A stretch of DNA of 64,000 bases from Levilactobacillus yonginensis (lineage in GTDB: Bacteria > Bacillota > Bacilli > Lactobacillales > Lactobacillaceae). The translations under genes were made by a program, and so were the position numbers. Shown here one piece after another: positions 1 through 64,000 of the stretch. Numbering within the stretch: position 1 is the first letter of the stretch; each line of letters opens with the position of its first letter. The notes below the pieces were generated by a model. It made no database searches. It had not been told where the DNA came from and saw only the letters and a list, made by a program, of their open reading frames with translations. The stretch is from NCBI RefSeq assembly GCF_003946265.1, contig NZ_RHNO01000013.1:1-64000 (forward strand). The letters run 5' to 3'.

Positions 1-450
1 AGATACGTTAGAATCCATGTATTAGAAGCTAGCTAATGGGAGAGGACTTCCATTTACACAAAAAATTTGACACTCCCGTCATATCAGTAATCAAGTTTAA
101 ATTGGTGCACTATTCTTGATTCTTAGAAAAATTCACTTGATCAGGTCATAAATGCCACCAAGTTTGCAATAATCGCCGTTTTTTTAAATCTTCACCGCCA
201 AAACGACCGGCAAATTCAAATTTTCGCTCGGATATCAATCTTCTTGGTAATTAAAGGTTGAAAGAACTGAGACACCCACTGTGTCTGATACAACCAGGAT
301 TGGGTATTGGGATTTAGTCAGACATAGTAGGGAGTTGCTGTCTTACCGTTCGTCAAATTTGGCTTATTCTCGGCTACCTAGGGAATACCAATATTATTGA
401 GTAAGTGCTGTCATTCAGGTGTTTAAACTAGCTTAGTTTCAAGAACCCGT
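1..450. other. Intergenic region at left edge, no supported gene
   Basis: There is no convincing reading frame on either strand. A minus-strand frame ending at about 147 could be a broken gene tail, but I do not recognise it. No promoter or terminator pair stands out. Confidence 0.4.
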
Positions 451-453
451 GTA

Positions 454-631
454 ACCGGAGGCGGTCAGAGGTGGAGCCAGCTGTGTCGACGGTGTTAGCC
501 GGTTTCCGGCTTACAGCGTGGGACGTGTTTGGAGACTGGTGGTTTTTCCAGGCTTCAAACCGAGCCGAAGGACCGCTTTTCAGGCCGTAGGCGTTCCCCA
601 CAGTAGGCGGAATCTCTGACGGCCGCAGGTG
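454..631 (-). repeat. Structured intergenic repeat, copy 1 (type I)
   Basis: This copy has a short outer stem (464-470 pairs with 614-620) enclosing three hairpins. They are a tgttagccgg/ccggcttaca-like arm at 493-514, a second arm at about 527-560, and the conserved-loop arm near 566-590, whose reverse complement reads CCTGAAAAGCGGT. It is the most diverged copy, with a short outer stem and an internal loop in the conserved-loop arm. The orientation given is relative to the copy at 40.5 kb. Confidence 0.6.
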
Positions 632-713
632 GCTGGATGAGACTAAATTTAAGTCTGTAACACCTTATTATTCTTGGCTTGATAACTGTTTTCAAACTTT
701 AGATAGTAATCAA

Positions 714-762
714 AAAATCACCCACACGTTGGCAACAAGGTTCACTAACGTGTGGGTGATTC
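714..762. terminator. Bidirectional intrinsic terminator
   Basis: Inverted repeat AATCACCCACACGTT...AACGTGTGGGTGATT with A-rich and T-rich flanks on both sides. It sits immediately downstream of the minus-strand secreted-protein gene at 792-1538 and would end its transcript. Confidence 0.8.
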
Positions 763-791
763 TATTTTTAAATCATATTAAGCCAAAGTTC

Positions 792-1538
792 CTACTTAGC
801 TGGTTCCAAGAAGATGGCGACATCGCCAAGGCTAGAACCACCTTCGTAGTAATCAGGATCGGTTTGAACACTGATTCCAATATGCCAACCCTTGAACTGG
901 GCCCGCGTAGCTACCGGGTACCCCTGTTTCTTCAACAGTTTGTTGTAGGTCTTCAGGTAGTTGCTTGGCGTCCCTGGACAGGAGAACTTGATTAGTTTCT
1001 GACCAGGGCCAGCGGTGACGTATTGGGCGTCGACACCGTCCGTTGGGTAGGTAATCTGATCGGCATCATTAGTTAACTGTTGATCCATAGTGGTTCCCGG
1101 GAAGAGACTATGTAAATCGTTGACCAAAACCTGTTCCTGTTTCTCCTGGGCTGCTTCAGCTGGACTGACCTTAGGTTCAACGCCACCCGGTGTCAAATAA
1201 CCGCGCCAGATCCAGCCACCATGTGGGCTATAGAGCGTATGAACGTGGTAGTAAATGGCTGACGTATGCTTGCGCTTGTTGTACAGCTTTTCATGCGCAT
1301 CGGTCACCCAGGTAATGTTATCCCGGTTGTACGCATAGCGCGTGCCCAGGTGCTTTGAGTAACGGGCCCCACGCATCGTGTGGAATTGGTGCGCCTTCAT
1401 ACTCCGCCGCCAAACGAGGCGAACGGAATTGGCCCGGGCCGCTGAATATTGAGAAGCGTGCGCGGTGGTTGGTTGGCTAACCAGTAGTGGGAAAGCTAAA
1501 GCCGCCGTCACGGTTCCTAAGACGATTAATGATTTCAT
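792..1538 (-). CDS. Secreted SH3-like surface protein
   Basis: Predicted 248-residue secreted protein. The start was chosen at 1538 because a GAGGGGGA ribosome site lies just upstream and the protein then opens with a normal signal peptide (MKSLIVLGTVTAALAF, cleavage near TTAHA-S). Residues about 33-115 are rich in aromatic and basic residues and carry a TWVTDAHEKLYN...YYHV...GWIWRGYLTPG pattern. That pattern is typical of the SH3-like cell-wall modules found repeatedly in lactobacillar exoproteins. The C-terminal 120 residues form a separate globular domain I do not recognise. There is no LPxTG motif or transmembrane anchor, so non-covalent wall binding is inferred. It is the first gene of the surface-protein island and has its own terminator. 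Confidence 0.7.
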   Translation of the reverse strand: MKSLIVLGTVTAALAFPLLVSQPTTAHASQYSAARANSVRLVWRRSMKAHQFHTMRGARYSKHLGTRYAYNRDNITWVTDAHEKLYNKRKHTSAIYYHVHTLYSPHGGWIWRGYLTPGGVEPKVSPAEAAQEKQEQVLVNDLHSLFPGTTMDQQLTNDADQITYPTDGVDAQYVTAGPGQKLIKFSCPGTPSNYLKTYNKLLKKQGYPVATRAQFKGWHIGISVQTDPDYYEGGSSLGDVAIFLEPAK

Positions 1539-1636
1539 GGTAATTCCCCCTCTACTAATTAGTTTAACGCTAAGACCGGTCAAGGGTGGTCAAAATGCAC
1601 CACTTTAAAGAATTTGAAATATTAGTTAATGACTGA

Positions 1637-2983
1637 CTACTTTTTAGCCACCAATACTTTATTGGCTGAAACGAAGTGACCGTTGGGCAAAACGAAGCGG
1701 TTCGTCAGGTGGTAGGCCTTGGAAGCCTTGACCTTCAGGACGGTGCCGCGGGTGTAGTGACGTTGCGACTTGCCAGTTAGGCTAGCGGTTTTGTAAGCGT
1801 TCAGTCCGTGGCGACTTAACACTTTGATGCGCTTGGGCGTTGATTGATAGTAGGTACTTTCGACGTAAGCGTTGTTGGCCGTGATGTAGCCGCGGAGTTT
1901 GTCGGTTGTCTTGGTGTGGTTGACGTCACGGACCTTATAACGCAGGGTACCGTTCTTACTCTGGGCGTAACCGGTGACGACAAATTGCGGCCGCTTTGTC
2001 CGACTTTCCTTGGCGTAGAAATGCTTGCGGGTGGCCTTAGTAAAGTTTGGCGTCTGATAGAGGCCAATGGCTTTGGTGGCGTAAACAGCTTCACCTTTGA
2101 CGGCTACGGGCTTAGTGGCCGGTTTGTCTGCCGGGGATGATTCACTCGCACTGCTGGACGAACTACTGGTGTTGGTGTTACTACTGTTACTACTACTGTT
2201 ACCGCCACCGCCGGGTTTCACCGGATCAGCGTTCTTAATGTAGTGAATGGTGGTCGTGAAGCCATCGGAAGTGACGGGGTCATTGTCGCGGAGCGTGTAA
2301 CCAGGAATGTCATAGTGGGTCTGGGTGAGGTCGGTCTGCAGGGTGTGCACCATGTCGGTCATATCGCTACCCAGGACACTTGGCTGGTCACCAGGCTGAG
2401 GCGTACTGATTGGTAGAACCAGTGGTGCCTGAACGGCCTTATCATTCTCGTCGGTAAAGTTGATGACCAAGTTGGTGGGGTTGAGACCGCCATCGTTGTT
2501 GGTCAGGGTGCTGTTCCCAGCATCTAGGCCGATATCTGTGACACCAGGACCAGCAACTTTGACCCATTCAGAGGTGCTGGTACGAGCAAATAAGCCAGCA
2601 GTGTTGTAGTCTTTACTGTCATTCGGGTTGCGTGGCTGAAGGCTGAGTTGAAGTTGATCAACCGAGTACGAGGTTTGTCCGTTCAGGACTTCTTCTAGGC
2701 TAACTCCCTGAGGGTCAAAGATAGGGTAGGTCGTGTTTTCGTCAGCGGTAAGCGTTATGACGTTATTATAGCCTGCACGATCAGGCATTGTGGTCCACAC
2801 AGCGTAAGTCGTACCAGACATGACCCCATGGGTTGCCGTGTCACTACTGTCGGCGGTGGTTTTAGTCGTGGGGGCAGTTGACTCCCCAGTAGCGGCGTGC
2901 GCCTGGACTTGCGTTGTGGCGCCGGCAGTTAGTAAGACTGCGGAGAAGAGTAAAGTTGAAAGTCCAATTTTCTTGATTGTCAT
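1637..2983 (-). CDS. Secreted DUF5776 surface protein, paralogue A
   Basis: 448-residue exported protein. It has a signal peptide at residues 1-32 (MTIKKIGLSTLLFSAVLLTAG), a Thr/Ser-rich stretch, and a central region ending in a MucBP-like segment with the pattern NFTDENDKAVQAPLVLPIS. A Gly/Ser/Asn linker at about 255-285 follows. The C-terminus carries two DUF5776-type repeats with LRYKVRD, GYITANNAYV, VLSRHGLNAYK and LPNGHFVSANK motifs. DUF5776 repeats are common in Lactobacillaceae wall-associated proteins. The ATG at 2983 is preferred over the one at 2995, which directly abuts the AGGAG. It is a tandem paralogue of the next gene upstream (3067-4365), indicating local duplication and divergence. 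Confidence 0.8.
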   Translation of the reverse strand: MTIKKIGLSTLLFSAVLLTAGATTQVQAHAATGESTAPTTKTTADSSDTATHGVMSGTTYAVWTTMPDRAGYNNVITLTADENTTYPIFDPQGVSLEEVLNGQTSYSVDQLQLSLQPRNPNDSKDYNTAGLFARTSTSEWVKVAGPGVTDIGLDAGNSTLTNNDGGLNPTNLVINFTDENDKAVQAPLVLPISTPQPGDQPSVLGSDMTDMVHTLQTDLTQTHYDIPGYTLRDNDPVTSDGFTTTIHYIKNADPVKPGGGGNSSSNSSNTNTSSSSSSASESSPADKPATKPVAVKGEAVYATKAIGLYQTPNFTKATRKHFYAKESRTKRPQFVVTGYAQSKNGTLRYKVRDVNHTKTTDKLRGYITANNAYVESTYYQSTPKRIKVLSRHGLNAYKTASLTGKSQRHYTRGTVLKVKASKAYHLTNRFVLPNGHFVSANKVLVAKK

Positions 2984-3002
2984 AACACAGTTCATCTCCT
3001 AA

Positions 3003-3052
3003 GAGTCACGCCAGTCAGCAACTAAATTCAGTTACCAGCTGGCGTGAACAAT
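3003..3052. other. Inverted repeat between DUF5776 paralogues
   Basis: Arms TCACGCCAG (3006-3014) and CTGGCGTGA (3040-3048) flank an inner partly paired AGCAACT/AGTTACC segment. It lies downstream of the 3067-4365 gene and could attenuate read-through into the 1637-2983 gene. No T-run follows. Confidence 0.45.
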
Positions 3053-3066
3053 TCTGATTAAAGCGA

Positions 3067-4365
3067 TTATTTCTTAATGACCAACGTCTTATTAGCGGAA
3101 ATGTAATGGCCGTTGGGTAAGACAAAGCGGTTCGTCAGGTGGTAAGACTTAACGGCCTTGATCTTCAGACTGGTGCCGCGGGCATAGTGTTTCAGAGCTT
3201 TACCCTTCAGGTTAACCTGACCGTAGGCGTTGATACCGTGACGGCTCAGAACCTTGATGGTCTTGGGGTTACTCTGGTAGTAAGTGTTCGTGACGTAGGC
3301 GCTGTTGGCCGTGATGTAGCCAGTCAGCTTAGCGTTGTGGACGTCGCGAACCCGGTAGCGCAGGATGCCATTCTTAGAGCGAGCGTACCCCGTGACGGTA
3401 AATTGGGGCCGGTTAGTCCGGGACTGCTTACTATAGAGGTGTTGGCGGTTAGCCTTGGTGAAGGTCGGCGTCTTGTAGAGTCCGATTGCCTTGGTAGCGT
3501 AGACGGCTGTCTTTTTGACCGGAGCGGGTTGATTGTTAGATTGGTCAGCGGATGAGGAGGCACTGCTGGAAGAGCTGGAATTACTGTCGGTGTTGTTGTC
3601 GGTATTGTTACTGGTGTTGCCACCAGGGGTACCAGGGTCGACCGGTGTTTCCTTTGAAACGTAGTGGAAGGTGGTCGTGTAGTCGCCGTCGGTGGTGACC
3701 GGATCAGTGGCGCGTGGTGTGTAGCCGTCGATGTTGTAGGTCATTTGTGGCAGATCGTCACGAATGCTGGTCATGGCAGTTTTGATGGAGTCGTTAACAT
3801 GATTGGTGATATTGTTGTTGGCATCGGTCGCATATGAACTGATGGGGATAACTAATGGGTCTTGAACAGCTTTACCGTTCTGATCAACGAAGTTCACGGT
3901 AAAGTTGGTGGGTGTACCACTGCCAGTGGAGTCCAATGAATCGCCACTACTGTCACCAATTTCTAAAGAAATGACGAGCCAATCGAGCTTAATCCATTTG
4001 CTTGTGTCATTTTGGAGTTGCAAGAATAGATTGCGAGTGTTGCCAGGTTCAAGATTGATAGCAATACGCGTGACGATCTGTCCGGTATTACCAGGAATTG
4101 TGCCATTCTGCACACCGTGGTCGTCGTACGTGGGGATGCCATCTGCGGGAGAAGCTAGAAGGGCCACAGAGCCAGCAGGCAAATTAGCCCAAACGGTATG
4201 GGCACCGTCAACGATGCCATGAGTGGCATCGCTAGTGCTGGTATTAGCCGCAGTCGTTGGTGTGTCAGTAGATGAAGCGGTTGCATTTGTTTGAACGGCG
4301 ACACCAGCGGTTAGTAACGTAGCTGAGAAGAGCAAAGCTGATAAACTCAATTTTTTGAATGTCAT
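3067..4365 (-). CDS. Secreted DUF5776 surface protein, paralogue B
   Basis: 432-residue exported protein with the same layout as its neighbour at 1637-2983. It has a signal peptide (MTFKKLSLSALLFSATLLTAG), a central domain with a MucBP-like NFVDQNGKAVQDPLVIPIS segment, a Ser/Asn/Asp linker, and two DUF5776-type repeats in the last 150 residues (LRYRVRD, GYITANSAYV, VLSRHGINAYG, LPNGHYISANK). The start at 4365 follows a GAAGGGA ribosome site at sensible spacing. Its role at the cell surface is inferred from the export signal and repeats only. Both paralogues keep the C-terminal repeats but differ in the N-terminal half, which suggests that the exposed part is diversifying. Confidence 0.8.
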   Translation of the reverse strand: MTFKKLSLSALLFSATLLTAGVAVQTNATASSTDTPTTAANTSTSDATHGIVDGAHTVWANLPAGSVALLASPADGIPTYDDHGVQNGTIPGNTGQIVTRIAINLEPGNTRNLFLQLQNDTSKWIKLDWLVISLEIGDSSGDSLDSTGSGTPTNFTVNFVDQNGKAVQDPLVIPISSYATDANNNITNHVNDSIKTAMTSIRDDLPQMTYNIDGYTPRATDPVTTDGDYTTTFHYVSKETPVDPGTPGGNTSNNTDNNTDSNSSSSSSASSSADQSNNQPAPVKKTAVYATKAIGLYKTPTFTKANRQHLYSKQSRTNRPQFTVTGYARSKNGILRYRVRDVHNAKLTGYITANSAYVTNTYYQSNPKTIKVLSRHGINAYGQVNLKGKALKHYARGTSLKIKAVKSYHLTNRFVLPNGHYISANKTLVIKK

Positions 4366-4769
4366 GAAATACTCAATTCCCTTCATATGTAGAATTATAT
4401 GAAACCCTATAGCTTGAGTATAGTGTTAGACCGGGGGAAGGACAACGAGTTTTCTCGAAAAAATTTATGAATACGATAAGTGATTTATTCTGTAGACAAA
4501 ACGGCTGGCTAGTGGAGAATAGTGTAATCAACGGACTTGTTCGTCTGATTATAAGCAAAGCGGCAACAAGGATGCAGGAGTGAGAGAATTAGAACGTTCT
4601 CATGTCAGCGGGGGGGGTTCTACATATAAGAACAGTAGCGCCTGATGAGTGATGGTGAGGACAGCGGTCCATTAATGGGAAGTAATTACATCACTGTCCA
4701 TTAATAATGGAATCTAACTGCCTAGTCGTTCTCTATTGGGTCGCCCATCAGCAATCTAATCTAAGGCAA
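4366..4769. other. Intergenic region, no gene seen
   Basis: This is the upstream region of the minus-strand DUF5776 gene. It contains a run of nine G residues near 4609 and no supported reading frame. Confidence 0.4.
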
Positions 4770-4906
4770 AACAAAAAGGGCCGACGAATATGACTTCGCC
4801 GACCCTTTACCTTAAAGAAGTTAATCGTTTCCGTTCTCCGCGGAAGCGATCACTTTAAGGTAACAATTTCCTGTTGCCAAAAAGCATCACCCCCTTTCTT
4901 TTGATA
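4770..4906 (-). ncRNA. Candidate small RNA with own promoter and terminator
   Basis: On the minus strand, a TTGCAT -35 (4940-4935) and CATACT -10 (4917-4912) are 17 nt apart. About 135 nt later an intrinsic terminator follows, with arms at 4774-4787 and 4794-4808 and a T-run on the minus strand. Between them is a second helix, ACCTTAAAG...CTTTAAGGT (4811-4863), with an inner GTTTCCG/CGGAAGC stem. Directly after the predicted start lies AAAGGGGGTG followed by a 10-codon ORF (MLFGNRKLLP, 4887-4855), so the RNA may carry a mini-ORF. Function is unknown. Confidence 0.5.
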
Positions 4907-5201
4907 ACAGCAGTATGGACCCAGCCGAAAAGAAATGCAAGTAAAGTGACCTTCCTTAAAGGTGCATTAAGCTTTAAACGGTTTTAAAGGTTTAAGTATC
5001 GCTTAAATAATAGGTTTCAGGAGGTTTTCATTAATTGATACCGCTTTTAAAAAGATGTCAATACTGTTACAGAAGCCAGCTTATTATTTCATTCCAACGA
5101 CAAAAAGAGCATAATCCTTGTTTCCCCGCAACTATCAAGCTATAATCATAGTCGTAGTTAGGGGATAGCAAACGAGTTAGTACTTTTAAAGAATATAATT
5201 C

Positions 5202-5230
5202 TTAACAAAAGCGCTAATTTCGGTTATACT
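5202..5230 (+). promoter_or_regulatory. slp1 promoter
   Basis: TTAACA (5202-5207) and TATACT (5225-5230) are separated by 17 nt, followed by a short leader and a strong GGAGGA ribosome site before the ATG at 5279. L. brevis slpA is known to be driven by very strong promoters. A second TATAAT at 5194-5199 could be part of an upstream promoter. Confidence 0.7.
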
Positions 5231-5278
5231 ATTCTTGCTTGATAAATTACATATTTTATGTTTGGAGGAAGAAAGATT

Positions 5279-6733
5279 ATGCAATCAAGTTTAAAGAAAT
5301 CACTTTACTTGGGTCTCGCTGCATTAAGCTTTTCCGGCGTTGCTGCAGTTTCAACTACTGCTTCAGCTAAGTCATATGCTACTGCAGGTGCCTATACTAG
5401 TTTAGAAAAGACGGACGCTACTAAGCGTAACGTTGAATCAACTGGTACTAACGCTTTATACACTAAGCCAGGTACTGTTAAGGGTGCCAAGGTTGTTGCT
5501 TCTAAGGCTACCATGGCTAAGTTAGCTTCTTCAAAGAAGTCAGCTGACTACTTCCGTGTTTACGGTCAAAAGACCACTAACCGCGGTTCAGTTTACTACC
5601 GTGTAGTTACTATGAACGGTAAGTACCGTGGTTACATCTACGGCGGTAAGACTGCTGGTACTTTTGCTGGTGGTATCAAGTCAGCTGAAACTACTACTGA
5701 CAAGACTGCTACTGATCCTACTGTTGGTAAGACTGTTACCTTTACTACTCCTGGTAAGACTAATGTTACGTGGACTGCACCTAAGTACACTCAATACAAG
5801 GCTTCCAAGAACGTTGTAAGCACTGAACCATTTGCTGGCGACACTTTGAAGGTTACTAAGGCTGCTACTAAGACTCGTGAAGGTTCATTATACTACTACG
5901 TTGAAGATGCACAGCATCCTTCAGTTAGTGGCTGGATCTACAGCAAGGCTGTTACTACTGACACATCAGTTGCTTTCAACCAAGCTAAAGATGTTAAGGT
6001 CAACTTTGTAGCTGCTGACGGTAGTGTTATCAAGTCAACCACTTTAAAGGGCTTAACTAAGAACAATGATGCTAACAACGCCATCTCAAATCCAGCTGTT
6101 TCAGCTGATTCTAAGGGACAATCTGTTGGTTACGATGTTCAAAAGCAAGCAACTGCAGCTTGGGGTAACCCACTCTTGACTGGTACTGGTTACACGTATG
6201 ACCCAGCTGTCGCTGGTAATGCTGCTGCAATCGTTGCCGCTAAGACTGGTGACACTCTTAACTTAACTGTTACTAAGGGTGACCAAGTTGTTATGGGCTT
6301 ACAGGCTTACGTTGACAATGGTGTTGCTGCTGGTACACAGTTGACGACAACTGCTGCTGATGACACTAAGCTGCCATTACAAATCTCAGCATTCCCTAAG
6401 GTTACTGCTGCATTTGCTGGTGCCACTGGTGCTGATTATGCTGCTTCAGATGTCTACAACTTCTTAAGCACGAATGGTGCAACTAAGATGGTATCTGTTG
6501 ACTACGCTAAGGATGATAGTGGTACTGTAGTTGCTACTGATGCTGCTACTGCTGTTAAAGCAAATGGTAAGGTTGTTCTTTACCACACGGTCTACACTTT
6601 GGAACGTGGTGTGAAGGGTACTTACGCTAAGGATGGTAAGGCACAAGCATTCTACACTGCTAATGAAGTTAAAGGTACTGGTGTAACCACTGATACTGGT
6701 AGCAATGGTAACGGTTCTTCAGTTTTCGACTAA
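5279..6733 (+). CDS. slp: S-layer protein, L. brevis SlpA-like (slp1)
   Basis: 484-residue S-layer subunit that would form the outer paracrystalline lattice. The start at 5279 follows GGAGGAAGAAAGATT. A signal peptide covers residues 1-30 (cleavage after TTASA). The N-terminal ~165 residues match the L. brevis Slp cell-wall-binding region ([41 protein letters not shown]). A second conserved repeat of this kind has [13 protein letters not shown] and [12 protein letters not shown]. The C-terminal ~250 residues are the variable, self-assembling part. Codon use is extremely restricted (GCT, ACT, GGT, AAG, AAC), as expected for a very highly expressed gene. There are no cysteines. It has its own promoter and terminator, and is one of three slp paralogues in this island (also 7576 and 14904). 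Confidence 0.93.
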
Positions 6734-6743
6734 TGTTTAATTA

Positions 6744-6781
6744 AGTTAAAAGGGTTGACCTTGTGGTCAACTCTTTTTTTG
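6744..6781 (+). terminator. slp1 terminator
   Basis: Hairpin GGGTTGACC-TTGT-GGTCAACTC followed directly by TTTTTTT, ten bases after the slp1 stop. Confidence 0.9.
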
Positions 6782-6858
6782 TGGAGTTTTAATTTCGGAT
6801 TAAGAATAGTATCGTATGTTTTAGTAGACATGACCCGTGTCATCCGTGGTCGTACCGG

Positions 6859-7076
6859 TTGATTCTTAAAATATTGGTTCTATGATATTACGTGTTTTCA
6901 GGGAAACTACTACTGTTCAACTTAATAAATTAAGGAATGCTAAAGTATTGTTAACTTTCTACATGCTGAGCTGAAAGGCATCTAAGAAGATCCCATACCC
7001 GTACAAATAGATAAAAATTAGTTCTAGCGTTTTGGTGTTGTGAAGTGAACACCTAACGCTGGAACTAATTTTTTAG
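6859..7076 (+). ncRNA. Candidate orphan small RNA between slp1 and slp2
   Basis: A promoter-like pair TTGATT (6859-6864) and TATGAT (6881-6886), spacing 16, lies after the slp1 terminator. About 130 nt later there is a very long terminator hairpin (arms about 7016-7039 and 7048-7069) ending in TTTTTT. No reading frame of significance lies between them. A transcript of about 180 nt starting near 6893 is inferred. Confidence 0.4.
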
Positions 7077-7575
7077 GGAGTTGCTAGTAATACTAAAATA
7101 GCAGGCGAGATGAGTAGTATCGTCTGCTATAAGCTGACCACCAGATACGCGTGATGAACGACGTACGAAATTGTTGGTGGCAATTGGTGGTCAATTTGTA
7201 GTGTAGTCTCTTTATGTGGTGAGAGCTGAGTAGGGGATTATCAGAGGTGGGTTGGGAAAGGACGTTGGCGCAACCTTTTTACTAGTTGTGTGAGGTAGAA
7301 GATGGTTTAAGTAGATCTGACTCAAAGGTTGACGAATCGTGTATTAAAAATATTGTATTATGAGTTTCGGTCTCATTATCTTGAATAATTTTTCTACCAG
7401 AAAAGAGTGTTTGAATGGCGATGAGGTCTGGTCTAGTTGCTCCAAATATAAAATTGTTAATCATTAGATATTAAGCCTTAATTGTCGAATTTTCTCAGAA
7501 GTCTGTTCTTTCAGACTAGCTAGTTGGTATACTGAACGCTGTTCAACTAATACATTTTCTAGGGGAGAAAATACA
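7077..7575. other. Intergenic region upstream of slp2
   Basis: About 500 nt with no supported gene. It holds the slp2 promoter: TATACT at 7528-7533 with a weak TTCTTT at 7506-7511, then an AGGGGAG ribosome site before 7576. Confidence 0.5.
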
Positions 7576-9024
7576 ATGAGATCTCAATTAGCAAAGTCGC
7601 TTTACATCGGTTTAGCTGCCATGAGTTTGGGTGCCGTCGCAACGGTTTCCGTAACGTCCACGTCAGCTGATGCCGCTGCTAAGGCTAAAATCGTGTCTAA
7701 ATCAGCATTGGGTAAGGACAGCAAGAACGTTGAAGTTACGGGGACTAACGCCATCTACTCCAAGCCAGGGACCGTTAGTGGTGCTCGCTTGGTTGCTTCC
7801 AAGAGCACGGTTAAGAAGTTAGCTAACTCTAACCATTCTTCAGATTACTTCCGTGCTTACCACATGGCGGTTACTAACCGGGGAACGGTCTACTACAAGA
7901 TCGTGTCTATGAACGGTAAGTACCGTGGCTACATCTACGGTGGTAAGGTTAAAGGGACTTTAGCAGCTGGCCTGCGTGAAGTCGCTACTGTTAAGGAAGC
8001 TAAGTTGCCTACTAAGACGACTGGTTACCACATCAAGGATGTTAAGAAGAACACGTTGTGGACTGCACCTAAGGGCACGACTTACAAGGCCCACAAGGTT
8101 AGCATGTACGGTTCAAGCAAGTCAGACAGCTTTGTAGTTTCTAAGGCTGAAACGAAGACTAAGGAAGGCTCACTGTACTACTACGTAACTTCAACGGCTA
8201 ACCCAGAAGTTGCCGGCTGGATCTTTGCTGGTAAGGGTTACGACGAAACGGCAACTACCCAAGACTTGGGTGGCCTTTCAATGACGACTTCAGCTGCGAC
8301 TGCAACTGATAACAACAGTGTGACCGTTACCTACATTGGGACTAACGGAAATTCAGTTGGTAAGTCAACGTTCGTTACTGAAGCGCGCGACACGAAGCAA
8401 AACGCTAAAGTTCAAGACACTGAAAAGAACGTTAAGGGCCAAAACCTGAAGGACTTCATCGGCGACATGACGAACGCACCAGCCGGCTTTAAGTTGACTT
8501 CAACGGCAGACCAAATCGCAGCGGCAGCAGCTAGCGCCGTTTACGGTGGAACTGTTCGAGTTAACGTTGTGAAGGCCGCTACTTCTAAGATTAGCTTCTT
8601 CTTGGCATCAACTGACGGTGTTAGCGCCGGGGTTGAAGTTAAGGCGGATTCATTAGCTAACGGTAAGCCAGCCATTACGACTGACCAAGCTAAGAGCTTA
8701 ACCGATGACGCAAGCAAGAGCATTATTCAGAGCGATGGCCATGCCATTACTGATAAGTTCTTTGCTAAGAGTATTAACTCTAAGTTACTGACTGCTTCTG
8801 CTAACTTATCTGGTTACAAGAACGAAACGGATACAACGGCAGTTACGATTGAAAAGGGTAAGAAATACTACGTATCATACACTTACAATCAAGCGGCAAC
8901 CGACAAGGCTAACCAAAACGCTAAGTTCGGTGACACAATCAAGGTAGTTCTGGACCAAAAGAATATCTTGGCTGACAACTTACCATCAACTGGTAACACG
9001 AACAACTCAACGACTGACTACTAA
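7576..9024 (+). CDS. slp: S-layer protein paralogue (slp2)
   Basis: 482-residue S-layer-family protein. The signal peptide is MRSQLAKSLYIGLAAMSLGAVATVS, cleaved near TSADA-A. The N-terminal wall-binding region is conserved with slp1 and slp3 ([66 protein letters not shown]). The remaining C-terminal part is unrelated to slp1 and rich in Lys and Asp. It resembles the L. brevis SlpB/SlpD lineage more than SlpA in having a GWIFAGKG-type junction, but the exact orthologue is not decided here. Codon bias is strong but less extreme than slp1, with more ACG and AAC codons, which may indicate lower expression. It has its own promoter and terminator. Confidence 0.9.
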   Translation: MRSQLAKSLYIGLAAMSLGAVATVSVTSTSADAAAKAKIVSKSALGKDSKNVEVTGTNAIYSKPGTVSGARLVASKSTVKKLANSNHSSDYFRAYHMAVTNRGTVYYKIVSMNGKYRGYIYGGKVKGTLAAGLREVATVKEAKLPTKTTGYHIKDVKKNTLWTAPKGTTYKAHKVSMYGSSKSDSFVVSKAETKTKEGSLYYYVTSTANPEVAGWIFAGKGYDETATTQDLGGLSMTTSAATATDNNSVTVTYIGTNGNSVGKSTFVTEARDTKQNAKVQDTEKNVKGQNLKDFIGDMTNAPAGFKLTSTADQIAAAAASAVYGGTVRVNVVKAATSKISFFLASTDGVSAGVEVKADSLANGKPAITTDQAKSLTDDASKSIIQSDGHAITDKFFAKSINSKLLTASANLSGYKNETDTTAVTIEKGKKYYVSYTYNQAATDKANQNAKFGDTIKVVLDQKNILADNLPSTGNTNNSTTDY

Positions 9025-9039
9025 GATTCATTAGAAGTC

Positions 9040-9076
9040 ACATTAAGGCTCAGGTCGCTATGACCTGAGCCTTTTT
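9040..9076 (+). terminator. slp2 terminator
   Basis: Perfect hairpin AAGGCTCAGGTC-GCTAT-GACCTGAGCCTT followed by TTT, 16 nt after the slp2 stop. Confidence 0.9.
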
Positions 9077-9087
9077 ATCGTTGACCA

Positions 9088-9121
9088 AAGAAAAAATCGC
9101 CAGTCGCCTGACGATTTTCAA
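9088..9121 (-). terminator. Terminator of the MucBP/DUF5776 gene
   Basis: On the minus strand AAAATCGTCAGGCG...CTGGCGATTTTTTC forms a hairpin with a T-run just downstream of the gene at 9127-10911. Confidence 0.75.
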
Positions 9122-9126
9122 TGAAG

Positions 9127-10911
9127 CTATTTGACTACTTTAACGTACTTGCTGTTGGCAGTGATGAAGCCACCAGCTACCTTGTATCGTTTGACGCCGG
9201 AGCGGTGAGTCTTGTCGCCGTGGGAGTGGTCCCAACCGGAAACCTTGATAGTTGCGCCCTTCTTGTAGGTCTTGGCAACCTTCGTCAGGTTAACATCTTT
9301 GTAGACTCGGACCGTCGTCTTAGCCTTCACTTTTTGAACAGTCTTGGGCTTAGTAGGGGAGACGTACTTCTTACTACCAGTAATGTAGTTACCGTTAGGA
9401 AGTTGGTAACGAGTCGTCTGACCTACCTTAACCACCTTCGCCACCTTGATAGCCGTGCCCTGCTTCATGTGACGAACCTTGCTGGTTAAGCCAGTGTTAC
9501 GGTGAACGTTGACGCCTTTAGGGTTAGTAACGTGGAGGGTCTTGTAGTTGTTACCCTTCCAGTAGAGGTTGGCCACGTACTTGGAGTTAGCCGTCACGTG
9601 AGAGCCATCACTCAGTTGGTAACGTGCCGCGCCGTTCTTAGAAGTGGTCTTCTTGACTACCGTGAAGACTGGGGCGTGGGCCCGGGTCTTCTTGGCGTGT
9701 CCTTGAACCCGTTGGTGATTCTGGAAGGTTGGGTTGGTGTACCGGTAGAGCTTTTGCTTACCATAGATTTTGAATGGCGTTACGGCTGTGCCGGAACCAG
9801 AGCCGGATCCTGAGCCATTACCGTTACCGTTGTTACCGGTATCGACATCGGTACCGCCACCATCTTCGTTTTCGTCACCACCGCCAGGGGTTTCACTACC
9901 ACCGCCGTTGCCACCGCCGCCACCACCAGGCGTTTCACCTTGATCGGTTGACGTATAGATGACTTCGATTGGGGCGTTCTCATCTCCAGTATCATACTCG
10001 CCGAAATTAACAGTTACGGATTCATTTTCAGTTTTAAAGCCTTCGATAGTCGGGGACTTGATAGTTTGAGTTGAAGAACCATGGCCTTTTAACACTTTGG
10101 ACTTGGCAAGCTCTTTTCCATCTTTGTCTACATACTTGATTGCGACTGTTTTAACGTCATCTTTTGGAATGACCGTGATGGTCTTTGTTGAGTCGGAATT
10201 TTCATCAAATGTGACTGAGTCCGAGCTCAAGACATATTTATCTTTGGTCACAAGATCTAATGAAGATTTGATGTTTGAGTCCTCTAAATCAAGTGTATCA
10301 CCAGGCATACCGTACACAGTTATTGGATTAAGTGATAATGTGTGACCGGATGTATTGACCACTTTGATGGTCATACGTACTGTGCTTTTGGAAAAAGGAA
10401 CATTGATTGTTGAAGTACTTTTCTTAAATGGTTCCTCTAAATTATTTTTGAACCCTTCGGAGTCAATCGTGTATCTTTGGGCATCTTCATCTTTGCCTTT
10501 ACGCCAGTCAGCGTATAGGAGGTTAGAAATCCCAGATGTCACCCCTCCAAATTCGTCAGTGAAAGCCGTCTGATATTTAAGTCCCCAAAGTCTATTAGTT
10601 GCTGAGATTTGATCATTATTCAGCAGGGAGAAGGAATTTAATGCGGCGCGATAATCGATTGTCGTGAGAGCTTTGTATTTATCTAATATATCACCGTAAG
10701 TTGTGTTTTCATTGAAGCCTAAATCACTGAGCGAAATATCTAAATGCTTAGTGTCAACAATTTTTTCGTCGTTCTCCTTGTCAACTGGTTGTAAGTTGAA
10801 AGTATACATTGCTGCTTGTGCTGGTACTGTCTGTACTTCACTCCAAGTACTGCCTGCCAAACCGACACCCACCGTTGCTGCTAAAACTAGTAATCCATTA
10901 TGCCACCGCAT
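9127..10911 (-). CDS. Large secreted MucBP/DUF5776 surface protein
   Basis: 594-residue exported protein. A signal peptide covers about residues 1-34 (GLLVLAATVGVGLAGS, cleavage near AQAA). Next come a 210-residue domain I do not recognise and a MucBP-type module at about 255-325 (VAIKYVDKDGKELAKSKVLKG, IEGFKTE). A Gly-rich linker at about 327-385 follows, dominated by GGGG, GNGNGSGSGS and TPGGG. The C-terminus holds three SH3-like/DUF5776-like repeats (YQLSDGSHVTANSKYV, YQLPNGNYITGSKKYV, YKVAGGFITANSKYV). MucBP modules occur in mucin- and surface-binding proteins. There is no LPxTG motif, so the basic C-terminal repeats probably bind the wall. The first half uses codons closer to AT-rich genes than the repeat half, which hints at a mosaic origin. 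Confidence 0.8.
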   Translation of the reverse strand: MRWHNGLLVLAATVGVGLAGSTWSEVQTVPAQAAMYTFNLQPVDKENDEKIVDTKHLDISLSDLGFNENTTYGDILDKYKALTTIDYRAALNSFSLLNNDQISATNRLWGLKYQTAFTDEFGGVTSGISNLLYADWRKGKDEDAQRYTIDSEGFKNNLEEPFKKSTSTINVPFSKSTVRMTIKVVNTSGHTLSLNPITVYGMPGDTLDLEDSNIKSSLDLVTKDKYVLSSDSVTFDENSDSTKTITVIPKDDVKTVAIKYVDKDGKELAKSKVLKGHGSSTQTIKSPTIEGFKTENESVTVNFGEYDTGDENAPIEVIYTSTDQGETPGGGGGGNGGGSETPGGGDENEDGGGTDVDTGNNGNGNGSGSGSGSGTAVTPFKIYGKQKLYRYTNPTFQNHQRVQGHAKKTRAHAPVFTVVKKTTSKNGAARYQLSDGSHVTANSKYVANLYWKGNNYKTLHVTNPKGVNVHRNTGLTSKVRHMKQGTAIKVAKVVKVGQTTRYQLPNGNYITGSKKYVSPTKPKTVQKVKAKTTVRVYKDVNLTKVAKTYKKGATIKVSGWDHSHGDKTHRSGVKRYKVAGGFITANSKYVKVVK

Positions 10912-11248
10912 ATTATCTCATCTCCTTGTTTTTTGTATTAGGTTTTTGTGTGTAATAACTATAACATCAAGATAATCATTATTTCTACCACACATTTGTA
11001 AAAGTGGACAATAATATTAATTTATTATACGGTTATGTATCGTTTCTTCCAATATATAAGCAAGTTTACTGTTTGAATGTATTTATTTTTAATTTGTTGT
11101 TGACGGCATTTGTTTGGTAAATCCGTTTTAAACGATGTTGGACTGAAATGCGGTAATACAGCGCTTTGACGGGTAACTCAGTGCTCCGTAAAATAATCCA
11201 GTTTGAGATTACATTGAGGATTTGAAGCGTAATTTGCATATAAACAAA
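10912..11248. other. Intergenic region, promoter of the minus-strand surface gene
   Basis: AT-rich, with no supported gene. It contains the AAGGAGATGAG ribosome site of the 9127-10911 gene. An open minus-strand frame at 11066-11275 lacks a ribosome site and overlaps a terminator, so it was not accepted. Confidence 0.4.
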
Positions 11249-11282
11249 AGAAGACTCAAGGTTGGTTAATACCAATCCCGAG
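11248..11282 (-). terminator. Terminator of the tyrosine phosphatase gene
   Basis: Hairpin ACTCGGGATTGG-TATTAA-CCAACCTTGAGT on the minus strand, followed by TCTTCTTTT, about 20 nt after the stop of the gene at 11300-12631. Confidence 0.7.
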
Positions 11283-11299
11283 TCCCCTTATAGAACATA

Positions 11300-12631
11300 C
11301 TATTTAACTTTGGTAATGTAACTCTTGTCAATCCAAGCTTTATGACCAGCGTGATCCTTTACTTCGAAGTAGGTATGCTTCTTGCCATTGATCTTGATAT
11401 GTTCTTCTTTGACTAGTTTCCACGTAGTTTTCTTGTGTTTTGGCGTGTGGCCAAATACTTTTTGCAGGTGGGAATCCTTAAACCATTTTTTGTTGCCCTT
11501 TAAACGATAAGTATATTTGGTGTGGAGGTTCTTAGTTGAGGTAATCTTGATTTTAGCTTTCTTCTTAGCCTTCGTTACCTTATGTTTTTTGACGGGTTTG
11601 TCCGCCGCGCCACTTTGATGAGTAACTACAGCGGGTTTAGTTGCTGGTGTTGCAGCTGGCTTAGCAGGCGCAGGTTGGGCTGGTGTTGCCGGGGTGACGA
11701 CGGTCGGCTGCGTGACTTGGGCCGGTGCCTTAGGGGCGGAGTAGGCCGTTTTCTTGCCGTCGGTTGAGATTAAGTACATGGAACGTAGCTTTGCTTGTTG
11801 GGCAGGGGTGAAGTTGATCAGCGTCGTGATGTAGTTGGTCATACTCCCGTAGTTACTCTTGATTTCGCTGAAGTATTCCTTGATCCAAGCTGCTTCAACG
11901 TGGCCACCGACTTCGTTAGACTGCATGTAGTCGTCGGTAATGGTCTTCTCACTCATTCCCAGGATGGACATGACTAAGACGGTCGCAATTCCCGTCCGGT
12001 CCTTACCCGAGGAACAGTGATAGAGTGTGGCCTGCGGGTTAGTGAGGAGCTTGTTTAGAAATTCGCGGTAGCCATTTACGGCTGGGTAACCGAACTCCAA
12101 CCGTTGAACGTAGAAGGAACCGTCACCGGAGAAATCACCACTCAGTGTGGGGTGCTTACTGCTGTCACCGAACGCATGGGGTCCTAAGATGGACAGCTCT
12201 GTCGAGGTAGCACCGGGAACGGGTTGGTCGGGTTCATAGTCAATTTGACCAGGCGTTCTGAAGTCTACGATCGACGTCACGTGGTAGTCGTGACTCAGCA
12301 CCTTCTTGTCCCCGTTAGTTAAGCCGTTCAGGTTGCTTGAGCGAATTAACCGTTTGGGCCGAATCTGCCATTTGCCGTCAGCCGTTTGATAACCGCCTAA
12401 ATCGCGGGCGTTGTAAGCACCGACCAAAGGAATGAGCGTCTTATTGATGTCACCGTATTGGTCAACTAAGGCCTTCAACGCGGCATCGTCGTCGGCATTC
12501 CTGGTGGAACGTGTGATGGCGGTAGGCGCCTGCTGTGTGGTAGCAGCGAGTGCACTGGGTCCACCAATTCCAGCCAACGAAAGTACTACGCCGGCGATAC
12601 TCAATGATTTGACAATAGATGAACGTTGCAT
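11300..12631 (-). CDS. Secreted protein-tyrosine phosphatase with C-terminal SH3-like domain
   Basis: 443-residue exported phosphatase. The signal peptide covers residues 1-29. The catalytic domain at about 40-290 has the lipoprotein/extracellular Tyr/Ser phosphatase signature: NARDLGGYQTADGKWQIRPKRLIRSSNLNGL near the start and the P-loop HCSSGKDRTG near residue 205. The P-loop gives the Cys nucleophile and Arg of the C-x5-R motif. A Pro/Ala/Thr linker and a Lys-rich C-terminal SH3-like wall-binding domain ending AWIDKSYITKVK follow. The start is supported by GGGAGGAATTTT. The substrate is unknown. In this setting it may act on wall polymers or exported phosphoproteins, which is inference. 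Confidence 0.85.
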   Translation of the reverse strand: MQRSSIVKSLSIAGVVLSLAGIGGPSALAATTQQAPTAITRSTRNADDDAALKALVDQYGDINKTLIPLVGAYNARDLGGYQTADGKWQIRPKRLIRSSNLNGLTNGDKKVLSHDYHVTSIVDFRTPGQIDYEPDQPVPGATSTELSILGPHAFGDSSKHPTLSGDFSGDGSFYVQRLEFGYPAVNGYREFLNKLLTNPQATLYHCSSGKDRTGIATVLVMSILGMSEKTITDDYMQSNEVGGHVEAAWIKEYFSEIKSNYGSMTNYITTLINFTPAQQAKLRSMYLISTDGKKTAYSAPKAPAQVTQPTVVTPATPAQPAPAKPAATPATKPAVVTHQSGAADKPVKKHKVTKAKKKAKIKITSTKNLHTKYTYRLKGNKKWFKDSHLQKVFGHTPKHKKTTWKLVKEEHIKINGKKHTYFEVKDHAGHKAWIDKSYITKVK

Positions 12632-12780
12632 AAAATTCCTCCCAAAACAATTATATGTGTTACGATTCCTATTCTAGTGGCTAAATGTATAGGGGCTGTT
12701 GGAATCGTGTATTTGTTTTGTAAATGGGTTAAATGCGTTATGAGATTAGTTATTTTGATTCAGTAAAAATAATTAAAAAA

Positions 12781-12842
12781 GGCCTGTTCAAGTTCAATAA
12801 CAGACTTTGAATACATAGTTTGTTATTGGACTTGAACAAGCT
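12781..12842. other. Long imperfect hairpin upstream of the reverse transcriptase
   Basis: Arms at about 12782-12804 and 12817-12840 pair over about 24 bp with three mismatches, two of which become G-U in RNA, around a loop of about 12 nt. No T-run follows, and on both strands the flank is AT-rich. It could be a terminator for an upstream transcript, a processed ncRNA stem or a recombination end. It is unusual in size for this region and lies about 400 nt upstream of the RT start. Confidence 0.6.
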
Positions 12843-12871
12843 ATGTTTAGAGAAATAGTAAGCTTATATGG

Positions 12872-12877
12872 TATAAT
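12872..12877 (+). promoter_or_regulatory. Putative promoter of RT transcript
   Basis: TATAAT -10 hexamer. The -35 is weak (TTTAGA at 12846-12851 is 20 nt away). If used, the RT mRNA would have a leader of about 360 nt that is antisense to the 45-codon ORF at 12908-13045. Confidence 0.4.
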
Positions 12878-12907
12878 TAACATACCGAATTTTATGGCGC
12901 TGTTTCA

Positions 12908-13045
12908 CTAATTAGAAAATTCGACTGGTTTTTTATACCATGTATAACCGACTAACGCAAGTAATATAGTCACATTTGTGTAACCGATTCCTGGTACCAA
13001 ACGTAAGACAACCGTTAGAAAGTTAGCTACTAGAGTAGCTTGCAT
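12908..13045 (-). CDS. Small hydrophobic protein antisense to RT leader
   Basis: 45-codon ORF (starts MQATLVANFLTVVLRLVPG, ends YKKPVEFSN). A good GAGAGGAG ribosome site lies about 10 nt upstream of the ATG at 13045. Residues 5-37 are hydrophobic with a charged tail, so a membrane peptide is likely. It has no family I recognise. It could be a toxin-like or bacteriocin-like peptide, or a membrane effector linked to the divergently placed reverse transcriptase. A longer in-frame extension to 13231 exists but has no ribosome site. The coding claim rests on ribosome site and composition only. Confidence 0.45.
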   Translation of the reverse strand: MQATLVANFLTVVLRLVPGIGYTNVTILLALVGYTWYKKPVEFSN

Positions 13046-13245
13046 TATTGTGAGTCTCCTCTCAGTACTATTATGATTAGACGGGAAGGTGTGAAGCGCC
13101 TCGCCGTTTAGACGTGTCGCTTTATAATCAAATAAGGGTATATGCTTTATGGCGCAAAGGTATACTCGAAATTCTTGCAGACTCATTGCTAAAGTTGGTT
13201 TCCCACCGATTAATGCATGGGTCTGCTGCATTTTGGAGGGGTTTT

Positions 13246-14745
13246 ATGAATGGTAATGAAATGAAGCGTTTAGCTGTAAAGGAATGCTTGAAATCGACCT
13301 CCAAAGAGTATCGGCACTTCGATCATAAAATTAGTGAAAATGAAAAGAAAAAGCTTCTAGGAAACGGGAAAAAGTCTTTTTGTAATCCCAACTTTGTTAA
13401 GCGGTATCGGCAACTTCCGTTTATTAAGTTTGATATGGTGTTTAATAAATTTGGTCGCAATGATAAACACGAAGGTCAACTAACTCCGAAAGCGAGACAT
13501 ATTTCTCTAGCATCACATCATGAATCACTTTTACTAAAGTACTATTCTGTTATGTTGGGATATTGCTATGAAAGAAGTATAGAGGAAAACGGAATAGCTG
13601 AGGTTCCCTTAGCATACCGAAGGGGTTTTGATAATATACATGGAGCTAAATCGGTTTTTGATTTTTTATGGCAGACGGGGAATTCATGGATTATTAAGGG
13701 TGACTTTCATGCTTTCTTTGACTGTTTAGATCATCGGATCTTGATGAAACAAGTCAAGCGGGTTTTATATGGTGATGAACGGTGCAAAATGTCGGATGAT
13801 TGGTATGCTGTTATTAAGTCAATTACAAAGTATCGAAGCGTTTCAAAAGGGCAACTAGTACAAACACCAGGTATAAATACGCATGGTACTTCATATGTCT
13901 CGAACTTAAAAGAATTTGGAAAACTTATAAAAAAGGGAAAGCTTAGATTGAGTTCTGTGAATGAGAAGGGGATACCCCAAGGAACTGCTATCAGCGCAAT
14001 TCTAGCAAATGTGTATATGATTGGTTTTGATGAGTGGGTTAACAAGCTAGTGCAGCGATATGGTGGTATTTACAAACGATATTCCGATGATTTCGTTGTC
14101 GTTATTCCCCAAAAAACTTGTGACATTGCTAGAGTTAAGCAACTGAAAGATAGTATTATTCACCGGAGTAATGATCAATTAAAACTGACGATTAATCCTC
14201 GGAAAACAAAGTTATTGGAGTATTCAAAAGAGAATGGGCATGTTTATGATCTTGGAAGTCGCAAGGTTAAAAACTTTGATTATCTAGGATTTGAATTTAC
14301 TGGGCGTGCAGTATATCTGAGAGCTAAAACAATCTATAAGTTTCATTACCGTGGAAAAAAGGCAGTTTATATGATTGCCAGGAATATTAAAGAACGTGAT
14401 ATTGTTAGACAAGGAAAAGAGAAGGCATATCTTAAAAAGCGTTCAGATCCTAGACAAATTAAATTAACGGCCGATCGTTTGAAAATTACCAAAGAAGATG
14501 AAAAATTAGGCCATGGTGTACGCTATAGAAAAAAAGGTACTCAGATGTATTTGATCTTTGAACCAATCAGTAAGAGAAACATGATGGCATATGCTATTCG
14601 TTCTCAATTAGTAATGAGTCAGCCCATTGAACAGGTCGTGGATATGTATGATGTTGATATTGAGAGTAAAGTTAAGAAAGAAATTTCACGGTTTCAAATA
14701 GAATTTGGAGAAATAAGAAGAAAACTCAAAAATAAAATTCCATAA
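13246..14745 (+). CDS. Reverse transcriptase of the defence/Abi (UG/DRT) type
   Basis: 499-residue RNA-directed DNA polymerase. The start at 13246 follows TTGGAGGGG. RT motifs in order: VPLAYRRGF (120-128), motif A KGDFHAFFD with catalytic D153, motif B GIPQGTAISAILANVYM (242-258), motif C YSDD (279-282), and FDYLGFEF (344-351). No group II intron maturase, endonuclease or retron-type region is seen, and motif B (QGTAIS) argues against diversity-generating retroelements (which have a SQ-type motif). The single ORF with a long thumb/C-terminal region fits the abortive-infection/defence-associated RTs. The gene is markedly more AT-rich than its slp neighbours and uses rare codons (AGA, ATA), consistent with transfer. 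Class assignment within UG/DRT is not possible by eye. Antiviral function is inference from family. Confidence 0.8.
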   Translation: MNGNEMKRLAVKECLKSTSKEYRHFDHKISENEKKKLLGNGKKSFCNPNFVKRYRQLPFIKFDMVFNKFGRNDKHEGQLTPKARHISLASHHESLLLKYYSVMLGYCYERSIEENGIAEVPLAYRRGFDNIHGAKSVFDFLWQTGNSWIIKGDFHAFFDCLDHRILMKQVKRVLYGDERCKMSDDWYAVIKSITKYRSVSKGQLVQTPGINTHGTSYVSNLKEFGKLIKKGKLRLSSVNEKGIPQGTAISAILANVYMIGFDEWVNKLVQRYGGIYKRYSDDFVVVIPQKTCDIARVKQLKDSIIHRSNDQLKLTINPRKTKLLEYSKENGHVYDLGSRKVKNFDYLGFEFTGRAVYLRAKTIYKFHYRGKKAVYMIARNIKERDIVRQGKEKAYLKKRSDPRQIKLTADRLKITKEDEKLGHGVRYRKKGTQMYLIFEPISKRNMMAYAIRSQLVMSQPIEQVVDMYDVDIESKVKKEISRFQIEFGEIRRKLKNKIP

Positions 14746-14903
14746 TTTGTTGTTGAGAAGGATTTAGAGTGGGTGTTTATATTTACAACAGTTGCAACTT
14801 TAAGGTACATTAAAATTGCGTAAATAAGCGTAATAGAAACGATTATTTGGTATACTAAGAAACGTTGACAAACAATTTTATATTTCAGAGGAGATCACTA
14901 CAC
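14746..14903 (+). promoter_or_regulatory. slp3 promoter and leader
   Basis: TATACT at 14851-14856 lacks a clear -35. The leader carries AGAGGAG ahead of the ATG at 14904. Confidence 0.55.
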
Positions 14904-16274
14904 ATGCAATCAAGTTTAAAGAAATCACTTTACCTTGGTTTAGCTGCTTTGAGTTTTGGTGCCGTTGCTACGGTATCCACGACTGCTAACGCTGCTAGCA
15001 AGGCAAAGGTTACTTCTAGCAAGACCTTAAAGACGGCTGCTGACTCACGGAACGTTCAAGCTACTGGTAAGAACGCACTGTACACGAAGCCAGGGACGGT
15101 TAAGGGCGCTAAGAAGGTTGCTTCAACTACAACGATGAAGAAATTAGCTACTTCCAAGAAGTCTGCTAACTACTTCCGTGCCTACTACCAACAAGTAACG
15201 AACAAGGGGACTGTTTACTACAAAGTCGTTTCCATGGACGGTAAGTACCGTGGTTACGTTTACGGTGGTAAGAAGCAAGGTACTTTTGCTGGCGGAATCA
15301 AGTCTGCTAAGACGATGAAGGATGCTTCATTACCTTCAAACACGACGGTTTACTTCACTAAGCCTGGCAAGTCCAACGTTACGTGGGATGCTCCTAAGAA
15401 CACCCAATACAAGGCTTCTAAGCAAGTTAAGGACACCACGCCATTTGCTACGGACACTTTGACGGTTACCAAGGCAGCTACGAAGACCCGTGAAGGTTCT
15501 CTGTACTACTACGTTGAAGATGCTAAGAACCCAACTATCAATGGTTGGATCTACAGCGGCGCCGTTACTGCTACTAAGCCAGCAACTGACACTTACAACG
15601 AAAAGACTGACGTTAAGGTTAACTTTGTCTCAGCTACCGGTAAGACTGTTGCCTCAACCACTTTAAGCAACTTAAATGGTTCTGACAACAAGCTTGCAAC
15701 TGCTAAGGGTACTGACGTTAGTGCTGATGTGAATACCAAGGCTACTGATGCTTGGGGTAACGCTTTGTTATCCGGCACTGGCTACACTTACACTAAGGGC
15801 GATTCTGTAAACAAATCAGCTATCGCTTCAGCTAAGACTGGTGACACGCTTTCATTGATCGTTAACCAAAACGCCAATGCTGACACGAAGATCCAATTCT
15901 ACGGCTTGAACAGCGACCAAACTAAGGGTGCTGATCAATTGAAGGCGTACACTTCTGGTGATGCAACTGCTACGACGGTTGTTTTCCCTAAGGTTAGTGC
16001 TGCCTTCACTGGTGCCGCTGACTCTGCCTTCACTGGCAGTGACTTACAAACTTACTTGACCACTAACGGTCTGACGACGTTAAACACGCCTTCATACAAG
16101 GACGCTAATGGCAAGCAAGTATACACCAAGTACACATTCAACAATGCCGTAGCTGGTACTTACAGCACGACTAAGAACGCCCAAGCCTTCTACAAGGCTA
16201 CTGTCGTTGATGGTGCTTCACCAGTTGACACGCCAACGACTACGACTACTAATAGCGCAAGTTACTTTGCCTAA
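14904..16274 (+). CDS. slp: S-layer protein paralogue (slp3)
   Basis: 456-residue S-layer protein. Start at 14904 (AGAGGAGATCACTACAC upstream). It begins [20 protein letters not shown], as does slp1, and the first 30 nt of the two genes are identical. The wall-binding N-terminal region is conserved ([79 protein letters not shown]). The C-terminus keeps partial resemblance to slp1 (DVKVNFVSATGKTV, GTGYTY), so slp1 and slp3 are closer to each other than to slp2. Codon use indicates high expression potential. In L. brevis several slp genes are expressed differentially, so alternating or condition-dependent use is plausible but not shown here. Confidence 0.92.
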   Translation: MQSSLKKSLYLGLAALSFGAVATVSTTANAASKAKVTSSKTLKTAADSRNVQATGKNALYTKPGTVKGAKKVASTTTMKKLATSKKSANYFRAYYQQVTNKGTVYYKVVSMDGKYRGYVYGGKKQGTFAGGIKSAKTMKDASLPSNTTVYFTKPGKSNVTWDAPKNTQYKASKQVKDTTPFATDTLTVTKAATKTREGSLYYYVEDAKNPTINGWIYSGAVTATKPATDTYNEKTDVKVNFVSATGKTVASTTLSNLNGSDNKLATAKGTDVSADVNTKATDAWGNALLSGTGYTYTKGDSVNKSAIASAKTGDTLSLIVNQNANADTKIQFYGLNSDQTKGADQLKAYTSGDATATTVVFPKVSAAFTGAADSAFTGSDLQTYLTTNGLTTLNTPSYKDANGKQVYTKYTFNNAVAGTYSTTKNAQAFYKATVVDGASPVDTPTTTTTNSASYFA

Positions 16275-16296
16275 GTCGCACAATTAGATCATACAC

Positions 16297-16328
16297 GAAA
16301 GGCATCGCCCACCAGCGATGCCTTTTTT
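16297..16328. terminator. slp3 terminator, convergent region
   Basis: AGGCATCGCCC-ACCA-GCGATGCCT followed by TTTTTT. It lies between slp3 and the convergent gene at 16335. Confidence 0.85.
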
Positions 16329-16334
16329 GCGTAC

Positions 16335-17009
16335 TTAGCGATTTGCCAGCAGTTTCCGGGAATTCGGCAACTGCAGGGGTAATTCGCTGCGACTAACGCC
16401 CACAGCGTCACAAATAGCCGCCACTAAATCCTCAGCGTACAGCAAGCTGGCAATGTCGTGGGTGCCCAGTCGAAATTCCAACATGTACAGATCATACATG
16501 GTAAAGGGCCGTTCGCCACTTTCAACGGCTAAGTAGTCGCCATCGGCGTAGACCTTGGTCGCCACTTTCGCCGCCAATTCGGGTTCCACCTGGGTGCGCA
16601 GGCACCGCAGGATGGTGGGGTAATCGTTACAGACAGCCGGGTCGGTTAAGACTGGCGCCGGTGATTTTAAGAAGGCACAACGAGTCATCGCCGCGCGGGG
16701 GTCCGTGCTTGGGTTGGTTAAGTCAGCGAACACTGCTTCTAACCGCTGATAGAAGAGTTGAGCAGTCGCTTCGTGCAGGTCGGTCACCCGTCGTAGTCGT
16801 GCCACGTCAGCGTGTGTCAGTTGGTAATTTATGAGAATTAATTCCAGGTCGTCGGGGTTGGGGACCAAGATGCGGTCACGTTCCAGCTCACGTAAGTACC
16901 AGCCGGGAACGTCCACGTCCGCCAGCACCTCGTCCGGCGACACGTTGGCGCCCATGATTGCCCGGGCTACCGTCAGAATCTTTCCCAAGGAATGTCGGTC
17001 GTTTGCCAT
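16335..17009 (-). CDS. Cytoplasmic helix-turn-helix-like protein of unknown function
   Basis: 224-residue soluble protein. The start at 17009 is preferred because AAGGAGG lies 8 nt upstream. Residues about 1-60 (SLGKILTVARAI, VDVPGWYLRELERDRILVPNPDDLELILINY) look like a divergent Xre-type helix-turn-helix. The remainder is all-alpha and unrecognised. It could be a regulator of the slp island, but this is only positional inference. Its base composition matches the core genome, unlike the RT. Confidence 0.6.
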   Translation of the reverse strand: MANDRHSLGKILTVARAIMGANVSPDEVLADVDVPGWYLRELERDRILVPNPDDLELILINYQLTHADVARLRRVTDLHEATAQLFYQRLEAVFADLTNPSTDPRAAMTRCAFLKSPAPVLTDPAVCNDYPTILRCLRTQVEPELAAKVATKVYADGDYLAVESGERPFTMYDLYMLEFRLGTHDIASLLYAEDLVAAICDAVGVSRSELPLQLPNSRKLLANR

Positions 17010-17317
17010 CGTCATGGCCTCCTTTAGGTTTTGGCCCAGTATAACAAACCAACCTGTGGCCAACATGATAGAAGAGTGAGAAAACGAATTAATTCTATAT
17101 AATTTTAATTATAGTTCGCTGGAAATATACATAATAATTTTGGGGCAACACCGTTAAAACGGCTAAATGGTGCGGATAGTAAGAAATGTATATTTTAAAA
17201 AATAAGTGTATTTTTCTTGCTATTATTCGGTTTTTGTGCGATTGTATAGCTGAGCCACAAGACAGCCATGGTAAGCTTTTAGCTGCCTTAATGTCTTTGA
17301 GAAAATGAGGAACATTA
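17010..17317. other. Divergent promoter region
   Basis: About 300 nt between divergent genes, very AT-rich up to 17250. No further gene is seen. A GAGG ribosome site precedes the ATG at 17318. Confidence 0.4.
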
Positions 17318-18094
17318 ATGAATAATGCTCTGCTTCATGGGTTAACTGAAGACTATCGGGCAACTGTGGCGAAAATTGGAGAGGTCGATCTGACTAAGCT
17401 CCAGCTGATCAACGTGGAACGATTTATTCCGGGTACGAACCTTGAGATGGACTGGGAATCACTGATTTTCATCAAAAACTTTCGGCGGACTAATGAACGA
17501 CACAATACGGTTGTCTGGACTGAGAAGGATGGCTTCTTCCGCACGGAGATGACATCTGACGGTTTGGTCAATCAACGAATGAATGCAGGAACGCAGAATT
17601 GGCATGAAATCCAAACAATCGCTGAGGTTATTGGGATTCAGATGCCGTTACCACTTGTGCTTGGCAAGACGATGGCAATTAAAACTAGTGAGAATAAGTC
17701 GGGGAATCATTTTAGCTGGTTAGGAGTTCATGCAGTGAGTAACTTAAACAAGATGTCTGAAGACAATCGGGTGAGAATCTTACTACACTGTGGAATGAAA
17801 GCTGTCATTGAAGACCGAGTTAGCCGGTTGACTAAAAAGATGTTCGAAGCTCATGAAGTTCTTCGGTTTCAGCAGGAGCGCCACGCTTTTGCCATTCAGC
17901 AGAACACACCGGATCACAGTGGCTATTATCCGCCACAGGCCCGGATCATGGAGTTTGAGGTCAGACTATATATCAGTTTTGCACTTAAACTGATTCGTAA
18001 AACGGGGTTTGATATTCGAACGAATGAAGCTGAAAAGTTGACCGTGGATATTTTGCAGAACAAGAATCAGAGATTAGAGCATCTCGACGACTGA
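17318..18094 (+). CDS. Hypothetical protein, faint ComK-like features
   Basis: 258-residue soluble protein. The central segment (LPLVLGKTMAIKTS, NHFSWLGVHAVSNLNKM, RVRILLHCGMKAVIEDRVSRL) vaguely recalls the competence regulator ComK pattern of a named surface followed by a SWI-like strand, but conservation is too weak for a call. The C-terminal half is helical with charged residues and no membrane segment. It is followed by a gene-free promoter region and a MarR gene. I do not recognise its family with confidence. Confidence 0.5.
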   Translation: MNNALLHGLTEDYRATVAKIGEVDLTKLQLINVERFIPGTNLEMDWESLIFIKNFRRTNERHNTVVWTEKDGFFRTEMTSDGLVNQRMNAGTQNWHEIQTIAEVIGIQMPLPLVLGKTMAIKTSENKSGNHFSWLGVHAVSNLNKMSEDNRVRILLHCGMKAVIEDRVSRLTKKMFEAHEVLRFQQERHAFAIQQNTPDHSGYYPPQARIMEFEVRLYISFALKLIRKTGFDIRTNEAEKLTVDILQNKNQRLEHLDD

Positions 18095-18170
18095 TTGGCC
18101 ATCAACGTGCGGAAAGATGGGGAGTGACGTACTCTCAGTGAGTCCAAATACAATGATTATTATAAAAAGT

Positions 18171-18343
18171 TTGGCTAAGATGTGATTTGTTTATAATATA
18201 GTCGGTTATCTATGGTAGGATATTTAAGAGAGGCAGCTTGGGGGTCAACCTTTTTGGCCTCTAACTAATTTTCACGCGATGACTATGTTTAGACAAACCG
18301 GTGGGGGTGGCAGCCTGCCGGTGGTCACGAGGAGGAGAGAGTC
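18171..18343 (+). promoter_or_regulatory. Promoter and leader of the MarR gene
   Basis: TTGGCT (18171-18176) and TATAAT (18192-18197), spacing 15, precede a leader of about 140 nt. The leader has a hairpin AGAGGC...GCCTCT (about 18229-18262) and a CCGGTGGGGGTGGCAGCCTGCCGG element. Autoregulation is usual for MarR proteins, but I see no clear operator dyad. Confidence 0.45.
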
Positions 18344-18724
18344 ATGATGGAAGCGAACAAACTAGCCGTAGATGTCGAGCGGATTCACCAACTGAATTCA
18401 CTTCTACGGCCCTTCATCAAACGGCCAAGCACCGGGGATGCGATTACCTTTGAGCAATACCGGATCTTACACGAACTGGCGGGAGAAAAGATCAGTACTA
18501 GCGAACTGTCCCGTCGGTTGAATGTCGGTCAATCAATGGTCTCCATTCAGATTAGCCGACTGTTGAACGGTGGCTTTATCCAGGATGAAACGTTACCGAC
18601 CGATCGGCGGTACCACGTTTTCCAGATCACCCCGCGGGGACGCCGGGTCGAGGAGCACGTCAGTGAAGTTTTATCCGGTGCGCTGCCAGACTTGATGTCC
18701 CAACTTGGGGAGATTCTAAAATAG
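18344..18724 (+). CDS. MarR-family transcriptional regulator
   Basis: 126-residue winged-helix regulator. It has the family pattern TFEQYRILHELAGEKISTSELSRRLNVGQSMVSIQISRLLNGGFIQDE followed by the wing DRRYHVFQITPRGRR. It is slightly short (typical MarR is 140-150), missing part of the C-terminal dimerisation helix. Two adjacent ATG codons follow GGAGGAGAGAG. There is no obvious co-transcribed target, so it may regulate in trans. Confidence 0.85.
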   Translation: MMEANKLAVDVERIHQLNSLLRPFIKRPSTGDAITFEQYRILHELAGEKISTSELSRRLNVGQSMVSIQISRLLNGGFIQDETLPTDRRYHVFQITPRGRRVEEHVSEVLSGALPDLMSQLGEILK

Positions 18725-18732
18725 TTTGGCAT

Positions 18733-18777
18733 AACAAAAACGGGTCCGAGACAATCACGTCTCAGGCCCGTTTCGTT
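18733..18777. terminator. Bidirectional terminator
   Basis: AAACGGGTCCGAGAC-AATCAC-GTCTCAGGCCCGTTT between the convergent marR and DUF2187-like genes. Confidence 0.85.
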
Positions 18778-18778
18778 A

Positions 18779-19036
18779 TTATTCGGCTGCTTCTAATTCT
18801 TCAGCGGGTTCTTCCATTGGTTTGCCAGCGGCGTCGACCAATTGAAGTTCACTGTAGCGAATCACGACCAAGTCACCGAAGGAATCAATCTTATCGGTTT
18901 CCTTCTTGGATAATTGATCTGGTTCGACTTTCACCAGCGCAGAATGTTCGTAAGTCTTAGTAATGGTTCCGTAGAAAGCATCTGAGAATAATTCAGTCTT
19001 TTCGCAGAACACACGATTATCTTCATGTAATGCCAT
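18779..19036 (-). CDS. DUF2187-like small protein
   Basis: 85-residue acidic soluble protein. The start at 19036 follows GGGGGACG. The middle segment, GTITKTYEHSALVKV followed by VVIRYSELQLVD, matches the KOW-like short beta-barrel of DUF2187 proteins of Firmicutes, whose role is unknown. The tail is Glu-rich (EEPAEELEAAE). Confidence 0.65.
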   Translation of the reverse strand: MALHEDNRVFCEKTELFSDAFYGTITKTYEHSALVKVEPDQLSKKETDKIDSFGDLVVIRYSELQLVDAAGKPMEEPAEELEAAE

Positions 19037-19170
19037 GGCAATCGTCCCCCATAAAAGTAATTTATAACAGAGTAATGGTCTCATGGAAAAATGTCAAGGA
19101 CTTTTTGGCCAAAACATAAATATAGCGAAAATATTCAGGGGATTTCCTAGTAAGTGATTAGTTCAACAAA

Positions 19171-19773
19171 CTAACCGCGCCGTAACGCCTCAATACGTGA
19201 CTGGGTAGCGAACGTTTGAAGTAACTCACTTTGTTGGGTAACCTGGGCGGCGAAATCAGACAGGAACTTCAGATCAATATCGCTTAATCCTCGTTGACGT
19301 TGCGCAGCCGTGAGCAGGTCATCGACCTGTTGGCGGAGCTGTTGGTTGGTGGCCAACACCTCACTAAATGCCGTTGTAGCGGGAAGGCCACTGGCAGCCG
19401 TTGTGTGAACGACTGGTGCTGAAGCTGCCTTGGCGGATACTTGAGACGTTGACGCTGCCACAGCGGCTGAGGTGGCCGCCTGAACGCGTTTAGGTGCTGG
19501 GGTGCTGGCGTCAAAGTAATAATAGACCTCACGTGGCTTGAGTGCCGCCTTTTTAATCCGTTGGTCGATCGAAGGGGCCGCTGAGACTGCGCCCATCACG
19601 ACGGAGGAGACGTAGCCCTGTTCGCCTAACATCTGACGCAGGGTGACGGCTCGGATGCCCCGGATACCCGGGAACTTTTCCTCGGACACCACTTCCGTTT
19701 GGGTGTCGTCTTGAAGCCATGCGATAATTTGCTGCCGAATCTTGGCAGCCTGACTGTTCTTCGTATTTGCCAT
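19171..19773 (-). CDS. Hypothetical Lactobacillaceae protein
   Basis: 200-residue soluble protein. The N-terminal ~90 residues (IRQQIIAWLQDDTQTEV, GIRAVTLRQMLGEQGY) could be helix-turn-helix-like. An Ala/Ser-rich linker at about 95-130 and a C-terminal coiled-coil-like helix (NQQLRQQVDDLLTAAQRQRG) follow. The GGAGG ribosome site supports the start. I do not recognise a family. Its promoter side faces structured repeat copy 2. Confidence 0.55.
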   Translation of the reverse strand: MANTKNSQAAKIRQQIIAWLQDDTQTEVVSEEKFPGIRGIRAVTLRQMLGEQGYVSSVVMGAVSAAPSIDQRIKKAALKPREVYYYFDASTPAPKRVQAATSAAVAASTSQVSAKAASAPVVHTTAASGLPATTAFSEVLATNQQLRQQVDDLLTAAQRQRGLSDIDLKFLSDFAAQVTQQSELLQTFATQSRIEALRRG

Positions 19774-19837
19774 TCTTTTTTTGCCTCCGTGTGGGTTGAT
19801 GGATACTGGTTGATTTGGTTAGTACTGTGCTTTTTTG

Positions 19838-20024
19838 CCGCGATTGGCTGGGTAGGGCGCCGCCCCGTGGGGCAGACCTGGGAGCCTGAGAAGCGGTCTC
19901 CCAGGCGCCTTGGAACCTCGCTCAAACCCGCGAGTTTCCAAGGTCGGCCCGTGCTCTAAGACCGGGGAAACCGCCCGCCCTAAGACCACCTTCACTGGCC
20001 TCTGCCCTGCCCAGCCAATCGCTA
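19838..20024 (+). repeat. Structured intergenic repeat, copy 2 (type I)
   Basis: Outer stem of 18 bp: CGATTGGCTGGGTAGGGC (19841-19858) with GCCCTGCCCAGCCAATCG (20004-20021), one G-T pair. Inside are the conserved-loop hairpin (CCTGGGAG, loop CCTGAGAAGCGGT, CTCCCAGG), the TTGGAACCTCG/CGAGTTTCCAA hairpin and a third arm near 19952-19986. Confidence 0.85.
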
Positions 20025-20380
20025 CCGTAGATGTATGATGCAATTAGGTACGTGTCGTCACAGTGGCAGTTTACTCGGGTTGGACTGTTGGTGATCGGGG
20101 TGGTATGGATTCACCCGTTTAATTCTTAGTATCGATAACGGTGTTAGTTTTCCTAATGATGCGGGTGATTATTCTCTGCTAACTGTGCGTGGCGCTCGTT
20201 GCTCCTTTGGTGTTATGACCTGGATAGATGGATTTACCACGCTTGCGTCTTCGCTAATTAATAATTAAATGACGTTGTTATTAATATTGAAGCATTATTT
20301 ATGGGGTGCTGACAAGCGTTTGATGTCAAAAAGCGTGAAATACTTGGGAGTTTTTGCGGTTACTAATCATTTTACAGTAA
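20025..20380. other. Intergenic region, no gene seen
   Basis: Between repeat copy 2 and the promoter of the next gene. Open frames here lack ribosome sites and are not accepted. Confidence 0.4.
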
Positions 20381-20386
20381 GTATGG

Positions 20387-20636
20387 TACAATCAGAGTAC
20401 ATAGAGAACTTTCTGGTGAAACCAAACTGGACGTGGTTTGGCAGGCTGACATCACTGTGCGCGGGTAGGTCGATCGAGACAATGCTGGCCATGATGGTCA
20501 CCTTCATGGTGTGTTTCCATGAATCTTTGATTGAGCGAACGCCGATATCAAGGAGGGGGCGCCTAGCGACTCTTCCTTTTTGTTACTCACGCCGTGCACC
20601 ACCGAAATGTCGAATGAATATAGGAGTGAACAAATT
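20387..20636 (+). promoter_or_regulatory. Promoter and long structured leader of the 20637 gene
   Basis: An extended -10 (TGGTACAAT, hexamer 20387-20392) is followed by a leader of about 235 nt. The leader has a CCAAAC/GTTTGG hairpin (20422-20441), paired CATG-rich segments near 20490-20525 and a weak AAGGA...TTCCTTTTT terminator-like hairpin (20551-20579). The AGGAG at 20622-20626 belongs to the gene. A regulated leader is plausible. I recognise no known riboswitch. Confidence 0.4.
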
Positions 20637-20903
20637 TTGCATATCTTTAGAGATGAAAACGGGATTCGTCTGGTCGTTTCCCACCAGCTCGGACATTACG
20701 CCGTCCATTTCGCGAACTACGCCCCAGAACAAGAATTCGTGAACTACGAGTTAAGTCGCGATAAGCATGGCCGTTATCATCTGACCATTGAGAAATCGAA
20801 CTTACGTGAATTAGCCCAACCAGTTTTCCAAAAGGAACTGGTCTTCGGTGACTTAGGCGATAGCCTGAACCCCGTTGAAGGCGTAACCTTAATGTTGATT
20901 TAG
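20637..20903 (+). CDS. Small conserved-looking hypothetical protein
   Basis: 88-residue soluble protein. The TTG start at 20637 is chosen because AGGAG lies 10 nt upstream, and upstream ATG codons in the same frame have no ribosome site. Sequence features: HIFRDENGIRLVVSHQLGHYAVHF, YELSRDKHGRYHLTIEKSNLREL. No family is recognised. It has its own terminator and a long leader, so it is probably regulated post-transcriptionally. Confidence 0.55.
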   Translation: MHIFRDENGIRLVVSHQLGHYAVHFANYAPEQEFVNYELSRDKHGRYHLTIEKSNLRELAQPVFQKELVFGDLGDSLNPVEGVTLMLI

Positions 20904-20907
20904 GGTG

Positions 20908-20941
20908 AGGCACTGTGATCTGAGATCACGGTGCTTTTTAA
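20908..20941 (+). terminator. Terminator after the 20637 gene
   Basis: AGGCACTGTGATCT-GAG-ATCACGGTGCTTTTTAA. Confidence 0.85.
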
Positions 20942-21052
20942 TTTGGCTTTGCGCGGTGAGTCGGCCGAGGTGGGGAAGGCGGTCTTGTACCTCCACTAGG
21001 AATACCTCAACAAACCTGGACTTGATATCATGGGAATGTGATTGACACGTTA

Positions 21053-21094
21053 AAAAGGATTCAGACGAATTCAATTCGTTTGAATCCCTTTACT
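21053..21094. terminator. Terminator of the toxin-antitoxin operon
   Basis: AAAGGATTCAGACGAAT-TCAA-TTCGTTTGAATCCCTTT, with the T-run on the minus strand, downstream of the yafQ-like gene. Confidence 0.75.
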
Positions 21095-21172
21095 GATTAG
21101 TTGACTGTGATAGCCATCTAATTAAAGTTTTAAACCAATTTAGTGTTAACTCAAAATGGTTTATTTTCGTGT

Positions 21173-21454
21173 TCAGAGCATATCGTGCGAGCCGGTATTT
21201 AAAATCAGTAATGTAATCTCATCTTCACTGGTGACTTCGTATAGTAATAGCCAATTGGCGTCTAGGTGGATCTCGTTGATGCCTGTTTTATCGCCTTTGA
21301 GCATGTGCCACTTGAATTGTCGAACCAGAGCATCGTGGTCTTCAGCCGCAATCAGAGCGATTGCTTGTTTCATTCTCGAAGAGTCGTAATGCTTCTTTTT
21401 GAGCCGCTTCCAATTTCGCAAGAATATCTTAGTATATTCGATGCGCTTAATCAT
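21173..21454 (-). CDS. yafQ: YafQ-family mRNA interferase toxin
   Basis: 93-residue RelE/YafQ-type endoribonuclease toxin that cleaves ribosome-bound mRNA in the known family. Matching features: RIEYTKIFLRNWKRLKKKHYD at the start, then LVRQFKWHMLKGDKTGINEIHLDANWLLLYEV, with the family H and D/W region and LLILNTGSHDML at the end, including the terminal GSHxxL motif. The start at 21454 overlaps the antitoxin stop by eight bases (ATGATTAA), the usual translational coupling. Neutralised by the upstream antitoxin. Confidence 0.88.
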   Translation of the reverse strand: MIKRIEYTKIFLRNWKRLKKKHYDSSRMKQAIALIAAEDHDALVRQFKWHMLKGDKTGINEIHLDANWLLLYEVTSEDEITLLILNTGSHDML

Positions 21455-21743
21455 TAGTATAGCCGTCGGGGTCATCGAGAATCTTCATGAATTCATCGAC
21501 TGAGACCGTGGTGGTTTCGCCGTTTTTGACTTCCTTTAAGGCTTGCTTGAGATCTGAAGCTAGCGTGTCATTGGTTGGTTTGAAAGGCAGTCCGTTTTCT
21601 TTGATCATTTGTGAAATGAACAGGTTAACAGCTCCTGTGAGGTCGATACCTAAGCTGCTAGCTACTTGTTCGGCCTTCTGCTTACGGTCGAGGTCCATGC
21701 GGATCGTTAGACGCGTCTTTTCTGATTTACTGGTATTGATCAT
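21447..21743 (-). CDS. dinJ: RelB/DinJ-family antitoxin
   Basis: 98-residue antitoxin. The N-terminal ribbon-helix-helix region is TRLTIRMDLDRKQKAEQVASSLGIDLTGAVNLFISQMIKENGLPF, the classic RelB/DinJ signature. The C-terminal tail (SVDEFMKILDDPDGYTND) would wrap the toxin. Start at 21743 after GGAGG. It should bind the operator at 21768-21793 and repress the pair. Confidence 0.9.
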   Translation of the reverse strand: MINTSKSEKTRLTIRMDLDRKQKAEQVASSLGIDLTGAVNLFISQMIKENGLPFKPTNDTLASDLKQALKEVKNGETTTVSVDEFMKILDDPDGYTND

Positions 21744-21767
21744 GATTTTTAGCCTCCTGCTGGTGCT

Positions 21768-21793
21768 ATTTGGTGAATATTTTATCACCAAAT
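21768..21793. promoter_or_regulatory. Operator dyad of the dinJ-yafQ operon
   Basis: Perfect 9-bp inverted repeat ATTTGGTGA - 8 nt - TCACCAAAT. It covers a minus-strand TAAAAT -10, 25-50 nt upstream of the antitoxin start. This is the expected site of RelB/DinJ autorepression. Confidence 0.75.
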
Positions 21794-22062
21794 GACACAA
21801 AGCCATAGTGAATCGACTTTTTTTCGCCAAATTCACGCCTAAGTTAATAATTTGTAATGGTGTTGGCAGCCGTGCTTCTAGTGACTGAGTTTTAAGGAGT
21901 GTTGATCGTTGTTGGTGGTGGGCTTAGTTCAAGTACGCAGTGGTTTCTTGAAGTAACTGTTAGTGGCAAATTCAATTGTGGCTAATCAGCCACTACATTG
22001 TGGTTAACAGTTTAATAGTTTATTCTTAAAGTGAATAAGTGTGATTATTGGAGGAGATTGCG

Positions 22063-22446
22063 ATGCGGCGCTATCTACGAGGGCTCATGCCTTTAGTAAT
22101 TAGTCTGATAGTGATTAATTTTAAACTCGACGCTTCGGGAGTTGTGCCAGTTTGGACCTGGTGGAGTCTTTATTTATTGCTGAATTATGGCCTATTTTTC
22201 CCAACGGTGGACGGTTGGTTACGGACCGGGAGTGTGAAACAGATCAAGCAGATTCACCCTAAGTCAGATCAAGAAGCCATGCGGTTGGGAGCCAATTACG
22301 CCAATACTGGACACACGGGTGTCGGGCGGATTGGCGATGCCGGCGGTGATAGTTGGTTAAGTAACTGGGGGACTGATTTTATTCTGCGCCTGTTGATTAT
22401 CTGGCTTGGTGTGTTCTGGTATCTGTGGCTGAAGTTGAAGAAATAA
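22063..22446 (+). CDS. Small membrane protein
   Basis: 127-residue protein with three predicted membrane segments: about 7-25 (LMPLVISLIVINF), 33-50 (WTWWSLYLLLNYGLFF) and 103-122 (FILRLLIIWLGVFWYLWL). A hydrophilic middle has HPKSDQEAMRLGANYANTGHTG. Start at 22063 after TTGGAGGAG. No family recognised. Separate transcription unit with its own terminator. Confidence 0.65.
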   Translation: MRRYLRGLMPLVISLIVINFKLDASGVVPVWTWWSLYLLLNYGLFFPTVDGWLRTGSVKQIKQIHPKSDQEAMRLGANYANTGHTGVGRIGDAGGDSWLSNWGTDFILRLLIIWLGVFWYLWLKLKK

Positions 22447-22478
22447 TGGTGACATTATCTGATAATGATTAGGAAGTT

Positions 22479-22532
22479 AGCTTAAAAAGGTGGTACTAGA
22501 GATCAAACAGATTTCTAATACCACCTTTTTAA
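22479..22532. terminator. Bidirectional terminator
   Basis: AAAAAGGTGGTACTAGA...TCTAATACCACCTTTTT between the convergent membrane-protein and Fic-like genes. Confidence 0.85.
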
Positions 22533-22563
22533 CGACTGTGTATGATAATCTCAATTGAACTTT

Positions 22564-23226
22564 TTAATCAAAGACACAGTTTTCATATAGCCATTGTAAG
22601 AGTGATTCTGTTTTACCGGAACGGTAATATTTTTGAAGTTGTGAACGATACCCATGCATTTTATTTTCTGGAATGGCGAAAAGTCCTGCTCCAGCCGCAA
22701 TTAAGATTGCATTAGCGGCAACGAGGGCTGTTCGCATATTACCGTCAATAAACAACTGGCAACGTGATAAGTAGAGATTCAGCTGCAAAGCGTATTCGGT
22801 TGCCGTTTGGTCTGGTGTTAAGAGGTATTTTAATTGTTTTTCAACGTCAGCTTTGACTGGTAGCGGCGGTAGCCAAACGTCGTTAGTCAGTGCGACTTTA
22901 ACGTCAGTCGTTCGCAATTTTCCAGCTGCTGGGTCACCGCCTTTAATAATTTGATTAATGGTCAATAGGTCAGTGAGTTGCGGGTAGGCGTTTAGGTCTA
23001 ACACGTATTTAAATGCACGCTGTAAGTTGATGATGGTGACGACATCTTCGGGCTTAGCGTCAGGGACCGGCTCATTGTTGATAATACTCTGCGTATCGAG
23101 TAGTGAGGTTTGAAGATTTTCGAACTTACCAGCTGTGTAGATCAGCTGGTCCAGGTTGCCGGTAATCAAGTTACGTTCGGCTGCTTGGTCTAAGTGAGCT
23201 TTATTGGCCAGCGTCATCAAAATCAT
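22564..23226 (-). CDS. Fic-like protein with a degenerate active-site motif
   Basis: 220-residue protein of the Fic/Doc fold. The C-terminal half has LYLSRCQLFIDGNMRTALVAAN at residues 151-172, which aligns with the Fic motif H-x-F-x-D-G-N-x-R. The catalytic His is Gln (Q157) and the usual Gly/Lys before Arg is Met, while Asp, Gly, Asn and Arg are kept. Active Fic proteins use that His to transfer AMP or phosphate, so this one is probably catalytically impaired or has another role. The N-terminus (SIINNEPVPDAKPEDVVTIINL) resembles Fic N-terminal helices. There is no partner antitoxin. Confidence 0.7.
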   Translation of the reverse strand: MILMTLANKAHLDQAAERNLITGNLDQLIYTAGKFENLQTSLLDTQSIINNEPVPDAKPEDVVTIINLQRAFKYVLDLNAYPQLTDLLTINQIIKGGDPAAGKLRTTDVKVALTNDVWLPPLPVKADVEKQLKYLLTPDQTATEYALQLNLYLSRCQLFIDGNMRTALVAANAILIAAGAGLFAIPENKMHGYRSQLQKYYRSGKTESLLQWLYENCVFD

Positions 23227-23413
23227 CTCTTTCCTTGTTTAGTCTGATTTTAGCATAGGGTTGGGAAGCGTGCGGTTGGAGATTACTATTTTCTTTACCG
23301 TTGACGGGATGAATTTTTGAGAAGTTACACTTTTCTTATCAATGCAAAATATTAAAACTGCCTTATGCGTTTAATTGTTAAGACACTTGGCTTGCTAAAT
23401 GTAACTGTGAGTA

Positions 23414-23430
23414 TTACAGTATAACTGTAA
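23414..23430 (+). promoter_or_regulatory. Operator/promoter of the reductase gene
   Basis: Inverted repeat TTACAG-TATAA-CTGTAA overlapping a TATAAC -10, with a related TAACTGT half-site just upstream (23402-23408). It resembles binding sites of small winged-helix regulators and suggests repression. Confidence 0.55.
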
Positions 23431-23456
23431 ACAAAAACGAAAAGGGGTTCTTCAAT

Positions 23457-24098
23457 ATGACAAACGTATTAGTTCTCGGTGCCAATGGTAAGATTGCCAA
23501 GCTGGCTACGGCTCAGTTGTTGGCAGAATCCGACGCTCATTTAACGTTATTTCTTCGAAACGCCAAGCGCTTAGCAAGTGCGGCCAGCGACCGTGTCAAG
23601 GTGGTTGACGGTGACGCCAGCAAGCCAACTGATCTGCAGGCAGCCATGGCCGGTATTGACGTGGTATACGCCAACTTGGCTGGCCACAACATTGAGGCCG
23701 AAGCCCAGGCGGTGGTAAGTGCTATGGACGCTGCTGGTGTGAAGCGCTTAGTTTGGATTTCAACGTTGGGCATTTACGATGAAGTTCCTGGCGCTTATGG
23801 CAAATGGAACCATCAGATGTTGGACGGTGGCTACCTGGAGACTTACAGTGCCGCAGCTAAGGTCATTGAGGGCTCCGACCTGGATTACACGTTGATTCGG
23901 CCAGCCTGGTTGTCTAACAAGGACGAAGTCGATTACGAGACGACCCAAAAGGGTGAAGCTTTCAAGGGAACTGAAGTTTCTCGGAAGAGTATCGCCGACT
24001 TGGTCAACAAGCTAGTGGCTGATCCTAGCCAAGCAATTCGTGCTTCACTAGGGGTCAACAAGCCTAATACGGATGGGGATAAGCCTTCCTGGTACTAA
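23457..24098 (+). CDS. NAD(P)-binding SDR-like reductase (NmrA/atypical SDR)
   Basis: 213-residue Rossmann protein. The N-terminal dinucleotide motif is VLVLGANGKIAKLATAQLL. VVDGDASKP follows in the position of the adenine-binding Asp. VYANLAGHN, RLVWISTLGIYDEVPG and YTLIRPAWLSN are typical of NmrA-like/atypical short-chain dehydrogenases that act as redox sensors or quinone/flavin reductases. The ribosome site AAAAGGGG supports the start. It stands alone behind an operator-like dyad, so induction by a small molecule or stress is plausible. Confidence 0.8.
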   Translation: MTNVLVLGANGKIAKLATAQLLAESDAHLTLFLRNAKRLASAASDRVKVVDGDASKPTDLQAAMAGIDVVYANLAGHNIEAEAQAVVSAMDAAGVKRLVWISTLGIYDEVPGAYGKWNHQMLDGGYLETYSAAAKVIEGSDLDYTLIRPAWLSNKDEVDYETTQKGEAFKGTEVSRKSIADLVNKLVADPSQAIRASLGVNKPNTDGDKPSWY

Positions 24099-24201
24099 TC
24101 GAAAACTTATTTTTATCTGTAAACGCCCACCGGTGGGCATTGTCCAAGGGTGGGGGTAAATCAGGCGATTCAAAAAGAGTGCAATGGTTCCGTTTTCGCG
24201 G

Positions 24202-24395
24202 TATAACTATGGTGTGCGTTGAGAAAGACTCCGTACATAGCCAGAGGATCGGAATCACCTAATTTGGAATCAATTTACTAAAGCTATTCTGTGAAACTTT
24301 TCCTCCAAACAAGAACCCATGGATTTGCCGGAAATTGATTCATACGTTGCGGAAATACCGTTGGTGGCACTGCCACTAGCGGTATTTTTTGTTTG
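24202..24395 (+). ncRNA. Candidate small RNA with CCTCC loop
   Basis: TATAAC (24202-24207) begins a stretch of about 180 nt that ends in a strong terminator (arms about 24354-24370 and 24373-24389, then TTTTTT). Segments GAATCAATTT (about 24271) and AAATTGATTC (about 24331) can pair, exposing TTTTCCTCCAAAC between them, a C-rich sequence able to pair with ribosome sites. The -35 is weak. A 52-codon frame at 24319-24477 runs through the terminator and has no ribosome site, so it was rejected. Confidence 0.4.
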
Positions 24396-24639
24396 GGCCT
24401 GGCGCCGCCGGAAGTTGCGTTACTGGTTAAACGAAGTGGGCTTTACGTGCTTGTTTTACGGTTGTTCTAATAATTAAATTGTCGGTAACTGACGTGTTCA
24501 CAGATAAATTGGGAGTTAAAGAAAAATTGAGTGCTGGTCTGCGTAGTTAAAGAGTGTACCGTCTGCTTGCTTAACCAGAAGGGATGTTGGGAAAGTGTGC
24601 TAGACTTAGTGAAAAGTTTGAGAAGGGGTGAGATAAGCA

Positions 24640-25785
24640 ATGACAGTTTTGAGAGTGCCAGTAGCAAAAGCGGTTATTAGTTGGGCAGTGACTCATGGCG
24701 AGAAGTCTCAGGAAGAATTACGGCAGAAGTATCAGCTACAATCGTGGATTAACCCAGAAACTGATCGTGATTATCCCACGTTTAAGCAATTGCAAAGCTT
24801 TAGCCGCGATACGCGAATTCCATTTAATTATTTTTTTCAGACAGAAATTCCGCACGAAAAGTATGAGTTTGTAAACTTTAGAACGGTTAATAATACGACT
24901 AGCCATCCTAGCCGGCGGTTGATTGAGACAATCCAGACAATGGCGGCTCGGCAGGAGTGGATGAAGGACTATCTGATTGCGCAAGATGAGGGTCACAAAT
25001 TTAAGCTGATTGGCAGCCTTTCACGACAGTTAAGTCCAGAGGTAGCTGCTACAAAAGTCCATAAGCTATTGGAATTAGAGGATAAATTTTCTCAGCCTTC
25101 AACCGATGAGGCGTTCTTTAATCAATTACGGAAAAAAATTAGTTCACTAGGAATTATGGTCATGCAAAATGGGGTGGTTGGCACGAATACGCACCGACCA
25201 CTAGACGTTGCTGAATTCCAGGCATTTATTTTAGCTGATGAGGTAGTTCCATTAATATTTTTGAATAACACTGACAGTAGGAAGGCGAAGATATTCTCTC
25301 TAGTACACGAATTTATTCATGCGCTACTCGGTGATGATGAGATTCTTAACGTTTCCCCCGACATGGATATTAGCCATGAACGTTGGATCAATCAGGTGAC
25401 GAGTAATGTGCTGTTACCCGCCAAACGCGTTACTGCGACGTTATCCAACGATTTGTCGATTGCGGGCAATCTTAAGCAGTTGAGCCGTATTTTTCATACG
25501 AGTCTAGTGACCACGGCAATTCGGTTGAATACATTAGGATTGACAGATAGTCGTGAAATAAATTGGGCTAAGACTATCCAAGGGCAAAGTGTCGAGTCAC
25601 GAACGAAAGAATCTGGTGGTGATTTTTATAATACGGCGGTATCACGGGTTGATTGCCAGTTTGCAGATGCGGTTATTAGTGATGAAGCCTGCGGGCGTTT
25701 ACCTGTGAACCAAGCAGCTGAAATGCTAGGCGTGACCTTAAAAACTTACGCTGCCACAGTTGATAAATTATGCCAGCACGCATAG
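24640..25785 (+). CDS. Xre/ImmA-IrrE metallopeptidase, antitoxin-like
   Basis: 381-residue protein. Residues about 5-80 form an Xre-like N-terminal region (VISWAVTHGEKSQEELRQKYQ, FKQLQSFSRDTRIPFNYFFQTE). Residues 170-290 are an ImmA/IrrE peptidase domain with the zinc motif HEFIHALLGDDE (HExxH). An Arg/Lys-poor C-terminal extension (about 320-381) follows. GGGGTGAG precedes the ATG. Its end overlaps the DUF4411 gene by 16 bases, so the two are translated together. In known pairs of this type the Xre-ImmA protein controls a DUF4411 PIN toxin. Confidence 0.85.
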   Translation: MTVLRVPVAKAVISWAVTHGEKSQEELRQKYQLQSWINPETDRDYPTFKQLQSFSRDTRIPFNYFFQTEIPHEKYEFVNFRTVNNTTSHPSRRLIETIQTMAARQEWMKDYLIAQDEGHKFKLIGSLSRQLSPEVAATKVHKLLELEDKFSQPSTDEAFFNQLRKKISSLGIMVMQNGVVGTNTHRPLDVAEFQAFILADEVVPLIFLNNTDSRKAKIFSLVHEFIHALLGDDEILNVSPDMDISHERWINQVTSNVLLPAKRVTATLSNDLSIAGNLKQLSRIFHTSLVTTAIRLNTLGLTDSREINWAKTIQGQSVESRTKESGGDFYNTAVSRVDCQFADAVISDEACGRLPVNQAAEMLGVTLKTYAATVDKLCQHA

Positions 25786-26285
25786 TGGATTATTTGTTGG
25801 ATACGAATTCGCTGATTGACGCTCATACAAAGTGGTATCGGCCACATGTTTTTCCATCAATCTGGCAGAGACTGACTACTGATGAAACGGTGGGGATGAC
25901 GTCGCTAGTTTGCGCGGAGCTACGGTATCCAGATACACTGGTAAACTGGGCAGGAACGGCATTTAGCGGAGACTTGCTTGAACCAACCTCAGAAATTATT
26001 TTGGCTTATAGCCAAGTAATGAGTTGGGTGACGACGGCGACACGCTGGAATACCGCTGGCATTGCACAATGGCAGAGTCCGGATAAGGCCGATCCGTGGC
26101 TGATTGCGACAGCGATGGTGAATCACCAAGCTATTGTAACGTTAGACGGCAATGGTCATGCGTTCATGCCAGATAAGCAGGCTTTTTCAAAGCAAGAACC
26201 TAAAATCTCCGCGGTGGCAGAGCAATTTGGGGTGCCAACCCTAACACTCTATGAGTTACTTGATAAATTGCATCTTTCGCTATGA
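25770..26285 (+). CDS. DUF4411 PIN-domain ribonuclease, toxin-like
   Basis: 171-residue PIN-fold protein. The DUF4411 signature includes YLLDTNSLIDAHTKWYRPHVFPSIW at residues 8-32 (first metal-binding Asp), a middle AELRYPD segment and the second acidic cluster in PDKADPWLIATAMV (about 105-118). The late IVTLDGNGH segment is also typical. PIN proteins cleave RNA with Mg2+. Coupling to the upstream Xre-ImmA gene supports a toxin role, which is not proven here. Confidence 0.88.
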   Translation: MPARIVDYLLDTNSLIDAHTKWYRPHVFPSIWQRLTTDETVGMTSLVCAELRYPDTLVNWAGTAFSGDLLEPTSEIILAYSQVMSWVTTATRWNTAGIAQWQSPDKADPWLIATAMVNHQAIVTLDGNGHAFMPDKQAFSKQEPKISAVAEQFGVPTLTLYELLDKLHLSL

Positions 26286-26332
26286 CTAATCAAAGCGGCA
26301 CCTCCAAGCTGTAGGTGTCGTTTTGATTAGTT
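26284..26332. terminator. Bidirectional terminator
   Basis: ACTAATCAAAGCGGCACCT...AGGTGTCGTTTTGATTAGT immediately after the DUF4411 stop. Confidence 0.8.
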
Positions 26333-26649
26333 ATGGCATGAATCCCATTGAAAATGGTCCATCACCGACGATTTATCTATGCGGCCAGTGATTGGAATTT
26401 TCAATCGTCCATGAATTTGAAAAATATAACGAATTCAACATGAAAATATTTAAGTCATAATTGTGGTGGTACAACCGGGCGAGGTACAACCGTTTCAGTC
26501 AAAGCTGCAACCGAGAATCGCCATCAGCCGGGGTTACCAGCGTCTCACTAACCCTGACCTATCAAGGATTACCAGCCATCTAAACGAGCAGTGAAGTAGT
26601 GGTTAAAATTCTATTTGTGCGTTTTTGAGCAAAAGTTAACGCTTTTCTA
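26333..26649. other. Intergenic region, no gene seen
   Basis: About 300 nt. It contains repeated GTACAACCG/GCAACCG and GTTACCAGC words (26465-26575), possibly a decayed coding remnant. No frame has a ribosome site. Confidence 0.4.
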
Positions 26650-26678
26650 TTGCAAACGCTTCCAGCACGTGATACTAT
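26650..26678 (+). promoter_or_regulatory. Promoter overlapped by a cre (CcpA) site
   Basis: TTGCAA (26650-26655) and TACTAT (26673-26678), spacing 17. The cre word TGCAAACGCTTCCA (26651-26664) fits the consensus TGNAANCGNWNNCA at every fixed position and lies across the -35. Repression by CcpA when a preferred sugar is present is expected. Confidence 0.6.
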
Positions 26679-26684
26679 ATGTTT

Positions 26685-27276
26685 GTGGAAAGGAACAAAG
26701 AGTTGTGATAGCAACACCAGTTAATCTAAAGAGTCATTGTTTTCAATAGAAACTGATTTCCGTTATTTGCGCAAATCAGGTTTTACAGAAACTCCGAGAT
26801 ACTGAATGATATTTAACAACTCCGATAAACCTTCTAACGAACTCTAGCGGTTCCAAACAAAAGGATTTGGGTCATGTATCATGGTTCACGAATATGGTTC
26901 ACGAAAAACTGAATAAAGGTTTAACTTAGTGCTTGTTGTAAGCGTAAGTGTTTAAAGACTTGTAAACAGTTCCAGATTCAAGCTAGAGCTCGGATGTCAC
27001 TGCGGCGAGGTTCACAAGGATTTCAAGAAGAATCGTTAATAGCGAGTCTTGGTAAAGTGATGAAGGAATTAAGTTCCAAGTAAAACTGAAAACGGCAGCC
27101 AGAAGATAAATAGTGAAAGAGTTAAAAGGGCTGTGTCTGCTCAGTGGAAACGACAGTTATGAGGCGATTAAGAATTAAAAAGTTTACGCAACGGAAATTT
27201 AGTAACAATCACAACCTCCTTTCCATGAGTTAGCGGACTTCAAGTTATTCTCTAAATAAACTTGAAGCCCGTTTTT
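26685..27276 (+). ncRNA. Candidate long non-coding RNA (about 590 nt)
   Basis: Transcription from the cre-overlapped promoter would run to a strong terminator (arms 27234-27246 and 27259-27271, then TTTTT). No reading frame longer than about 25 codons with a ribosome site occurs in this span on the plus strand. Visible structure: a CTGATTT/AAATCAG stem (26753-26779), a tandem ATGGTTCACGAA repeat (26881-26903) and a single-stranded-looking CCTCCTTTCC (27215-27224) just before the terminator, complementary to strong ribosome sites. A decayed gene cannot be excluded. Confidence 0.45.
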
Positions 27277-27639
27277 GATTTCTAAGGGACTTGTCGTTCG
27301 GGTCAACCAGAGATTTACAGTTTTAGACGATGGTCTCGGTATAAATAGTTTAATGGGAAATCCCGTAGACTAGCCGGGCTATCAGCTCCTTTTTGATCTT
27401 TGAAAACTAGGGTAATTGTTAAAGGTAAATCCTTTTAGCAAATTAAGGACGTCGTTCGGAATGCTCCTGAATAGACGGCTTCCCGTAACTGATTCATCGC
27501 CTAAATGTTCGGAAATAGCTAATAAATAGTTTTCCGCAATCGACCATTTACAGGCCGGTTCGGAAAAGGTATATTATTACTAGACCGAAAAAATTTGTTA
27601 AAGAATTTTATGGAACGTTGACCTAAGGAGTGAGAAGTA
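27277..27639. other. Intergenic region with promoter of the PPM-like gene
   Basis: No supported gene. TTTACA (about 27549) and TATTAT (about 27573) precede TAAGGAGTGAG and the GTG at 27640. A short hairpin GTAAATCCTT...AAGGACG lies near 27423-27452. Confidence 0.4.
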
Positions 27640-28464
27640 GTGGCCTTTCATCGCATTTTTGTGATTGATTTTGCTGGATTGGGTCTGGGCGAAGCACCGG
27701 ATGCTAACCGCTTTCAATCTGTGGGCGCCGATACGTTGGGTCACGTGGCGGTTAGTTGGCCCGATAAACTAAATCTTCCAACATTACAGCAGTTGGGGCT
27801 TGGTAATATTCGTGTTGACCATCCCGTCCCCGGAGTTCCTCCGGTAGATCAGCCCGCCGGTTTCTTTGGCCGCTTGCACGTGCAGGCGGAAGGTAACCGG
27901 CGCGCCACGGGATTACGTGAGATGTGGGATTTCACTGGGCGCGAGCGCACGGAAAGTGTGTTTGACACGTTACCCACGGCTGGTTATGACGTCAGTCTCG
28001 CCGGACCGTTTCTCAGTTATCTCCAGACCCAGGACCTGGCACAACGGTATCAACTTGGCAGTAATCAGGATGCCTTCCGCATTCTCTACGACCGGTTGTA
28101 TCAGCCGGCTTCAGGATTGACCTACGTAGTCCTACCAGATTTCCGGTTCGCCGGTTCCCAGCAAGATCCCCATGCGTTTGGGGAATCCCTGGAAAGCGCC
28201 GACCGGTATCTCACTCAGGTCAAGCATGACATGGGGGCCAACGATTTATTGATCGTCACCGCCACCCATGCTGACGATCCGACCATGGCAGTCACGCCGA
28301 CTCGTGAGTATTTACCACTACTGGCGTACTCACCGTCCCGACCAAGCGCACACGCGTTGGGCATTCGCCGGACGTTAGCCGACGTGGGGGCCACGGTCCT
28401 CGAGAACTTCGGTTTAGCAGCCTACGCTGCCGGACATAGCTTTTTAAATGAAATTACGCAATAA
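27640..28464 (+). CDS. Phosphopentomutase-like protein, probably altered catalysis
   Basis: 274-residue relative of DeoB (usual length about 390). The alkaline-phosphatase-superfamily outline is kept: IFVIDFAGLGLGEAPDANRFQSVGADTLGH at 6-35, NRRATGLREMWDFTG at 86-100 (where DeoB has the Thr-TGHWE nucleophile loop), and LLIVTATHADDPT (203-215) with PTREYLPLLAY (220-230). Two metal ligands seem lost: DHGND reads THADD (Asp to Thr209) and the His of HTREYVP is Pro220. Large parts of the DeoB cap domain are missing. It starts with GTG after TAAGGAG. Its neighbours are purine/nucleoside transport and hydrolysis genes, so a role in nucleoside metabolism is likely, but ordinary mutase activity is doubtful. 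Confidence 0.75.
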   Translation: MAFHRIFVIDFAGLGLGEAPDANRFQSVGADTLGHVAVSWPDKLNLPTLQQLGLGNIRVDHPVPGVPPVDQPAGFFGRLHVQAEGNRRATGLREMWDFTGRERTESVFDTLPTAGYDVSLAGPFLSYLQTQDLAQRYQLGSNQDAFRILYDRLYQPASGLTYVVLPDFRFAGSQQDPHAFGESLESADRYLTQVKHDMGANDLLIVTATHADDPTMAVTPTREYLPLLAYSPSRPSAHALGIRRTLADVGATVLENFGLAAYAAGHSFLNEITQ

Positions 28465-28604
28465 ATAAGTGCAGAACGAACCTTGAAAGGGGGTGAGGGA
28501 GCGTCATACCGGATAAGTTCGATTGGGTTGCAAAGGTCAGCTGATCACTAAGCTGTAATTTATCAATTATTCACCAATTTTTTCCTTGGTGGTCGCTGAG
28601 ACTC

Positions 28605-28663
28605 AACCGTTACGAACCGGCGTCGTTCGTTCGTAACAGAAGTTATGCGTTACATAATTTCTG
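28605..28663. promoter_or_regulatory. Paired dyads upstream of nupC
   Basis: Perfect inverted repeat GTTACGAA (28609-28616) / TTCGTAAC (28630-28637), followed by GAAGTTATG/CATAATTTC (about 28638-28662). They are candidates for a regulator site of the nucleoside transporter gene. Confidence 0.45.
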
Positions 28664-28739
28664 CAGCAACATCGTGTCAACTTTTGTGCGGGAACGCTCG
28701 TGCATCAAACAATAATATCGGAAAGAGGTATTTTGACCA

Positions 28740-29999
28740 ATGCTAGTCGCAGTCAATATTTTAGGGGTAATCGTTTACCTCGCTATCGCTTTCTTATTCT
28801 CTAAGAATAAGAAGAAAATTAATTGGAAATCAACTGCCATTGTTTTAGTACTTAACTTGATCTTAGCCTGGTTCTTCACCAGTTTCTCAATCGGGCAAGA
28901 CATTGTTAAGGGTGCCGCAGATGGTTTCAACTGGTTAGTGCAAGTTGCCTACCAAGGGATTGTCTTCGCCTTACCTAACTGGGTAACGCCACAATTCGGT
29001 GGGACTGCTAAGTCCATGAACTTCATTACCAGTTCATTGCTGCCAATCTTATTGGTTGTTCCAATGTTTGATATCCTGACTTACATCGGGATCTTACCTT
29101 GGATCATCAAGTGGGTTGGTCGTGGCCTTTCCTTCATTACTGGTCAACCTAAGTTCGAATCATTCTTCTCTGTTGAAATGATGTTCTTAGGTAACACTGA
29201 AGCCTTAGCCGTTTCTCAATTACAATTGAAGAGCATGCGTAAAGAACGTAACTTGACGCTTGCTATGATGTCCATGTCATGTATCACTGCCTCCATTCTG
29301 GGTGCATATACCCAAATGGTTCCTGGGCAATTCGTTTTGACGGCCGTTCCAATTAACATCTTGAATGCCATCATCGTGACGAACATGTTAAACCCTGTTG
29401 AAGTGGCCCCAGAAGAAGACACCATCGCCAAAATTGGTGGGTCTAACTCCGCTGCTGCTGAAGAAGGCGCCGTTGAAGATGACGGGAAGCGCGAACCATT
29501 CTTCTCATTCTTGGGTGACTCCATCTTGGGTGCTGGTCGTCTGATCTTGATCATCGCCGCCAACGTTATCGCCTTCGTTGCTTTAGCTGCTTTGATCGAC
29601 AAGTTGCTTGGCTTGGTATACCCATGGTTATCCCTGGAACACATCTTAGGGATCATCATGTTCCCATTTGCATGGTTAATGGGTCTGAACGTACACGATG
29701 CGTTCGGCTTCGCACAGTACATGGGTACTAAGTTGGTTACGAACGAATTCGTTGTCATGGGTAAGATTTCTTCAACCATCAACACGAATGCTTTCTCACC
29801 TCACTACCGGGCAATCCTGACTGTCTTCTTGACTTCATTCGCTAACTTCTCAACTACTGGGATGATTATCGGTTGTTTCAAGGGGATCGTTGACCGTGAA
29901 AACAACGAACTTATTTCTAAGAACGTTGGTTACATGCTCCTTTCCGGGATTCTGGTTTCCTTGCTATCAGCCGGAATTGTAGGACTGTTTGTTTGGTAA
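28740..29999 (+). CDS. nupC: NupC-family concentrative nucleoside transporter
   Basis: 419-residue CNT-family proton/nucleoside symporter of the cytoplasmic membrane. It has about ten hydrophobic segments and the family motifs GNTEALAVSQLQ and SFANFSTTGMIIGCFKGIV. A charged, Glu-rich insertion at about 222-250 (EVAPEEDTIAKIGGSNSAAAEE) lies between helices. AAAGAGG precedes the ATG. Codon use shows high expression. It stands in a salvage cluster with a PPM-like protein, a purine permease and a nucleoside hydrolase, so it probably imports (purine or pyrimidine) nucleosides for carbon and base salvage. Confidence 0.9.
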   Translation: MLVAVNILGVIVYLAIAFLFSKNKKKINWKSTAIVLVLNLILAWFFTSFSIGQDIVKGAADGFNWLVQVAYQGIVFALPNWVTPQFGGTAKSMNFITSSLLPILLVVPMFDILTYIGILPWIIKWVGRGLSFITGQPKFESFFSVEMMFLGNTEALAVSQLQLKSMRKERNLTLAMMSMSCITASILGAYTQMVPGQFVLTAVPINILNAIIVTNMLNPVEVAPEEDTIAKIGGSNSAAAEEGAVEDDGKREPFFSFLGDSILGAGRLILIIAANVIAFVALAALIDKLLGLVYPWLSLEHILGIIMFPFAWLMGLNVHDAFGFAQYMGTKLVTNEFVVMGKISSTINTNAFSPHYRAILTVFLTSFANFSTTGMIIGCFKGIVDRENNELISKNVGYMLLSGILVSLLSAGIVGLFVW

Positions 30000-30034
30000 A
30001 ATTAAACGCTCACTCATGCGAGTAGGCTAAAAAT

Positions 30035-30072
30035 TGGATGGCCCAGGGGCACTAGCTTCCTGGGCCATCTGT
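30035..30072 (+). terminator. Terminator-like hairpin after nupC
   Basis: GATGGCCCAGG-GGCACTAGCTT-CCTGGGCCATC. It is strong but lacks a T-run, so efficiency is uncertain. Confidence 0.55.
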
Positions 30073-30117
30073 GTCACTAGGACCTTGGTTTTAGTGGCAA
30101 AATGGCGCGAGGGGTGC

Positions 30118-30262
30118 CGCTCACTGCGGGCCTTGCGGGGCTGGAACGGTGTGCGCGCGTTTGGGAGCCAAAGTGCGGTCTCCCAAGCCGGCGCTGTCTA
30201 ACCGACGAAAAGCTCGTCGCTAAGACAGTTCCACGCCTGAGCCCCCGGCCCTCCGTTCGCTG
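30118..30262 (+). repeat. Structured intergenic repeat, copy 3 (type II)
   Basis: Type II copy with GGAACG...CGTTCC-like internal pairing (CTGGAACGG, CAGTTCCACGCCTGAG), a TTGGGAG/CTCCCAA hairpin with loop CCAAAGTGCGGT, and a CTGTCTTAGC...GCTAAGACAG arm carrying a variable CGACGA/TCGTCG tip. The outer stem is GC-rich but imperfect. Confidence 0.75.
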
Positions 30263-30461
30263 GATAGTGGTTGTTAAAACCATGGTTCTGGTGAATGGAG
30301 GGTAGGGACAATAAGCAATTTGTCCTGGTTTTCAGCGACAACGTTGTGAACTCGCTAGCTCACAACAAATAGTGGCCAACTAACATTCAGGCTGAGTTAC
30401 TGCCGGTTCATGGGCTTAGTTGTGGGTCGCTCACGTGGTTGTGGTGACGCACCAATCGTGA

Positions 30462-30631
30462 GCCGGAGGATGGCAGGGACCGCGCAGTGTCGATGTTCTT
30501 AGCGGTTTACCGCTTAGAACATGGGCCGACCTTGGAAACTCGCGAACTGGGCGAGGTTTCAAGGCGCCTGGGAGACCGCCCTTGGGCTCCCAGGTTTGCC
30601 CCACAGCGCGGTCCCTGCCAGCCGCAGGCGG
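30462..30631 (-). repeat. Structured intergenic repeat, copy 4 (type I)
   Basis: Outer stem TGGCAGGGACCGCGC with GCGCGGTCCCTGCCA (from 30471, to 30620). The internal arms are ATGTTCTTAGCGG/CCGCTTAGAACAT, CTTGGAAACTCGC/GCGAGGTTTCAAG and CCTGGGAG/CTCCCAGG with the conserved loop. It faces the copy at 30118-30262 in inverted orientation. Confidence 0.88.
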
Positions 30632-30695
30632 GCATCGCAGTTTCAGCCCCACCCCAACCAACAAGTGACCACCCAACAACTAAGCCCATAACCTT

Positions 30696-30724
30696 TTGGC
30701 AGTAACGAAGGACCATGTTAAAAT
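30696..30724 (+). promoter_or_regulatory. azgA-type permease promoter
   Basis: TTGGCA (30696-30701) and TAAAAT (30719-30724), spacing 17, set a transcript start near 30731. Confidence 0.65.
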
Positions 30725-30730
30725 ATAAGG

Positions 30731-30872
30731 CGGTTGGCAATTGCCAGCCGTACGGGTGTCCGACCTTTCCTCAGCGGGAAAGTGAAACCCAGCCGGAAGT
30801 TTGAGACCCTCCGGTTGCAATGCCCGTGAAGTTTGTGCGTCACAGCTGGCGCACCGAAAGATAGGGATTTTT
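30731..30872 (+). promoter_or_regulatory. Structured leader, candidate riboswitch
   Basis: A leader of about 140 nt folds into a GGTTGGC/GCCAGCC hairpin (30732-30749) and a three-way junction closed by ACGGG/CCCGT (30752-30756 with 30823-30827). The junction arms are CTTTCC/GGAAAG (30765-30782) and CCGGA/TCCGG (30793-30814). A last hairpin GTGCG/CGCAC (30835-30854) ends directly before the AGGGA ribosome site. Purine-riboswitch core sequences are absent. Its position ahead of a purine permease makes ligand-controlled translation plausible. Confidence 0.45.
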
Positions 30873-32186
30873 ATGGATAAGCAACAGACGCAGGTGGAAC
30901 GCGCCAACAACATGACGCTACGCGAAGCACTGCGACATAAGGATGTCGTTCGAAACGAGATAATCGCCGGGGTGACGGGGTTCTTCGCCATCTCCTACAT
31001 TATTATCGTGAACCCGTTGATCCTAAAGGACGCGGGGATTCCCACGGACTTGAGCGTCTTCGCCACCATTTTCTCGTCAGTCATTGGGTGTTTGATGATG
31101 GCCTTTTGGGCCAACGCACCGGTGATCTTGACGCCAGGGATGGGGGTCAACGCCTTCTTTACCTACACCATCGTGGTGAACATGGGCCTGAGTTGGCAAG
31201 AAGCACTGGGTATCGCGGCGGTCGCCAGTTTTATTTACATGTTGATTGCCTTCACCAAAGTTTCGACCATTCTCTCGGAGGCGATTCCAGAATCGCTGAA
31301 GAGTGGGATTACCGCGGGGATCGGGCTCTTCCTGGTTGAAATCGGCCTGGAAAAAGCGGGCCTGATTGTCGCCGGTAAAACCTCACTGGTCGTGCTGGGT
31401 GATTTGACCAAACCAACGCCGTTATTGGCACTGTTTGGCCTGGTACTCAGCTTGATTCTCTACATCCGCAAGATTAAAGGCAACTTCTTCATCGGCATTA
31501 TTGCCACGAGTTTGCTGGCGTTCTTCCTGGGTGTGAAGGATAGTGACACCCCCACCGTTGATTTAGCACGGTTGGGTCAATACCACGAAATCGTCTTCAA
31601 GAATGACTTCTCTCACTGGTTGAGCACGCCGTTCATCTTAGCGGCCTTCTCAATGACCATGATTTTGGTCTTCGAGTCGATGGGCCTGTTACAAGGCCTG
31701 TTGCCAAACCACAAGAAGTTCAAGAAGACCTTCGAGGGGAGTGCGGTCACCACGTTCCTGTCTGGATTCTTAGGAACCAGCCCGACCGTTGCCGCTGCCG
31801 AAAGTGCCTCCGGAATTGAGAGTGGGGGTCGGACCGGGATCATGGCCTTAGTGGCCGCAGTCCTGTTTGCCCTCTCCCTGATTTTCGTGCCGCTGTTGGC
31901 CTACGTGCCTTCAGCTGCCATTGCACCGGTGATCATCATCACTGGGGCCATTATGATGGCGGCCATCGGCAACATTGACATGAAGGACTTCTCCGAGTGG
32001 TTCCCAGCCTTTCTGATCATCGTGTTAATTTCGTTCACCAATAGTATTGCCACCGGGTTGGCTTTCGGTTTCGTTTGCTACCCCATCATGAAAGTGGCGT
32101 TGGGCAAGGCCAAAGAATTGACCTGGCCAGTTTATCTGCTTGGTGTGTTATTCCTGTGTGACTTGGTCTTCAGTGCCATGTTATAG
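30873..32186 (+). CDS. NCS2/AzgA-family purine permease
   Basis: 437-residue membrane permease of the AzgA-like (hypoxanthine/guanine/adenine) branch. Start at 30873 (MDKQQTQVERANNMTL). It has about 12 to 14 membrane segments. Family-typical stretches include EIIAGVTGFFAISYIIIVNPLILKDAG, NAPVILTPGMGVNAFFTYTI, GITAGIGLFLVEIGLEKAG, LVFESMGLLQGL and FLGTSPTVAAAESASGIESGGRTG. The last carries the NCS2 signature. Import of purine bases with protons is the known role. The following nucleoside hydrolase would make bases from nucleosides. Confidence 0.9.
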   Translation: MDKQQTQVERANNMTLREALRHKDVVRNEIIAGVTGFFAISYIIIVNPLILKDAGIPTDLSVFATIFSSVIGCLMMAFWANAPVILTPGMGVNAFFTYTIVVNMGLSWQEALGIAAVASFIYMLIAFTKVSTILSEAIPESLKSGITAGIGLFLVEIGLEKAGLIVAGKTSLVVLGDLTKPTPLLALFGLVLSLILYIRKIKGNFFIGIIATSLLAFFLGVKDSDTPTVDLARLGQYHEIVFKNDFSHWLSTPFILAAFSMTMILVFESMGLLQGLLPNHKKFKKTFEGSAVTTFLSGFLGTSPTVAAAESASGIESGGRTGIMALVAAVLFALSLIFVPLLAYVPSAAIAPVIIITGAIMMAAIGNIDMKDFSEWFPAFLIIVLISFTNSIATGLAFGFVCYPIMKVALGKAKELTWPVYLLGVLFLCDLVFSAML

Positions 32187-32204
32187 CGGGAATTAACCGC
32201 CAGC

Positions 32205-32233
32205 CTAAAACGTAAGCGTTTCCGCTTTATAAA
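32205..32233 (+). promoter_or_regulatory. cre-like site and promoter before nucleoside hydrolase
   Basis: CGTAAGCGTTTCCG (32211-32224) matches the cre consensus except at both ends. A TATAAA -10 (32228-32233) follows directly. Carbon-catabolite control is suggested. Confidence 0.45.
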
Positions 32234-32267
32234 ATTACAACTAATTTCATTGGGAGGATATTTTATT

Positions 32268-33182
32268 ATGACTATCAAAATTATTATGGATACAGACCCA
32301 GGTATTGACGATGCAGCTGCTTTGACCATGGCTATCAACGACCCTAAGATTGACTTAAATTTGATCACCACGGTTGCTGGTAACGTTACGGTCGACAAGA
32401 CCACCATCAACGCCTTGAAGATCGTTCGGTTCTTCAACCAAGACATCCCAGTTGCCGGTGGTGCTGAACAACCATTGTTCAAGGACTTTGAAGACGCTGC
32501 TCGGATTCACGGTGCTTCCGGGATGCCTGGCTACGAATTCCCAACTGATTTGCCAACACCATTACACAAGACGGCCGTTGAAGCTTTGCATGACGAAATC
32601 ATGGCTAGCCCAGATCCAATCACGTTGGTTCCAACCGGTTCATACACCAACATCGCCTTGCTCTTCTCCGAATACCCAGAAGTTAAGAGCCACATCGAAC
32701 GGATCGTTGCCATGGGTGGTTCATTAGGCATGGGGAACATGACGAGTGCTGCTGAATTCAACGTCTTCACCGACCCAGATGCTGCCGCTATCGTTTACAA
32801 GTCTGGTGTGCCAATCGTGATGGTTGGTTTGGACATCACCATGAAGGCTTTGCTGACCCACGAAAGCATCGAAGAATTGCCTAAGATCAGTGAGACTGGG
32901 AAGATGTTGCACGACATCATCGTTAACGATGGTGACAACAGTGATGCTGGGATCGCCATGCATGACGTGAACACCATCTTCTACCTGTTGCACCCAGAAG
33001 CCATCACGACCAAAGATATGTGGATCGATATTGTGACCGATGGCCCATCTATTGGTGAAACGGTCGGCGATATTCGTGGGGCTTACCACGATGGCAAGAC
33101 CAACGCGAAGGTTTCTGTCGACATCGACGACGCAGCCTTCAACAAGTGGTTCCTTGAAGAAGTTCGGGCCATTAAGAACTAG
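32268..33182 (+). CDS. Inosine/uridine-preferring nucleoside hydrolase
   Basis: 304-residue Ca2+-dependent ribohydrolase that splits nucleosides into base and ribose. The start at 32268 follows TGGGAGGATATTTTATT. Motifs in order: metal-binding IIMDTDPGIDDAAAL (5-19), VAGNVTVDKT, PVAGGAEQPL, LVPTGSYTNIALL, VAMGGSLGMGN, AEFNVFTDPDAA and MHDVNTIFYLL (catalytic Asp/His region). The length fits the RihA/RihB/IunH family. Purine versus pyrimidine preference cannot be read safely. Codon use shows high expression. It works with NupC and the purine permease. Confidence 0.92.
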   Translation: MTIKIIMDTDPGIDDAAALTMAINDPKIDLNLITTVAGNVTVDKTTINALKIVRFFNQDIPVAGGAEQPLFKDFEDAARIHGASGMPGYEFPTDLPTPLHKTAVEALHDEIMASPDPITLVPTGSYTNIALLFSEYPEVKSHIERIVAMGGSLGMGNMTSAAEFNVFTDPDAAAIVYKSGVPIVMVGLDITMKALLTHESIEELPKISETGKMLHDIIVNDGDNSDAGIAMHDVNTIFYLLHPEAITTKDMWIDIVTDGPSIGETVGDIRGAYHDGKTNAKVSVDIDDAAFNKWFLEEVRAIKN

Positions 33183-33228
33183 CTTCGTAAAGTGAATAAG
33201 CTAAACGTCGTTTGAAATAACGACGATA

Positions 33229-33267
33229 AAGGTAGTGTCAGACTGCGGTCTGGCACTGCCTTTTTTG
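33229..33267 (+). terminator. Terminator after nucleoside hydrolase
   Basis: GGTAGTGTCAGAC-TGC-GGTCTGGCACTGCC followed by TTTTTT. Confidence 0.92.
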
Positions 33268-33364
33268 ATGAAAAAAACTTTACAGAAACGGGTGGTCTTT
33301 CCATACAGAATCGTTACATGAGCTTGGTATGATGGGGTCAAAATTAGGGGAAGAGGATGATCCC

Positions 33365-33457
33365 ATGTCAGCCACGAATACGGATACGTTGGTCTTGTTG
33401 ATTTTAACCTGGCTCCCCATGCTATGGTTCGTGCGGAAGCCGAAGAACCGCTACTAA
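33365..33457 (+). CDS. Small single-pass membrane protein (30 aa)
   Basis: 30-codon ORF, too short for usual gene callers. Sequence features: an MSATNTDTL start, the hydrophobic stretch VLLILTWLPMLWFV and a basic tail RKPKNRY. The orientation is N-out or N-in, not decidable. GGGGAAGAGG lies 7-10 nt before the ATG, and a terminator follows at 33471. The positive-inside tail suggests a bona fide membrane peptide. Function unknown. Confidence 0.5.
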   Translation: MSATNTDTLVLLILTWLPMLWFVRKPKNRY

Positions 33458-33469
33458 TTGAAAATAAAG

Positions 33470-33507
33470 CTGGGCCCTCAGAGTTGTTTCTGGGGGCCTT
33501 GATTAGT
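33470..33507 (+). terminator. Terminator after the 30-aa ORF
   Basis: GGGCCCTCAGAG-TTGTT-TCTGGGGGCC followed by TTGATT. Confidence 0.65.
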
Positions 33508-33733
33508 TATGTGATGAAAAGAAATTGAATCGCTAATTTTGGCCGAGTAGAATCGGGTGGCTCGGTAAGTTTGCTCAGTTTTTGCGGAAAATTTACAAGA
33601 TGTTGACAGAGACCACATCAATTATTTACAAGAATCCGCTATGCTAGGGAGTAACTTAGTGATAGTCGGGGTTCTGCTGTCGCCGGGTGCTGTCCCGGTG
33701 GCCGCAAGTTTATTTGATGGGGGCAACGGGGGC

Positions 33734-34606
33734 ATGAATAAATTCACAATCGTTCACATATCTGATCCACAGTTAACCACGGCGGAACCGCAGTACCACC
33801 AGCAGCTCCCGCCAACGGCCAAACTACAACGCATCTTTGACGATGTTTTAGCGCACGACCTCCGACCAGACTTAGTGGTGGTGGGGGGCGACCTGCTTCA
33901 GGAGGGGACTTCACAGGATTATGCGTGGCTCCGGCAGTACCTGGCCCAACAGGCGAAGCGTCTAGGAGCGCCGGTCAACGTTATCTTAGGGGATGGCGAC
34001 GACCGGGAAGCCTTCAACACCGGCTACTTAGAACAAGCACACCAACCGTATTACGCGTATAAGCAGATGTATCAGAACATGGATTTTTACTTTCTGGATT
34101 CCAAATGGGAACCGAACAAGGAGGCCGGCTGGTTGGATCGCCAGCAACTAGACTGGTTGAATAAGAATCTCCACCTAGCACCTCGGCGGCGGGCCTTTAT
34201 TTTTCTCCACCACCCGTTGGACGCCCCGGCCTTGCACAGTATGCGCTACGCCTTACTGCAAAATAACCGCGAACTGCTGGCCATTCTGCACGGTCACAAC
34301 ATTGGGGGTATTTTTGCCGGGCACTTGCACTTCGATGCCAGTTACCTGGTCGATCTGAATATCCCAGTAACGGCGGTGGGATCGGCGTCCACGTACATTG
34401 ACTGTCAGGACCCGAACCGCCACGAGGTCCACGACGGCTGTAGCTACAACGTCATTACGATTCAACGGGGAATGGCGAGTGTGACCCACCAACCACTATA
34501 TTTGGGTCAGACCATCATCGACACCATCGACGTCAACAGCACGGGCTTCGTCAAGCACCGCCCCAGGCTAACCCTCTCAAAGAGAGCAGCTGGACCATCG
34601 ATGTAG
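33734..34606 (+). CDS. Calcineurin-like metallophosphoesterase (CpdA-like)
   Basis: 290-residue two-metal phosphoesterase. Motifs: HISDPQL at 8-14 (D-x-H block reads HISD), VVVGGDLLQEG (GGDL in place of GDL), LGDGDDREAF (in the place of GNHD, with the Asn/His changed to Asp), FLHHPLD, and GHLHFD near the end. The usual GNHE/D motif reads GDGDD, so one metal ligand may differ. The start at 33734 was preferred because the long in-frame extension to 33641 has no ribosome site. Related enzymes hydrolyse cyclic nucleotides or phosphodiesters. Substrate unknown. Confidence 0.75.
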   Translation: MNKFTIVHISDPQLTTAEPQYHQQLPPTAKLQRIFDDVLAHDLRPDLVVVGGDLLQEGTSQDYAWLRQYLAQQAKRLGAPVNVILGDGDDREAFNTGYLEQAHQPYYAYKQMYQNMDFYFLDSKWEPNKEAGWLDRQQLDWLNKNLHLAPRRRAFIFLHHPLDAPALHSMRYALLQNNRELLAILHGHNIGGIFAGHLHFDASYLVDLNIPVTAVGSASTYIDCQDPNRHEVHDGCSYNVITIQRGMASVTHQPLYLGQTIIDTIDVNSTGFVKHRPRLTLSKRAAGPSM

Positions 34607-34736
34607 CGTGAATAACCCCACGATTCTTGTAGATCAGCGAGCAGGCTAACAGCAAGCAATCTCAATTCTCGAAGAATAACCAACCAAAATTGATGCTAAT
34701 TTATCTGAATGAATAGATTGCAATCAACGGCTAATC

Positions 34737-34890
34737 TTAGCCGAGAGGGCGCCAAATATGGGCTCAGGCGCCTCGTTGTTCTTAGCCGTTTACGGCTTAG
34801 AACAAGGCCAAGCTTGAAGACTCGGGTTTTTCGAGGCTTCAAGTTGTGCCGGCACCGTTCCAGCCCATATTTGGCGCCCGGTAAGGCGGA
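34737..34890 (-). repeat. Structured intergenic repeat, copy 5 (hybrid form)
   Basis: Perfect 18-bp outer stem GGGCGCCAAATATGGGCT (34747-34764) with AGCCCATATTTGGCGCCC (34862-34879). It has a perfect arm TTGTTCTTAGCCG/CGGCTTAGAACAA (34776-34805) and a GCTTGAAGACTCG/CGAGGCTTCAAGT arm. The conserved-loop hairpin is missing. Flanks match type II copies (TTAGCCGAGAGG, CCGGTAAGGCG). Confidence 0.85.
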
Positions 34891-34924
34891 ACATTAGCCA
34901 CGAGAAAAGTAAATTGAAAAGAGT

Positions 34925-34972
34925 TCATGAGGGGTGATTCCCAGTAGGTCAACGGGAATCACCCCTCATCTT
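34925..34972 (+). terminator. Terminator upstream of rsmG
   Basis: GAGGGGTGATTCCC...GGGAATCACCCCTC, with a T-rich tail on the plus strand. Confidence 0.8.
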
Positions 34973-35015
34973 ATTTTCCCTGGGCAATTGCCGTTTCATG
35001 TGACGCCGCTTTTCG

Positions 35016-35021
35016 GTATAA
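35016..35021 (+). promoter_or_regulatory. rsmG promoter -10
   Basis: TATAAT, with TTTCAT (34994-34999) as a weak -35 at spacing 16. The leader holds the dyad at 35106-35125. Confidence 0.5.
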
Positions 35022-35105
35022 TAGGAAACGACGTGAAGACGAGCCCCAATTGAACCGTCAGTTCGGTTGCGTTTCGCCTGTAAGTAAGGTAAAGTATAAA
35101 TAAGC

Positions 35106-35125
35106 GTGAAACAATTGTGTTTCAC
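35106..35125. other. Dyad of parS half-sites in reversed order
   Basis: GTGAAAC-AATTGT-GTTTCAC. These are the two halves of the parS consensus (TGTTTCACGTGAAACA) but with reversed order. It lies 24 nt upstream of rsmG. It could be a hairpin or a variant ParB/Noc-family site. Confidence 0.35.
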
Positions 35126-35148
35126 AGAAGTGAACTGGGAGATATTGC

Positions 35149-35877
35149 ATGAATCCTGAAGAATTTCGTGCCGCGCTCGCTGCGCAGGGCATTGCGTTAA
35201 ACGACACACAGCAACAACAATTCGCTGACTACTACCAATTCTTGGTGGCGACCAACGAACACGTTAATTTAACCACGATTACCGCGGAGCCCGACGTCTA
35301 CTTGAAACATTTTTATGACTCGGTGACCCCCGCTTTTTACGTGCCCGCAATGCGGACGGAACCGTTGACGCTCTGTGACGTGGGAGCCGGAGCTGGCTTT
35401 CCTTCGTTACCGTTGAAGATCCTGTTCCCGCAACTGCAGATCACGATCGTAGATTCGTTGAACAAGCGGATCACTTTCCTAAACGACCTGGCAGCCAAGT
35501 TGAACCTGACCGGCGTTGCGTTTCATCACGCGCGGGCCGAAGAGTTCGGTGGCAAACGGGCCGATTCCCGGGAAGCGTTTGACCTCGTGACGGCCCGCGC
35601 CGTTGCCCGGATGTCCGTGCTGAGTGAACTGTGCCTGCCACTGGTTAAGGTCGGTGGCCAGTTTGTTGCGTTAAAAGCGGCTCAGACGGAGAATGAATTG
35701 GCTGTCAGCCAGACGGCTATCACCACGTTGGGCGGTAAGCTGAACGCGGACCATGCTTTTAATTTGCCTGAATCCAACGACCCACGTCACATCGTGGTCA
35801 TTGACAAGGTCAAGCACACACCTAAGCGGTACCCACGTAAGGCGGGAACACCGAACCGGGAGCCGTTAGAAGATTAA
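35149..35877 (+). CDS. rsmG: 16S rRNA (guanine527-N7)-methyltransferase RsmG
   Basis: 242-residue SAM-dependent methyltransferase that modifies G527 of 16S rRNA. It has the family motif [41 protein letters not shown] (SAM loop and acidic ribose contact), AEEF and VTARAVARM, ending with [19 protein letters not shown] precedes the ATG. It starts the origin-proximal block rsmG-noc-parA-parB. Loss of RsmG gives low-level streptomycin resistance in related bacteria. Confidence 0.96.
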
Positions 35878-35896
35878 TGGGATGGGGGTAAGATAA

Positions 35897-36730
35897 TTGC
35901 CATTTTCATTATTTGGAAATAATCGGGAAAAAGCCACGCATCCGGCACATCCTGTGAAACAAAACGTGGTGATGATTCCGGTTGCGCAGATCATTCCCAA
36001 CCGGTTTCAACCGCGGCGTCGCTTCGATGCCACGGGCATTACGGAGCTGGCCCAAACCATTCAAGAGCACGGGCTCTTACAGCCCATCGTGCTCCGGGAA
36101 TACGAGACCGACCATTACGAATTGATTGCCGGTGAACGGCGTTTTCGGGCCGTCTCGTATTTGAAATGGGAGACAGTGCCAGCTATTATCGAATCCATGA
36201 ACGACGACGAAACGGCCTCCATGGCGCTGATTGAAAACCTTCAGCGTGAAGAGTTGACCGCCGTTGAAGAGGCCCACGCCTATCAACAGTTGATGGAACT
36301 CAACCACATGACGCAGGCGCAACTGGCAGAAGGCATTGGGAAGTCCCAAGGCTTTGTGGCCAACAAATTGCGATTGCTCAAACTGAGTGCACCCGTGACC
36401 GACGCCATTTTGGATCCTAAGATTACGGAACGTCATGGCCGTGCGCTATTGGCCGTTCCCACTGCGGATCAAGGTACCGTGTTGAAGACGGTGATCGACG
36501 AGGGCCTCACGGTCAAGGAGACCGAGGCGCTAATCGCCAAAGGAAAGCAACCCAAGAAGAAACGACGCCGGGTGACGAAACGTAGCGTAACGGGGGATAC
36601 CCGCATCGCCGTGAACACCATTCGTAAGTCAGTCAAGATGGTTACCGACGCCGGAATGACGTTGACGACCAAGGAAGAGGAGACGGCTGACGGTTACCGC
36701 ATCACAATAGATATTCCCAAAGAAAGCTAG
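35897..36730 (+). CDS. noc: Nucleoid occlusion protein Noc (ParB family)
   Basis: 277-residue ParB-like protein. The N-terminus (PFSLFGNN) is a short amphipathic stretch as in Noc proteins, which bind the membrane. Then come the CTP-binding ParB/Srx region (IIPNRFQPRRRFD, GLLQPIVLREYE, AGERRFRA), the helix-turn-helix region (MTQAQLAEGIGKSQGFVANKLRLL) and the C-terminal dimer region. The start codon is TTG, supported by GGGGGTA upstream. Paired with the separate parB at 37502, it is Noc by position and N-terminus. It blocks division over the nucleoid. Confidence 0.9.
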   Translation: MPFSLFGNNREKATHPAHPVKQNVVMIPVAQIIPNRFQPRRRFDATGITELAQTIQEHGLLQPIVLREYETDHYELIAGERRFRAVSYLKWETVPAIIESMNDDETASMALIENLQREELTAVEEAHAYQQLMELNHMTQAQLAEGIGKSQGFVANKLRLLKLSAPVTDAILDPKITERHGRALLAVPTADQGTVLKTVIDEGLTVKETEALIAKGKQPKKKRRRVTKRSVTGDTRIAVNTIRKSVKMVTDAGMTLTTKEEETADGYRITIDIPKES

Positions 36731-36744
36731 AGGTGGAACGACAT

Positions 36745-37512
36745 ATGGGCTACATCATTGCATTAGCCAATCAAAAGGGCGGTGTGGGTAAGACCACGAC
36801 CGGGGTCAACTTAGGAGCCGCTTTGGCTTCAGCTGGCCAAAAAGTCCTGCTGGTGGATACCGATGCACAGGGTAACGCTACCAGTGGGGTCGGCATTCAA
36901 AAGGCCACCATTGAGCGTGAAATTTACGACGTCTTGGTCAACGAAACACCCATCCAGGAGGCCATTTTACACACGGAGCACCCTGGGTTGGACGTCGTGC
37001 CAGCAACCATCCAGCTTTCTGGGGCCGAAATTGAACTGACCCCCATGATGGCGCGGGAGACACGGTTGAAGGCTGCTCTTGACGACGTGCAGGACAGCTA
37101 CGATTACATCTTGATCGATTGCCCACCATCGCTGGGACTGTTGACCATCAACGCGTTTACGGCCGCTAACTCGATCCTGATTCCCGTGCAGAGTGAATAC
37201 TACGCGCTGGAAGGATTGACGCAGCTGTTGAACACGGTCAAGCTGGTCCAAAAGCACTTTAACCGCGACCTGAAGATCGAAGGCGTGCTGTTGACGCTGT
37301 ACGATGCCCGGACGAACCTGGGTAAGCAGGTCAACGAAGAAGTTAAAAAGTATTTCCAAAACAAGGTCTACGCCACGATTATTCCGCGGAACGTTCAGTT
37401 AGCGGAAGCACCTAGTCACGGCATGCCAATTATTGATTACGCACCGAAATCTAAAGGCGCGGAAGTTTACTCTGAACTCGCAAAGGAAGTGCTAGCTGCC
37501 CATGGCAAGTAA
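36745..37512 (+). CDS. parA: Chromosome partition ATPase ParA (Soj)
   Basis: 255-residue Walker ATPase. The deviant Walker A KGGVGKTTTGVNLGAAL is near residue 10. VDTDAQGNAT follows. DYILIDCPPSLGLLT holds Walker B. The ATG at 36745 is preferred to a GTG at 36733 because AGAGGTGG then lies at normal spacing. It shares four bases with parB and works with it at parS to segregate and time replication of the chromosome. Confidence 0.95.
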   Translation: MGYIIALANQKGGVGKTTTGVNLGAALASAGQKVLLVDTDAQGNATSGVGIQKATIEREIYDVLVNETPIQEAILHTEHPGLDVVPATIQLSGAEIELTPMMARETRLKAALDDVQDSYDYILIDCPPSLGLLTINAFTAANSILIPVQSEYYALEGLTQLLNTVKLVQKHFNRDLKIEGVLLTLYDARTNLGKQVNEEVKKYFQNKVYATIIPRNVQLAEAPSHGMPIIDYAPKSKGAEVYSELAKEVLAAHGK

Positions 37513-38386
37513 GAAAGAGAAAAGTTTAGGACGGGGAATCGACGCGCTGTTTGCGGAAAACGGCGTGGACACCGGCGAAGAGACCGTTGCTGACCTGACG
37601 TTAGCCGATATCCGGCCCAACCCGTATCAGCCACGGCAGAAGTTTGATAAGAAGGGGTTAGACGACCTGGCAGCCTCCATTCAAAAGGCCGGCGTCTTTC
37701 AACCGATCATCGTGCGTCAACCGGACAAGCAGGTCCAACGTTACGAGATCCTAGCTGGCGAACGGCGTTTCAGAGCGTCCAAGCTGGCTGGTAAGGACAC
37801 AATCCCTGGCATCGTCAGAGACGTGACCGAGGAACAGATGATGGAGATCGCCGTGTTGGAAAACCTCCAGCGCGAAGATTTGACGCCACTGGAAGAGGCC
37901 GAAGCCTACGATACGTTGATGACTAAATTAACGTTGACGCAGGCGCAAGTCTCCGAACGGTTGGGGAAGAGTCGGCCATACATCGCCAACTACCTGCGTT
38001 TGCTCGGCTTGCCTAAGGCTGTGAAGGATATGCTCCAACACAACGAGCTGTCAATGGGGCAGGCCCGGACGCTGTTGTCCTTGAAGGACAAGAGTAAATT
38101 GGTCGCCTTGGCTAAGAAGGCAGTCGCAGATGGTATGACCGTGCGGACGCTGGAGGCCGAAGTTGGTAAGCTGAATGGTGCAGCGAAGAAGCTCGCCAAG
38201 AAGCCGGCCAAGAAGAAGTCACCCTTCCTCCGGTCAACTGAGAATCAATTACAAGAACGGTTCGGCACGCAGGTCTCCATCAACGAGGCCACGAACAAGG
38301 ATCATCAGGGACACATTGAGATTGAATACATGTCTAACGATGATTTGAACCGAATCTTGGACCTACTGGATATCCACTTGGATTAG
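37502..38386 (+). CDS. parB: Chromosome partition protein ParB (Spo0J)
   Basis: 294-residue ParB. KSLGRGIDALFAENGVD at the start is the ParA-stimulating tail. NPYQPRQKFD, GVFQPIIVRQ and GERRFRA form the CTPase domain. LTQAQVSERLGKSRPYIANYLRLLGLP is the parS-binding helix-turn-helix. The C-terminus (EYMSNDDLNRILDLLDIHLD) dimerises. Overlaps the end of parA. Cells should have parS sites nearby. Confidence 0.95.
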   Translation: MASKKEKSLGRGIDALFAENGVDTGEETVADLTLADIRPNPYQPRQKFDKKGLDDLAASIQKAGVFQPIIVRQPDKQVQRYEILAGERRFRASKLAGKDTIPGIVRDVTEEQMMEIAVLENLQREDLTPLEEAEAYDTLMTKLTLTQAQVSERLGKSRPYIANYLRLLGLPKAVKDMLQHNELSMGQARTLLSLKDKSKLVALAKKAVADGMTVRTLEAEVGKLNGAAKKLAKKPAKKKSPFLRSTENQLQERFGTQVSINEATNKDHQGHIEIEYMSNDDLNRILDLLDIHLD

Positions 38387-38406
38387 CGAACATTGGAGGG
38401 AAAGCC

Positions 38407-38613
38407 ATGTACGATTTAGGTGATTTGGTAGAAATGAAGAAGCCCCATCCTTGCGGAACTAACCGTTGGGAAATTACCCGGATGGGTGCGGATATCAAAA
38501 TCAAGTGTACCAACTGCGGGCACGTGGTAATGCTCTCGCGGCGTGATTTCGAAAAAAAACTTAAAAAGGTGCTGGTCCGTAAGGCCGACGCTGACAATGG
38601 AAAGAGTGAATAA
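38407..38613 (+). CDS. DUF951 family protein
   Basis: 68-residue protein with the DUF951 pattern VEMKKPHPCGTNRWEITRMGADIKIKC and a CxxC-like CTNCGH. It sits between parB and ychF, as usual in Firmicutes. Function unknown. Likely binds a metal through its cysteines. Confidence 0.9.
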   Translation: MYDLGDLVEMKKPHPCGTNRWEITRMGADIKIKCTNCGHVVMLSRRDFEKKLKKVLVRKADADNGKSE

Positions 38614-38618
38614 TTTTT

Positions 38619-39719
38619 ATGTCATTAACTGCAGGGATTGTCGGACTGCCCAACGTCGGTAAGTCCACTTTATTTAACGCGATTACAAAGGCCGGGGCCG
38701 AAATGGCGAACTACCCATTTGCAACCATTGACCCTAACGTGGGGATGGTAGAAGTTCCAGATAGCCGGCTCGACCGGATTCAAGAACTGATTCCAGCTAA
38801 AAAAGTTGTCCCAACCACGTTTGAATTTACGGATATTGCCGGAATCGTTAAGGGTGCCAGCAAGGGTGAAGGTCTAGGAAACCAATTCCTGGAAAACATT
38901 CGCCAAGTGGACGCTATCGTCCACGTTGTGCGGGCATTTGACGACGACAACATCACCCACGTTTCTGGGAAGATCGATCCAATCGATGATATCGAAACCA
39001 TTAACTTGGAACTCGGTCTCTCCGACTTGGAAGCCGTTAACAAGCGGTTGGCTAAGGTTGAACGGGCGGCTAAGGGGAGTGACAAGGAAGCTAAGGCTGA
39101 ATTGTCCGTTCTCGAAAAAATCAAGCCAGTTCTCGAAGCCGGCGGTGCCGTTCGGACCATTGACTTTGATGAAGAAGAAATGAAGATCGTTAAGGGCCTC
39201 TTCTTATTGACGTCTAAGCCAGTCTTATACGTGGCCAACATTGCCGAAGACGACATGGCTGATCCTGAGGATTCCAAGTACTTTGGTCTCATCAAGGATT
39301 ACGCTGCTAAGGAAGGCGCCGAAGCCATTGCCGTAGCCGCTGAAGCCGAAGAAGAAATCGCCCAATTGGACGATGACGAGAAGCAAGACTTCTTGGAAGC
39401 TGAAGGCGTCGAGGAACCTGGGTTGAACCGTTTGATTCGGGCTTCATACACGCTCTTAGGCCTGCAAACGTTCTTTACGGCTGGTGGTAAGGAAACTCGT
39501 GCCTGGACGTTTAAGAAGGGGACTAAGGCCCCTCAAGCAGCCGGGATTATTCACTCCGACTTTGAACGTGGGTTTATCCGTGCTGAAGTGATGGCCTTTG
39601 ATTCTTTGGATGAATTTGAATCCGAAAGTGCCGTTAAGGAAGCCGGTAAGCTCCGGGTCGAAGGGAAAGACTACGTGATGGAAGACGGCGACATCGTCGA
39701 ATTCCGTTTCAACGTTTAG
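38619..39719 (+). CDS. ychF: Ribosome-associated ATPase YchF (OLA1 type)
   Basis: 366-residue Obg-like ATPase of the TRAFAC class. G1 loop VGLPNVGKSTLFNAIT. Switch region DIAGIVKGASKGEGLGNQFL. The G4-like NIAEDD shows the non-NKxD motif that makes it ATP-specific. The C-terminal TGS domain (ETRAWTFKKGTKAPQAAGIIHSDF) is present. It is associated with ribosomes and oxidative-stress control in bacteria. Codon use suggests high expression. Confidence 0.97.
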   Translation: MSLTAGIVGLPNVGKSTLFNAITKAGAEMANYPFATIDPNVGMVEVPDSRLDRIQELIPAKKVVPTTFEFTDIAGIVKGASKGEGLGNQFLENIRQVDAIVHVVRAFDDDNITHVSGKIDPIDDIETINLELGLSDLEAVNKRLAKVERAAKGSDKEAKAELSVLEKIKPVLEAGGAVRTIDFDEEEMKIVKGLFLLTSKPVLYVANIAEDDMADPEDSKYFGLIKDYAAKEGAEAIAVAAEAEEEIAQLDDDEKQDFLEAEGVEEPGLNRLIRASYTLLGLQTFFTAGGKETRAWTFKKGTKAPQAAGIIHSDFERGFIRAEVMAFDSLDEFESESAVKEAGKLRVEGKDYVMEDGDIVEFRFNV

Positions 39720-39735
39720 AAGGGAAACTGTATAG

Positions 39736-40464
39736 ATGAGTGATAACAAAGAAACGCCACGGAACGCGGGCGTGCACCAAAACCGCAATACCGTTGCGTC
39801 TAACGAACGGGCAGCCTTTGACAACGTCGGGCTGACCAAGCGGAACGCCGACTACATGTTCCGGTTCAACAAGGCCTTGGAAAAGACCAAGCTGACGCCG
39901 GAAAAGAAGGCGGCCGCTGTTCAAAAGATGGTCGCAGAATTAGTCGATGGCCAAAAGAGTGGGGCAACCGCTAAGAACCTGTACGGGGATGTCGATGCGC
40001 GGGTCAAGGAAGTCGTTGAAGGGCCTGAACGTGAGGTTCAAGTCTTCGGCGGTCCTGATTACTGGCCAAACATGATTTACAACGCGCTGTCATTCTTCAT
40101 GATCTTTAACTTGATGTTCGGGGTACTCTACCTGTTTAGCCCGAACCTGGTCAAGGAAAGTAATAGCCCAATTGGGATTTCAGCCATCATTATCAGTGCG
40201 ATTGGTGCCGGGTTCATTATGCCGATCATGCCTAAGCTGTTCGATCCAAAGATCAAACATAAGTACAACGGGTGGATTCGCCTGTTGATCGTCTTAGGTG
40301 GGTTCTTGATCTGGATGGTGCTGTTCTTCTTCGCACAACTGATGCCACGGACGATCAACCCTGTTCTGGGGGGTTGGCCTAGCTTGATGCTGGCTGTGTT
40401 CTCTGGTATCGGTATGTACTGGATTCGCCGGAATTACAAGATTACTGGTGGGTTCTTCGGTTAA
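39736..40464 (+). CDS. DUF1129 family membrane protein
   Basis: 242-residue protein. The hydrophilic N-terminal ~95 residues (LTKRNADYMFRFNKAL) are followed by four membrane segments (ALSFFMIFNLMFGVLYLF, ISAIIISAIGAGFIMPIM, LLIVLGGFLIWMVLFFF, MLAVFSGIGMYWI). DUF1129 proteins follow ychF in Lactobacillaceae. Function unknown. Confidence 0.85.
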   Translation: MSDNKETPRNAGVHQNRNTVASNERAAFDNVGLTKRNADYMFRFNKALEKTKLTPEKKAAAVQKMVAELVDGQKSGATAKNLYGDVDARVKEVVEGPEREVQVFGGPDYWPNMIYNALSFFMIFNLMFGVLYLFSPNLVKESNSPIGISAIIISAIGAGFIMPIMPKLFDPKIKHKYNGWIRLLIVLGGFLIWMVLFFFAQLMPRTINPVLGGWPSLMLAVFSGIGMYWIRRNYKITGGFFG

Positions 40465-40496
40465 TTAACCGTGGCTGTGATTGTGGAGGTGTGTGG

Positions 40497-40669
40497 CCGC
40501 CTGCGGCTGCCAGGGACTGCGCTGTGGGGCGAACCTGGGAGCCAAAAAGCGGTCTCCCAGGCGCCTTGAAACCTCGCTCAGTTCGCGAGTTTCCAAGGTC
40601 GGCCCATGTTCTAAGCGGTAAACCGCTAAGAACATCGACACAGCGCAGTCCCTGGCTTCCTCCGGCTCA
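40497..40669 (+). repeat. Structured intergenic repeat, copy 6 (type I)
   Basis: Perfect 18-bp outer stem GCCAGGGACTGCGCTGTG (40509-40526) with its complement at 40639-40656. Internal arms: CCTGGGAG/CTCCCAGG, CTTGAAACCTCGC/GCGAGTTTCCAAG and ATGTTCTAAGCGG/CCGCTAAGAACAT. Flanks CCGCCTGCGGC and CCTCCGGC. Confidence 0.92.
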
Positions 40670-40775
40670 CGTCGGTGGTTAGCTAGTCCGCTTTATTGCC
40701 GAGCACCAGTCATATTTTAATCTGTAGTGGGGTCGGGACATTTTGTTCCGACCTTTTTTGTTACAGTGAATTGCA

Positions 40776-40946
40776 TGCCGCCTGCGGCTGACTGGGGCCA
40801 CGCTGTGGGACGAACCTGGGAGCCAAAGGGCGGTCTCTCAGGCGCCTTGAAACCTCACCAAGTTCGTGAGTTTCCCAGGTCGGCCCATGTTCTAAGCGAA
40901 GACCGCTAAGAACATCGACACAGCGTGGCCCCAGTCAGCCTCCGGC
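40776..40946 (+). repeat. Structured intergenic repeat, copy 7 (type I)
   Basis: Perfect 20-bp outer stem, CTGACTGGGGCCACGCTGTG (40788-40807) with its complement at 40919-40938. Interior arms nearly identical to copy 6 but the outer stem differs, with both strands changed together. Direct neighbour of copy 6. Confidence 0.92.
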
Positions 40947-41101
40947 TTTAGATTGTGGTGACCTGTTCTGTTGGTAGCCAGGCTGATGATTGACCAGTAT
41001 GGGTAGAATGAATGATTCGAGTTATCTGGGATATTACTCTAATGTCCGTGATATAGGGGAGTGTTGCGGCATGCTTTCACCAGACTAATGGGTGTCAGCA
41101 A

Positions 41102-41256
41102 TGTTAGCCGAGAGGTCGTCAAATATAGGCTCAGCCGTGGAACTGTCTTAGCGGAGTGGTCTGCTCCGGTTAGACAGCGCCGGCTTGGGAGACCGTTCTT
41201 TGGCTCCCAAACGCGCGCACAGCGTTCCAGCCTATATTTGACGGCCGGCAGGCGGC
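41102..41256 (-). repeat. Structured intergenic repeat, copy 8 (type II)
   Basis: Perfect 15-bp outer stem, CGTCAAATATAGGCT (41117-41131) with its complement at 41229-41243. TTGGGAG/CTCCCAA arm with loop ACCGTTCTTTGG. CTGTCTTAGCGGAG/CTCCGGTTAGACAG arm. Flanks TTAGCCGAGAGG and CCGGCAGGCGG. Confidence 0.88.
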
Positions 41257-41509
41257 ACACAACCGACAATCCCATCAGACTGGTAAATGCAAGCCCGGAC
41301 ACTCGCTTAGTTTTGATTGGAATGATTGTAAAAAATTTTTCAGCTGGTATTTTTCAATAAATGGGCATAGTGGTACAGGGGCACAGCTGCTTGTGAAAAG
41401 ATGGCTGGTATTGGTAGACCTACAGTTCAGAATTTCAACGCTAAATGTTGACCCGTAGCGGTTAATGGGCACACTCACGAACCGGGTGGAACCTGTGAAA
41501 AGTTGGCGC

Positions 41510-41538
41510 TTGACCCGGCAAGCGGATGGCCCTATTAT
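41510..41538 (+). promoter_or_regulatory. Promoter of the Ser-rich secreted protein
   Basis: TTGACC (41510-41515) and TATTAT (41533-41538), spacing 17. Confidence 0.7.
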
Positions 41539-41604
41539 GCAACCAAGTAGTTGAGCTGCTTTCGGGCTCGACGAAAAAATCCATATTCTCGGGGAGGATT
41601 TTTT

Positions 41605-42249
41605 ATGAAAAAAGTCTTTGGATATGTTTTAGGGTTGGTTGCTGCGCTGACGCTTGCCGGGGGGATTGCCACGACCGCTAACGCTGATGGAAGTAGTGCT
41701 GACGCTGCGAGTGGTAGCGGTAGTGGGAGTGCCCCAGCTAGTGCCGTTGTGCCTTCGGGAGCTTCTGATATGAGTATCCCAATTACTGGGGGCCGAGCTG
41801 TTAGTGATTCTAGCAGTAGTTCTAGCAGTGTTGCCGGTAGCAGTTCCAGCAGTGCTGCCAACAGTAGTAGCGCCGTTGATAGCTCCAGTACTGCCAGCTC
41901 ATCATCCAGTTCCGCAACGCAAAAACCACAGAAACCAGAAAAGCCTGCGAAGAAGCCTGCTAAGGAAAAGGAAATGAGCGCTGCCAAGAAGATGCGTGGG
42001 CGTTTACACTACAAGAAGGATTCTCGCGTCATTCTCTTCCAGAAGGGCCGCAAGGGTGCTGAAGTAACGTTACGCAACCGCGAGGGCAAGTTCGTTAAGA
42101 AGTTCCGAGTTAAGAAGAACGGTAAGTTTGAAGTTCGCTTGACTGCCAAGGAAGCTAAGGAATTGAACAAGGGCGGCAAGTACTTCAAGTTCACTGTTGT
42201 GGAAAAGGGCTACAAAGCCTACACCATCCACTACTTGATCAAGAAGTAG
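41605..42249 (+). CDS. Secreted Ser-rich protein with Ig-like C-terminal domain
   Basis: 214-residue exported protein. Signal peptide 1-27 (FGYVLGLVAALTLAGGI, cleavage near ANA-D). A long Ser/Ala low-complexity linker at about 30-108 probably spans the wall. A Lys/Pro-rich stretch follows, then a C-terminal domain (about 130-214) with ILFQKGRKGAEVTLRNREGKF, KNGKFEVRLTAKEAKEL and KYFKFTVVEKGYKAYTI. This resembles bacterial Ig-like (Big_6-type) domains. Start 41605 follows GGGGAGGATT. No LPxTG motif is seen. Confidence 0.7.
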   Translation: MKKVFGYVLGLVAALTLAGGIATTANADGSSADAASGSGSGSAPASAVVPSGASDMSIPITGGRAVSDSSSSSSSVAGSSSSSAANSSSAVDSSSTASSSSSSATQKPQKPEKPAKKPAKEKEMSAAKKMRGRLHYKKDSRVILFQKGRKGAEVTLRNREGKFVKKFRVKKNGKFEVRLTAKEAKELNKGGKYFKFTVVEKGYKAYTIHYLIKK

Positions 42250-42255
42250 CCAATC

Positions 42256-42294
42256 AGTTTTAAAGAGACGTGGGGAACCACGCCTTTTCTTATG
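42256..42294 (+). terminator. Terminator after the secreted protein
   Basis: AGACGTGG-GGAA-CCACGCCTTTTCTT. Confidence 0.65.
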
Positions 42295-42340
42295 CAGAGA
42301 GATTGATTGTTCACCGAATTAATGGGGAGGGGCAATTATT

Positions 42341-43978
42341 ATGAAGCGAATAGGGACACACCTGCATAGTAAAAATAGTCAGGTTCTGGGGTTGTTGACG
42401 ATTGTGGGCGTGTTTATCATGACCTTTTGCTCCTACACCTCCCCGGCGTTTTATTTTGATACGTCACCGGATAACAACGCGTTCTTCACGGTTGGCAAGG
42501 CCATGATGCACGGCATCGTTCCCTACAAAGATATTTTTGAACAGAAGGGACCGTACGTCTACTTCCTTCACGGCTTGGCCTACCTCGTCAGCAATCGTAG
42601 TTTCTTGTTGATATTTGTCTATGAAATTGCGACGCTGGTGGCGGCCATGTTTCTGGTCTATAAGTTGGGGCAGCTGCTCAGGGTCAGCCAGCTGGGCGCG
42701 TTATTGATTGCGTTATTATCGCCATTACTATTTCTGTATCACCCGTACTACGATTACGGCGATACGGTGGAATTCTTCACGTTGCCACTGTTGATCTCCC
42801 TGATTTACCTGCTGGTCTTATTGGACCAACGGGGGTTAACGGTCAGTCACTGGTGGTTCTTCGCGCAGGGCGCCATCGTGGGGGTCGTGTTCCTGTCGAA
42901 GTATACGTTGTTAGGCGCCTGGATCGTCTTTTATTTGGGACTAGTGGGCGTCTTGCTGGTGAAGCGTCAGTGGCGGCAACTGGGGCGCGTGGTGGGCTGG
43001 AGTGCCGGCGGGTTCCTGTTGACGACCGTCCCGTGGCTGATTTACTTCCTGGTCACGGGCGGATTGAGCGCGTTCATCAACGTGTATATTCTGTTCAACA
43101 CCAAGGTTTACCTGACCTCGTCAGTCGCCGCGTTCTCCAACCTGGTGCAGTCAATGACGGTCGTTTCCCAATTTTTCCAGAACAACGTCCTGTTCTTCTT
43201 GCTGGGCGTGGTGGGAACGCTGCTGGTGACGTTCCAGCGCGATGTGTTCCAGCACAACTTCACGCGCGGCCTGTACTTGTTGACGATACTGGGTTGTGAC
43301 CTCTTTGCGCTGTACGGGTATCAGGCGGGGGCGGTGTACCAGTATTATGAGCTGATTTATTTCGCGGGCTTTGTTCTACCTTTCGTGTACCTGGGCAAGC
43401 TGTTCTTTGCGCGGGTCCAGTTGCCAAATGAAAATGAAGACACGTTTGTGATTTTGGCGACGCTGCTCATCAGTCTGTTTCTGGTGCTGGGCGTGAACAA
43501 TAACGTGACGAATTCCAAGATATTTCCGAACAATGCGTCCATCACGGAGAAGGCAACGGCCAAGCCGCAACAGCCCGCGCAACTTGTCTTTGGGCACATG
43601 ATGCGTGCGGCCCACGCCCCGCTGACGATGTTGAATTACGGCTCGATCGATATGGGGTTTTATACCGCATCGGGGGCCGTACCGTCGACGTATTTCTTTC
43701 AGAATTACAACATTCCCCAGGCCTCAGCGCCGCAAATTCTGCAGTCGCAGGTTAACCTGATCAAGCAGGGCCAGGTGGAATGGGTCGTGCTGAACACGCC
43801 GGCTGGCAAGATGGTCAAGCAGTGGCAGGGCGGGGGTGGCCGTATTAGTAGCGGTAATCTGAACCCCGGGACAGCGAAATTGGCGAAACCACTCAATGAG
43901 AATTACCGGGAAGTGGCGCAGCACACCCAAGTCTTTGAGGGGGTCAGTGTGACTTACTGGTTGTATCGGCTTCGGTAG
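42341..43978 (+). CDS. GT-C fold membrane glycosyltransferase (GT39/PMT-like)
   Basis: 545-residue polytopic protein. After TSPDNNAFFTVGKAMMHGIVPYKDIFEQKGPYVYFLHGL (the usual catalytic first outside loop with conserved Asp/Glu near residues 45-70), 10-11 hydrophobic segments follow, then a C-terminal soluble domain after residue 410 (ITEKATAKPQQPAQLVF). It belongs to the GT39/ArnT-like glycosyltransferases that use lipid-linked sugars to decorate wall polymers. Acceptor unknown. The preceding Ser-rich protein may be an associated surface component. Repeat copies 9 and 10 follow it. Confidence 0.8.
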   Translation: MKRIGTHLHSKNSQVLGLLTIVGVFIMTFCSYTSPAFYFDTSPDNNAFFTVGKAMMHGIVPYKDIFEQKGPYVYFLHGLAYLVSNRSFLLIFVYEIATLVAAMFLVYKLGQLLRVSQLGALLIALLSPLLFLYHPYYDYGDTVEFFTLPLLISLIYLLVLLDQRGLTVSHWWFFAQGAIVGVVFLSKYTLLGAWIVFYLGLVGVLLVKRQWRQLGRVVGWSAGGFLLTTVPWLIYFLVTGGLSAFINVYILFNTKVYLTSSVAAFSNLVQSMTVVSQFFQNNVLFFLLGVVGTLLVTFQRDVFQHNFTRGLYLLTILGCDLFALYGYQAGAVYQYYELIYFAGFVLPFVYLGKLFFARVQLPNENEDTFVILATLLISLFLVLGVNNNVTNSKIFPNNASITEKATAKPQQPAQLVFGHMMRAAHAPLTMLNYGSIDMGFYTASGAVPSTYFFQNYNIPQASAPQILQSQVNLIKQGQVEWVVLNTPAGKMVKQWQGGGGRISSGNLNPGTAKLAKPLNENYREVAQHTQVFEGVSVTYWLYRLR

Positions 43979-44000
43979 TGGTTTGGTTTGTCGTTTTGGT

Positions 44001-44190
44001 TGCCGCCTCCGGCGCCCAGAAATTTGGCCCGCTGTGGGGACCGGGGCAAGCCTGAGAAGCGGTCTTGCCCCTCGACTTGAAGCCTCGGTAACCCGCCGAG
44101 GCTCCAAGCTCGTCCCACGGACTAGGTCGGCCAAGAACGCCAACCAATTCCGTCGACACCGCGGGCCAAATTTCTGGTCACCTGCGGCTA
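44001..44190 (+). repeat. Structured intergenic repeat, copy 9 (type I)
   Basis: Perfect 17-bp outer stem CCAGAAATTTGGCCCGC (44016-44032) with its complement at 44161-44177. Conserved-loop hairpin GGGGCAAG-CCTGAGAAGCGGT-CTTGCCCC, showing paired arm changes versus copy 6. Central arm CTTGAAGCCTCGG/CCGAGGCTCCAAG. Confidence 0.9.
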
Positions 44191-44475
44191 CGGTGGCGGG
44201 TGACCACTACCTGGTTGATGCAGTCTGTGGCGTCACTGGGCTTGGCATGTGGTGTGCTGACCAGTTGACCTTTGGATTGGATTAGCTGGTTTGTGGAGTA
44301 AGTTGGCGGTGTACGACGCTTACGGCAATTGATTTGTCGATTGCTGACAGATTAATTGAAGGGTCAAAATAGCTAGCTCACTCAGTATCTAAGTTATGGT
44401 TAACAACGGAAGTTTTAGTGGTTAAGACTATGATTGAAATTTCGAACTAAACTGATGGTGATTAGAAGACGATGT

Positions 44476-44666
44476 AGCCGGAGAAAGTCAGGAGTGGTGC
44501 TGGCCGTGTCGGTGGTCTTAGCTCGGCGGAACTTGCCGAGGTTAGAGCACGGGACGAGCTTGGAGACTCAGGGTTCTGCTGAGGCTTCAAGTCGAGCTGA
44601 AGGACCGTTTCTCAGGCCGGAAGCGGTCCCCACGGCAGGCACCGCTCCTGACTTTTGTAGGCGGCA
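44476..44666 (-). repeat. Structured intergenic repeat, copy 10 (type I)
   Basis: Outer stem AAGTCAGGAG (44485-44494) with CTCCTGACTT (44645-44654), extended by GGTGCTGGCCGTG against CACGGCAGGCACC. Central arm TTGGAGACTCAG/CTGAGGCTTCAA. The conserved-loop arm keeps GCT..GG/CC..AGC. Inverted relative to copy 9. Confidence 0.82.
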
Positions 44667-44717
44667 ATCTTCTTGAATCCAGATATTTTTTAACCAATTA
44701 ATGATATGACAACTCTA

Positions 44718-44757
44718 ATATAAGGGGCGTTGGAGACTACTCTGACGCCCTTTATGT
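44718..44757. terminator. Terminator-like hairpin
   Basis: AAGGGGCGT...ACGCCCTTTAT, upstream of the guaB promoter. Confidence 0.55.
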
Positions 44758-44793
44758 TGGGCTGGGTACACAGCGGGAAATGACGTGGTTGCT

Positions 44794-44820
44794 TTGACAT
44801 TTGGCCAAAACGATGATAGT
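44794..44820 (+). promoter_or_regulatory. Putative guaB promoter
   Basis: TTGACA at 44794-44799 with a weak -10 near 44815 (GATAGT). AAAGAGGAG precedes the start at 44930. Confidence 0.45.
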
Positions 44821-44890
44821 TCAATGAGAGTCCTTGACCTGACTGGCCTAGACTGGTAAATTAAGAAACAATATCTCCCAGGATTCCTAA

Positions 44891-46069
<1,179 letters not shown>

Positions 46070-46081
46070 GCAGACATCTTA

Positions 46082-46123
46082 AATGCAGAGACTGACCGTT
46101 CTTAACGGTTGGTCTCTTTTTGA
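46082..46123 (+). terminator. guaB terminator
   Basis: AGAGACTGACCG-TTCTTAA-CGGTTGGTCTCTTTTT. Confidence 0.92.
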
Positions 46124-46136
46124 TTGGGCGTTGGTT

Positions 46137-46290
46137 GGCGCCTTACCGGGCGGGCCTGTAGGTGCTGGAACGCCATGGGTACGGCTTTGAGCCGAAGAGC
46201 GGTCTCAAAGTCCGACCTTTCTCTAACCTGAGAAGTCCGCTCAGCTAAGAGAAATTTCATGGCTGAGCACCTACAGGCCCGCCCTCACGG
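46137..46290 (+). repeat. Structured intergenic repeat, copy 11 (type II)
   Basis: Perfect 19-bp outer stem GGGCGGGCCTGTAGGTGCT (46148-46166) with its complement at 46266-46284. CTTTGAG/CTCAAAG arm with loop CCGAAGAGCGGT. TTTCTCTAACCTGAG/CTCAGCTAAGAGAAA arm. Flanks GCCTTACCGG and CTCACGGCTGAC. Confidence 0.9.
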
Positions 46291-46370
46291 CTGACATTGT
46301 ACAGCCACTGAATAAGTCGACCAGTTGTTTGGGGGCTGCCGACTACTGACTAGTTGTTGGCGGTGCCTCA

Positions 46371-46529
46371 ATGTTAGCCGAGAGGGCGAGAAAAATAGGC
46401 TCAGCCGTGGCACTGCCTTAGCACGGTGTTCTTCCGTGGTTAGGCAGAACCGAGTTTCGAGACCGCTCTTTGGCTCGAAATCGTGTTCACAGCGTTCCAG
46501 CCTATTTTTCTCGCCCGGTAAGGCGCCAA
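46371..46529 (-). repeat. Structured intergenic repeat, copy 12 (type II)
   Basis: Perfect 18-bp outer stem GGGCGAGAAAAATAGGCT (46384-46401) with its complement at 46499-46516. TTTCGAG/CTCGAAA arm with loop ACCGCTCTTTGG. CTGCCTTAGCACGG/CCGTGGTTAGGCAG arm. Inverted relative to copy 11. Confidence 0.9.
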
Positions 46530-46734
46530 CAAAGCACCAACTCCAGCACAAACCCTAAGTTGGTCAGGAGCGGGCAAATAGTGTAAGATTAAGGAATGGT
46601 AAAGTGCCTTACGCCCGACTAAAGGTTCGGGTTTTCCGGCCGCACTCCGGCGTTTATTTGCTAAAATAGACAGTAAACCTACGGGGAAAGACCGCTAGTG
46701 AAGTTGCCTAGCTGTTAAAGGAGATTAGCACACG

Positions 46735-47424
46735 ATGAAAATTTTAGTTGTCGATGACGATAAAGAAATTGCTCAGTTACTTGAAATCTACATTAAAAAT
46801 GAAGGTTACGAACCCTTGACCGCTTATGACGGTAAGGAAGCACTGACCAAATTACACACCACGCCTGACATTTCACTGATGATTTTGGACATTATGATGC
46901 CCGAAATGAGTGGGATTGAAGTCATGAAGGAAGTTCGGAAAGACTCACAGATTCCCATCTTGATTCTGTCCGCCAAGACCGGTGACATGGACAAGATTCA
47001 GGGGCTGATTTCTGGTGCCGATGATTATGTCACCAAGCCATTTAACCCCTTAGAAGTTATGGCCCGGGTCAAGTCACTGTTACGGCGGAGCCAAGACCAA
47101 GTGACCGACGATGCGCCAGACGTTTTGGACATCGGGACGTTGACTATCAACAAGGATTCCCACGAAGTGAAGACGATTGCTGGCAAGACCATTTCACTAA
47201 CGGCGCTGGAATTCGGGATTCTCTACCTGCTGGCCAGTCACCCCAACCGGGTCTTCTCAGCTGATGAGATTTTTGAACGCGTTTGGCGTCAGGAAAGCAT
47301 CGTTTCGGCCAAGACCGTCATGGTTCACGTGAGCCACTTGCGGGATAAGATTGAAGAAGCCACGAACGGCGAAAAAGTTATTCAGACCGTTTGGGGCGTC
47401 GGTTACAAGATTGAATCACACTAA
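46735..47424 (+). CDS. OmpR/PhoB-family response regulator
   Basis: 229-residue regulator. The receiver domain has acidic VVDDDKE, phospho-acceptor Asp in LDIMMPEM (about residue 52), switch Ser/Lys in LSAKTG and VTKPFNP. A winged-helix DNA-binding domain (VKTIAGKTISLTALEFGILYLLASHPNRVFSADEIFERVW) follows. It is 87 nt upstream of its kinase at 47512 and next to dacA, an arrangement seen in other lactobacilli, suggesting a cell-wall-related two-component system. Confidence 0.94.
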   Translation: MKILVVDDDKEIAQLLEIYIKNEGYEPLTAYDGKEALTKLHTTPDISLMILDIMMPEMSGIEVMKEVRKDSQIPILILSAKTGDMDKIQGLISGADDYVTKPFNPLEVMARVKSLLRRSQDQVTDDAPDVLDIGTLTINKDSHEVKTIAGKTISLTALEFGILYLLASHPNRVFSADEIFERVWRQESIVSAKTVMVHVSHLRDKIEEATNGEKVIQTVWGVGYKIESH

Positions 47425-47461
47425 GCCAACAAGTTTCGGCTATTGGAGAGGGAAGTTACCA

Positions 47462-47515
47462 TTGGAAAATTTACACACATCCCAATTAAATAGCGGACTG
47501 GGGGCCGCCGCATGA
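47462..47515 (+). CDS. Possible 17-codon leader peptide coupled to the kinase
   Basis: TTG at 47462 preceded by GGAGAGGGAAG opens a frame of 17 codons (LENLHTSQLNSGLGAAA) that ends in TGA at 47513-47515, sharing ATGA with the kinase start at 47512. Ribosome site and overlap suggest translational coupling. Product role unknown. Confidence 0.4.
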   Translation: MENLHTSQLNSGLGAAA

Positions 47516-48687
47516 AGTTAACGACACGAGAAAAAAGCGCGCTCTTCATGGAAGGTGTCGTGACGGTCATCCTCCTGTTGATGCTGAACCTGGCATTGCT
47601 GGTGCTGATCAGTCAGGCAATCGAAAGCAACCCCGGCCTGCGTGATGGGATCTTTATCATCAAACGGTCCGTGGTATTCGGCCCCAACCACTTTCAACTA
47701 TGGAGTTGGGAAAACGTCTTCGTGACCTTCATGGTCTTGGCCGACGGGGTCGTCGTTTGGTGGCGTCTGATTCGGCGGTATCACCAGATGCAGCTGCATC
47801 ACATCATTGACGAATTACATTACATTGCCAACGGTCACTTTGACCATCGGATTCCGTTCCGGGTCAGTGGGGACGTGCAACGGGTGGTGGATTCCGTCAA
47901 CGCCCTGGTGGATTCCGTCATCAACTCGATGGATGAAGAACGGGCCATTGAGAAGTCGAAAGATGAGCTGATCACGAACGTTAGTCATGATATCCGGACG
48001 CCATTGACCTCGATCATTGGCTACTTGGGTTTGATTGAAGACCAGCAGTATCACTCCGAGGACGACCTGTTAAAATACACGCATACAGCCTTTTTGAAAT
48101 CGAAACAGATGAAGTCCCTGGTGGACGATTTGTTTGAGTACACCAAAGTACGGCAGACCGATACACCGTTGAGCCTGAACAACATTGACTTAGCGGCCAT
48201 GTTGGAACAGCTCGGTGCTAGCTTTGAGCTGGAGACCCAGAAGAAGGGTATGACGATTGGCTCAACCAGTGAGCCAGCGACCCTCATGATGGAGGCCGAC
48301 CCGGAGAAACTAGTCCGGGTATTTAACAACTTGGTCTCTAATGCGTTGAAGTACGGCGATGGTGGTAAGGAAATCAATCTGAACGCCAAGCGCCTGAGCG
48401 ACAACGAACTGGAGGTTCGGGTCACCAACGATGGGCCCAAGATTCCTAAGGAGTCCTTGGCACTGATCTTCGAACGGTTTTACCGGGTCGAAGAATCGCG
48501 TTCCAAGGAAACTGGTGGGACCGGGTTGGGTCTCGCCATTGCGCAGAGCATCGTGGCCCTGCACGGCGGCTACATTTTCGTGGAGTCGGACGACGAGCTC
48601 ACCAGTTTTGTGATTCATTTGCCAGTTAAACACGACCACCCGTTGGAGATCCCGCAACGGTTGAAGGGTCCAGCTACGCGCAAGTAA
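47512..48687 (+). CDS. Sensor histidine kinase, partner of the 46735 regulator
   Basis: 391-residue kinase. Two membrane segments, about 11-37 (VVTVILLLMLNLALLVLI) and 65-85 (VFVTFMVLADGVVVWWRLI), with a short external loop. A HAMP-like linker at about 90-140 follows. HisKA box DELITNVSHDIRTPLTSIIGYLGL has the phospho-His. ATPase N-box NLVSNALKYGDGGKE. G boxes RSKETGGTGLGLAIAQSIV. Small sensory loop suggests membrane or wall stress sensing. The partner regulator is upstream and dacA downstream. Confidence 0.93.
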   Translation: MKLTTREKSALFMEGVVTVILLLMLNLALLVLISQAIESNPGLRDGIFIIKRSVVFGPNHFQLWSWENVFVTFMVLADGVVVWWRLIRRYHQMQLHHIIDELHYIANGHFDHRIPFRVSGDVQRVVDSVNALVDSVINSMDEERAIEKSKDELITNVSHDIRTPLTSIIGYLGLIEDQQYHSEDDLLKYTHTAFLKSKQMKSLVDDLFEYTKVRQTDTPLSLNNIDLAAMLEQLGASFELETQKKGMTIGSTSEPATLMMEADPEKLVRVFNNLVSNALKYGDGGKEINLNAKRLSDNELEVRVTNDGPKIPKESLALIFERFYRVEESRSKETGGTGLGLAIAQSIVALHGGYIFVESDDELTSFVIHLPVKHDHPLEIPQRLKGPATRK

Positions 48688-48737
48688 GTCAGCGTCGGTT
48701 CGCGCCGACACTACATAGATAGAGGAGTTTTAATTAA

Positions 48738-50066
48738 ATGAAACGATTAAAGCAAGTTGTCATGGGCCTGGTAACGGCGGTTACGCTGTTTGCCGGGGGC
48801 ATGAGCACGGCCGTGACGGCGCCGGTAACGGCCCAGGCGGCAACGACCAGCAAGACGAGCACGACCGTTAATCTGAAGGCGAAGGCGGGGATTGCCGTTG
48901 ACGCCAAGACCGGCCAGATTTTGTACGAAAAGAACGGCGATCAAGCGTTACCCGTCGCGTCCATGACGAAGCTGTTGTCCATCTACCTGGTTCTCCAGGC
49001 GATTCACAATGGTAAGTTGAAGTGGGACCAAAAAATCACCGTCAACAAGGACATTGCGAAGATTGCCCAGAACACCAAGTTGTCCAATGTTCCACTGCGG
49101 GCGGGTCACAGCTACACGGTCAAGTCCCTGTACCAGGCGTCATTGATCTACTCCGCTAACGGCGCGATTGAGGCGTTAGGCGGGGCCGTTGCTGGGTCAC
49201 CGCACACGTTCGTTGACCAGATGAAGGCGCAAGCCAAGAAGCTGGGGATGACCGACGTGGCCATTTACAACGCCTGTGGGCTGACCAACAAACAAGTTGG
49301 TAACCTGGGGTACGACAACGTGAGTGGTTCCACGGAAAACAAGTGGTCAGCCGCTGACCAAGCTAAGTTGACGGTGGCCTTGTTGAATAAATATCCAGAA
49401 GTCTTACAGACGACGAAGATTTCTAAGCAGTGGTTTGAAAAGGGCACCGCTGATGCCACGAAGATGGAAAACTGGAACTGGATGTTGAAGGGCCTATCCG
49501 CTGCCTATTCTAAGCTCCACGTTGACGGGTTGAAGACGGGGACGTCCGACGCTGCCGGGGCCAACTTTACCGGGACTGCCAACAACAATGGAAATCGGAT
49601 CGTGACGGTGGTCTTACACGCCGCTCATAAGTCTGAGACCGACCCATCTCGTTTCAAGCAAACGCAAAAGATGATGTCGTACGTTTACAACAATTTCAAG
49701 ACGGTCGACGTTAAAGCAGACAGCCAAGTGGCTGGGGCCAAGTCCGTGAAGACAAATGATGCGAAACAACCAACCGCTAAGACGGCGGTGGCCAGTGGCG
49801 TCAAGCTCTGGATTCGTAACGACCAAGTGGCCAGCAACGTGCAGGCCAAGGCCCAGTTGAAGGGGAAGCTGACCAAGAACAACGCCTTGGAAGCCCCCGT
49901 TTCAAAGAATACAACTATTGGGACGGCCAACATTTCCTTGAAGGGTGACCAGTTAGGTTTCTTGGGGAATACCAAGACGACGAAGGTACCGTTGAAGGTG
50001 ACGCAAACCGTTGAGAAAGCCAACATCTTTGTTCGGCTGTGGCGGTCCATCGTCGCGTTATTCTAA
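48738..50066 (+). CDS. dacA: D-alanyl-D-alanine carboxypeptidase (DacA, PBP5 type)
   Basis: 442-residue exported serine carboxypeptidase that trims peptidoglycan stem peptides. Signal peptide about 1-36 (VVMGLVTAVTLFAGGM, cleavage near AQAA). Catalytic SxxK reads SMTKL (about residue 75), SxN reads SANGA, and KTG reads GLKTGTSD. The PBP5 C-terminal beta domain (about 350-420) follows. A C-terminal amphipathic helix FVRLWRSIVAL is a likely membrane anchor. GGAG precedes the start. Its neighbour two-component system may regulate it. Confidence 0.94.
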   Translation: MKRLKQVVMGLVTAVTLFAGGMSTAVTAPVTAQAATTSKTSTTVNLKAKAGIAVDAKTGQILYEKNGDQALPVASMTKLLSIYLVLQAIHNGKLKWDQKITVNKDIAKIAQNTKLSNVPLRAGHSYTVKSLYQASLIYSANGAIEALGGAVAGSPHTFVDQMKAQAKKLGMTDVAIYNACGLTNKQVGNLGYDNVSGSTENKWSAADQAKLTVALLNKYPEVLQTTKISKQWFEKGTADATKMENWNWMLKGLSAAYSKLHVDGLKTGTSDAAGANFTGTANNNGNRIVTVVLHAAHKSETDPSRFKQTQKMMSYVYNNFKTVDVKADSQVAGAKSVKTNDAKQPTAKTAVASGVKLWIRNDQVASNVQAKAQLKGKLTKNNALEAPVSKNTTIGTANISLKGDQLGFLGNTKTTKVPLKVTQTVEKANIFVRLWRSIVALF

Positions 50067-50073
50067 TTTAGAT

Positions 50074-50109
50074 GGTAGAATCGCTCACTGATGGTGGGCG
50101 ATTTTTTAA
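50074..50109 (+). terminator. dacA terminator
   Basis: AATCGCTC-ACTGATGG-TGGGCGATTTTTT. Confidence 0.8.
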
Positions 50110-50444
50110 TGGGGCAATTGATATGGATCAAGTTGCTTGAAGAACTTTTCTGATAAAGTATTAGGTAATGAGGACTTTGCGCAAAATGCAGTGAATCTGT
50201 GAGTTAACTGGGGCTGTTTATTCGGTTAGTCCCCTTAACTGCTAGTTTCCTAATGTAAATTTTATTTTAGGCGAAAAATTAGTGATTAAGACCGGCCGCT
50301 AGCGGTTGACGGCGATTTCATTGATTAATGAAGGTCGTGTTGTGTTTTTGACAAGTCAAGTAATAGTGTGCGAAGATACTTTTATTATTAGCTGAGAACG
50401 CGCAATTTTAAGGATATTTTGAGGATAAAAGGGAGTTGGAATTC
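50110..50444. other. Intergenic region, no gene seen
   Basis: 335 nt, no supported frame. GGGAG lies just before the next start. Confidence 0.4.
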
Positions 50445-53400
50445 GTGAACATGATTAAAGGCGAGTGGAATTACATTCGGCACAACCGGTTGATTTTGAT
50501 CTCCGTGTTGGCCATTATGTTTATTCCATTCCTCTACTGTATCTTCTTTCTGAAGTCTGTCTGGGATCCATATGGACAGACCGGTTCGTTACCCGTTGCG
50601 GTCGTCAACCAAGACCAACCAGTGACGTATCAGGGACAGAAGCTAAACGTTGGTGACCAAACGGTGACTAACTTGAAGAAGAACCATCAATTAGGATGGA
50701 AGTTTGTCTCCGCGAAGACCGCGGCAGATGGGTTAAAGCATCACAAGTACTACACGGTGATCACTTTCCCTAAGAACTTCTCGGCCAACGCCGCTACGGC
50801 GCTGAACGAACATCCCAAGAAGATGACGTTTAGCTACAAGACGAACGGGTCAGCCAACTACATCGCGCAAGTCATGAGTGAAGTGGGTTCATCGCAACTC
50901 GACAGTCAGATTCGCTCTAAGGTAACGAAGGCTTACGCCCAAGCGACCTTCAAGCAGATCTACTCTGTTGGTAAGGGGATGGAAAAGGCTGCCACCGGTT
51001 CCGCTAAGTTAAAGGACGGAACGGTCACCTTAACTGATGGACTGAACACCTACACGACTGGGGTTCACACGTTGAACAATGGTCTGCAACAAATGAAGAC
51101 CTCCGTGGGACCACTGGCTACTGGGATTCAGAAGCTGACGACTGGTTCACAGACGTTGAAGTCTGGGCTGGGCCAATACACGAGTGGGGTTAATGCGTAC
51201 ACTGGTGGTGTCAGTCAGTTAAGTGCTGGGATGCCTAAGCTGTTGAATGGGACTTCACAACTGAGTGCCGGTGCCAAGAAACTGAATACCGGTGTCTACA
51301 CTTATGTGGATGGCGTTTACCAGTTAAATTCAGGTATTGGGACGCTTAGCAGCAAGGTTGGACCACTGGCTAGTGGTGTGACGAAGCTGTCTAAGGGTGG
51401 TAAGGACCTGACCTCTGGACTGTCTAAGTTGGACAAGAATTCCAGTGCTCTAAAGTCTGGTGCGACGCAAGTTAACGATGGCGTTGTGCAATTACAAACG
51501 ATGATGACGCAATTGGCACCTAGCTTGAGTTCACTGACGAAATTGACGTCGAACCCGGCTCAGTTGGCAGCTTTGCAGGGAATGTTGCAAAAGTTACAGG
51601 CGAGTGGTCTGATGAGTAGTGACAAGTTAAGCGAACTTAGTACGCAATTAAATTCATTGTCAGGGTTTAATGCGACGACCATGAGTACGGAGTTATCTGG
51701 TGTGCAACAACTCTTGGGTAGTGATATTGCAGCTATCAAAGCCGCAAAATCCCAACCTACAGGTTCAAATCAACCATCCGACACTAGCGGCTCTGGAACT
51801 AGTAATGAATCAGAAATTAGTAGTGCCCAAACTGCTGCTAATGACGCTGCTACCAAGGCTGATGCATTAGACAAAGCCGTCAGTGGTGGTAATGCGGATG
51901 ACATTAAGAATGCAGCACAGGCTGCTGTAGCTGCTACCAAAGCAGCAGCTGCTAAAACCAATGCCATTAAGTCCACGCAGTCAACATCAACAACTAAGGC
52001 GGATACTACGGATAATACCGCTTATGACGCTGCAGTTAATACATTAATCACAGATGTTGCAGGTGTTAGTGCAAAAATTGATGAATATAAGACTAGTCTA
52101 AGCGCACTTGCAGGGCTCCAAGATGAGTTACCTCAATTGCAAGGACTTTTGTCAGAAGTAGCGGGTGCTAAGCTAACTTCTGATGATCTTAAGAATATGA
52201 ATGACGCCTTAGTCAACCTCCAAGCCAACAGTGCCATGATTAACAAGTTAGGTAGCTCATCTACTGACTTAGCTAAATTAGTCAAGGGTACCGGTGATTT
52301 GAGTACTGGATTAGACACTTACACGGCCGGCGTTTCTCAGGCTTTGAAGGGATCAAACCAACTCTCCGATGGGTTGACCACGATGAACAAGCAGATTCCA
52401 ACGTTGACCGCTGGCGTTACCCAATTGGCTAACGGTTCCAAGAAGTTAGCTAAGAATGGTCCTGCGTTGAAGTCAGGTTCCGAGCAACTTTCTAGCAACA
52501 TGTCTGTCCTTTACAGTGGGTTACAAACCGCTGCTGCAGGGGTCAACAAGCTTAACGCCAACACGCCTAAGCTGACGGCTGCTGGAAACCAACTGAACCA
52601 AGGGGCTACTCAGATTAATTCTGGTTTGACCCAACTGAACAGCAAGGTACCAGCATTGACCAGTGGGGTTACCCAACTAGCCGATGGCTCACAAAAGCTG
52701 GACGACAACAGTGGCCAGTTGATGAGCGGTGCCAAGAAGCTTTCTGATGGGAATGGCACGTTAGCTAAGTCCTTGAAGTCAGGTGCTGATCAGATTCAAG
52801 CACAACCATTGACGAGCAAGACGGCTGACATGTTTGCCGCACCAACTAAGCTGAAGCATGAAAGCTACAGTTACGTGCCTAACTATGGTCACGCACTGGC
52901 ACCTTACGTGCTGTCCGTTGCCCTCTACGTTGGGGCCTTGGTCTTCAACTTTGCCTTCCCAATTCGGAAGGTCTCTCGTAAAGACGGGACCGCTACCGGT
53001 TGGTTCTTTAGTAAGGTTTCCATTGGTGCCGTTGAAGCATTGGCAATGGGGCTGATTGAACCAGCCTTAATGATGTTAGGTGGCTTGAGTGTTGATCACC
53101 CAGGACAAATGATGCTGGTTTCAGTACTCTTTGCCGAGGCGTCGATGTTCATTGTGATGTTCCTGTCGATGTTACTGGATAACCCTGGTCGTTTCATTGC
53201 CATGGTGCTCTTGATGCTACAACTTGGTGGTTCCGGTGGGACGTTCCCTATGGAAGTTACCAACCACTTCTACAACGTTGTGCACCCATTCCTGCCAATG
53301 ACTTACTCAATCCTCGGATTCCGTCAAGCCATTACGTCAGGGATGTCGGGCATGGTTGGACAAGCGGTTTGGGTCTTGATTCTGTTTACGATTTTGGCAC

Positions 53401-53522
53401 TGGCACTTCTCTGGCCAACCATGATCTGGTTACAGAAGAAACACCTGATGGGCATCTCTCAATTGGATAACAACCAAGAGTTACAGGCGGTTGAAGATCC
53501 TAACGCTAATAACCATTCATAA
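50445..53522 (+). CDS. YhgE/Pip-type membrane protein
   Basis: 1025-residue protein of the YhgE/phage-infection-protein family. A membrane segment near residues 17-38 (ILISVLAIMFIPFLYCIFF) precedes a large external coiled-coil stalk. The stalk consists of about 20 degenerate GxxxLxxG/LTSG repeats (LTDGLNTYTTGVHTL, LSAGMPKLLNGTSQL, etc.). Five to six C-terminal membrane segments (ABC-2-like) end with KKHLMGISQLDNNQEL. Residues 430-560 are a Ser/Ala/Lys-rich insertion (GSNQPSDTSGSGTSNESE) with AT-rich codon use. The GTG at 50445 gives the best ribosome spacing. Homologues are phage receptors (Pip in lactococci) or export components. Confidence 0.88.
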   Translation: MNMIKGEWNYIRHNRLILISVLAIMFIPFLYCIFFLKSVWDPYGQTGSLPVAVVNQDQPVTYQGQKLNVGDQTVTNLKKNHQLGWKFVSAKTAADGLKHHKYYTVITFPKNFSANAATALNEHPKKMTFSYKTNGSANYIAQVMSEVGSSQLDSQIRSKVTKAYAQATFKQIYSVGKGMEKAATGSAKLKDGTVTLTDGLNTYTTGVHTLNNGLQQMKTSVGPLATGIQKLTTGSQTLKSGLGQYTSGVNAYTGGVSQLSAGMPKLLNGTSQLSAGAKKLNTGVYTYVDGVYQLNSGIGTLSSKVGPLASGVTKLSKGGKDLTSGLSKLDKNSSALKSGATQVNDGVVQLQTMMTQLAPSLSSLTKLTSNPAQLAALQGMLQKLQASGLMSSDKLSELSTQLNSLSGFNATTMSTELSGVQQLLGSDIAAIKAAKSQPTGSNQPSDTSGSGTSNESEISSAQTAANDAATKADALDKAVSGGNADDIKNAAQAAVAATKAAAAKTNAIKSTQSTSTTKADTTDNTAYDAAVNTLITDVAGVSAKIDEYKTSLSALAGLQDELPQLQGLLSEVAGAKLTSDDLKNMNDALVNLQANSAMINKLGSSSTDLAKLVKGTGDLSTGLDTYTAGVSQALKGSNQLSDGLTTMNKQIPTLTAGVTQLANGSKKLAKNGPALKSGSEQLSSNMSVLYSGLQTAAAGVNKLNANTPKLTAAGNQLNQGATQINSGLTQLNSKVPALTSGVTQLADGSQKLDDNSGQLMSGAKKLSDGNGTLAKSLKSGADQIQAQPLTSKTADMFAAPTKLKHESYSYVPNYGHALAPYVLSVALYVGALVFNFAFPIRKVSRKDGTATGWFFSKVSIGAVEALAMGLIEPALMMLGGLSVDHPGQMMLVSVLFAEASMFIVMFLSMLLDNPGRFIAMVLLMLQLGGSGGTFPMEVTNHFYNVVHPFLPMTYSILGFRQAITSGMSGMVGQAVWVLILFTILALALLWPTMIWLQKKHLMGISQLDNNQELQAVEDPNANNHS

Positions 53523-53536
53523 AAATAAGTTCTAAA

Positions 53537-53579
53537 TGAAGCGTCGCGAAGCTACTGGTTTCGTGACGCTTTTTGCGTA
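53537..53579 (+). terminator. Terminator after yhgE-type gene
   Basis: GAAGCGTCGCGAA...TTTCGTGACGCTTTTT. Confidence 0.85.
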
Positions 53580-53615
53580 TAATTGATTTCATAATGAGAA
53601 AAGAGGGAATTACTA

Positions 53616-54131
53616 ATGTCCGTAACCTTTCGTTTAGCCACGCCGGCTGACCAACCACGAATCGTGGCCATTTACAACGAGGCCATTGCCACTAAGCAGA
53701 GTACGGCAGATCTCACGCCCATGACGGTGGCGGAGCGCCAACCGTGGTTTCAGGAGTTTGATTCTCACCATTTTTCACTCTGGGTCATCGTCCATGAAAA
53801 TCAGGTCGTTGGTTACGTTGGTCTGGAACCCTACAGCGACCGTGCAGCGTACAGCCAAACGGCCGAAATTGCCCTCTATTTGGCCGCAGAAGCGCAGGGA
53901 ATGCACGTGGGCAGTCAGACACTCGACTGGGTGGCTAAAGTCGCTCCTAACCGCCAAATTACGACAATTATTTCTCGCATCTTTGGACATAACCAGGCGA
54001 GCCGTCGGTTATTTGAGAAGAAGGGCTATGAACGGTGGGGCCACTTGCCAGCCATCGCTGATATGGCGGGATTTTCAGCGGACTTGGAAGTCTACGGTCG
54101 GCATTTCGTGAAACCGAGCGGGGATGAATAG
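53616..54131 (+). CDS. GNAT-family N-acetyltransferase (PAT/Pat-like)
   Basis: 171-residue GNAT acetyltransferase. It has FRLATPADQPRIVAIYNEAI at the start, a WVIVHENQVVGYVGLEPYSDRAAYSQTAEIALYL core, acetyl-CoA-binding AEAQGMHVGSQTLDWVAK and NQASRRLFEKKGYERWGHLP. The length and YNEAI/AEI.. arrangement match phosphinothricin-acetyltransferase-like members. Substrate unknown. Stands alone. Confidence 0.88.
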   Translation: MSVTFRLATPADQPRIVAIYNEAIATKQSTADLTPMTVAERQPWFQEFDSHHFSLWVIVHENQVVGYVGLEPYSDRAAYSQTAEIALYLAAEAQGMHVGSQTLDWVAKVAPNRQITTIISRIFGHNQASRRLFEKKGYERWGHLPAIADMAGFSADLEVYGRHFVKPSGDE

Positions 54132-54329
54132 ACATGAAAACTGCCTTTGGATTTTCACAAACATTTAATCAAAGCAGACCCAATGCAGGATTACCTTTGC
54201 TAAATATCACATCTGTTATATGAAAATAGCCTGAAACATGTTAAAATATCCTCGTGTGGTTTTATGGATGACGGGTCTCACCCGTTAACTCGCTTCATAT
54301 CTCAGAGTATTCGACGGAGGCAAACATTT

Positions 54330-55130
54330 TTGAATAAACGACGGCCAAACCCCAAGCAGGTGCCTGACCCCAACGAACCCTTATGGCGGTCGACACTGCG
54401 GGTAGCCATGCCCCTTAACTTAAGTTACATCCCAATCGGGCTGGCTTGTGGGATTTTGCTTCATGCGGCAGGGTTCAATACCTTACTGACTGGATTAGTT
54501 TCGTTATTGATCTTTTCCGGTGGGGCACAATTTTTAATTGCCACGATGTTGACTATTAATTCCCCTCTACTTTCAATTGTCTTGATGCTATTCTTCTTGG
54601 AATTACGGTATGCGTTATTAAGTTCGAGTCTATCCCCTTACTTAAAAGGTCAATCCAACCGCTTTCTATTTATCTTCGCGGTCTCTCTTAACGATGAAAA
54701 TTACGCCATCAATTACTTGAAATTTGCCACTGATAAAAAGTGGACGGGTAAGGAAGCTCTGATGGTGGAGCACTATTCCTTACTGTTCTGGGCAGTCAGC
54801 AACGTTATCGGGAGTTTGATCGGTAGCGCCTTGAAGATTGACCTAGGAATCGTCAACTTTGCGTTAACGGCTTTGTTCATCTACATGATTGTGATGCAGA
54901 TCAAGAACCGACTGACCATTGTGATTTGTTTGATTTCCGGTGTGCTCGCCGCACTATGCATGATGTTGACCAAGAGTACGTTAGGGTTAGTTATTTCGAC
55001 CCTGATTGCCTCTCTGATCGGGTTCTTACTCGAGTCAACGTTGCGCAAGCGTTTGCCGGACAGCCATTGGTTGTGGCGTTTGCACAGTCCCGGATCAAAG
55101 AAATCGGCAGTCGAGAATACGGATAATTAG
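54330..55130 (+). CDS. azlC: AzlC-family branched-chain amino-acid exporter subunit
   Basis: 266-residue membrane protein, the large subunit of the AzlCD exporter. Start TTG at 54330 is chosen because GACGGAGG lies 9 nt upstream. A longer frame from 54264 has no ribosome site. Six to seven membrane segments contain AMPLNLSYIPIGLACGILLHAAG and FSGGAQFLIATM, the AzlC core (SGGAQF). FFLELRYALLSSSLSPYLKG and FAVSLNDENYA follow. It needs AzlD, encoded 18 nt downstream. Confidence 0.9.
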   Translation: MNKRRPNPKQVPDPNEPLWRSTLRVAMPLNLSYIPIGLACGILLHAAGFNTLLTGLVSLLIFSGGAQFLIATMLTINSPLLSIVLMLFFLELRYALLSSSLSPYLKGQSNRFLFIFAVSLNDENYAINYLKFATDKKWTGKEALMVEHYSLLFWAVSNVIGSLIGSALKIDLGIVNFALTALFIYMIVMQIKNRLTIVICLISGVLAALCMMLTKSTLGLVISTLIASLIGFLLESTLRKRLPDSHWLWRLHSPGSKKSAVENTDN

Positions 55131-55147
55131 GACACAGGAGACGCTAT

Positions 55148-55495
55148 ATGAGTACAGTTAATACGTGGACCAGTACGCAACACTTTTGGCTAATCATTCT
55201 AGGCTTTTTCGTTGCCTTCGTACCGCGCTTTCTTCCCCTGATGTTGTTCACCAAGCGGGCAATTCCCGAATGGTTCAACGAATGGATGAAGTATGTGCCG
55301 GTATCGTTATTTACGGCACTGGTGGTCAAGGATATCTTTATCAATAGCGAAAGCTATCAATTCATGTTCACCAAGTTCTCCGAAATGCTTGCAGCCATTA
55401 TTGTGGTGTTCATTGCGTACAGGACGCGGTCAATGGCACTTTCCGTAGTTGTCGGACTAATTGCTGTTTTCCTGTTGTCGATGGTTATTGCGTGA
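55148..55495 (+). CDS. azlD: AzlD-family exporter subunit
   Basis: 115-residue protein with four membrane segments. FVPRFLPLMLFTKRAIPEWFNEWMKYVPVSLFTALVVKDIF is the AzlD signature. It pairs with AzlC to export branched-chain amino acids. ACAGGAG precedes the ATG. Ends the two-gene operon. Confidence 0.92.
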   Translation: MSTVNTWTSTQHFWLIILGFFVAFVPRFLPLMLFTKRAIPEWFNEWMKYVPVSLFTALVVKDIFINSESYQFMFTKFSEMLAAIIVVFIAYRTRSMALSVVVGLIAVFLLSMVIA

Positions 55496-55511
55496 CTAAA
55501 TTTAACGAATA

Positions 55512-55549
55512 TGACGAAGGCGGAGCTGCTGGCTCCGTCTTTTTTGATG
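55512..55549 (+). terminator. azlCD terminator
   Basis: AGGCGGAGC-TGCTG-GCTCCGTCTTTTTT. Confidence 0.88.
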
Positions 55550-55800
55550 CTTTTTTTAGTGATGCGCTTATTTTTAAAATTAAGTTAATGATGTTCACCA
55601 TCTCTGGTGGAGACCAAGCATAGCACGTTTTCCATGCGAGAAACAGGAGAGATGAAAATCACGTGAATCGGTTTAGGGGCGATGCTACATGCGTAGAATT
55701 TTTGGCGGGATTTTGCGTAGTTCTTTAAAATGGGAAGACCTTTGGCTGGTTTAAAGGATGATGTTGCAGGTCATTTGTCGATAGATTGGGGGGTGTCTCT

Positions 55801-56034
55801 GTGGGACAGGTTATTTCGATTCAGTTTGATGCAGAACTTGATGCGTTACTGACTACGTATACAGAAAATCACGGAATGAATAAAGCGGAATACATTCAAC
55901 AAGTTGTGGGTAAAAGACTTGTGGAATGGAAGAGCGAACAGGATTTGAAGCAAGCACTGAAAGATTGGCAGGCTGACGGGTTTAAAACGAAGTCGTGGCG
56001 AGAGACACTAAGAGAGTTACATTTAGAGGATTAA
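55801..56034 (+). CDS. Orphan RHH-like antitoxin
   Basis: 77-residue small protein. Start GTG at 55801 with GGGGGGTG upstream. ISIQFDAELDALLTTYTENHGMNKAEYIQQVVGKRLVEW is a ribbon-helix-helix-like segment. The C-terminus (LKQALKDWQADGFKTKSWRETLRELHLED) resembles RelB/ParD-like tails. No toxin gene follows. The next 70 nt lead into a structured repeat, so the partner may have been lost or replaced. Confidence 0.65.
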   Translation: MGQVISIQFDAELDALLTTYTENHGMNKAEYIQQVVGKRLVEWKSEQDLKQALKDWQADGFKTKSWRETLRELHLED

Positions 56035-56103
56035 TTAAAACGAGACAATTTGAAGGTAAACATGTAGGTGATGATAAGGTTTGTAACAGTACATTGCGAT
56101 GTA

Positions 56104-56279
56104 GTTGTCGGTCGGCCGGTACAGAGTCCGGTGGCGGTAGTCTTAGGCGGGTGGGCTTTCCGGCCTTAGAGTACGGGTCAATCTTTGAAACTCGTACTTT
56201 GAGGTTCAAAGTTGCCCTGAAGACCGGGCCACAGGCTTCAGGTCTACCCCACGGGACGGCGTACCGGCCGACCGACAAC
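56104..56279 (-). repeat. Structured intergenic repeat, copy 13 (type I)
   Basis: Perfect 19-bp outer stem GTTGTCGGTCGGCCGGTAC (56104-56122) with its complement at 56261-56279. Hairpin CCTGAAG/CTTCAGG with a loop of the conserved type (ACCGGGCCACAGG), CTTTGAAACTCG/TGAGGTTCAAAG arm. Lies where a toxin gene might have been. Confidence 0.88.
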
Positions 56280-56304
56280 GGAATTGAACACAATCACAAT
56301 TCAA

Positions 56305-56358
56305 AACAAAAAGCACCGCCTCAACCAGTGATCAATCCGGTTGAAACGGTGCTTTTAA
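56305..56358 (-). terminator. cfa terminator
   Basis: On the minus strand AAAAGCACCGTTTCAACCGG...CTGGTTGAGGCGGTGCTTTTTG. Confidence 0.85.
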
Positions 56359-56399
56359 CATTCATATCGAGTGATCCGCGGTCACCCGATCTATTTGGC

Positions 56400-57596
56400 T
56401 TAGTCCGCTACCTTGGCGTGGGTTTCATCGTACATGTAATCACGCGTCATAGGTAACATCCGGGCTGAAGGGCCCTTAGAAATCAAATACTGAATCACGT
56501 CAATATTACCAGATTTGAAGGACGCAGCGCAAGCCTGTAGGTAAAGATCCCACATGCGGACGAAACGTTCGTCAAACATCTTGGTAACTTCGTCGCGGTG
56601 TTCGTTGAAGTTCTTGTCCCAAATTTCAACCGTCTTTTGGTAGTGACGGCGAAGGGGTTCCATATCATCGATCTGTAAACCGCTCTCGATGATGTGGGTG
56701 GTGTTTTCAATCAAGCCAGGAACGTAGCCACCTGGGAAGATCCATTTGTTCAACCAACCGTTGTTAGCGCCACCTTGTTGACGGGTGATTCCGTGAATCA
56801 AGGCAACCCCATCGTTCATCAGGTACTTTTGAACACAGTCGAAGTATTGGCCCAGGTTTTCTTGACCCACGTGTTCAAACATCCCAACGGAGGTGATGTA
56901 GTCCCACTTTTCGTTGCCTAATTCGCGGTAGTCTTCCAACCGGACTTCAGCAACGTCTTCGAGGCCTTCATCAGCGATGCGTTGGTTCACGTAGTCGAAT
57001 TGTTCCTGACTCAACGTGATCCCAGTAACGTGCAGACCATATTCCTTGGCAGCCGTCAACATCAGGGTTCCCCAGCCACATCCAATATCAAGCAACGTCT
57101 TGCCCGGTTGGGGGTTCAACTTCTTGATGATGTGGTGGACCTTGTTGACTTGGGCCGTGTAGAGGTCGTCGTCTGGCGTTTCAAAGTAGGCACAGGAATA
57201 AGTCATGGTGTCGTCCAACCAGAGATTGTAGAAGTTATTCCCAATATCGTAATGGTTTTGAACGTCAGCTTTGCTTTCCTTTTCGGTGTGCTTTTGCTTA
57301 GGCAGGAAGTGGATAAACTTCTTGTTATGGAAGAAACTGTCGGTGTTTTCGTAAGCCGCCGTCAGTAAGTCTTCCATACTGCCGTCAATCTCGATCTTAC
57401 CGTCCATGATGGCTTCCCCCAGCGCAATGGATGCGTTGCGAGAAATTTCCTTAATTGGAATGGCCTCATGAATTGTGATGGTGACTTCGGGAGTGCCAGT
57501 CCCATATACATCAGATGATCCGTCCCAATAGTTAACGCGAACGGGGATGTTAAAGGTGTGACTCAGAAACGTTTTGTAAAAAGTTTTTTCAAGCAT
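56400..57596 (-). CDS. cfa: Cyclopropane-fatty-acyl-phospholipid synthase
   Basis: 398-residue SAM-dependent enzyme that adds a methylene group to unsaturated membrane lipids. Start 57596 follows GGAAAGG. It has [32 protein letters not shown] (SAM loop), [27 protein letters not shown] and [16 protein letters not shown]. Internal [10 protein letters not shown] is the usual CFAS pattern. Expected role in acid and stress tolerance in lactobacilli. Confidence 0.96.
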
Positions 57597-57801
57597 GTCT
57601 GGGGTCCTTTCCGGTTTCGGTGTCAATGACAGGAAACAAAATTACCTAGCCATTATACGCCAATTACCCCCCTTAACGTAAGGGTGACGACTTGATGTAA
57701 GCGGTTAACCTTTGCTTTTGGTGAGAGTATTTCCAAATGTAGGCGGACACGGTGTCAGCATGGTATAATGAAAGTACAATTAACCAGCGGAGGTCTTCAT
57801 T

Positions 57802-58698
57802 TTGAAAAAATGGGTATGGGTCGTGGCAACAATCGTGGTGGCACTGCTGATTGGTGGTTACGCATATTCGAATCATCATGCGACAGCCAAAGAGTACCAG
57901 GCGGCAATGGCCAACGGGCGGACAGCCATTCAAAGTAAACACTACACGCAAGCGGAAAGTTACTTCCAGAACGCTTTAAAGCGTCGGTTGAACGATAAGA
58001 CCGCACAGACGTATTTGACACAGACACAACGGTACGTGGCCGCTGATAGTGCCATGGATTCCTTGAAGTTTGATAACGCTGAGAAGCACTACCAAGACGT
58101 CAAGGGTATGACCGGTGGGTCCAAGGTCTTAGTTACGAGAGCCAAGGCGGCGTACAAGAACGTCAAAGTGGTTCGCAATAACGCTAAGCAATTCAAGAAG
58201 ATTTTGAGTAAGGCCCAGGGCGAGAACAAAGCCTTGAACTACGGGCAGTCGAACACGACGTTGGATGAATTATTCACGAACGCTAAGTTCAAGCAAAAGT
58301 ACTACAAGGACATCTACGCTCAGGTGTTGGCCCTTCGTAAGGCCAACAATGCCGGTCAAACGAGTCAAGTGACGTCCGATGCAACGACGGATACGTCTTC
58401 CAGCAATCAAGGTGGTAGTGATACGGCTACTAGCAGTTCCAGTGCTGGTTTGACGTCTGCTGAACAGGCAGCGGCGAACAACTACTCCGGCACCAATGAG
58501 TACACCGTGACGAAGAAGCAAAAGGAATTGAACGGTAAGGTCATTACGGACGGGCAAATCAGTAGCGCCCGGAAGACCATCAACGCAGCTGGTGGCCAGG
58601 CAAACGCCATGAGTGATCAGGACGTCCGGGTCGCTTTACAATCAGCAAGTAAGAAGGGCATGTCTTTAACCAAGTACGCCCAACAATATTTGAAATAA
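57802..58698 (+). CDS. Membrane-anchored TPR-like protein
   Basis: 298-residue protein. TTG start at 57802 with GCGGAGG upstream. Residues 4-22 (VWVVATIVVALLIGGYAY) form an N-terminal membrane anchor. Helical repeats with NGRTAIQSKHYTQAESYFQNALKRRLNDKTAQTYL resemble TPR units at about 35-110. A Ser/Thr linker (about 200-225) follows. C-terminal region (SAEQAAANNYSGTNEYTV, VALQSASKKGMSLTKYAQ) is not recognised. Orientation outside-facing is inferred. Confidence 0.65.
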   Translation: MKKWVWVVATIVVALLIGGYAYSNHHATAKEYQAAMANGRTAIQSKHYTQAESYFQNALKRRLNDKTAQTYLTQTQRYVAADSAMDSLKFDNAEKHYQDVKGMTGGSKVLVTRAKAAYKNVKVVRNNAKQFKKILSKAQGENKALNYGQSNTTLDELFTNAKFKQKYYKDIYAQVLALRKANNAGQTSQVTSDATTDTSSSNQGGSDTATSSSSAGLTSAEQAAANNYSGTNEYTVTKKQKELNGKVITDGQISSARKTINAAGGQANAMSDQDVRVALQSASKKGMSLTKYAQQYLK

Positions 58699-58706
58699 GC
58701 ATCAGT

Positions 58707-58758
58707 AATAGACGCCACATCGGTTAACGTAGGTTAGCTGGTGCGGGCGTCTATTTTT
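58707..58758 (+). terminator. Terminator after TPR-like gene
   Basis: AATAGACGCC...GGGCGTCTATTTTTA. Confidence 0.8.
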
Positions 58759-59135
58759 AGTCTAAACTTACCTTTTTGAACGAAACACTCCCGAAACTTA
58801 ACCCGATTGGTAAGTTAGCAAACAAATAGTTTCGGTGGGTGTATAATTAATTTGATTGGTGGATTAGTTATTTTAATGACATAAACCCCACAGTGACGCT
58901 GGTTTCCCGGACATTCAACGTTTAAACCAGTAAAAAAGTTCACGAGTCATTATTTATAACAAATTGGTATGGTTGGCTTACTATAGACTTAGAATCAGAA
59001 TCTACAAAGGGGGTGGGTAACACGGCCCCCGAAAAATAGCGGGTGAGCACCAATCTTGGGGGATGGGCGACCTAATAACTGATTTGATTCCCGAATCACC
59101 AAAGCTATTTGGGGGAGCAGTGTTACCAGAAAATT
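58759..59135 (+). promoter_or_regulatory. Long leader region of the ROK gene
   Basis: About 375 nt with no accepted gene. It holds a GGGGGTG...CGGCCCCC hairpin near 59010-59030 and a G-rich stretch. A short frame from GTG at 59120 (LPENYDYQQTHHAYNQ) has GGGGGAG in front and could be a leader peptide. Regulatory meaning unknown. Confidence 0.35.
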
Positions 59136-60320
59136 ATGATTATCAACAAACACATCATGCGTACAACCAATGAGAAACAGGTTTTACAGCAGATCGTGAA
59201 TGCTGGGCCAATTTCTCGTAGTCAAATTTCAAGAAATCTCTGTTTGAATAAGGTGACGGTCTCTGACATCTACAGTCAATTACTCAGTGAAGGGTTGATC
59301 CGTGAGGTTGGTCACGGTGTTAGTACCCGGAACGGTGGTAGAAAACCAGTTATGGCATTGCTAAACGTGGGGTATGGTTATGTCATTAGTATTAACATTT
59401 TGCGGTCACGCTTCTCGATGATTGCCTGCCGGCTAGATGGTCGGTCTGAGAATTATCAAAGCGTGTCGACCCGCGACGTTGATCTGACGACCGTGTTGGA
59501 CATGATCGACGAACGCATTGCGGCCACCATTGCGGCCAGCGAGACCAAGCTATTAGGTATCTCGTTTGGACTGGATGGTGTCATTTACGACAACCAGATT
59601 CTGGGTGCCTCACTGAAGGGCTTTAAGAACTTTGATTTAGCGAAATACTTCAGTGACAAGTTCCAGGTGCCGGTCGTCTTGGAAAACTTGGCGAACGAGT
59701 CCGCTATCTACGAACGCGACTTCTCCGGCAAGGGCGTTTACAACAACCTGATTTCCGTGACGATTAGAGATCAGGTCTCCGCCGGCATTATTACCGAGGG
59801 GCACCTGTACCGAGGCCATAACGGCGAGGCTGGTAACATCGGGTCCTGCCCATTGGCGGACCGTTATGAAGAAAAGACGTCGGACACCGTCAACCATTAC
59901 GTGGCGGAGCGACCAGTCCTTCAGAAAATTATGGCGTACCAGAAGCTCGACCGGGTCGACGTTAACCGGATTCGGCGTGACTACCTGGGGCACCGGCCAG
60001 AGTTGTTGGCAATTCTGGATGAATTTGCCTTCTACTTGGCAAAAGTGTTGGGCAACCTGTCCAATACCTTTGCGCCGGACGCTATCGTGGTCAACGCGCC
60101 AATCTTGGAACTCCTGCCAGAAATCATGGATAAGGTGCGGACTTACGTGGACAGCATGGCCATCATGCGTAAGGCACCGATGATTTTAACGAAGAACGCG
60201 AAGGAAGCCTCCCTGATGGGTGGGGCCTCCGCTATCATCCACAAGGCTTTGGCCTTGGACGACCTGCAACTGACGTTTGGCAATCAGCGGTCGGCGGTTC
60301 TAGAAGAAGTTGAATCTTAA
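59136..60320 (+). CDS. ROK-family transcriptional regulator/sugar kinase-like protein
   Basis: 394-residue ROK protein. The N-terminal winged-helix (KHIMRTTNEKQVLQQIVNAGPISRSQISRNLCLNKVTVSDIYSQLLSEG) precedes an ASKHA-type sugar-binding domain with ISFGLDGVIYDN, VVLENLANESAIYERDF, HLYRGHNGEAGNIGS (ROK signature region, HNGEAGNIG) and VVNAPILELLP. The Cys-rich zinc motif of ROK kinases is absent, so regulation rather than phosphorylation is likely. The start at 59136 is by similarity to related proteins (no good ribosome site). Probably senses a sugar such as xylose, not proven. Confidence 0.85.
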   Translation: MIINKHIMRTTNEKQVLQQIVNAGPISRSQISRNLCLNKVTVSDIYSQLLSEGLIREVGHGVSTRNGGRKPVMALLNVGYGYVISINILRSRFSMIACRLDGRSENYQSVSTRDVDLTTVLDMIDERIAATIAASETKLLGISFGLDGVIYDNQILGASLKGFKNFDLAKYFSDKFQVPVVLENLANESAIYERDFSGKGVYNNLISVTIRDQVSAGIITEGHLYRGHNGEAGNIGSCPLADRYEEKTSDTVNHYVAERPVLQKIMAYQKLDRVDVNRIRRDYLGHRPELLAILDEFAFYLAKVLGNLSNTFAPDAIVVNAPILELLPEIMDKVRTYVDSMAIMRKAPMILTKNAKEASLMGGASAIIHKALALDDLQLTFGNQRSAVLEEVES

Positions 60321-60362
60321 AATAAGAGAATGAGCAGAATGCTCGCATGAATGAGAAAATGG

Positions 60363-60402
60363 GGAAGCTGAGTCCGTTGGGACTGGGCTTCTTTTTTTGG
60401 TG
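60363..60402 (+). terminator. Terminator after ROK gene
   Basis: GAAGCTGAGTCC-GTTG-GGACTGGGCTTCTTTTTTT. Confidence 0.85.
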
Positions 60403-60538
60403 ATAGCGTCAAAATTAGCTGACCGAGGCGGCTAAGACTGATGGTTGGCAAACACGCTGGGTTGCCTGACAAAAATACTAGGGAATCTGCCCCCTTAGGG
60501 TATAATGAGGATATTGAGGAACAGAGGGAGGACCACAA

Positions 60539-61621
60539 GTGAGTTTATGGCAACGCTTCGTTGAAAACGTCCAGCTCCGGCGATTTACGGTGCTGGCACT
60601 ATTGATATTTGTCCTATGGTTGATTCGGTCGGAAATGAACATGATTCTATTGACGTTCATTTTTACTTTTCTGGTGCTACAGCTGGTTAAGGCGATTCGT
60701 AAGGTGGTTAAATTGCCGCCTGCGCTGATTGTGACGGTGACATACGTGTTAGTCATCGGTGGCCTGTACTGGGCGGTAACGACCTATCTGCCACAGATTA
60801 TGACGTCGTCGATCCACGGGGTCGAGAACTTGTATAAGTTCTACCAGAAACCGGGGAACGATCAGAACGAAATCATTCGCTACGTGACCAATTACATTAA
60901 CAATACCAACTTCATGAGTCAGCTCCAGAGTGGGGCAAAGATCGTCTTGACCTACATCTCAACGATTGGGTCGTTCGGGGTCACGCTGTTCATGTCGATG
61001 ATTTTGAGTTTCTTCTTCACCATTGAGAGCAAACAGATGACGGCGTTCTCCAAACGTTTTCTGACGAGTACGTACGGCTGGTTCTTTGAAGATATCAATT
61101 TCTTTGCGACTAAGTTCGTGAATACGTTTGGGGTTGTGCTGGAAGCGCAATTCTTTATTGCCCTGTGCAACACTGTGATTACGACGGTGGTGCTGGCAAT
61201 TATGGGGATGCCTCAGTTGCCAACGTTGGCCATCATGATCTTTATCCTGAGCCTGATTCCTGTGGCCGGGGTCATCGTTTCCATCGTCCCGTTGGCGATT
61301 CTGGGGTATTCAGTTGGTGGCTTCCGCTACGTGGTCTACATTTTGGTCATGATGGTGGTCGTTCACGCGTTGGAAGCCTACGTGCTGAATCCTAAATTCA
61401 TGTCGAGTCGAACGGAACTGCCCATCTTCTACACTTTCGTAGTGCTGTTGGCGGGGGAACAACTCTTTGGCGTTTGGGGTCTGATCGTTGGGGTCCCAAT
61501 CTTTACGTTCTTCTTGGATATCCTGGGTGTACGACCGGTGCATGGGTTGCACCAGGCACCGCATGTCGATGTCAAAAAGCTCAAGGAGTATCGGCGGAAC
61601 CATAGTAACGATGAACACTAG
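60539..61621 (+). CDS. AI-2E family transporter
   Basis: 360-residue membrane protein, GTG start at 60539 after GAGGGAGG. Eight or so membrane segments with the AI-2E pattern (MILLTFIFTFLVLQLVKAI, VLVIGGLYWAVTTYLPQIM, SFFFTIESKQM, GMPQLPTLAIMIFILSLIPVAGVIVSIVPLAILGYSVGG, YVLNPKFMSSRTELPIFYTFVVLLAGEQLFGVWGLIVGVPIF). Family members export AI-2 or act as Na+/H+ antiporters. Substrate unassigned. Confidence 0.9.
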   Translation: MSLWQRFVENVQLRRFTVLALLIFVLWLIRSEMNMILLTFIFTFLVLQLVKAIRKVVKLPPALIVTVTYVLVIGGLYWAVTTYLPQIMTSSIHGVENLYKFYQKPGNDQNEIIRYVTNYINNTNFMSQLQSGAKIVLTYISTIGSFGVTLFMSMILSFFFTIESKQMTAFSKRFLTSTYGWFFEDINFFATKFVNTFGVVLEAQFFIALCNTVITTVVLAIMGMPQLPTLAIMIFILSLIPVAGVIVSIVPLAILGYSVGGFRYVVYILVMMVVVHALEAYVLNPKFMSSRTELPIFYTFVVLLAGEQLFGVWGLIVGVPIFTFFLDILGVRPVHGLHQAPHVDVKKLKEYRRNHSNDEH

Positions 61622-61635
61622 TCTTTGCTTGGGAT

Positions 61636-61826
61636 GGCCGCCTGTGGCCGCCAGGGATGGTGACGCTGCTGTGGGGACCGGAGCAAGCCTGAGGGGCGGT
61701 CTTGCTCCTCGACTTGAAACCTCGGAAAGTCACCGAGTTTCCAAGCTCGTCCCGTGGCCTAACCTCGGCAATTCACCGAGGTAATGCCACCGTCACAGCC
61801 GGTCACCATCTCTGACGACCTCCGGC
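61636..61826 (+). repeat. Structured intergenic repeat, copy 14 (type I)
   Basis: Outer stem CAGGGATGGTGAC (61652-61664) with GTCACCATCTCTG (61802-61814), one G-T pair. Arms GAGCAAG/CTTGCTC with loop CCTGAGGGGCGGT, CTTGAAACCTCGG/CCGAGTTTCCAAG, and ACCTCGG/CCGAGGT. Confidence 0.88.
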
Positions 61827-61976
61827 TACGTTAGTGGGTTGCGGTGATACTGGCGTTACACCGACTGATGCAACTGTGGGTTGGCTGGACGAGCTGTTTA
61901 TCTGCAATCGAGTGGATAAGTGCTTGCGTAGTTGGTGCTGGTAGTATCTTAGACTCTATAAATTCAAATAAATGGA

Positions 61977-62022
61977 ATGGCGTCATTGCAGGGGAATCTT
62001 GCGATGACGCCGTTTTTCTTAG
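61977..62022 (+). terminator. Terminator upstream of gpmA
   Basis: AATGGCGTCATTGC...GCGATGACGCCGTTTTTCT. Confidence 0.85.
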
Positions 62023-62147
62023 CCATTGTTAATTAATTTCAAGAAGAAAGCGGATACATGAAAATGCCGCGACAATTAGGCTGAAATTTGCCGGTAGATG
62101 GTGTAAAATAAGACGGATAATACAAGAAAAGAAAGAGGTCATAAGTG

Positions 62148-62840
62148 ATGGCAAAATTAGTATTGATTCGCCACGGCCAAAGTGAATGGAACTTAGCTAA
62201 CAAGTTCACTGGCTGGGTTGACGTTGATTTAAGCGAAAAGGGTGTCGAAGAAGCCAAGGCTGCTGGTCAAAAGATCAAGGAATCTGGCATGAAGTTCGAC
62301 TACGCTTACACGTCAGTTCTGAAGCGGGCAATCAAGACGTTACACTACGTCTTGGAAGAATCTGACCAACTTTGGATTCCAGAAACCAAGACTTGGCGTT
62401 TGAACGAACGTCACTACGGTGCTTTACAAGGCCTGAACAAGAAGGAAACCGCTGAAAAGTACGGTGATGACCAAGTTCACATCTGGCGTCGTTCATATGA
62501 TGTTTTGCCTCCACTTTTGGATGCAGATGCTGAAGGTTCAGCTGTTAAGGACCCACGTTACGCTAACTTGGACCCTAACATCGTACCCGGTGGTGAAAAC
62601 TTGAAGGTTACCCTGGAACGCGTTATGCCTTTCTGGGAAGACCAAATCGCACCTAAGTTACTCGACGGCAAGAACGTGATCATCGCTGCCCACGGTAACT
62701 CATTACGTGCTTTGAGCAAGTACATCGAACGGATCTCCGACGATGACATCATGGACCTCGAAATGGCTACTGGTGAACCAGTGGTCTACGATTTCGATGA
62801 CAAGTTAAACATGACTAGCAAGACGAAGATGGGCAAGTAG
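62148..62840 (+). CDS. gpmA: 2,3-bisphosphoglycerate-dependent phosphoglycerate mutase
   Basis: 230-residue glycolytic enzyme. RHGQSEWN (catalytic His), [47 protein letters not shown] and [15 protein letters not shown] (second His). Length is typical of dPGM. Codon bias shows very high expression. AAAGAGG precedes the ATG at 62148. Confidence 0.98.
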
Positions 62841-62851
62841 TCCTTCCGACT

Positions 62852-62887
62852 CGGAGCCGCCTCGCACATGGGGGGCGGCTTTTTCGT
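62852..62887 (+). terminator. gpmA terminator
   Basis: GAGCCGCC-TCGCACATGG-GGGCGGCTTTTTC. Confidence 0.9.
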
Positions 62888-62952
62888 GGCCTGAAACTGG
62901 CTGGTAACGTTAATAATTAGCAGCATACTTATAAGAGAAAAGAGATTGGATT

Positions 62953-63198
62953 TTGGCAGATAAAGAAGTAACACAACTGGAAAAGATGAAGATCATTGGT
63001 TTATTTCGTAAAGAAGGGTTCTCTGGCGACTACGAAAATTTCCAACGGGTCAGTGGTACCGACCGGGAATTCTTCGTGGTCATGAGTAATGAGCAGGGTA
63101 TCAAGGCGTTATTCCGAGCTAGCTTGATGCTGAACGCGGTTGAGTTCCAGTACGTGTTGGATGATAAGCATACGTTTGTGATGGAAAAAGCTGAATAG
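62953..63198 (+). CDS. Small hypothetical protein
   Basis: 81-residue soluble protein, TTG start with AAAAGAGA upstream. Features: QLEKMKIIGLFRKEGFSGDYENFQRVSGTDREFFVVMSNEQGIKALFRASLMLNAVEFQYVLDDKH. I do not recognise the family. It has a promoter region and its own terminator. Confidence 0.6.
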   Translation: MADKEVTQLEKMKIIGLFRKEGFSGDYENFQRVSGTDREFFVVMSNEQGIKALFRASLMLNAVEFQYVLDDKHTFVMEKAE

Positions 63199-63206
63199 TA
63201 AGCAAT

Positions 63207-63249
63207 ATAAGGTGACTAGCTCTTATCAATGGAGCTAGTCACTTTTTTA
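63207..63249 (+). terminator. Terminator after the 81-aa protein gene
   Basis: GTGACTAGCT-CTTATCAATGG-AGCTAGTCACTTTTTTAA. Confidence 0.9.
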
Positions 63250-63783
63250 AAATCTCTTTGAAAAATATGTGATTTTCTTTTGCTATGGAGCACCCTTTCA
63301 TGGGTTGTGGTTTACATGTATGGCACTCTAAAATGAAATGGTTGGGTACAATCTGGCCAGTGAAGAACTTGATGTGATGTGCGTAGCTGGTGCATTAGGG
63401 GATGGTAGGTTAAATTGATCCGAGTTGGAAGCTGAGACTGAATGATGTTTGATTGGTATTTAGCAAAACGAATTATGCTGAAGATTGGAATAACGGTGAT
63501 TATGGAGTTGATAAGAATTGTGGATATTCGGACTAAGGAAGCGCGGAAGTGGTGTGCGTGTGAAGTAGATAGGTGATTGGAAGTATTTGGTGCCACTGTG
63601 GTACTCAGTATTTTTTTGATGAAATGGGTAGAGACAACAGCTGAAATGAACATTAGGTATAGTTTGATATTGAATTTCAAAAAGAGTATTTGTTCGAGTT
63701 ATATGGAACTTGCAATAATATAGCCGTTAATTGTACAATTCTAGAAAAAATAGCTCGGATTGAGCTGACAAGAAAGAGGCGTG
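63250..63783 (+). promoter_or_regulatory. Intergenic region with promoter of the last gene
   Basis: AT-rich, no accepted gene. TTGCAA (63710-63715) and TACAAT (63734-63739), spacing 18, lead to AGAAAGAGG before the ATG at 63784. Confidence 0.5.
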
Positions 63784-64000
63784 ATGTTCGTAATGTCTAA
63801 AAAGGACGAACTATCGATTGGAAAATTAGAGACGCTAGTACGCGAAGTTGTGAAAAGTGTTGAGCCTGTTACAAGGGAGAATATTGGTCAAGCGACTGTT
63901 ATGGGAACCAAGGTAAGCTACAGGTATTCTTCAGAACGTTTACTTGAGCTAAAGGAGGAAGTTATTGGTAGCAAGAACTTCCATTTTTTTGAGGCTGGCT
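63784..64000 (+). CDS. Truncated gene at right edge, unknown product
   Basis: 72 codons without stop before the window ends. Features: MSKKDELSIGKLETLVREVVKSVEPVTRENIG, VSYRYSSERLLELKEEVIGS. AT-rich compared with core genes. Too little sequence to name; likely accessory. Confidence 0.55.
   Translation, partial: MFVMSKKDELSIGKLETLVREVVKSVEPVTRENIGQATVMGTKVSYRYSSERLLELKEEVIGSKNFHFFEAG

Follow-up and report, generated by a model that had tools for sequence, protein, structure and literature searches.

A dispersed family of cloverleaf-like intergenic repeats in Lactobacillaceae whose close opposite-strand copies face each other

Fourteen copies of a cloverleaf-like repeat are scattered through a 64-kb window of Levilactobacillus yonginensis DNA (the whole stretch analysed here; contig 5 of genome G000), and copies that lie close together on opposite strands always point towards each other. 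We put the probability at about one half that they belong to an undescribed family of structured, non-coding, MITE- or BIME-like repeats in which the folded DNA is what counts, and which has spread through the chromosomes of Lactobacillaceae with no mobiliser found. A further reading, which we offer tentatively, is that the facing pairs could be a new genome device, in which two unrelated, inward-pointing copies bracket an intergenic island and act as one folded-DNA unit in several genera of the family, and would stay functional through core exchange between loci that each retain private, self-complementary arms. We found no description of these repeats in the open-licence literature, though an earlier one may exist. 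By extrapolation, the repeats account for a few per cent of the chromosome of bacteria related to common fermentation species. Their strong covariation would normally be taken for functional RNA, yet the G-U signature is absent, which is a caution for covariation screens; the facing rule, private arms and exchangeable cores make the mechanism testable.

HMMs built from the window copies, together with a covariance model, recovered a copy at all 14 positions given in an earlier note on this DNA, the training set of the covariance model including the nine long copies of the window but none of its five short ones. The single architecture proposed there, an outer stem closing two or three hairpins, likewise holds for one family of nine long copies (174-195 bp, three hairpins) and five short copies (131-158 bp, two hairpins). 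Fold z values, each against 60 dinucleotide shuffles, range from -3.2 to -11.4 for spans that we set ourselves, all copy boundaries being approximate. Five copies have no detected neighbour: the long copies at 451-640 (minus strand; three hairpins; z -4.3), 19838-20024 (plus; atypical left end; z -7.5), 56101-56283 (minus; z -9.5) and 61635-61829 (plus; z -5.9), the last lying 14 bp beyond the stop codon that ends an AI-2E-family transporter gene, and the short copy at 34733-34890 (minus; z -9.7). The others form four facing pairs, each with its left member on the plus strand and its right member on the minus strand. A short copy at 30126-30256 (z -3.2) faces a long one at 30458-30632 (z -8.7), the latter enclosed by an additional 33-nt inverted repeat (30410-30442 / 30657-30689); two long copies in tandem, at 40494-40669 (z -11.4) and 40776-40949 (z -9.1), are followed by a short copy at 41104-41258 (z -6.0) that faces the second of them; two long copies face each other at 44001-44191 (z -9.0) and 44473-44667 (z -7.1), and two short ones at 46140-46288 (z -10.8) and 46380-46524 (z -7.9). 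This last block is bounded by 29-nt inverted repeats (46124-46152 and 46512-46540) and, with both copies (46124-46540), looks inverted relative to genomes G028 and G032. All 14 copies are, in our judgement, intergenic: we regard the overlapping ORFs (at most 153 aa, for example 55995-56456) as non-genes, and the gene set used for flanking-gene counts leaves out ORFs that overlap copies and so does not bear on this judgement. Elsewhere in the window, 12774-12849 holds a 36-bp inverted repeat (4-nt loop; 81% complementary) that is apparently unrelated to the cloverleaf family, and ORF 5258-6733 contains short, imperfect repeats spaced by 27 and 54 bp (5645-5769), which we guess to be a repeat region of a surface-type protein.

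All copies follow one plan, in which a variable, self-complementary outer stem leads to a CTGTGGG/CACAG collar that encloses two or three hairpins with conserved mismatches. Read in element orientation, the left end (GCCGCCTGCGGC in the long form, GCGCCTTACCGGGCG in the short form) is followed by a variable arm of about 12-20 bases, the collar CTGTGGG, hairpin H1 (AGCC...GGTCT), hairpin H2 (CTTGAAACC...GTTTCCAAG), a CCC that pairs with the collar GGG in single-sequence folds, hairpin H3 (TCTAAG...CTAAGA), CACAG, the complementary arm and the right end (CCTCCGGCTA or CTCTCGGCTAA). The short form has two of the hairpins, and relatives in other species, identified by eye, combine short-form ends with three hairpins. 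The right ends vary (GGCTAC, GGCTAA, GGCTCA, GGCTCT and others, by eye), as does the G+C content of the copies (0.42-0.69). GCCGC/CCGG-type sequences are present, as the earlier note had it, but they are the conserved ends of the element itself and not its flanks. The outer stems are indeed variable, but not completely different as claimed there, since arm identity among long copies averages 49% (60% in the core); the example offered, 40788 versus 56104, compared stems in opposite orientation because the 56104 copy sits on the opposite strand. Several mismatches are conserved, namely A.A in H3 (44 of 47 copies), C.T and A.C in H2 (43 and 31 of 47) and T.C and C.T in the outer ends (40 and 38 of 47), which argues for recognition rather than blind correction. 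In the G030 stretches L090-L098, extra nested self-complementary stems extend beyond the arms, the outermost being CGGGTTNAAAC / GTTTNAACCCG (by eye), and the full unit there may be about 340 bp long. We rejected the idea that long extra palindromes surround every copy, a score of at least 24 being reached by 4 of 56 and by none of the controls.

The family is large. With the DNA of one copy as query, 36 matches were found in its own genome. Along unbroken sequence we counted 14 copies in the 64-kb window, 39 over 180 kb in contig 23 of G000 and 60 over 180 kb in G030. Extrapolation gives roughly 600 copies in G000 and 1,000 in G030, totals that lean high because contig 23 and the G030 stretch were picked for having hits. 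We ran the covariance-model search that the earlier note had proposed, and the core model matched 34 of 35 genomes of the genus (E up to 0.01), with at least 96 matches in 17 of them, 2 in G012 and 10 in G004; G025 has none. Within Lactobacillaceae, matches extend to 65 of the 251 genomes, in 11 of the 40 genera (E up to 0.001), Lactiplantibacillus fabifermentans being a named example beyond the genus; at the level of the order, 12 of 295 genomes matched, every one within Lactobacillaceae (E up to 0.0001). A search with one query copy at E 1e-5, which diverged copies could escape, gave zero matches in 50,697 phage records and one partial match in 72,556 plasmid records, and E. coli, used as a negative control with one copy as query, gave no match. 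The plasmid match covers 45% of the query at 78.8% identity and lies at 24864-24946 of NZ_CP021461.1, a 44.6-kb Levilactobacillus brevis plasmid.

The two arms of a copy match each other better than they match the arms of other copies. Across 47 long copies of the own genome and 47 pairs, standard pairs fill 94.4% of cells, compared with 74.8% in shuffles and 33-41% with slid partners, and double changes occur in 41 of the 47 pairs (418 cells vs 107 in shuffles); related copies can inflate such counts. Shuffled sequences and slid partners served as controls. Of 53 long-form rows, alignment A1 keeps 47, six being excluded as partial, with some spans adjusted; alignment A2 has 46. The arms are 88% Watson-Crick within a copy, compared with 57% between copies. 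The conserved fold with double changes, which the earlier note had read as compensatory change under selection on folding, is thus borne out, but the RNA reading that it implied is not, since G-U does not exceed A-C. In a stem under selection as RNA, G-U should be tolerated but A-C should not; we counted 27 G-U and 54 A-C among 2188 stem cells. Model-fitted alignments gave G-U/A-C counts of 18/31 for G030, 14/20 for contig 23 and 0/6 for the window, of which only the G030 set is independent, the other two overlapping the main set of 2188 cells. As a yardstick, 15 distinct tRNAs carry 18 G-U in 329 stem cells (5.5%) and no A-C, the latter absence being probably an effect of how the stems are drawn. 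We therefore read the fold as a property of the DNA, not of an RNA of the modelled strand. No Rfam family reached its gathering score in the 64-kb window, and a search of 40400-41400 up to E 10 returned eight sub-threshold matches (best 19.9 bits vs a threshold of 50), so the element that the earlier note could not name does not turn out there to be a known Rfam family, the outcome by which that note would have been refuted.

The earlier note overlooked a rule of orientation. Counting neighbours within 600 bp (700 bp in the window) as +-, ++, -- and -+, we obtained 4, 1, 0 and 0 in the window, 11, 0, 2 and 0 in contig 23, 8, 1, 0 and 0 in G032, 18, 0, 9 and 0 in G030, and 6, 1, 4 and 0 in G017; L009, one element split into two hits, was excluded from the pairs. 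Because G000 and G032, like G030 and G017, are close relatives, we rely on the 33 of 33 close opposite-strand neighbours in G000 and G030, all facing and never outward, and on other genera. There, 20 loci from six genomes of three genera, selected around strong hits, hold nine facing pairs (two of which, L199 and L201, look orthologous), one same-strand pair within 600 bp and no outward pair; two further facing pairs occur in Levilactobacillus lindianensis, a relative whose 92% identical IMPDH/GMP-reductase-family protein agrees with the assignment of G000 to that genus. The rule is independent of gene direction, two-copy facing regions being flanked by co-directional genes in 12 cases, by convergent genes in 3 and by divergent genes in 2. 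Pairing is common, not universal: no neighbour was detected within 600 bp for 15 of 39 copies in contig 23, 13 of 60 in G030, 2 of 20 in G017 and 20 of 37 in G032, and for such seemingly lone copies partners may have decayed below detection.

Facing partners are as unlike as random copies, with a core identity of 0.584 (14 pairs) compared with 0.596 across all pairs, whereas neighbours on the same strand are closely related, at 0.88, 0.93 and 0.90 in three pairs. The same comparison led us to reject the origin of the second copy from the first by inverted duplication. A pair moving as one unit was rejected as well, given that partners are unlike and interiors are not common to pairs: among trimmed interiors, two combinations in G030 (n = 15) share just 24-36 bp and none do in contig 23 (n = 8). 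Therefore units, not pairs, are copied and lost. Around the gene at 44930-46069 of the window, orthologous spacers of several species hold facing pairs of differing type combinations, and 6 of 30 orthologous loci (from 30 of the 35 genus genomes) have no copy on either side.

For the facing rule itself we favour two ends that would serve one putative trans-acting protein. The main rival, which we regard as doubtful, is that the copies are outward-pointing transcription insulators, a facing pair sealing its intergenic island in both directions. Since each copy of a facing pair is directed away from the gene closer to it, RNA polymerase leaving either gene would meet the same orientation; in favour are the indifference of the pairs to the direction of flanking genes, their occurrence in other genera and the start of some copies within 25 bp of a stop codon. 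However, on the strand that such transcripts would carry, G-U is not above A-C, the gene at 44930-46069 does without a copy on either side in the six loci mentioned, and what is by eye an ordinary terminator, a hairpin with T's after it, already stands ahead of the 46.1-kb pair.

Individual copies have changed in several ways. At 30126, G032 keeps the arms and flanks around a different core, which by eye resembles that of copy 34733, and two G030 copies are identical at 129 of 129 core bases and differ in their arms, each pair of which is self-folding. The left half (plus strand) of copy 56101-56283 is replaced in G032, and copy 34733, whose pairs show 10 double but no one-sided changes relative to each of G028 and G032, appears to be a whole-copy replacement. 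Whole units are also copied: in G030, two copies separated by 22 kb have 96% identity over 208 bp, arms included, and this identity begins at the element end. The tandem copies at 40494 and 40776, a duplication, have cores 90% identical and arms 56% identical. Local amplification is seen at G028:C11:35134-36127, where four same-strand matches, one of them partial, lie within 1 kb.

Copies also differ in presence. G032 lacks four single copies of contig 23 (15321, 49416, 51847 and 85005), and G000 lacks two copies of the G032 stretch (41699 and 70646). At 15321, G032 retains the fused ends GCCACCTCCGGCTAC alone and G028 carries the copy; at the other three sites, a piece of one end is left in G032. 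We read these four absences as probable deletions, insertion into a matching target being possible at 15321: the check for target-site duplications yielded one G032 site with fused ends, compatible with either insertion or slippage deletion. We saw no instance of a clean insertion at an unrelated site, the copy-less sites either keeping end remnants or being too messy to polarise.

Compared in place with the close species G028 and G032, copies mostly decay through one-sided changes: 1,285 pair comparisons with letters gave 42 broken pairs and 18 changes to G-U, compared with 5 double Watson-Crick changes, totals that exclude 34733 (both comparisons) and 30126 vs G032, both given apart above, in which changes on the G000 branch can count twice and in which the G028 comparison of 40776 may involve the tandem copy, not the ortholog. 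On two sister branches, 19 pairs were broken and 9 restored, a count that rests on G032 as the assumed root. Such restoration, together with the scarcity of G-U, would fit neutral quasi-palindromes, in which template switching keeps inverted repeats self-matching without any selection on folding; passages of PMC8794818 describe how hairpins can arise and persist in this way. We nevertheless think this explanation unlikely, as the 9:19 count depends on the choice of outgroup, the hairpin mismatches A.A, C.T and A.C are kept rather than corrected, and both the facing rule and the genome-wide spread are left without explanation.

The very high density, the facing pairs and conserved mismatches resembling recognition marks could also point to chromosome-organising, BIME-like sites, where paired folded sites would be bound by a putative gyrase-, polymerase- or nucleoid-type protein; 3 of the 35 species of the genus, however, have at most 10 matches and many copies are unpaired, and we consider such a role quite improbable. 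Least probable, to our mind, is an RNA element of the other strand transcribed from the island interior towards the gene, for although each A-C of the modelled strand would read as G-U on the opposite one (54 vs 27, with the same direction in G030, contig 23 and the window), the ratio is just 2:1 with a count inflated by related copies, the tRNA yardstick has 5.5% G-U and A-C never seen, and copies also occur at places where such a transcript would run antisense to a gene.

For the preferred reading, that of a dispersed family of folded DNA repeats, we propose a mechanism in three parts. Cores would be exchanged between loci by gene conversion running through the alike core and halting at the unlike arms, from which common cores and private arms would be expected. 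For the arms to stay complementary, either foldable copies must be selected or template switching must repair them, and complementarity could be maintained if only foldable copies are propagated, aided by template switching in hairpins during replication. Two inward-pointing copies may then form the working substrate of a putative trans-acting protein, like the two ends of a transposon, so that unrelated copies could be partners. No transposase or recombinase was found to accompany the copies. An autonomous element with a gene between two copies was rejected, as the one such gene checked encodes a pseudouridine synthase, as was accumulation through a missing palindrome nuclease, SbcD being present in 35 of 35 genus genomes. 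A plain parasite would require neither the spread through 34 of 35 species nor the facing rule.

Correia and RUP are bacterial MITE families, and like bacterial MITEs the copies described here are short, non-coding and intergenic, with folding ends. Unlike in MITEs, the inverted arm is mostly locus-specific and only short outer ends are conserved; the shared terminal inverted repeats by which MITEs are recognised were not found among arms that are 88% Watson-Crick within a copy and 57% between copies. MITEs are typically AT-rich according to passages of PMC10969869, unlike these copies with their G+C of 0.42-0.69. Neither a parent insertion sequence, looked for at one gene between two copies, nor a proven target duplication came to light. 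REP and BIME sequences, as portrayed in parts of PMC2817692, are extragenic palindromic repeats that often exceed 100 copies per genome, many of them as oppositely oriented doublets, and the inter-repeat sequences of separate clusters lack homology. The present repeats are likewise extragenic and in oppositely oriented doublets, though in the facing arrangement only, and some of their right ends read GTAGCC on the other strand, as in REPs. They differ in unit length (about 130-195 bp in the window, compared with about 20-36 nt for REPs in the same parts of PMC2817692), in that outward close neighbours are not seen, whereas BIME clusters alternate, and in having no constant GTAG foot, the tetranucleotide foot of REPs not being found by eye. 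A RAYT/REPIN system was rejected, because the presence of the Y1 transposase PF01797 does not follow copy number: it has no match in the copy-rich genomes G030, G002, G003 and G021 and occurs in 23 of the 35 genomes, mostly drafts. Pneumococcal BOX elements offer another parallel, being described in sections of PMC3049150 as modular, structured and mostly intergenic with a variable number of modules, all of which applies here; by that description, the collar with two or three hairpins sets the present repeats apart, and those sections mention no rule of facing pairs. Finally, the arms co-vary without intermediates, as do those of the template-switching palindromes in the portions of PMC8794818 that treat them, but the palindrome here is part of a dispersed family with a conserved core and conserved mismatches.
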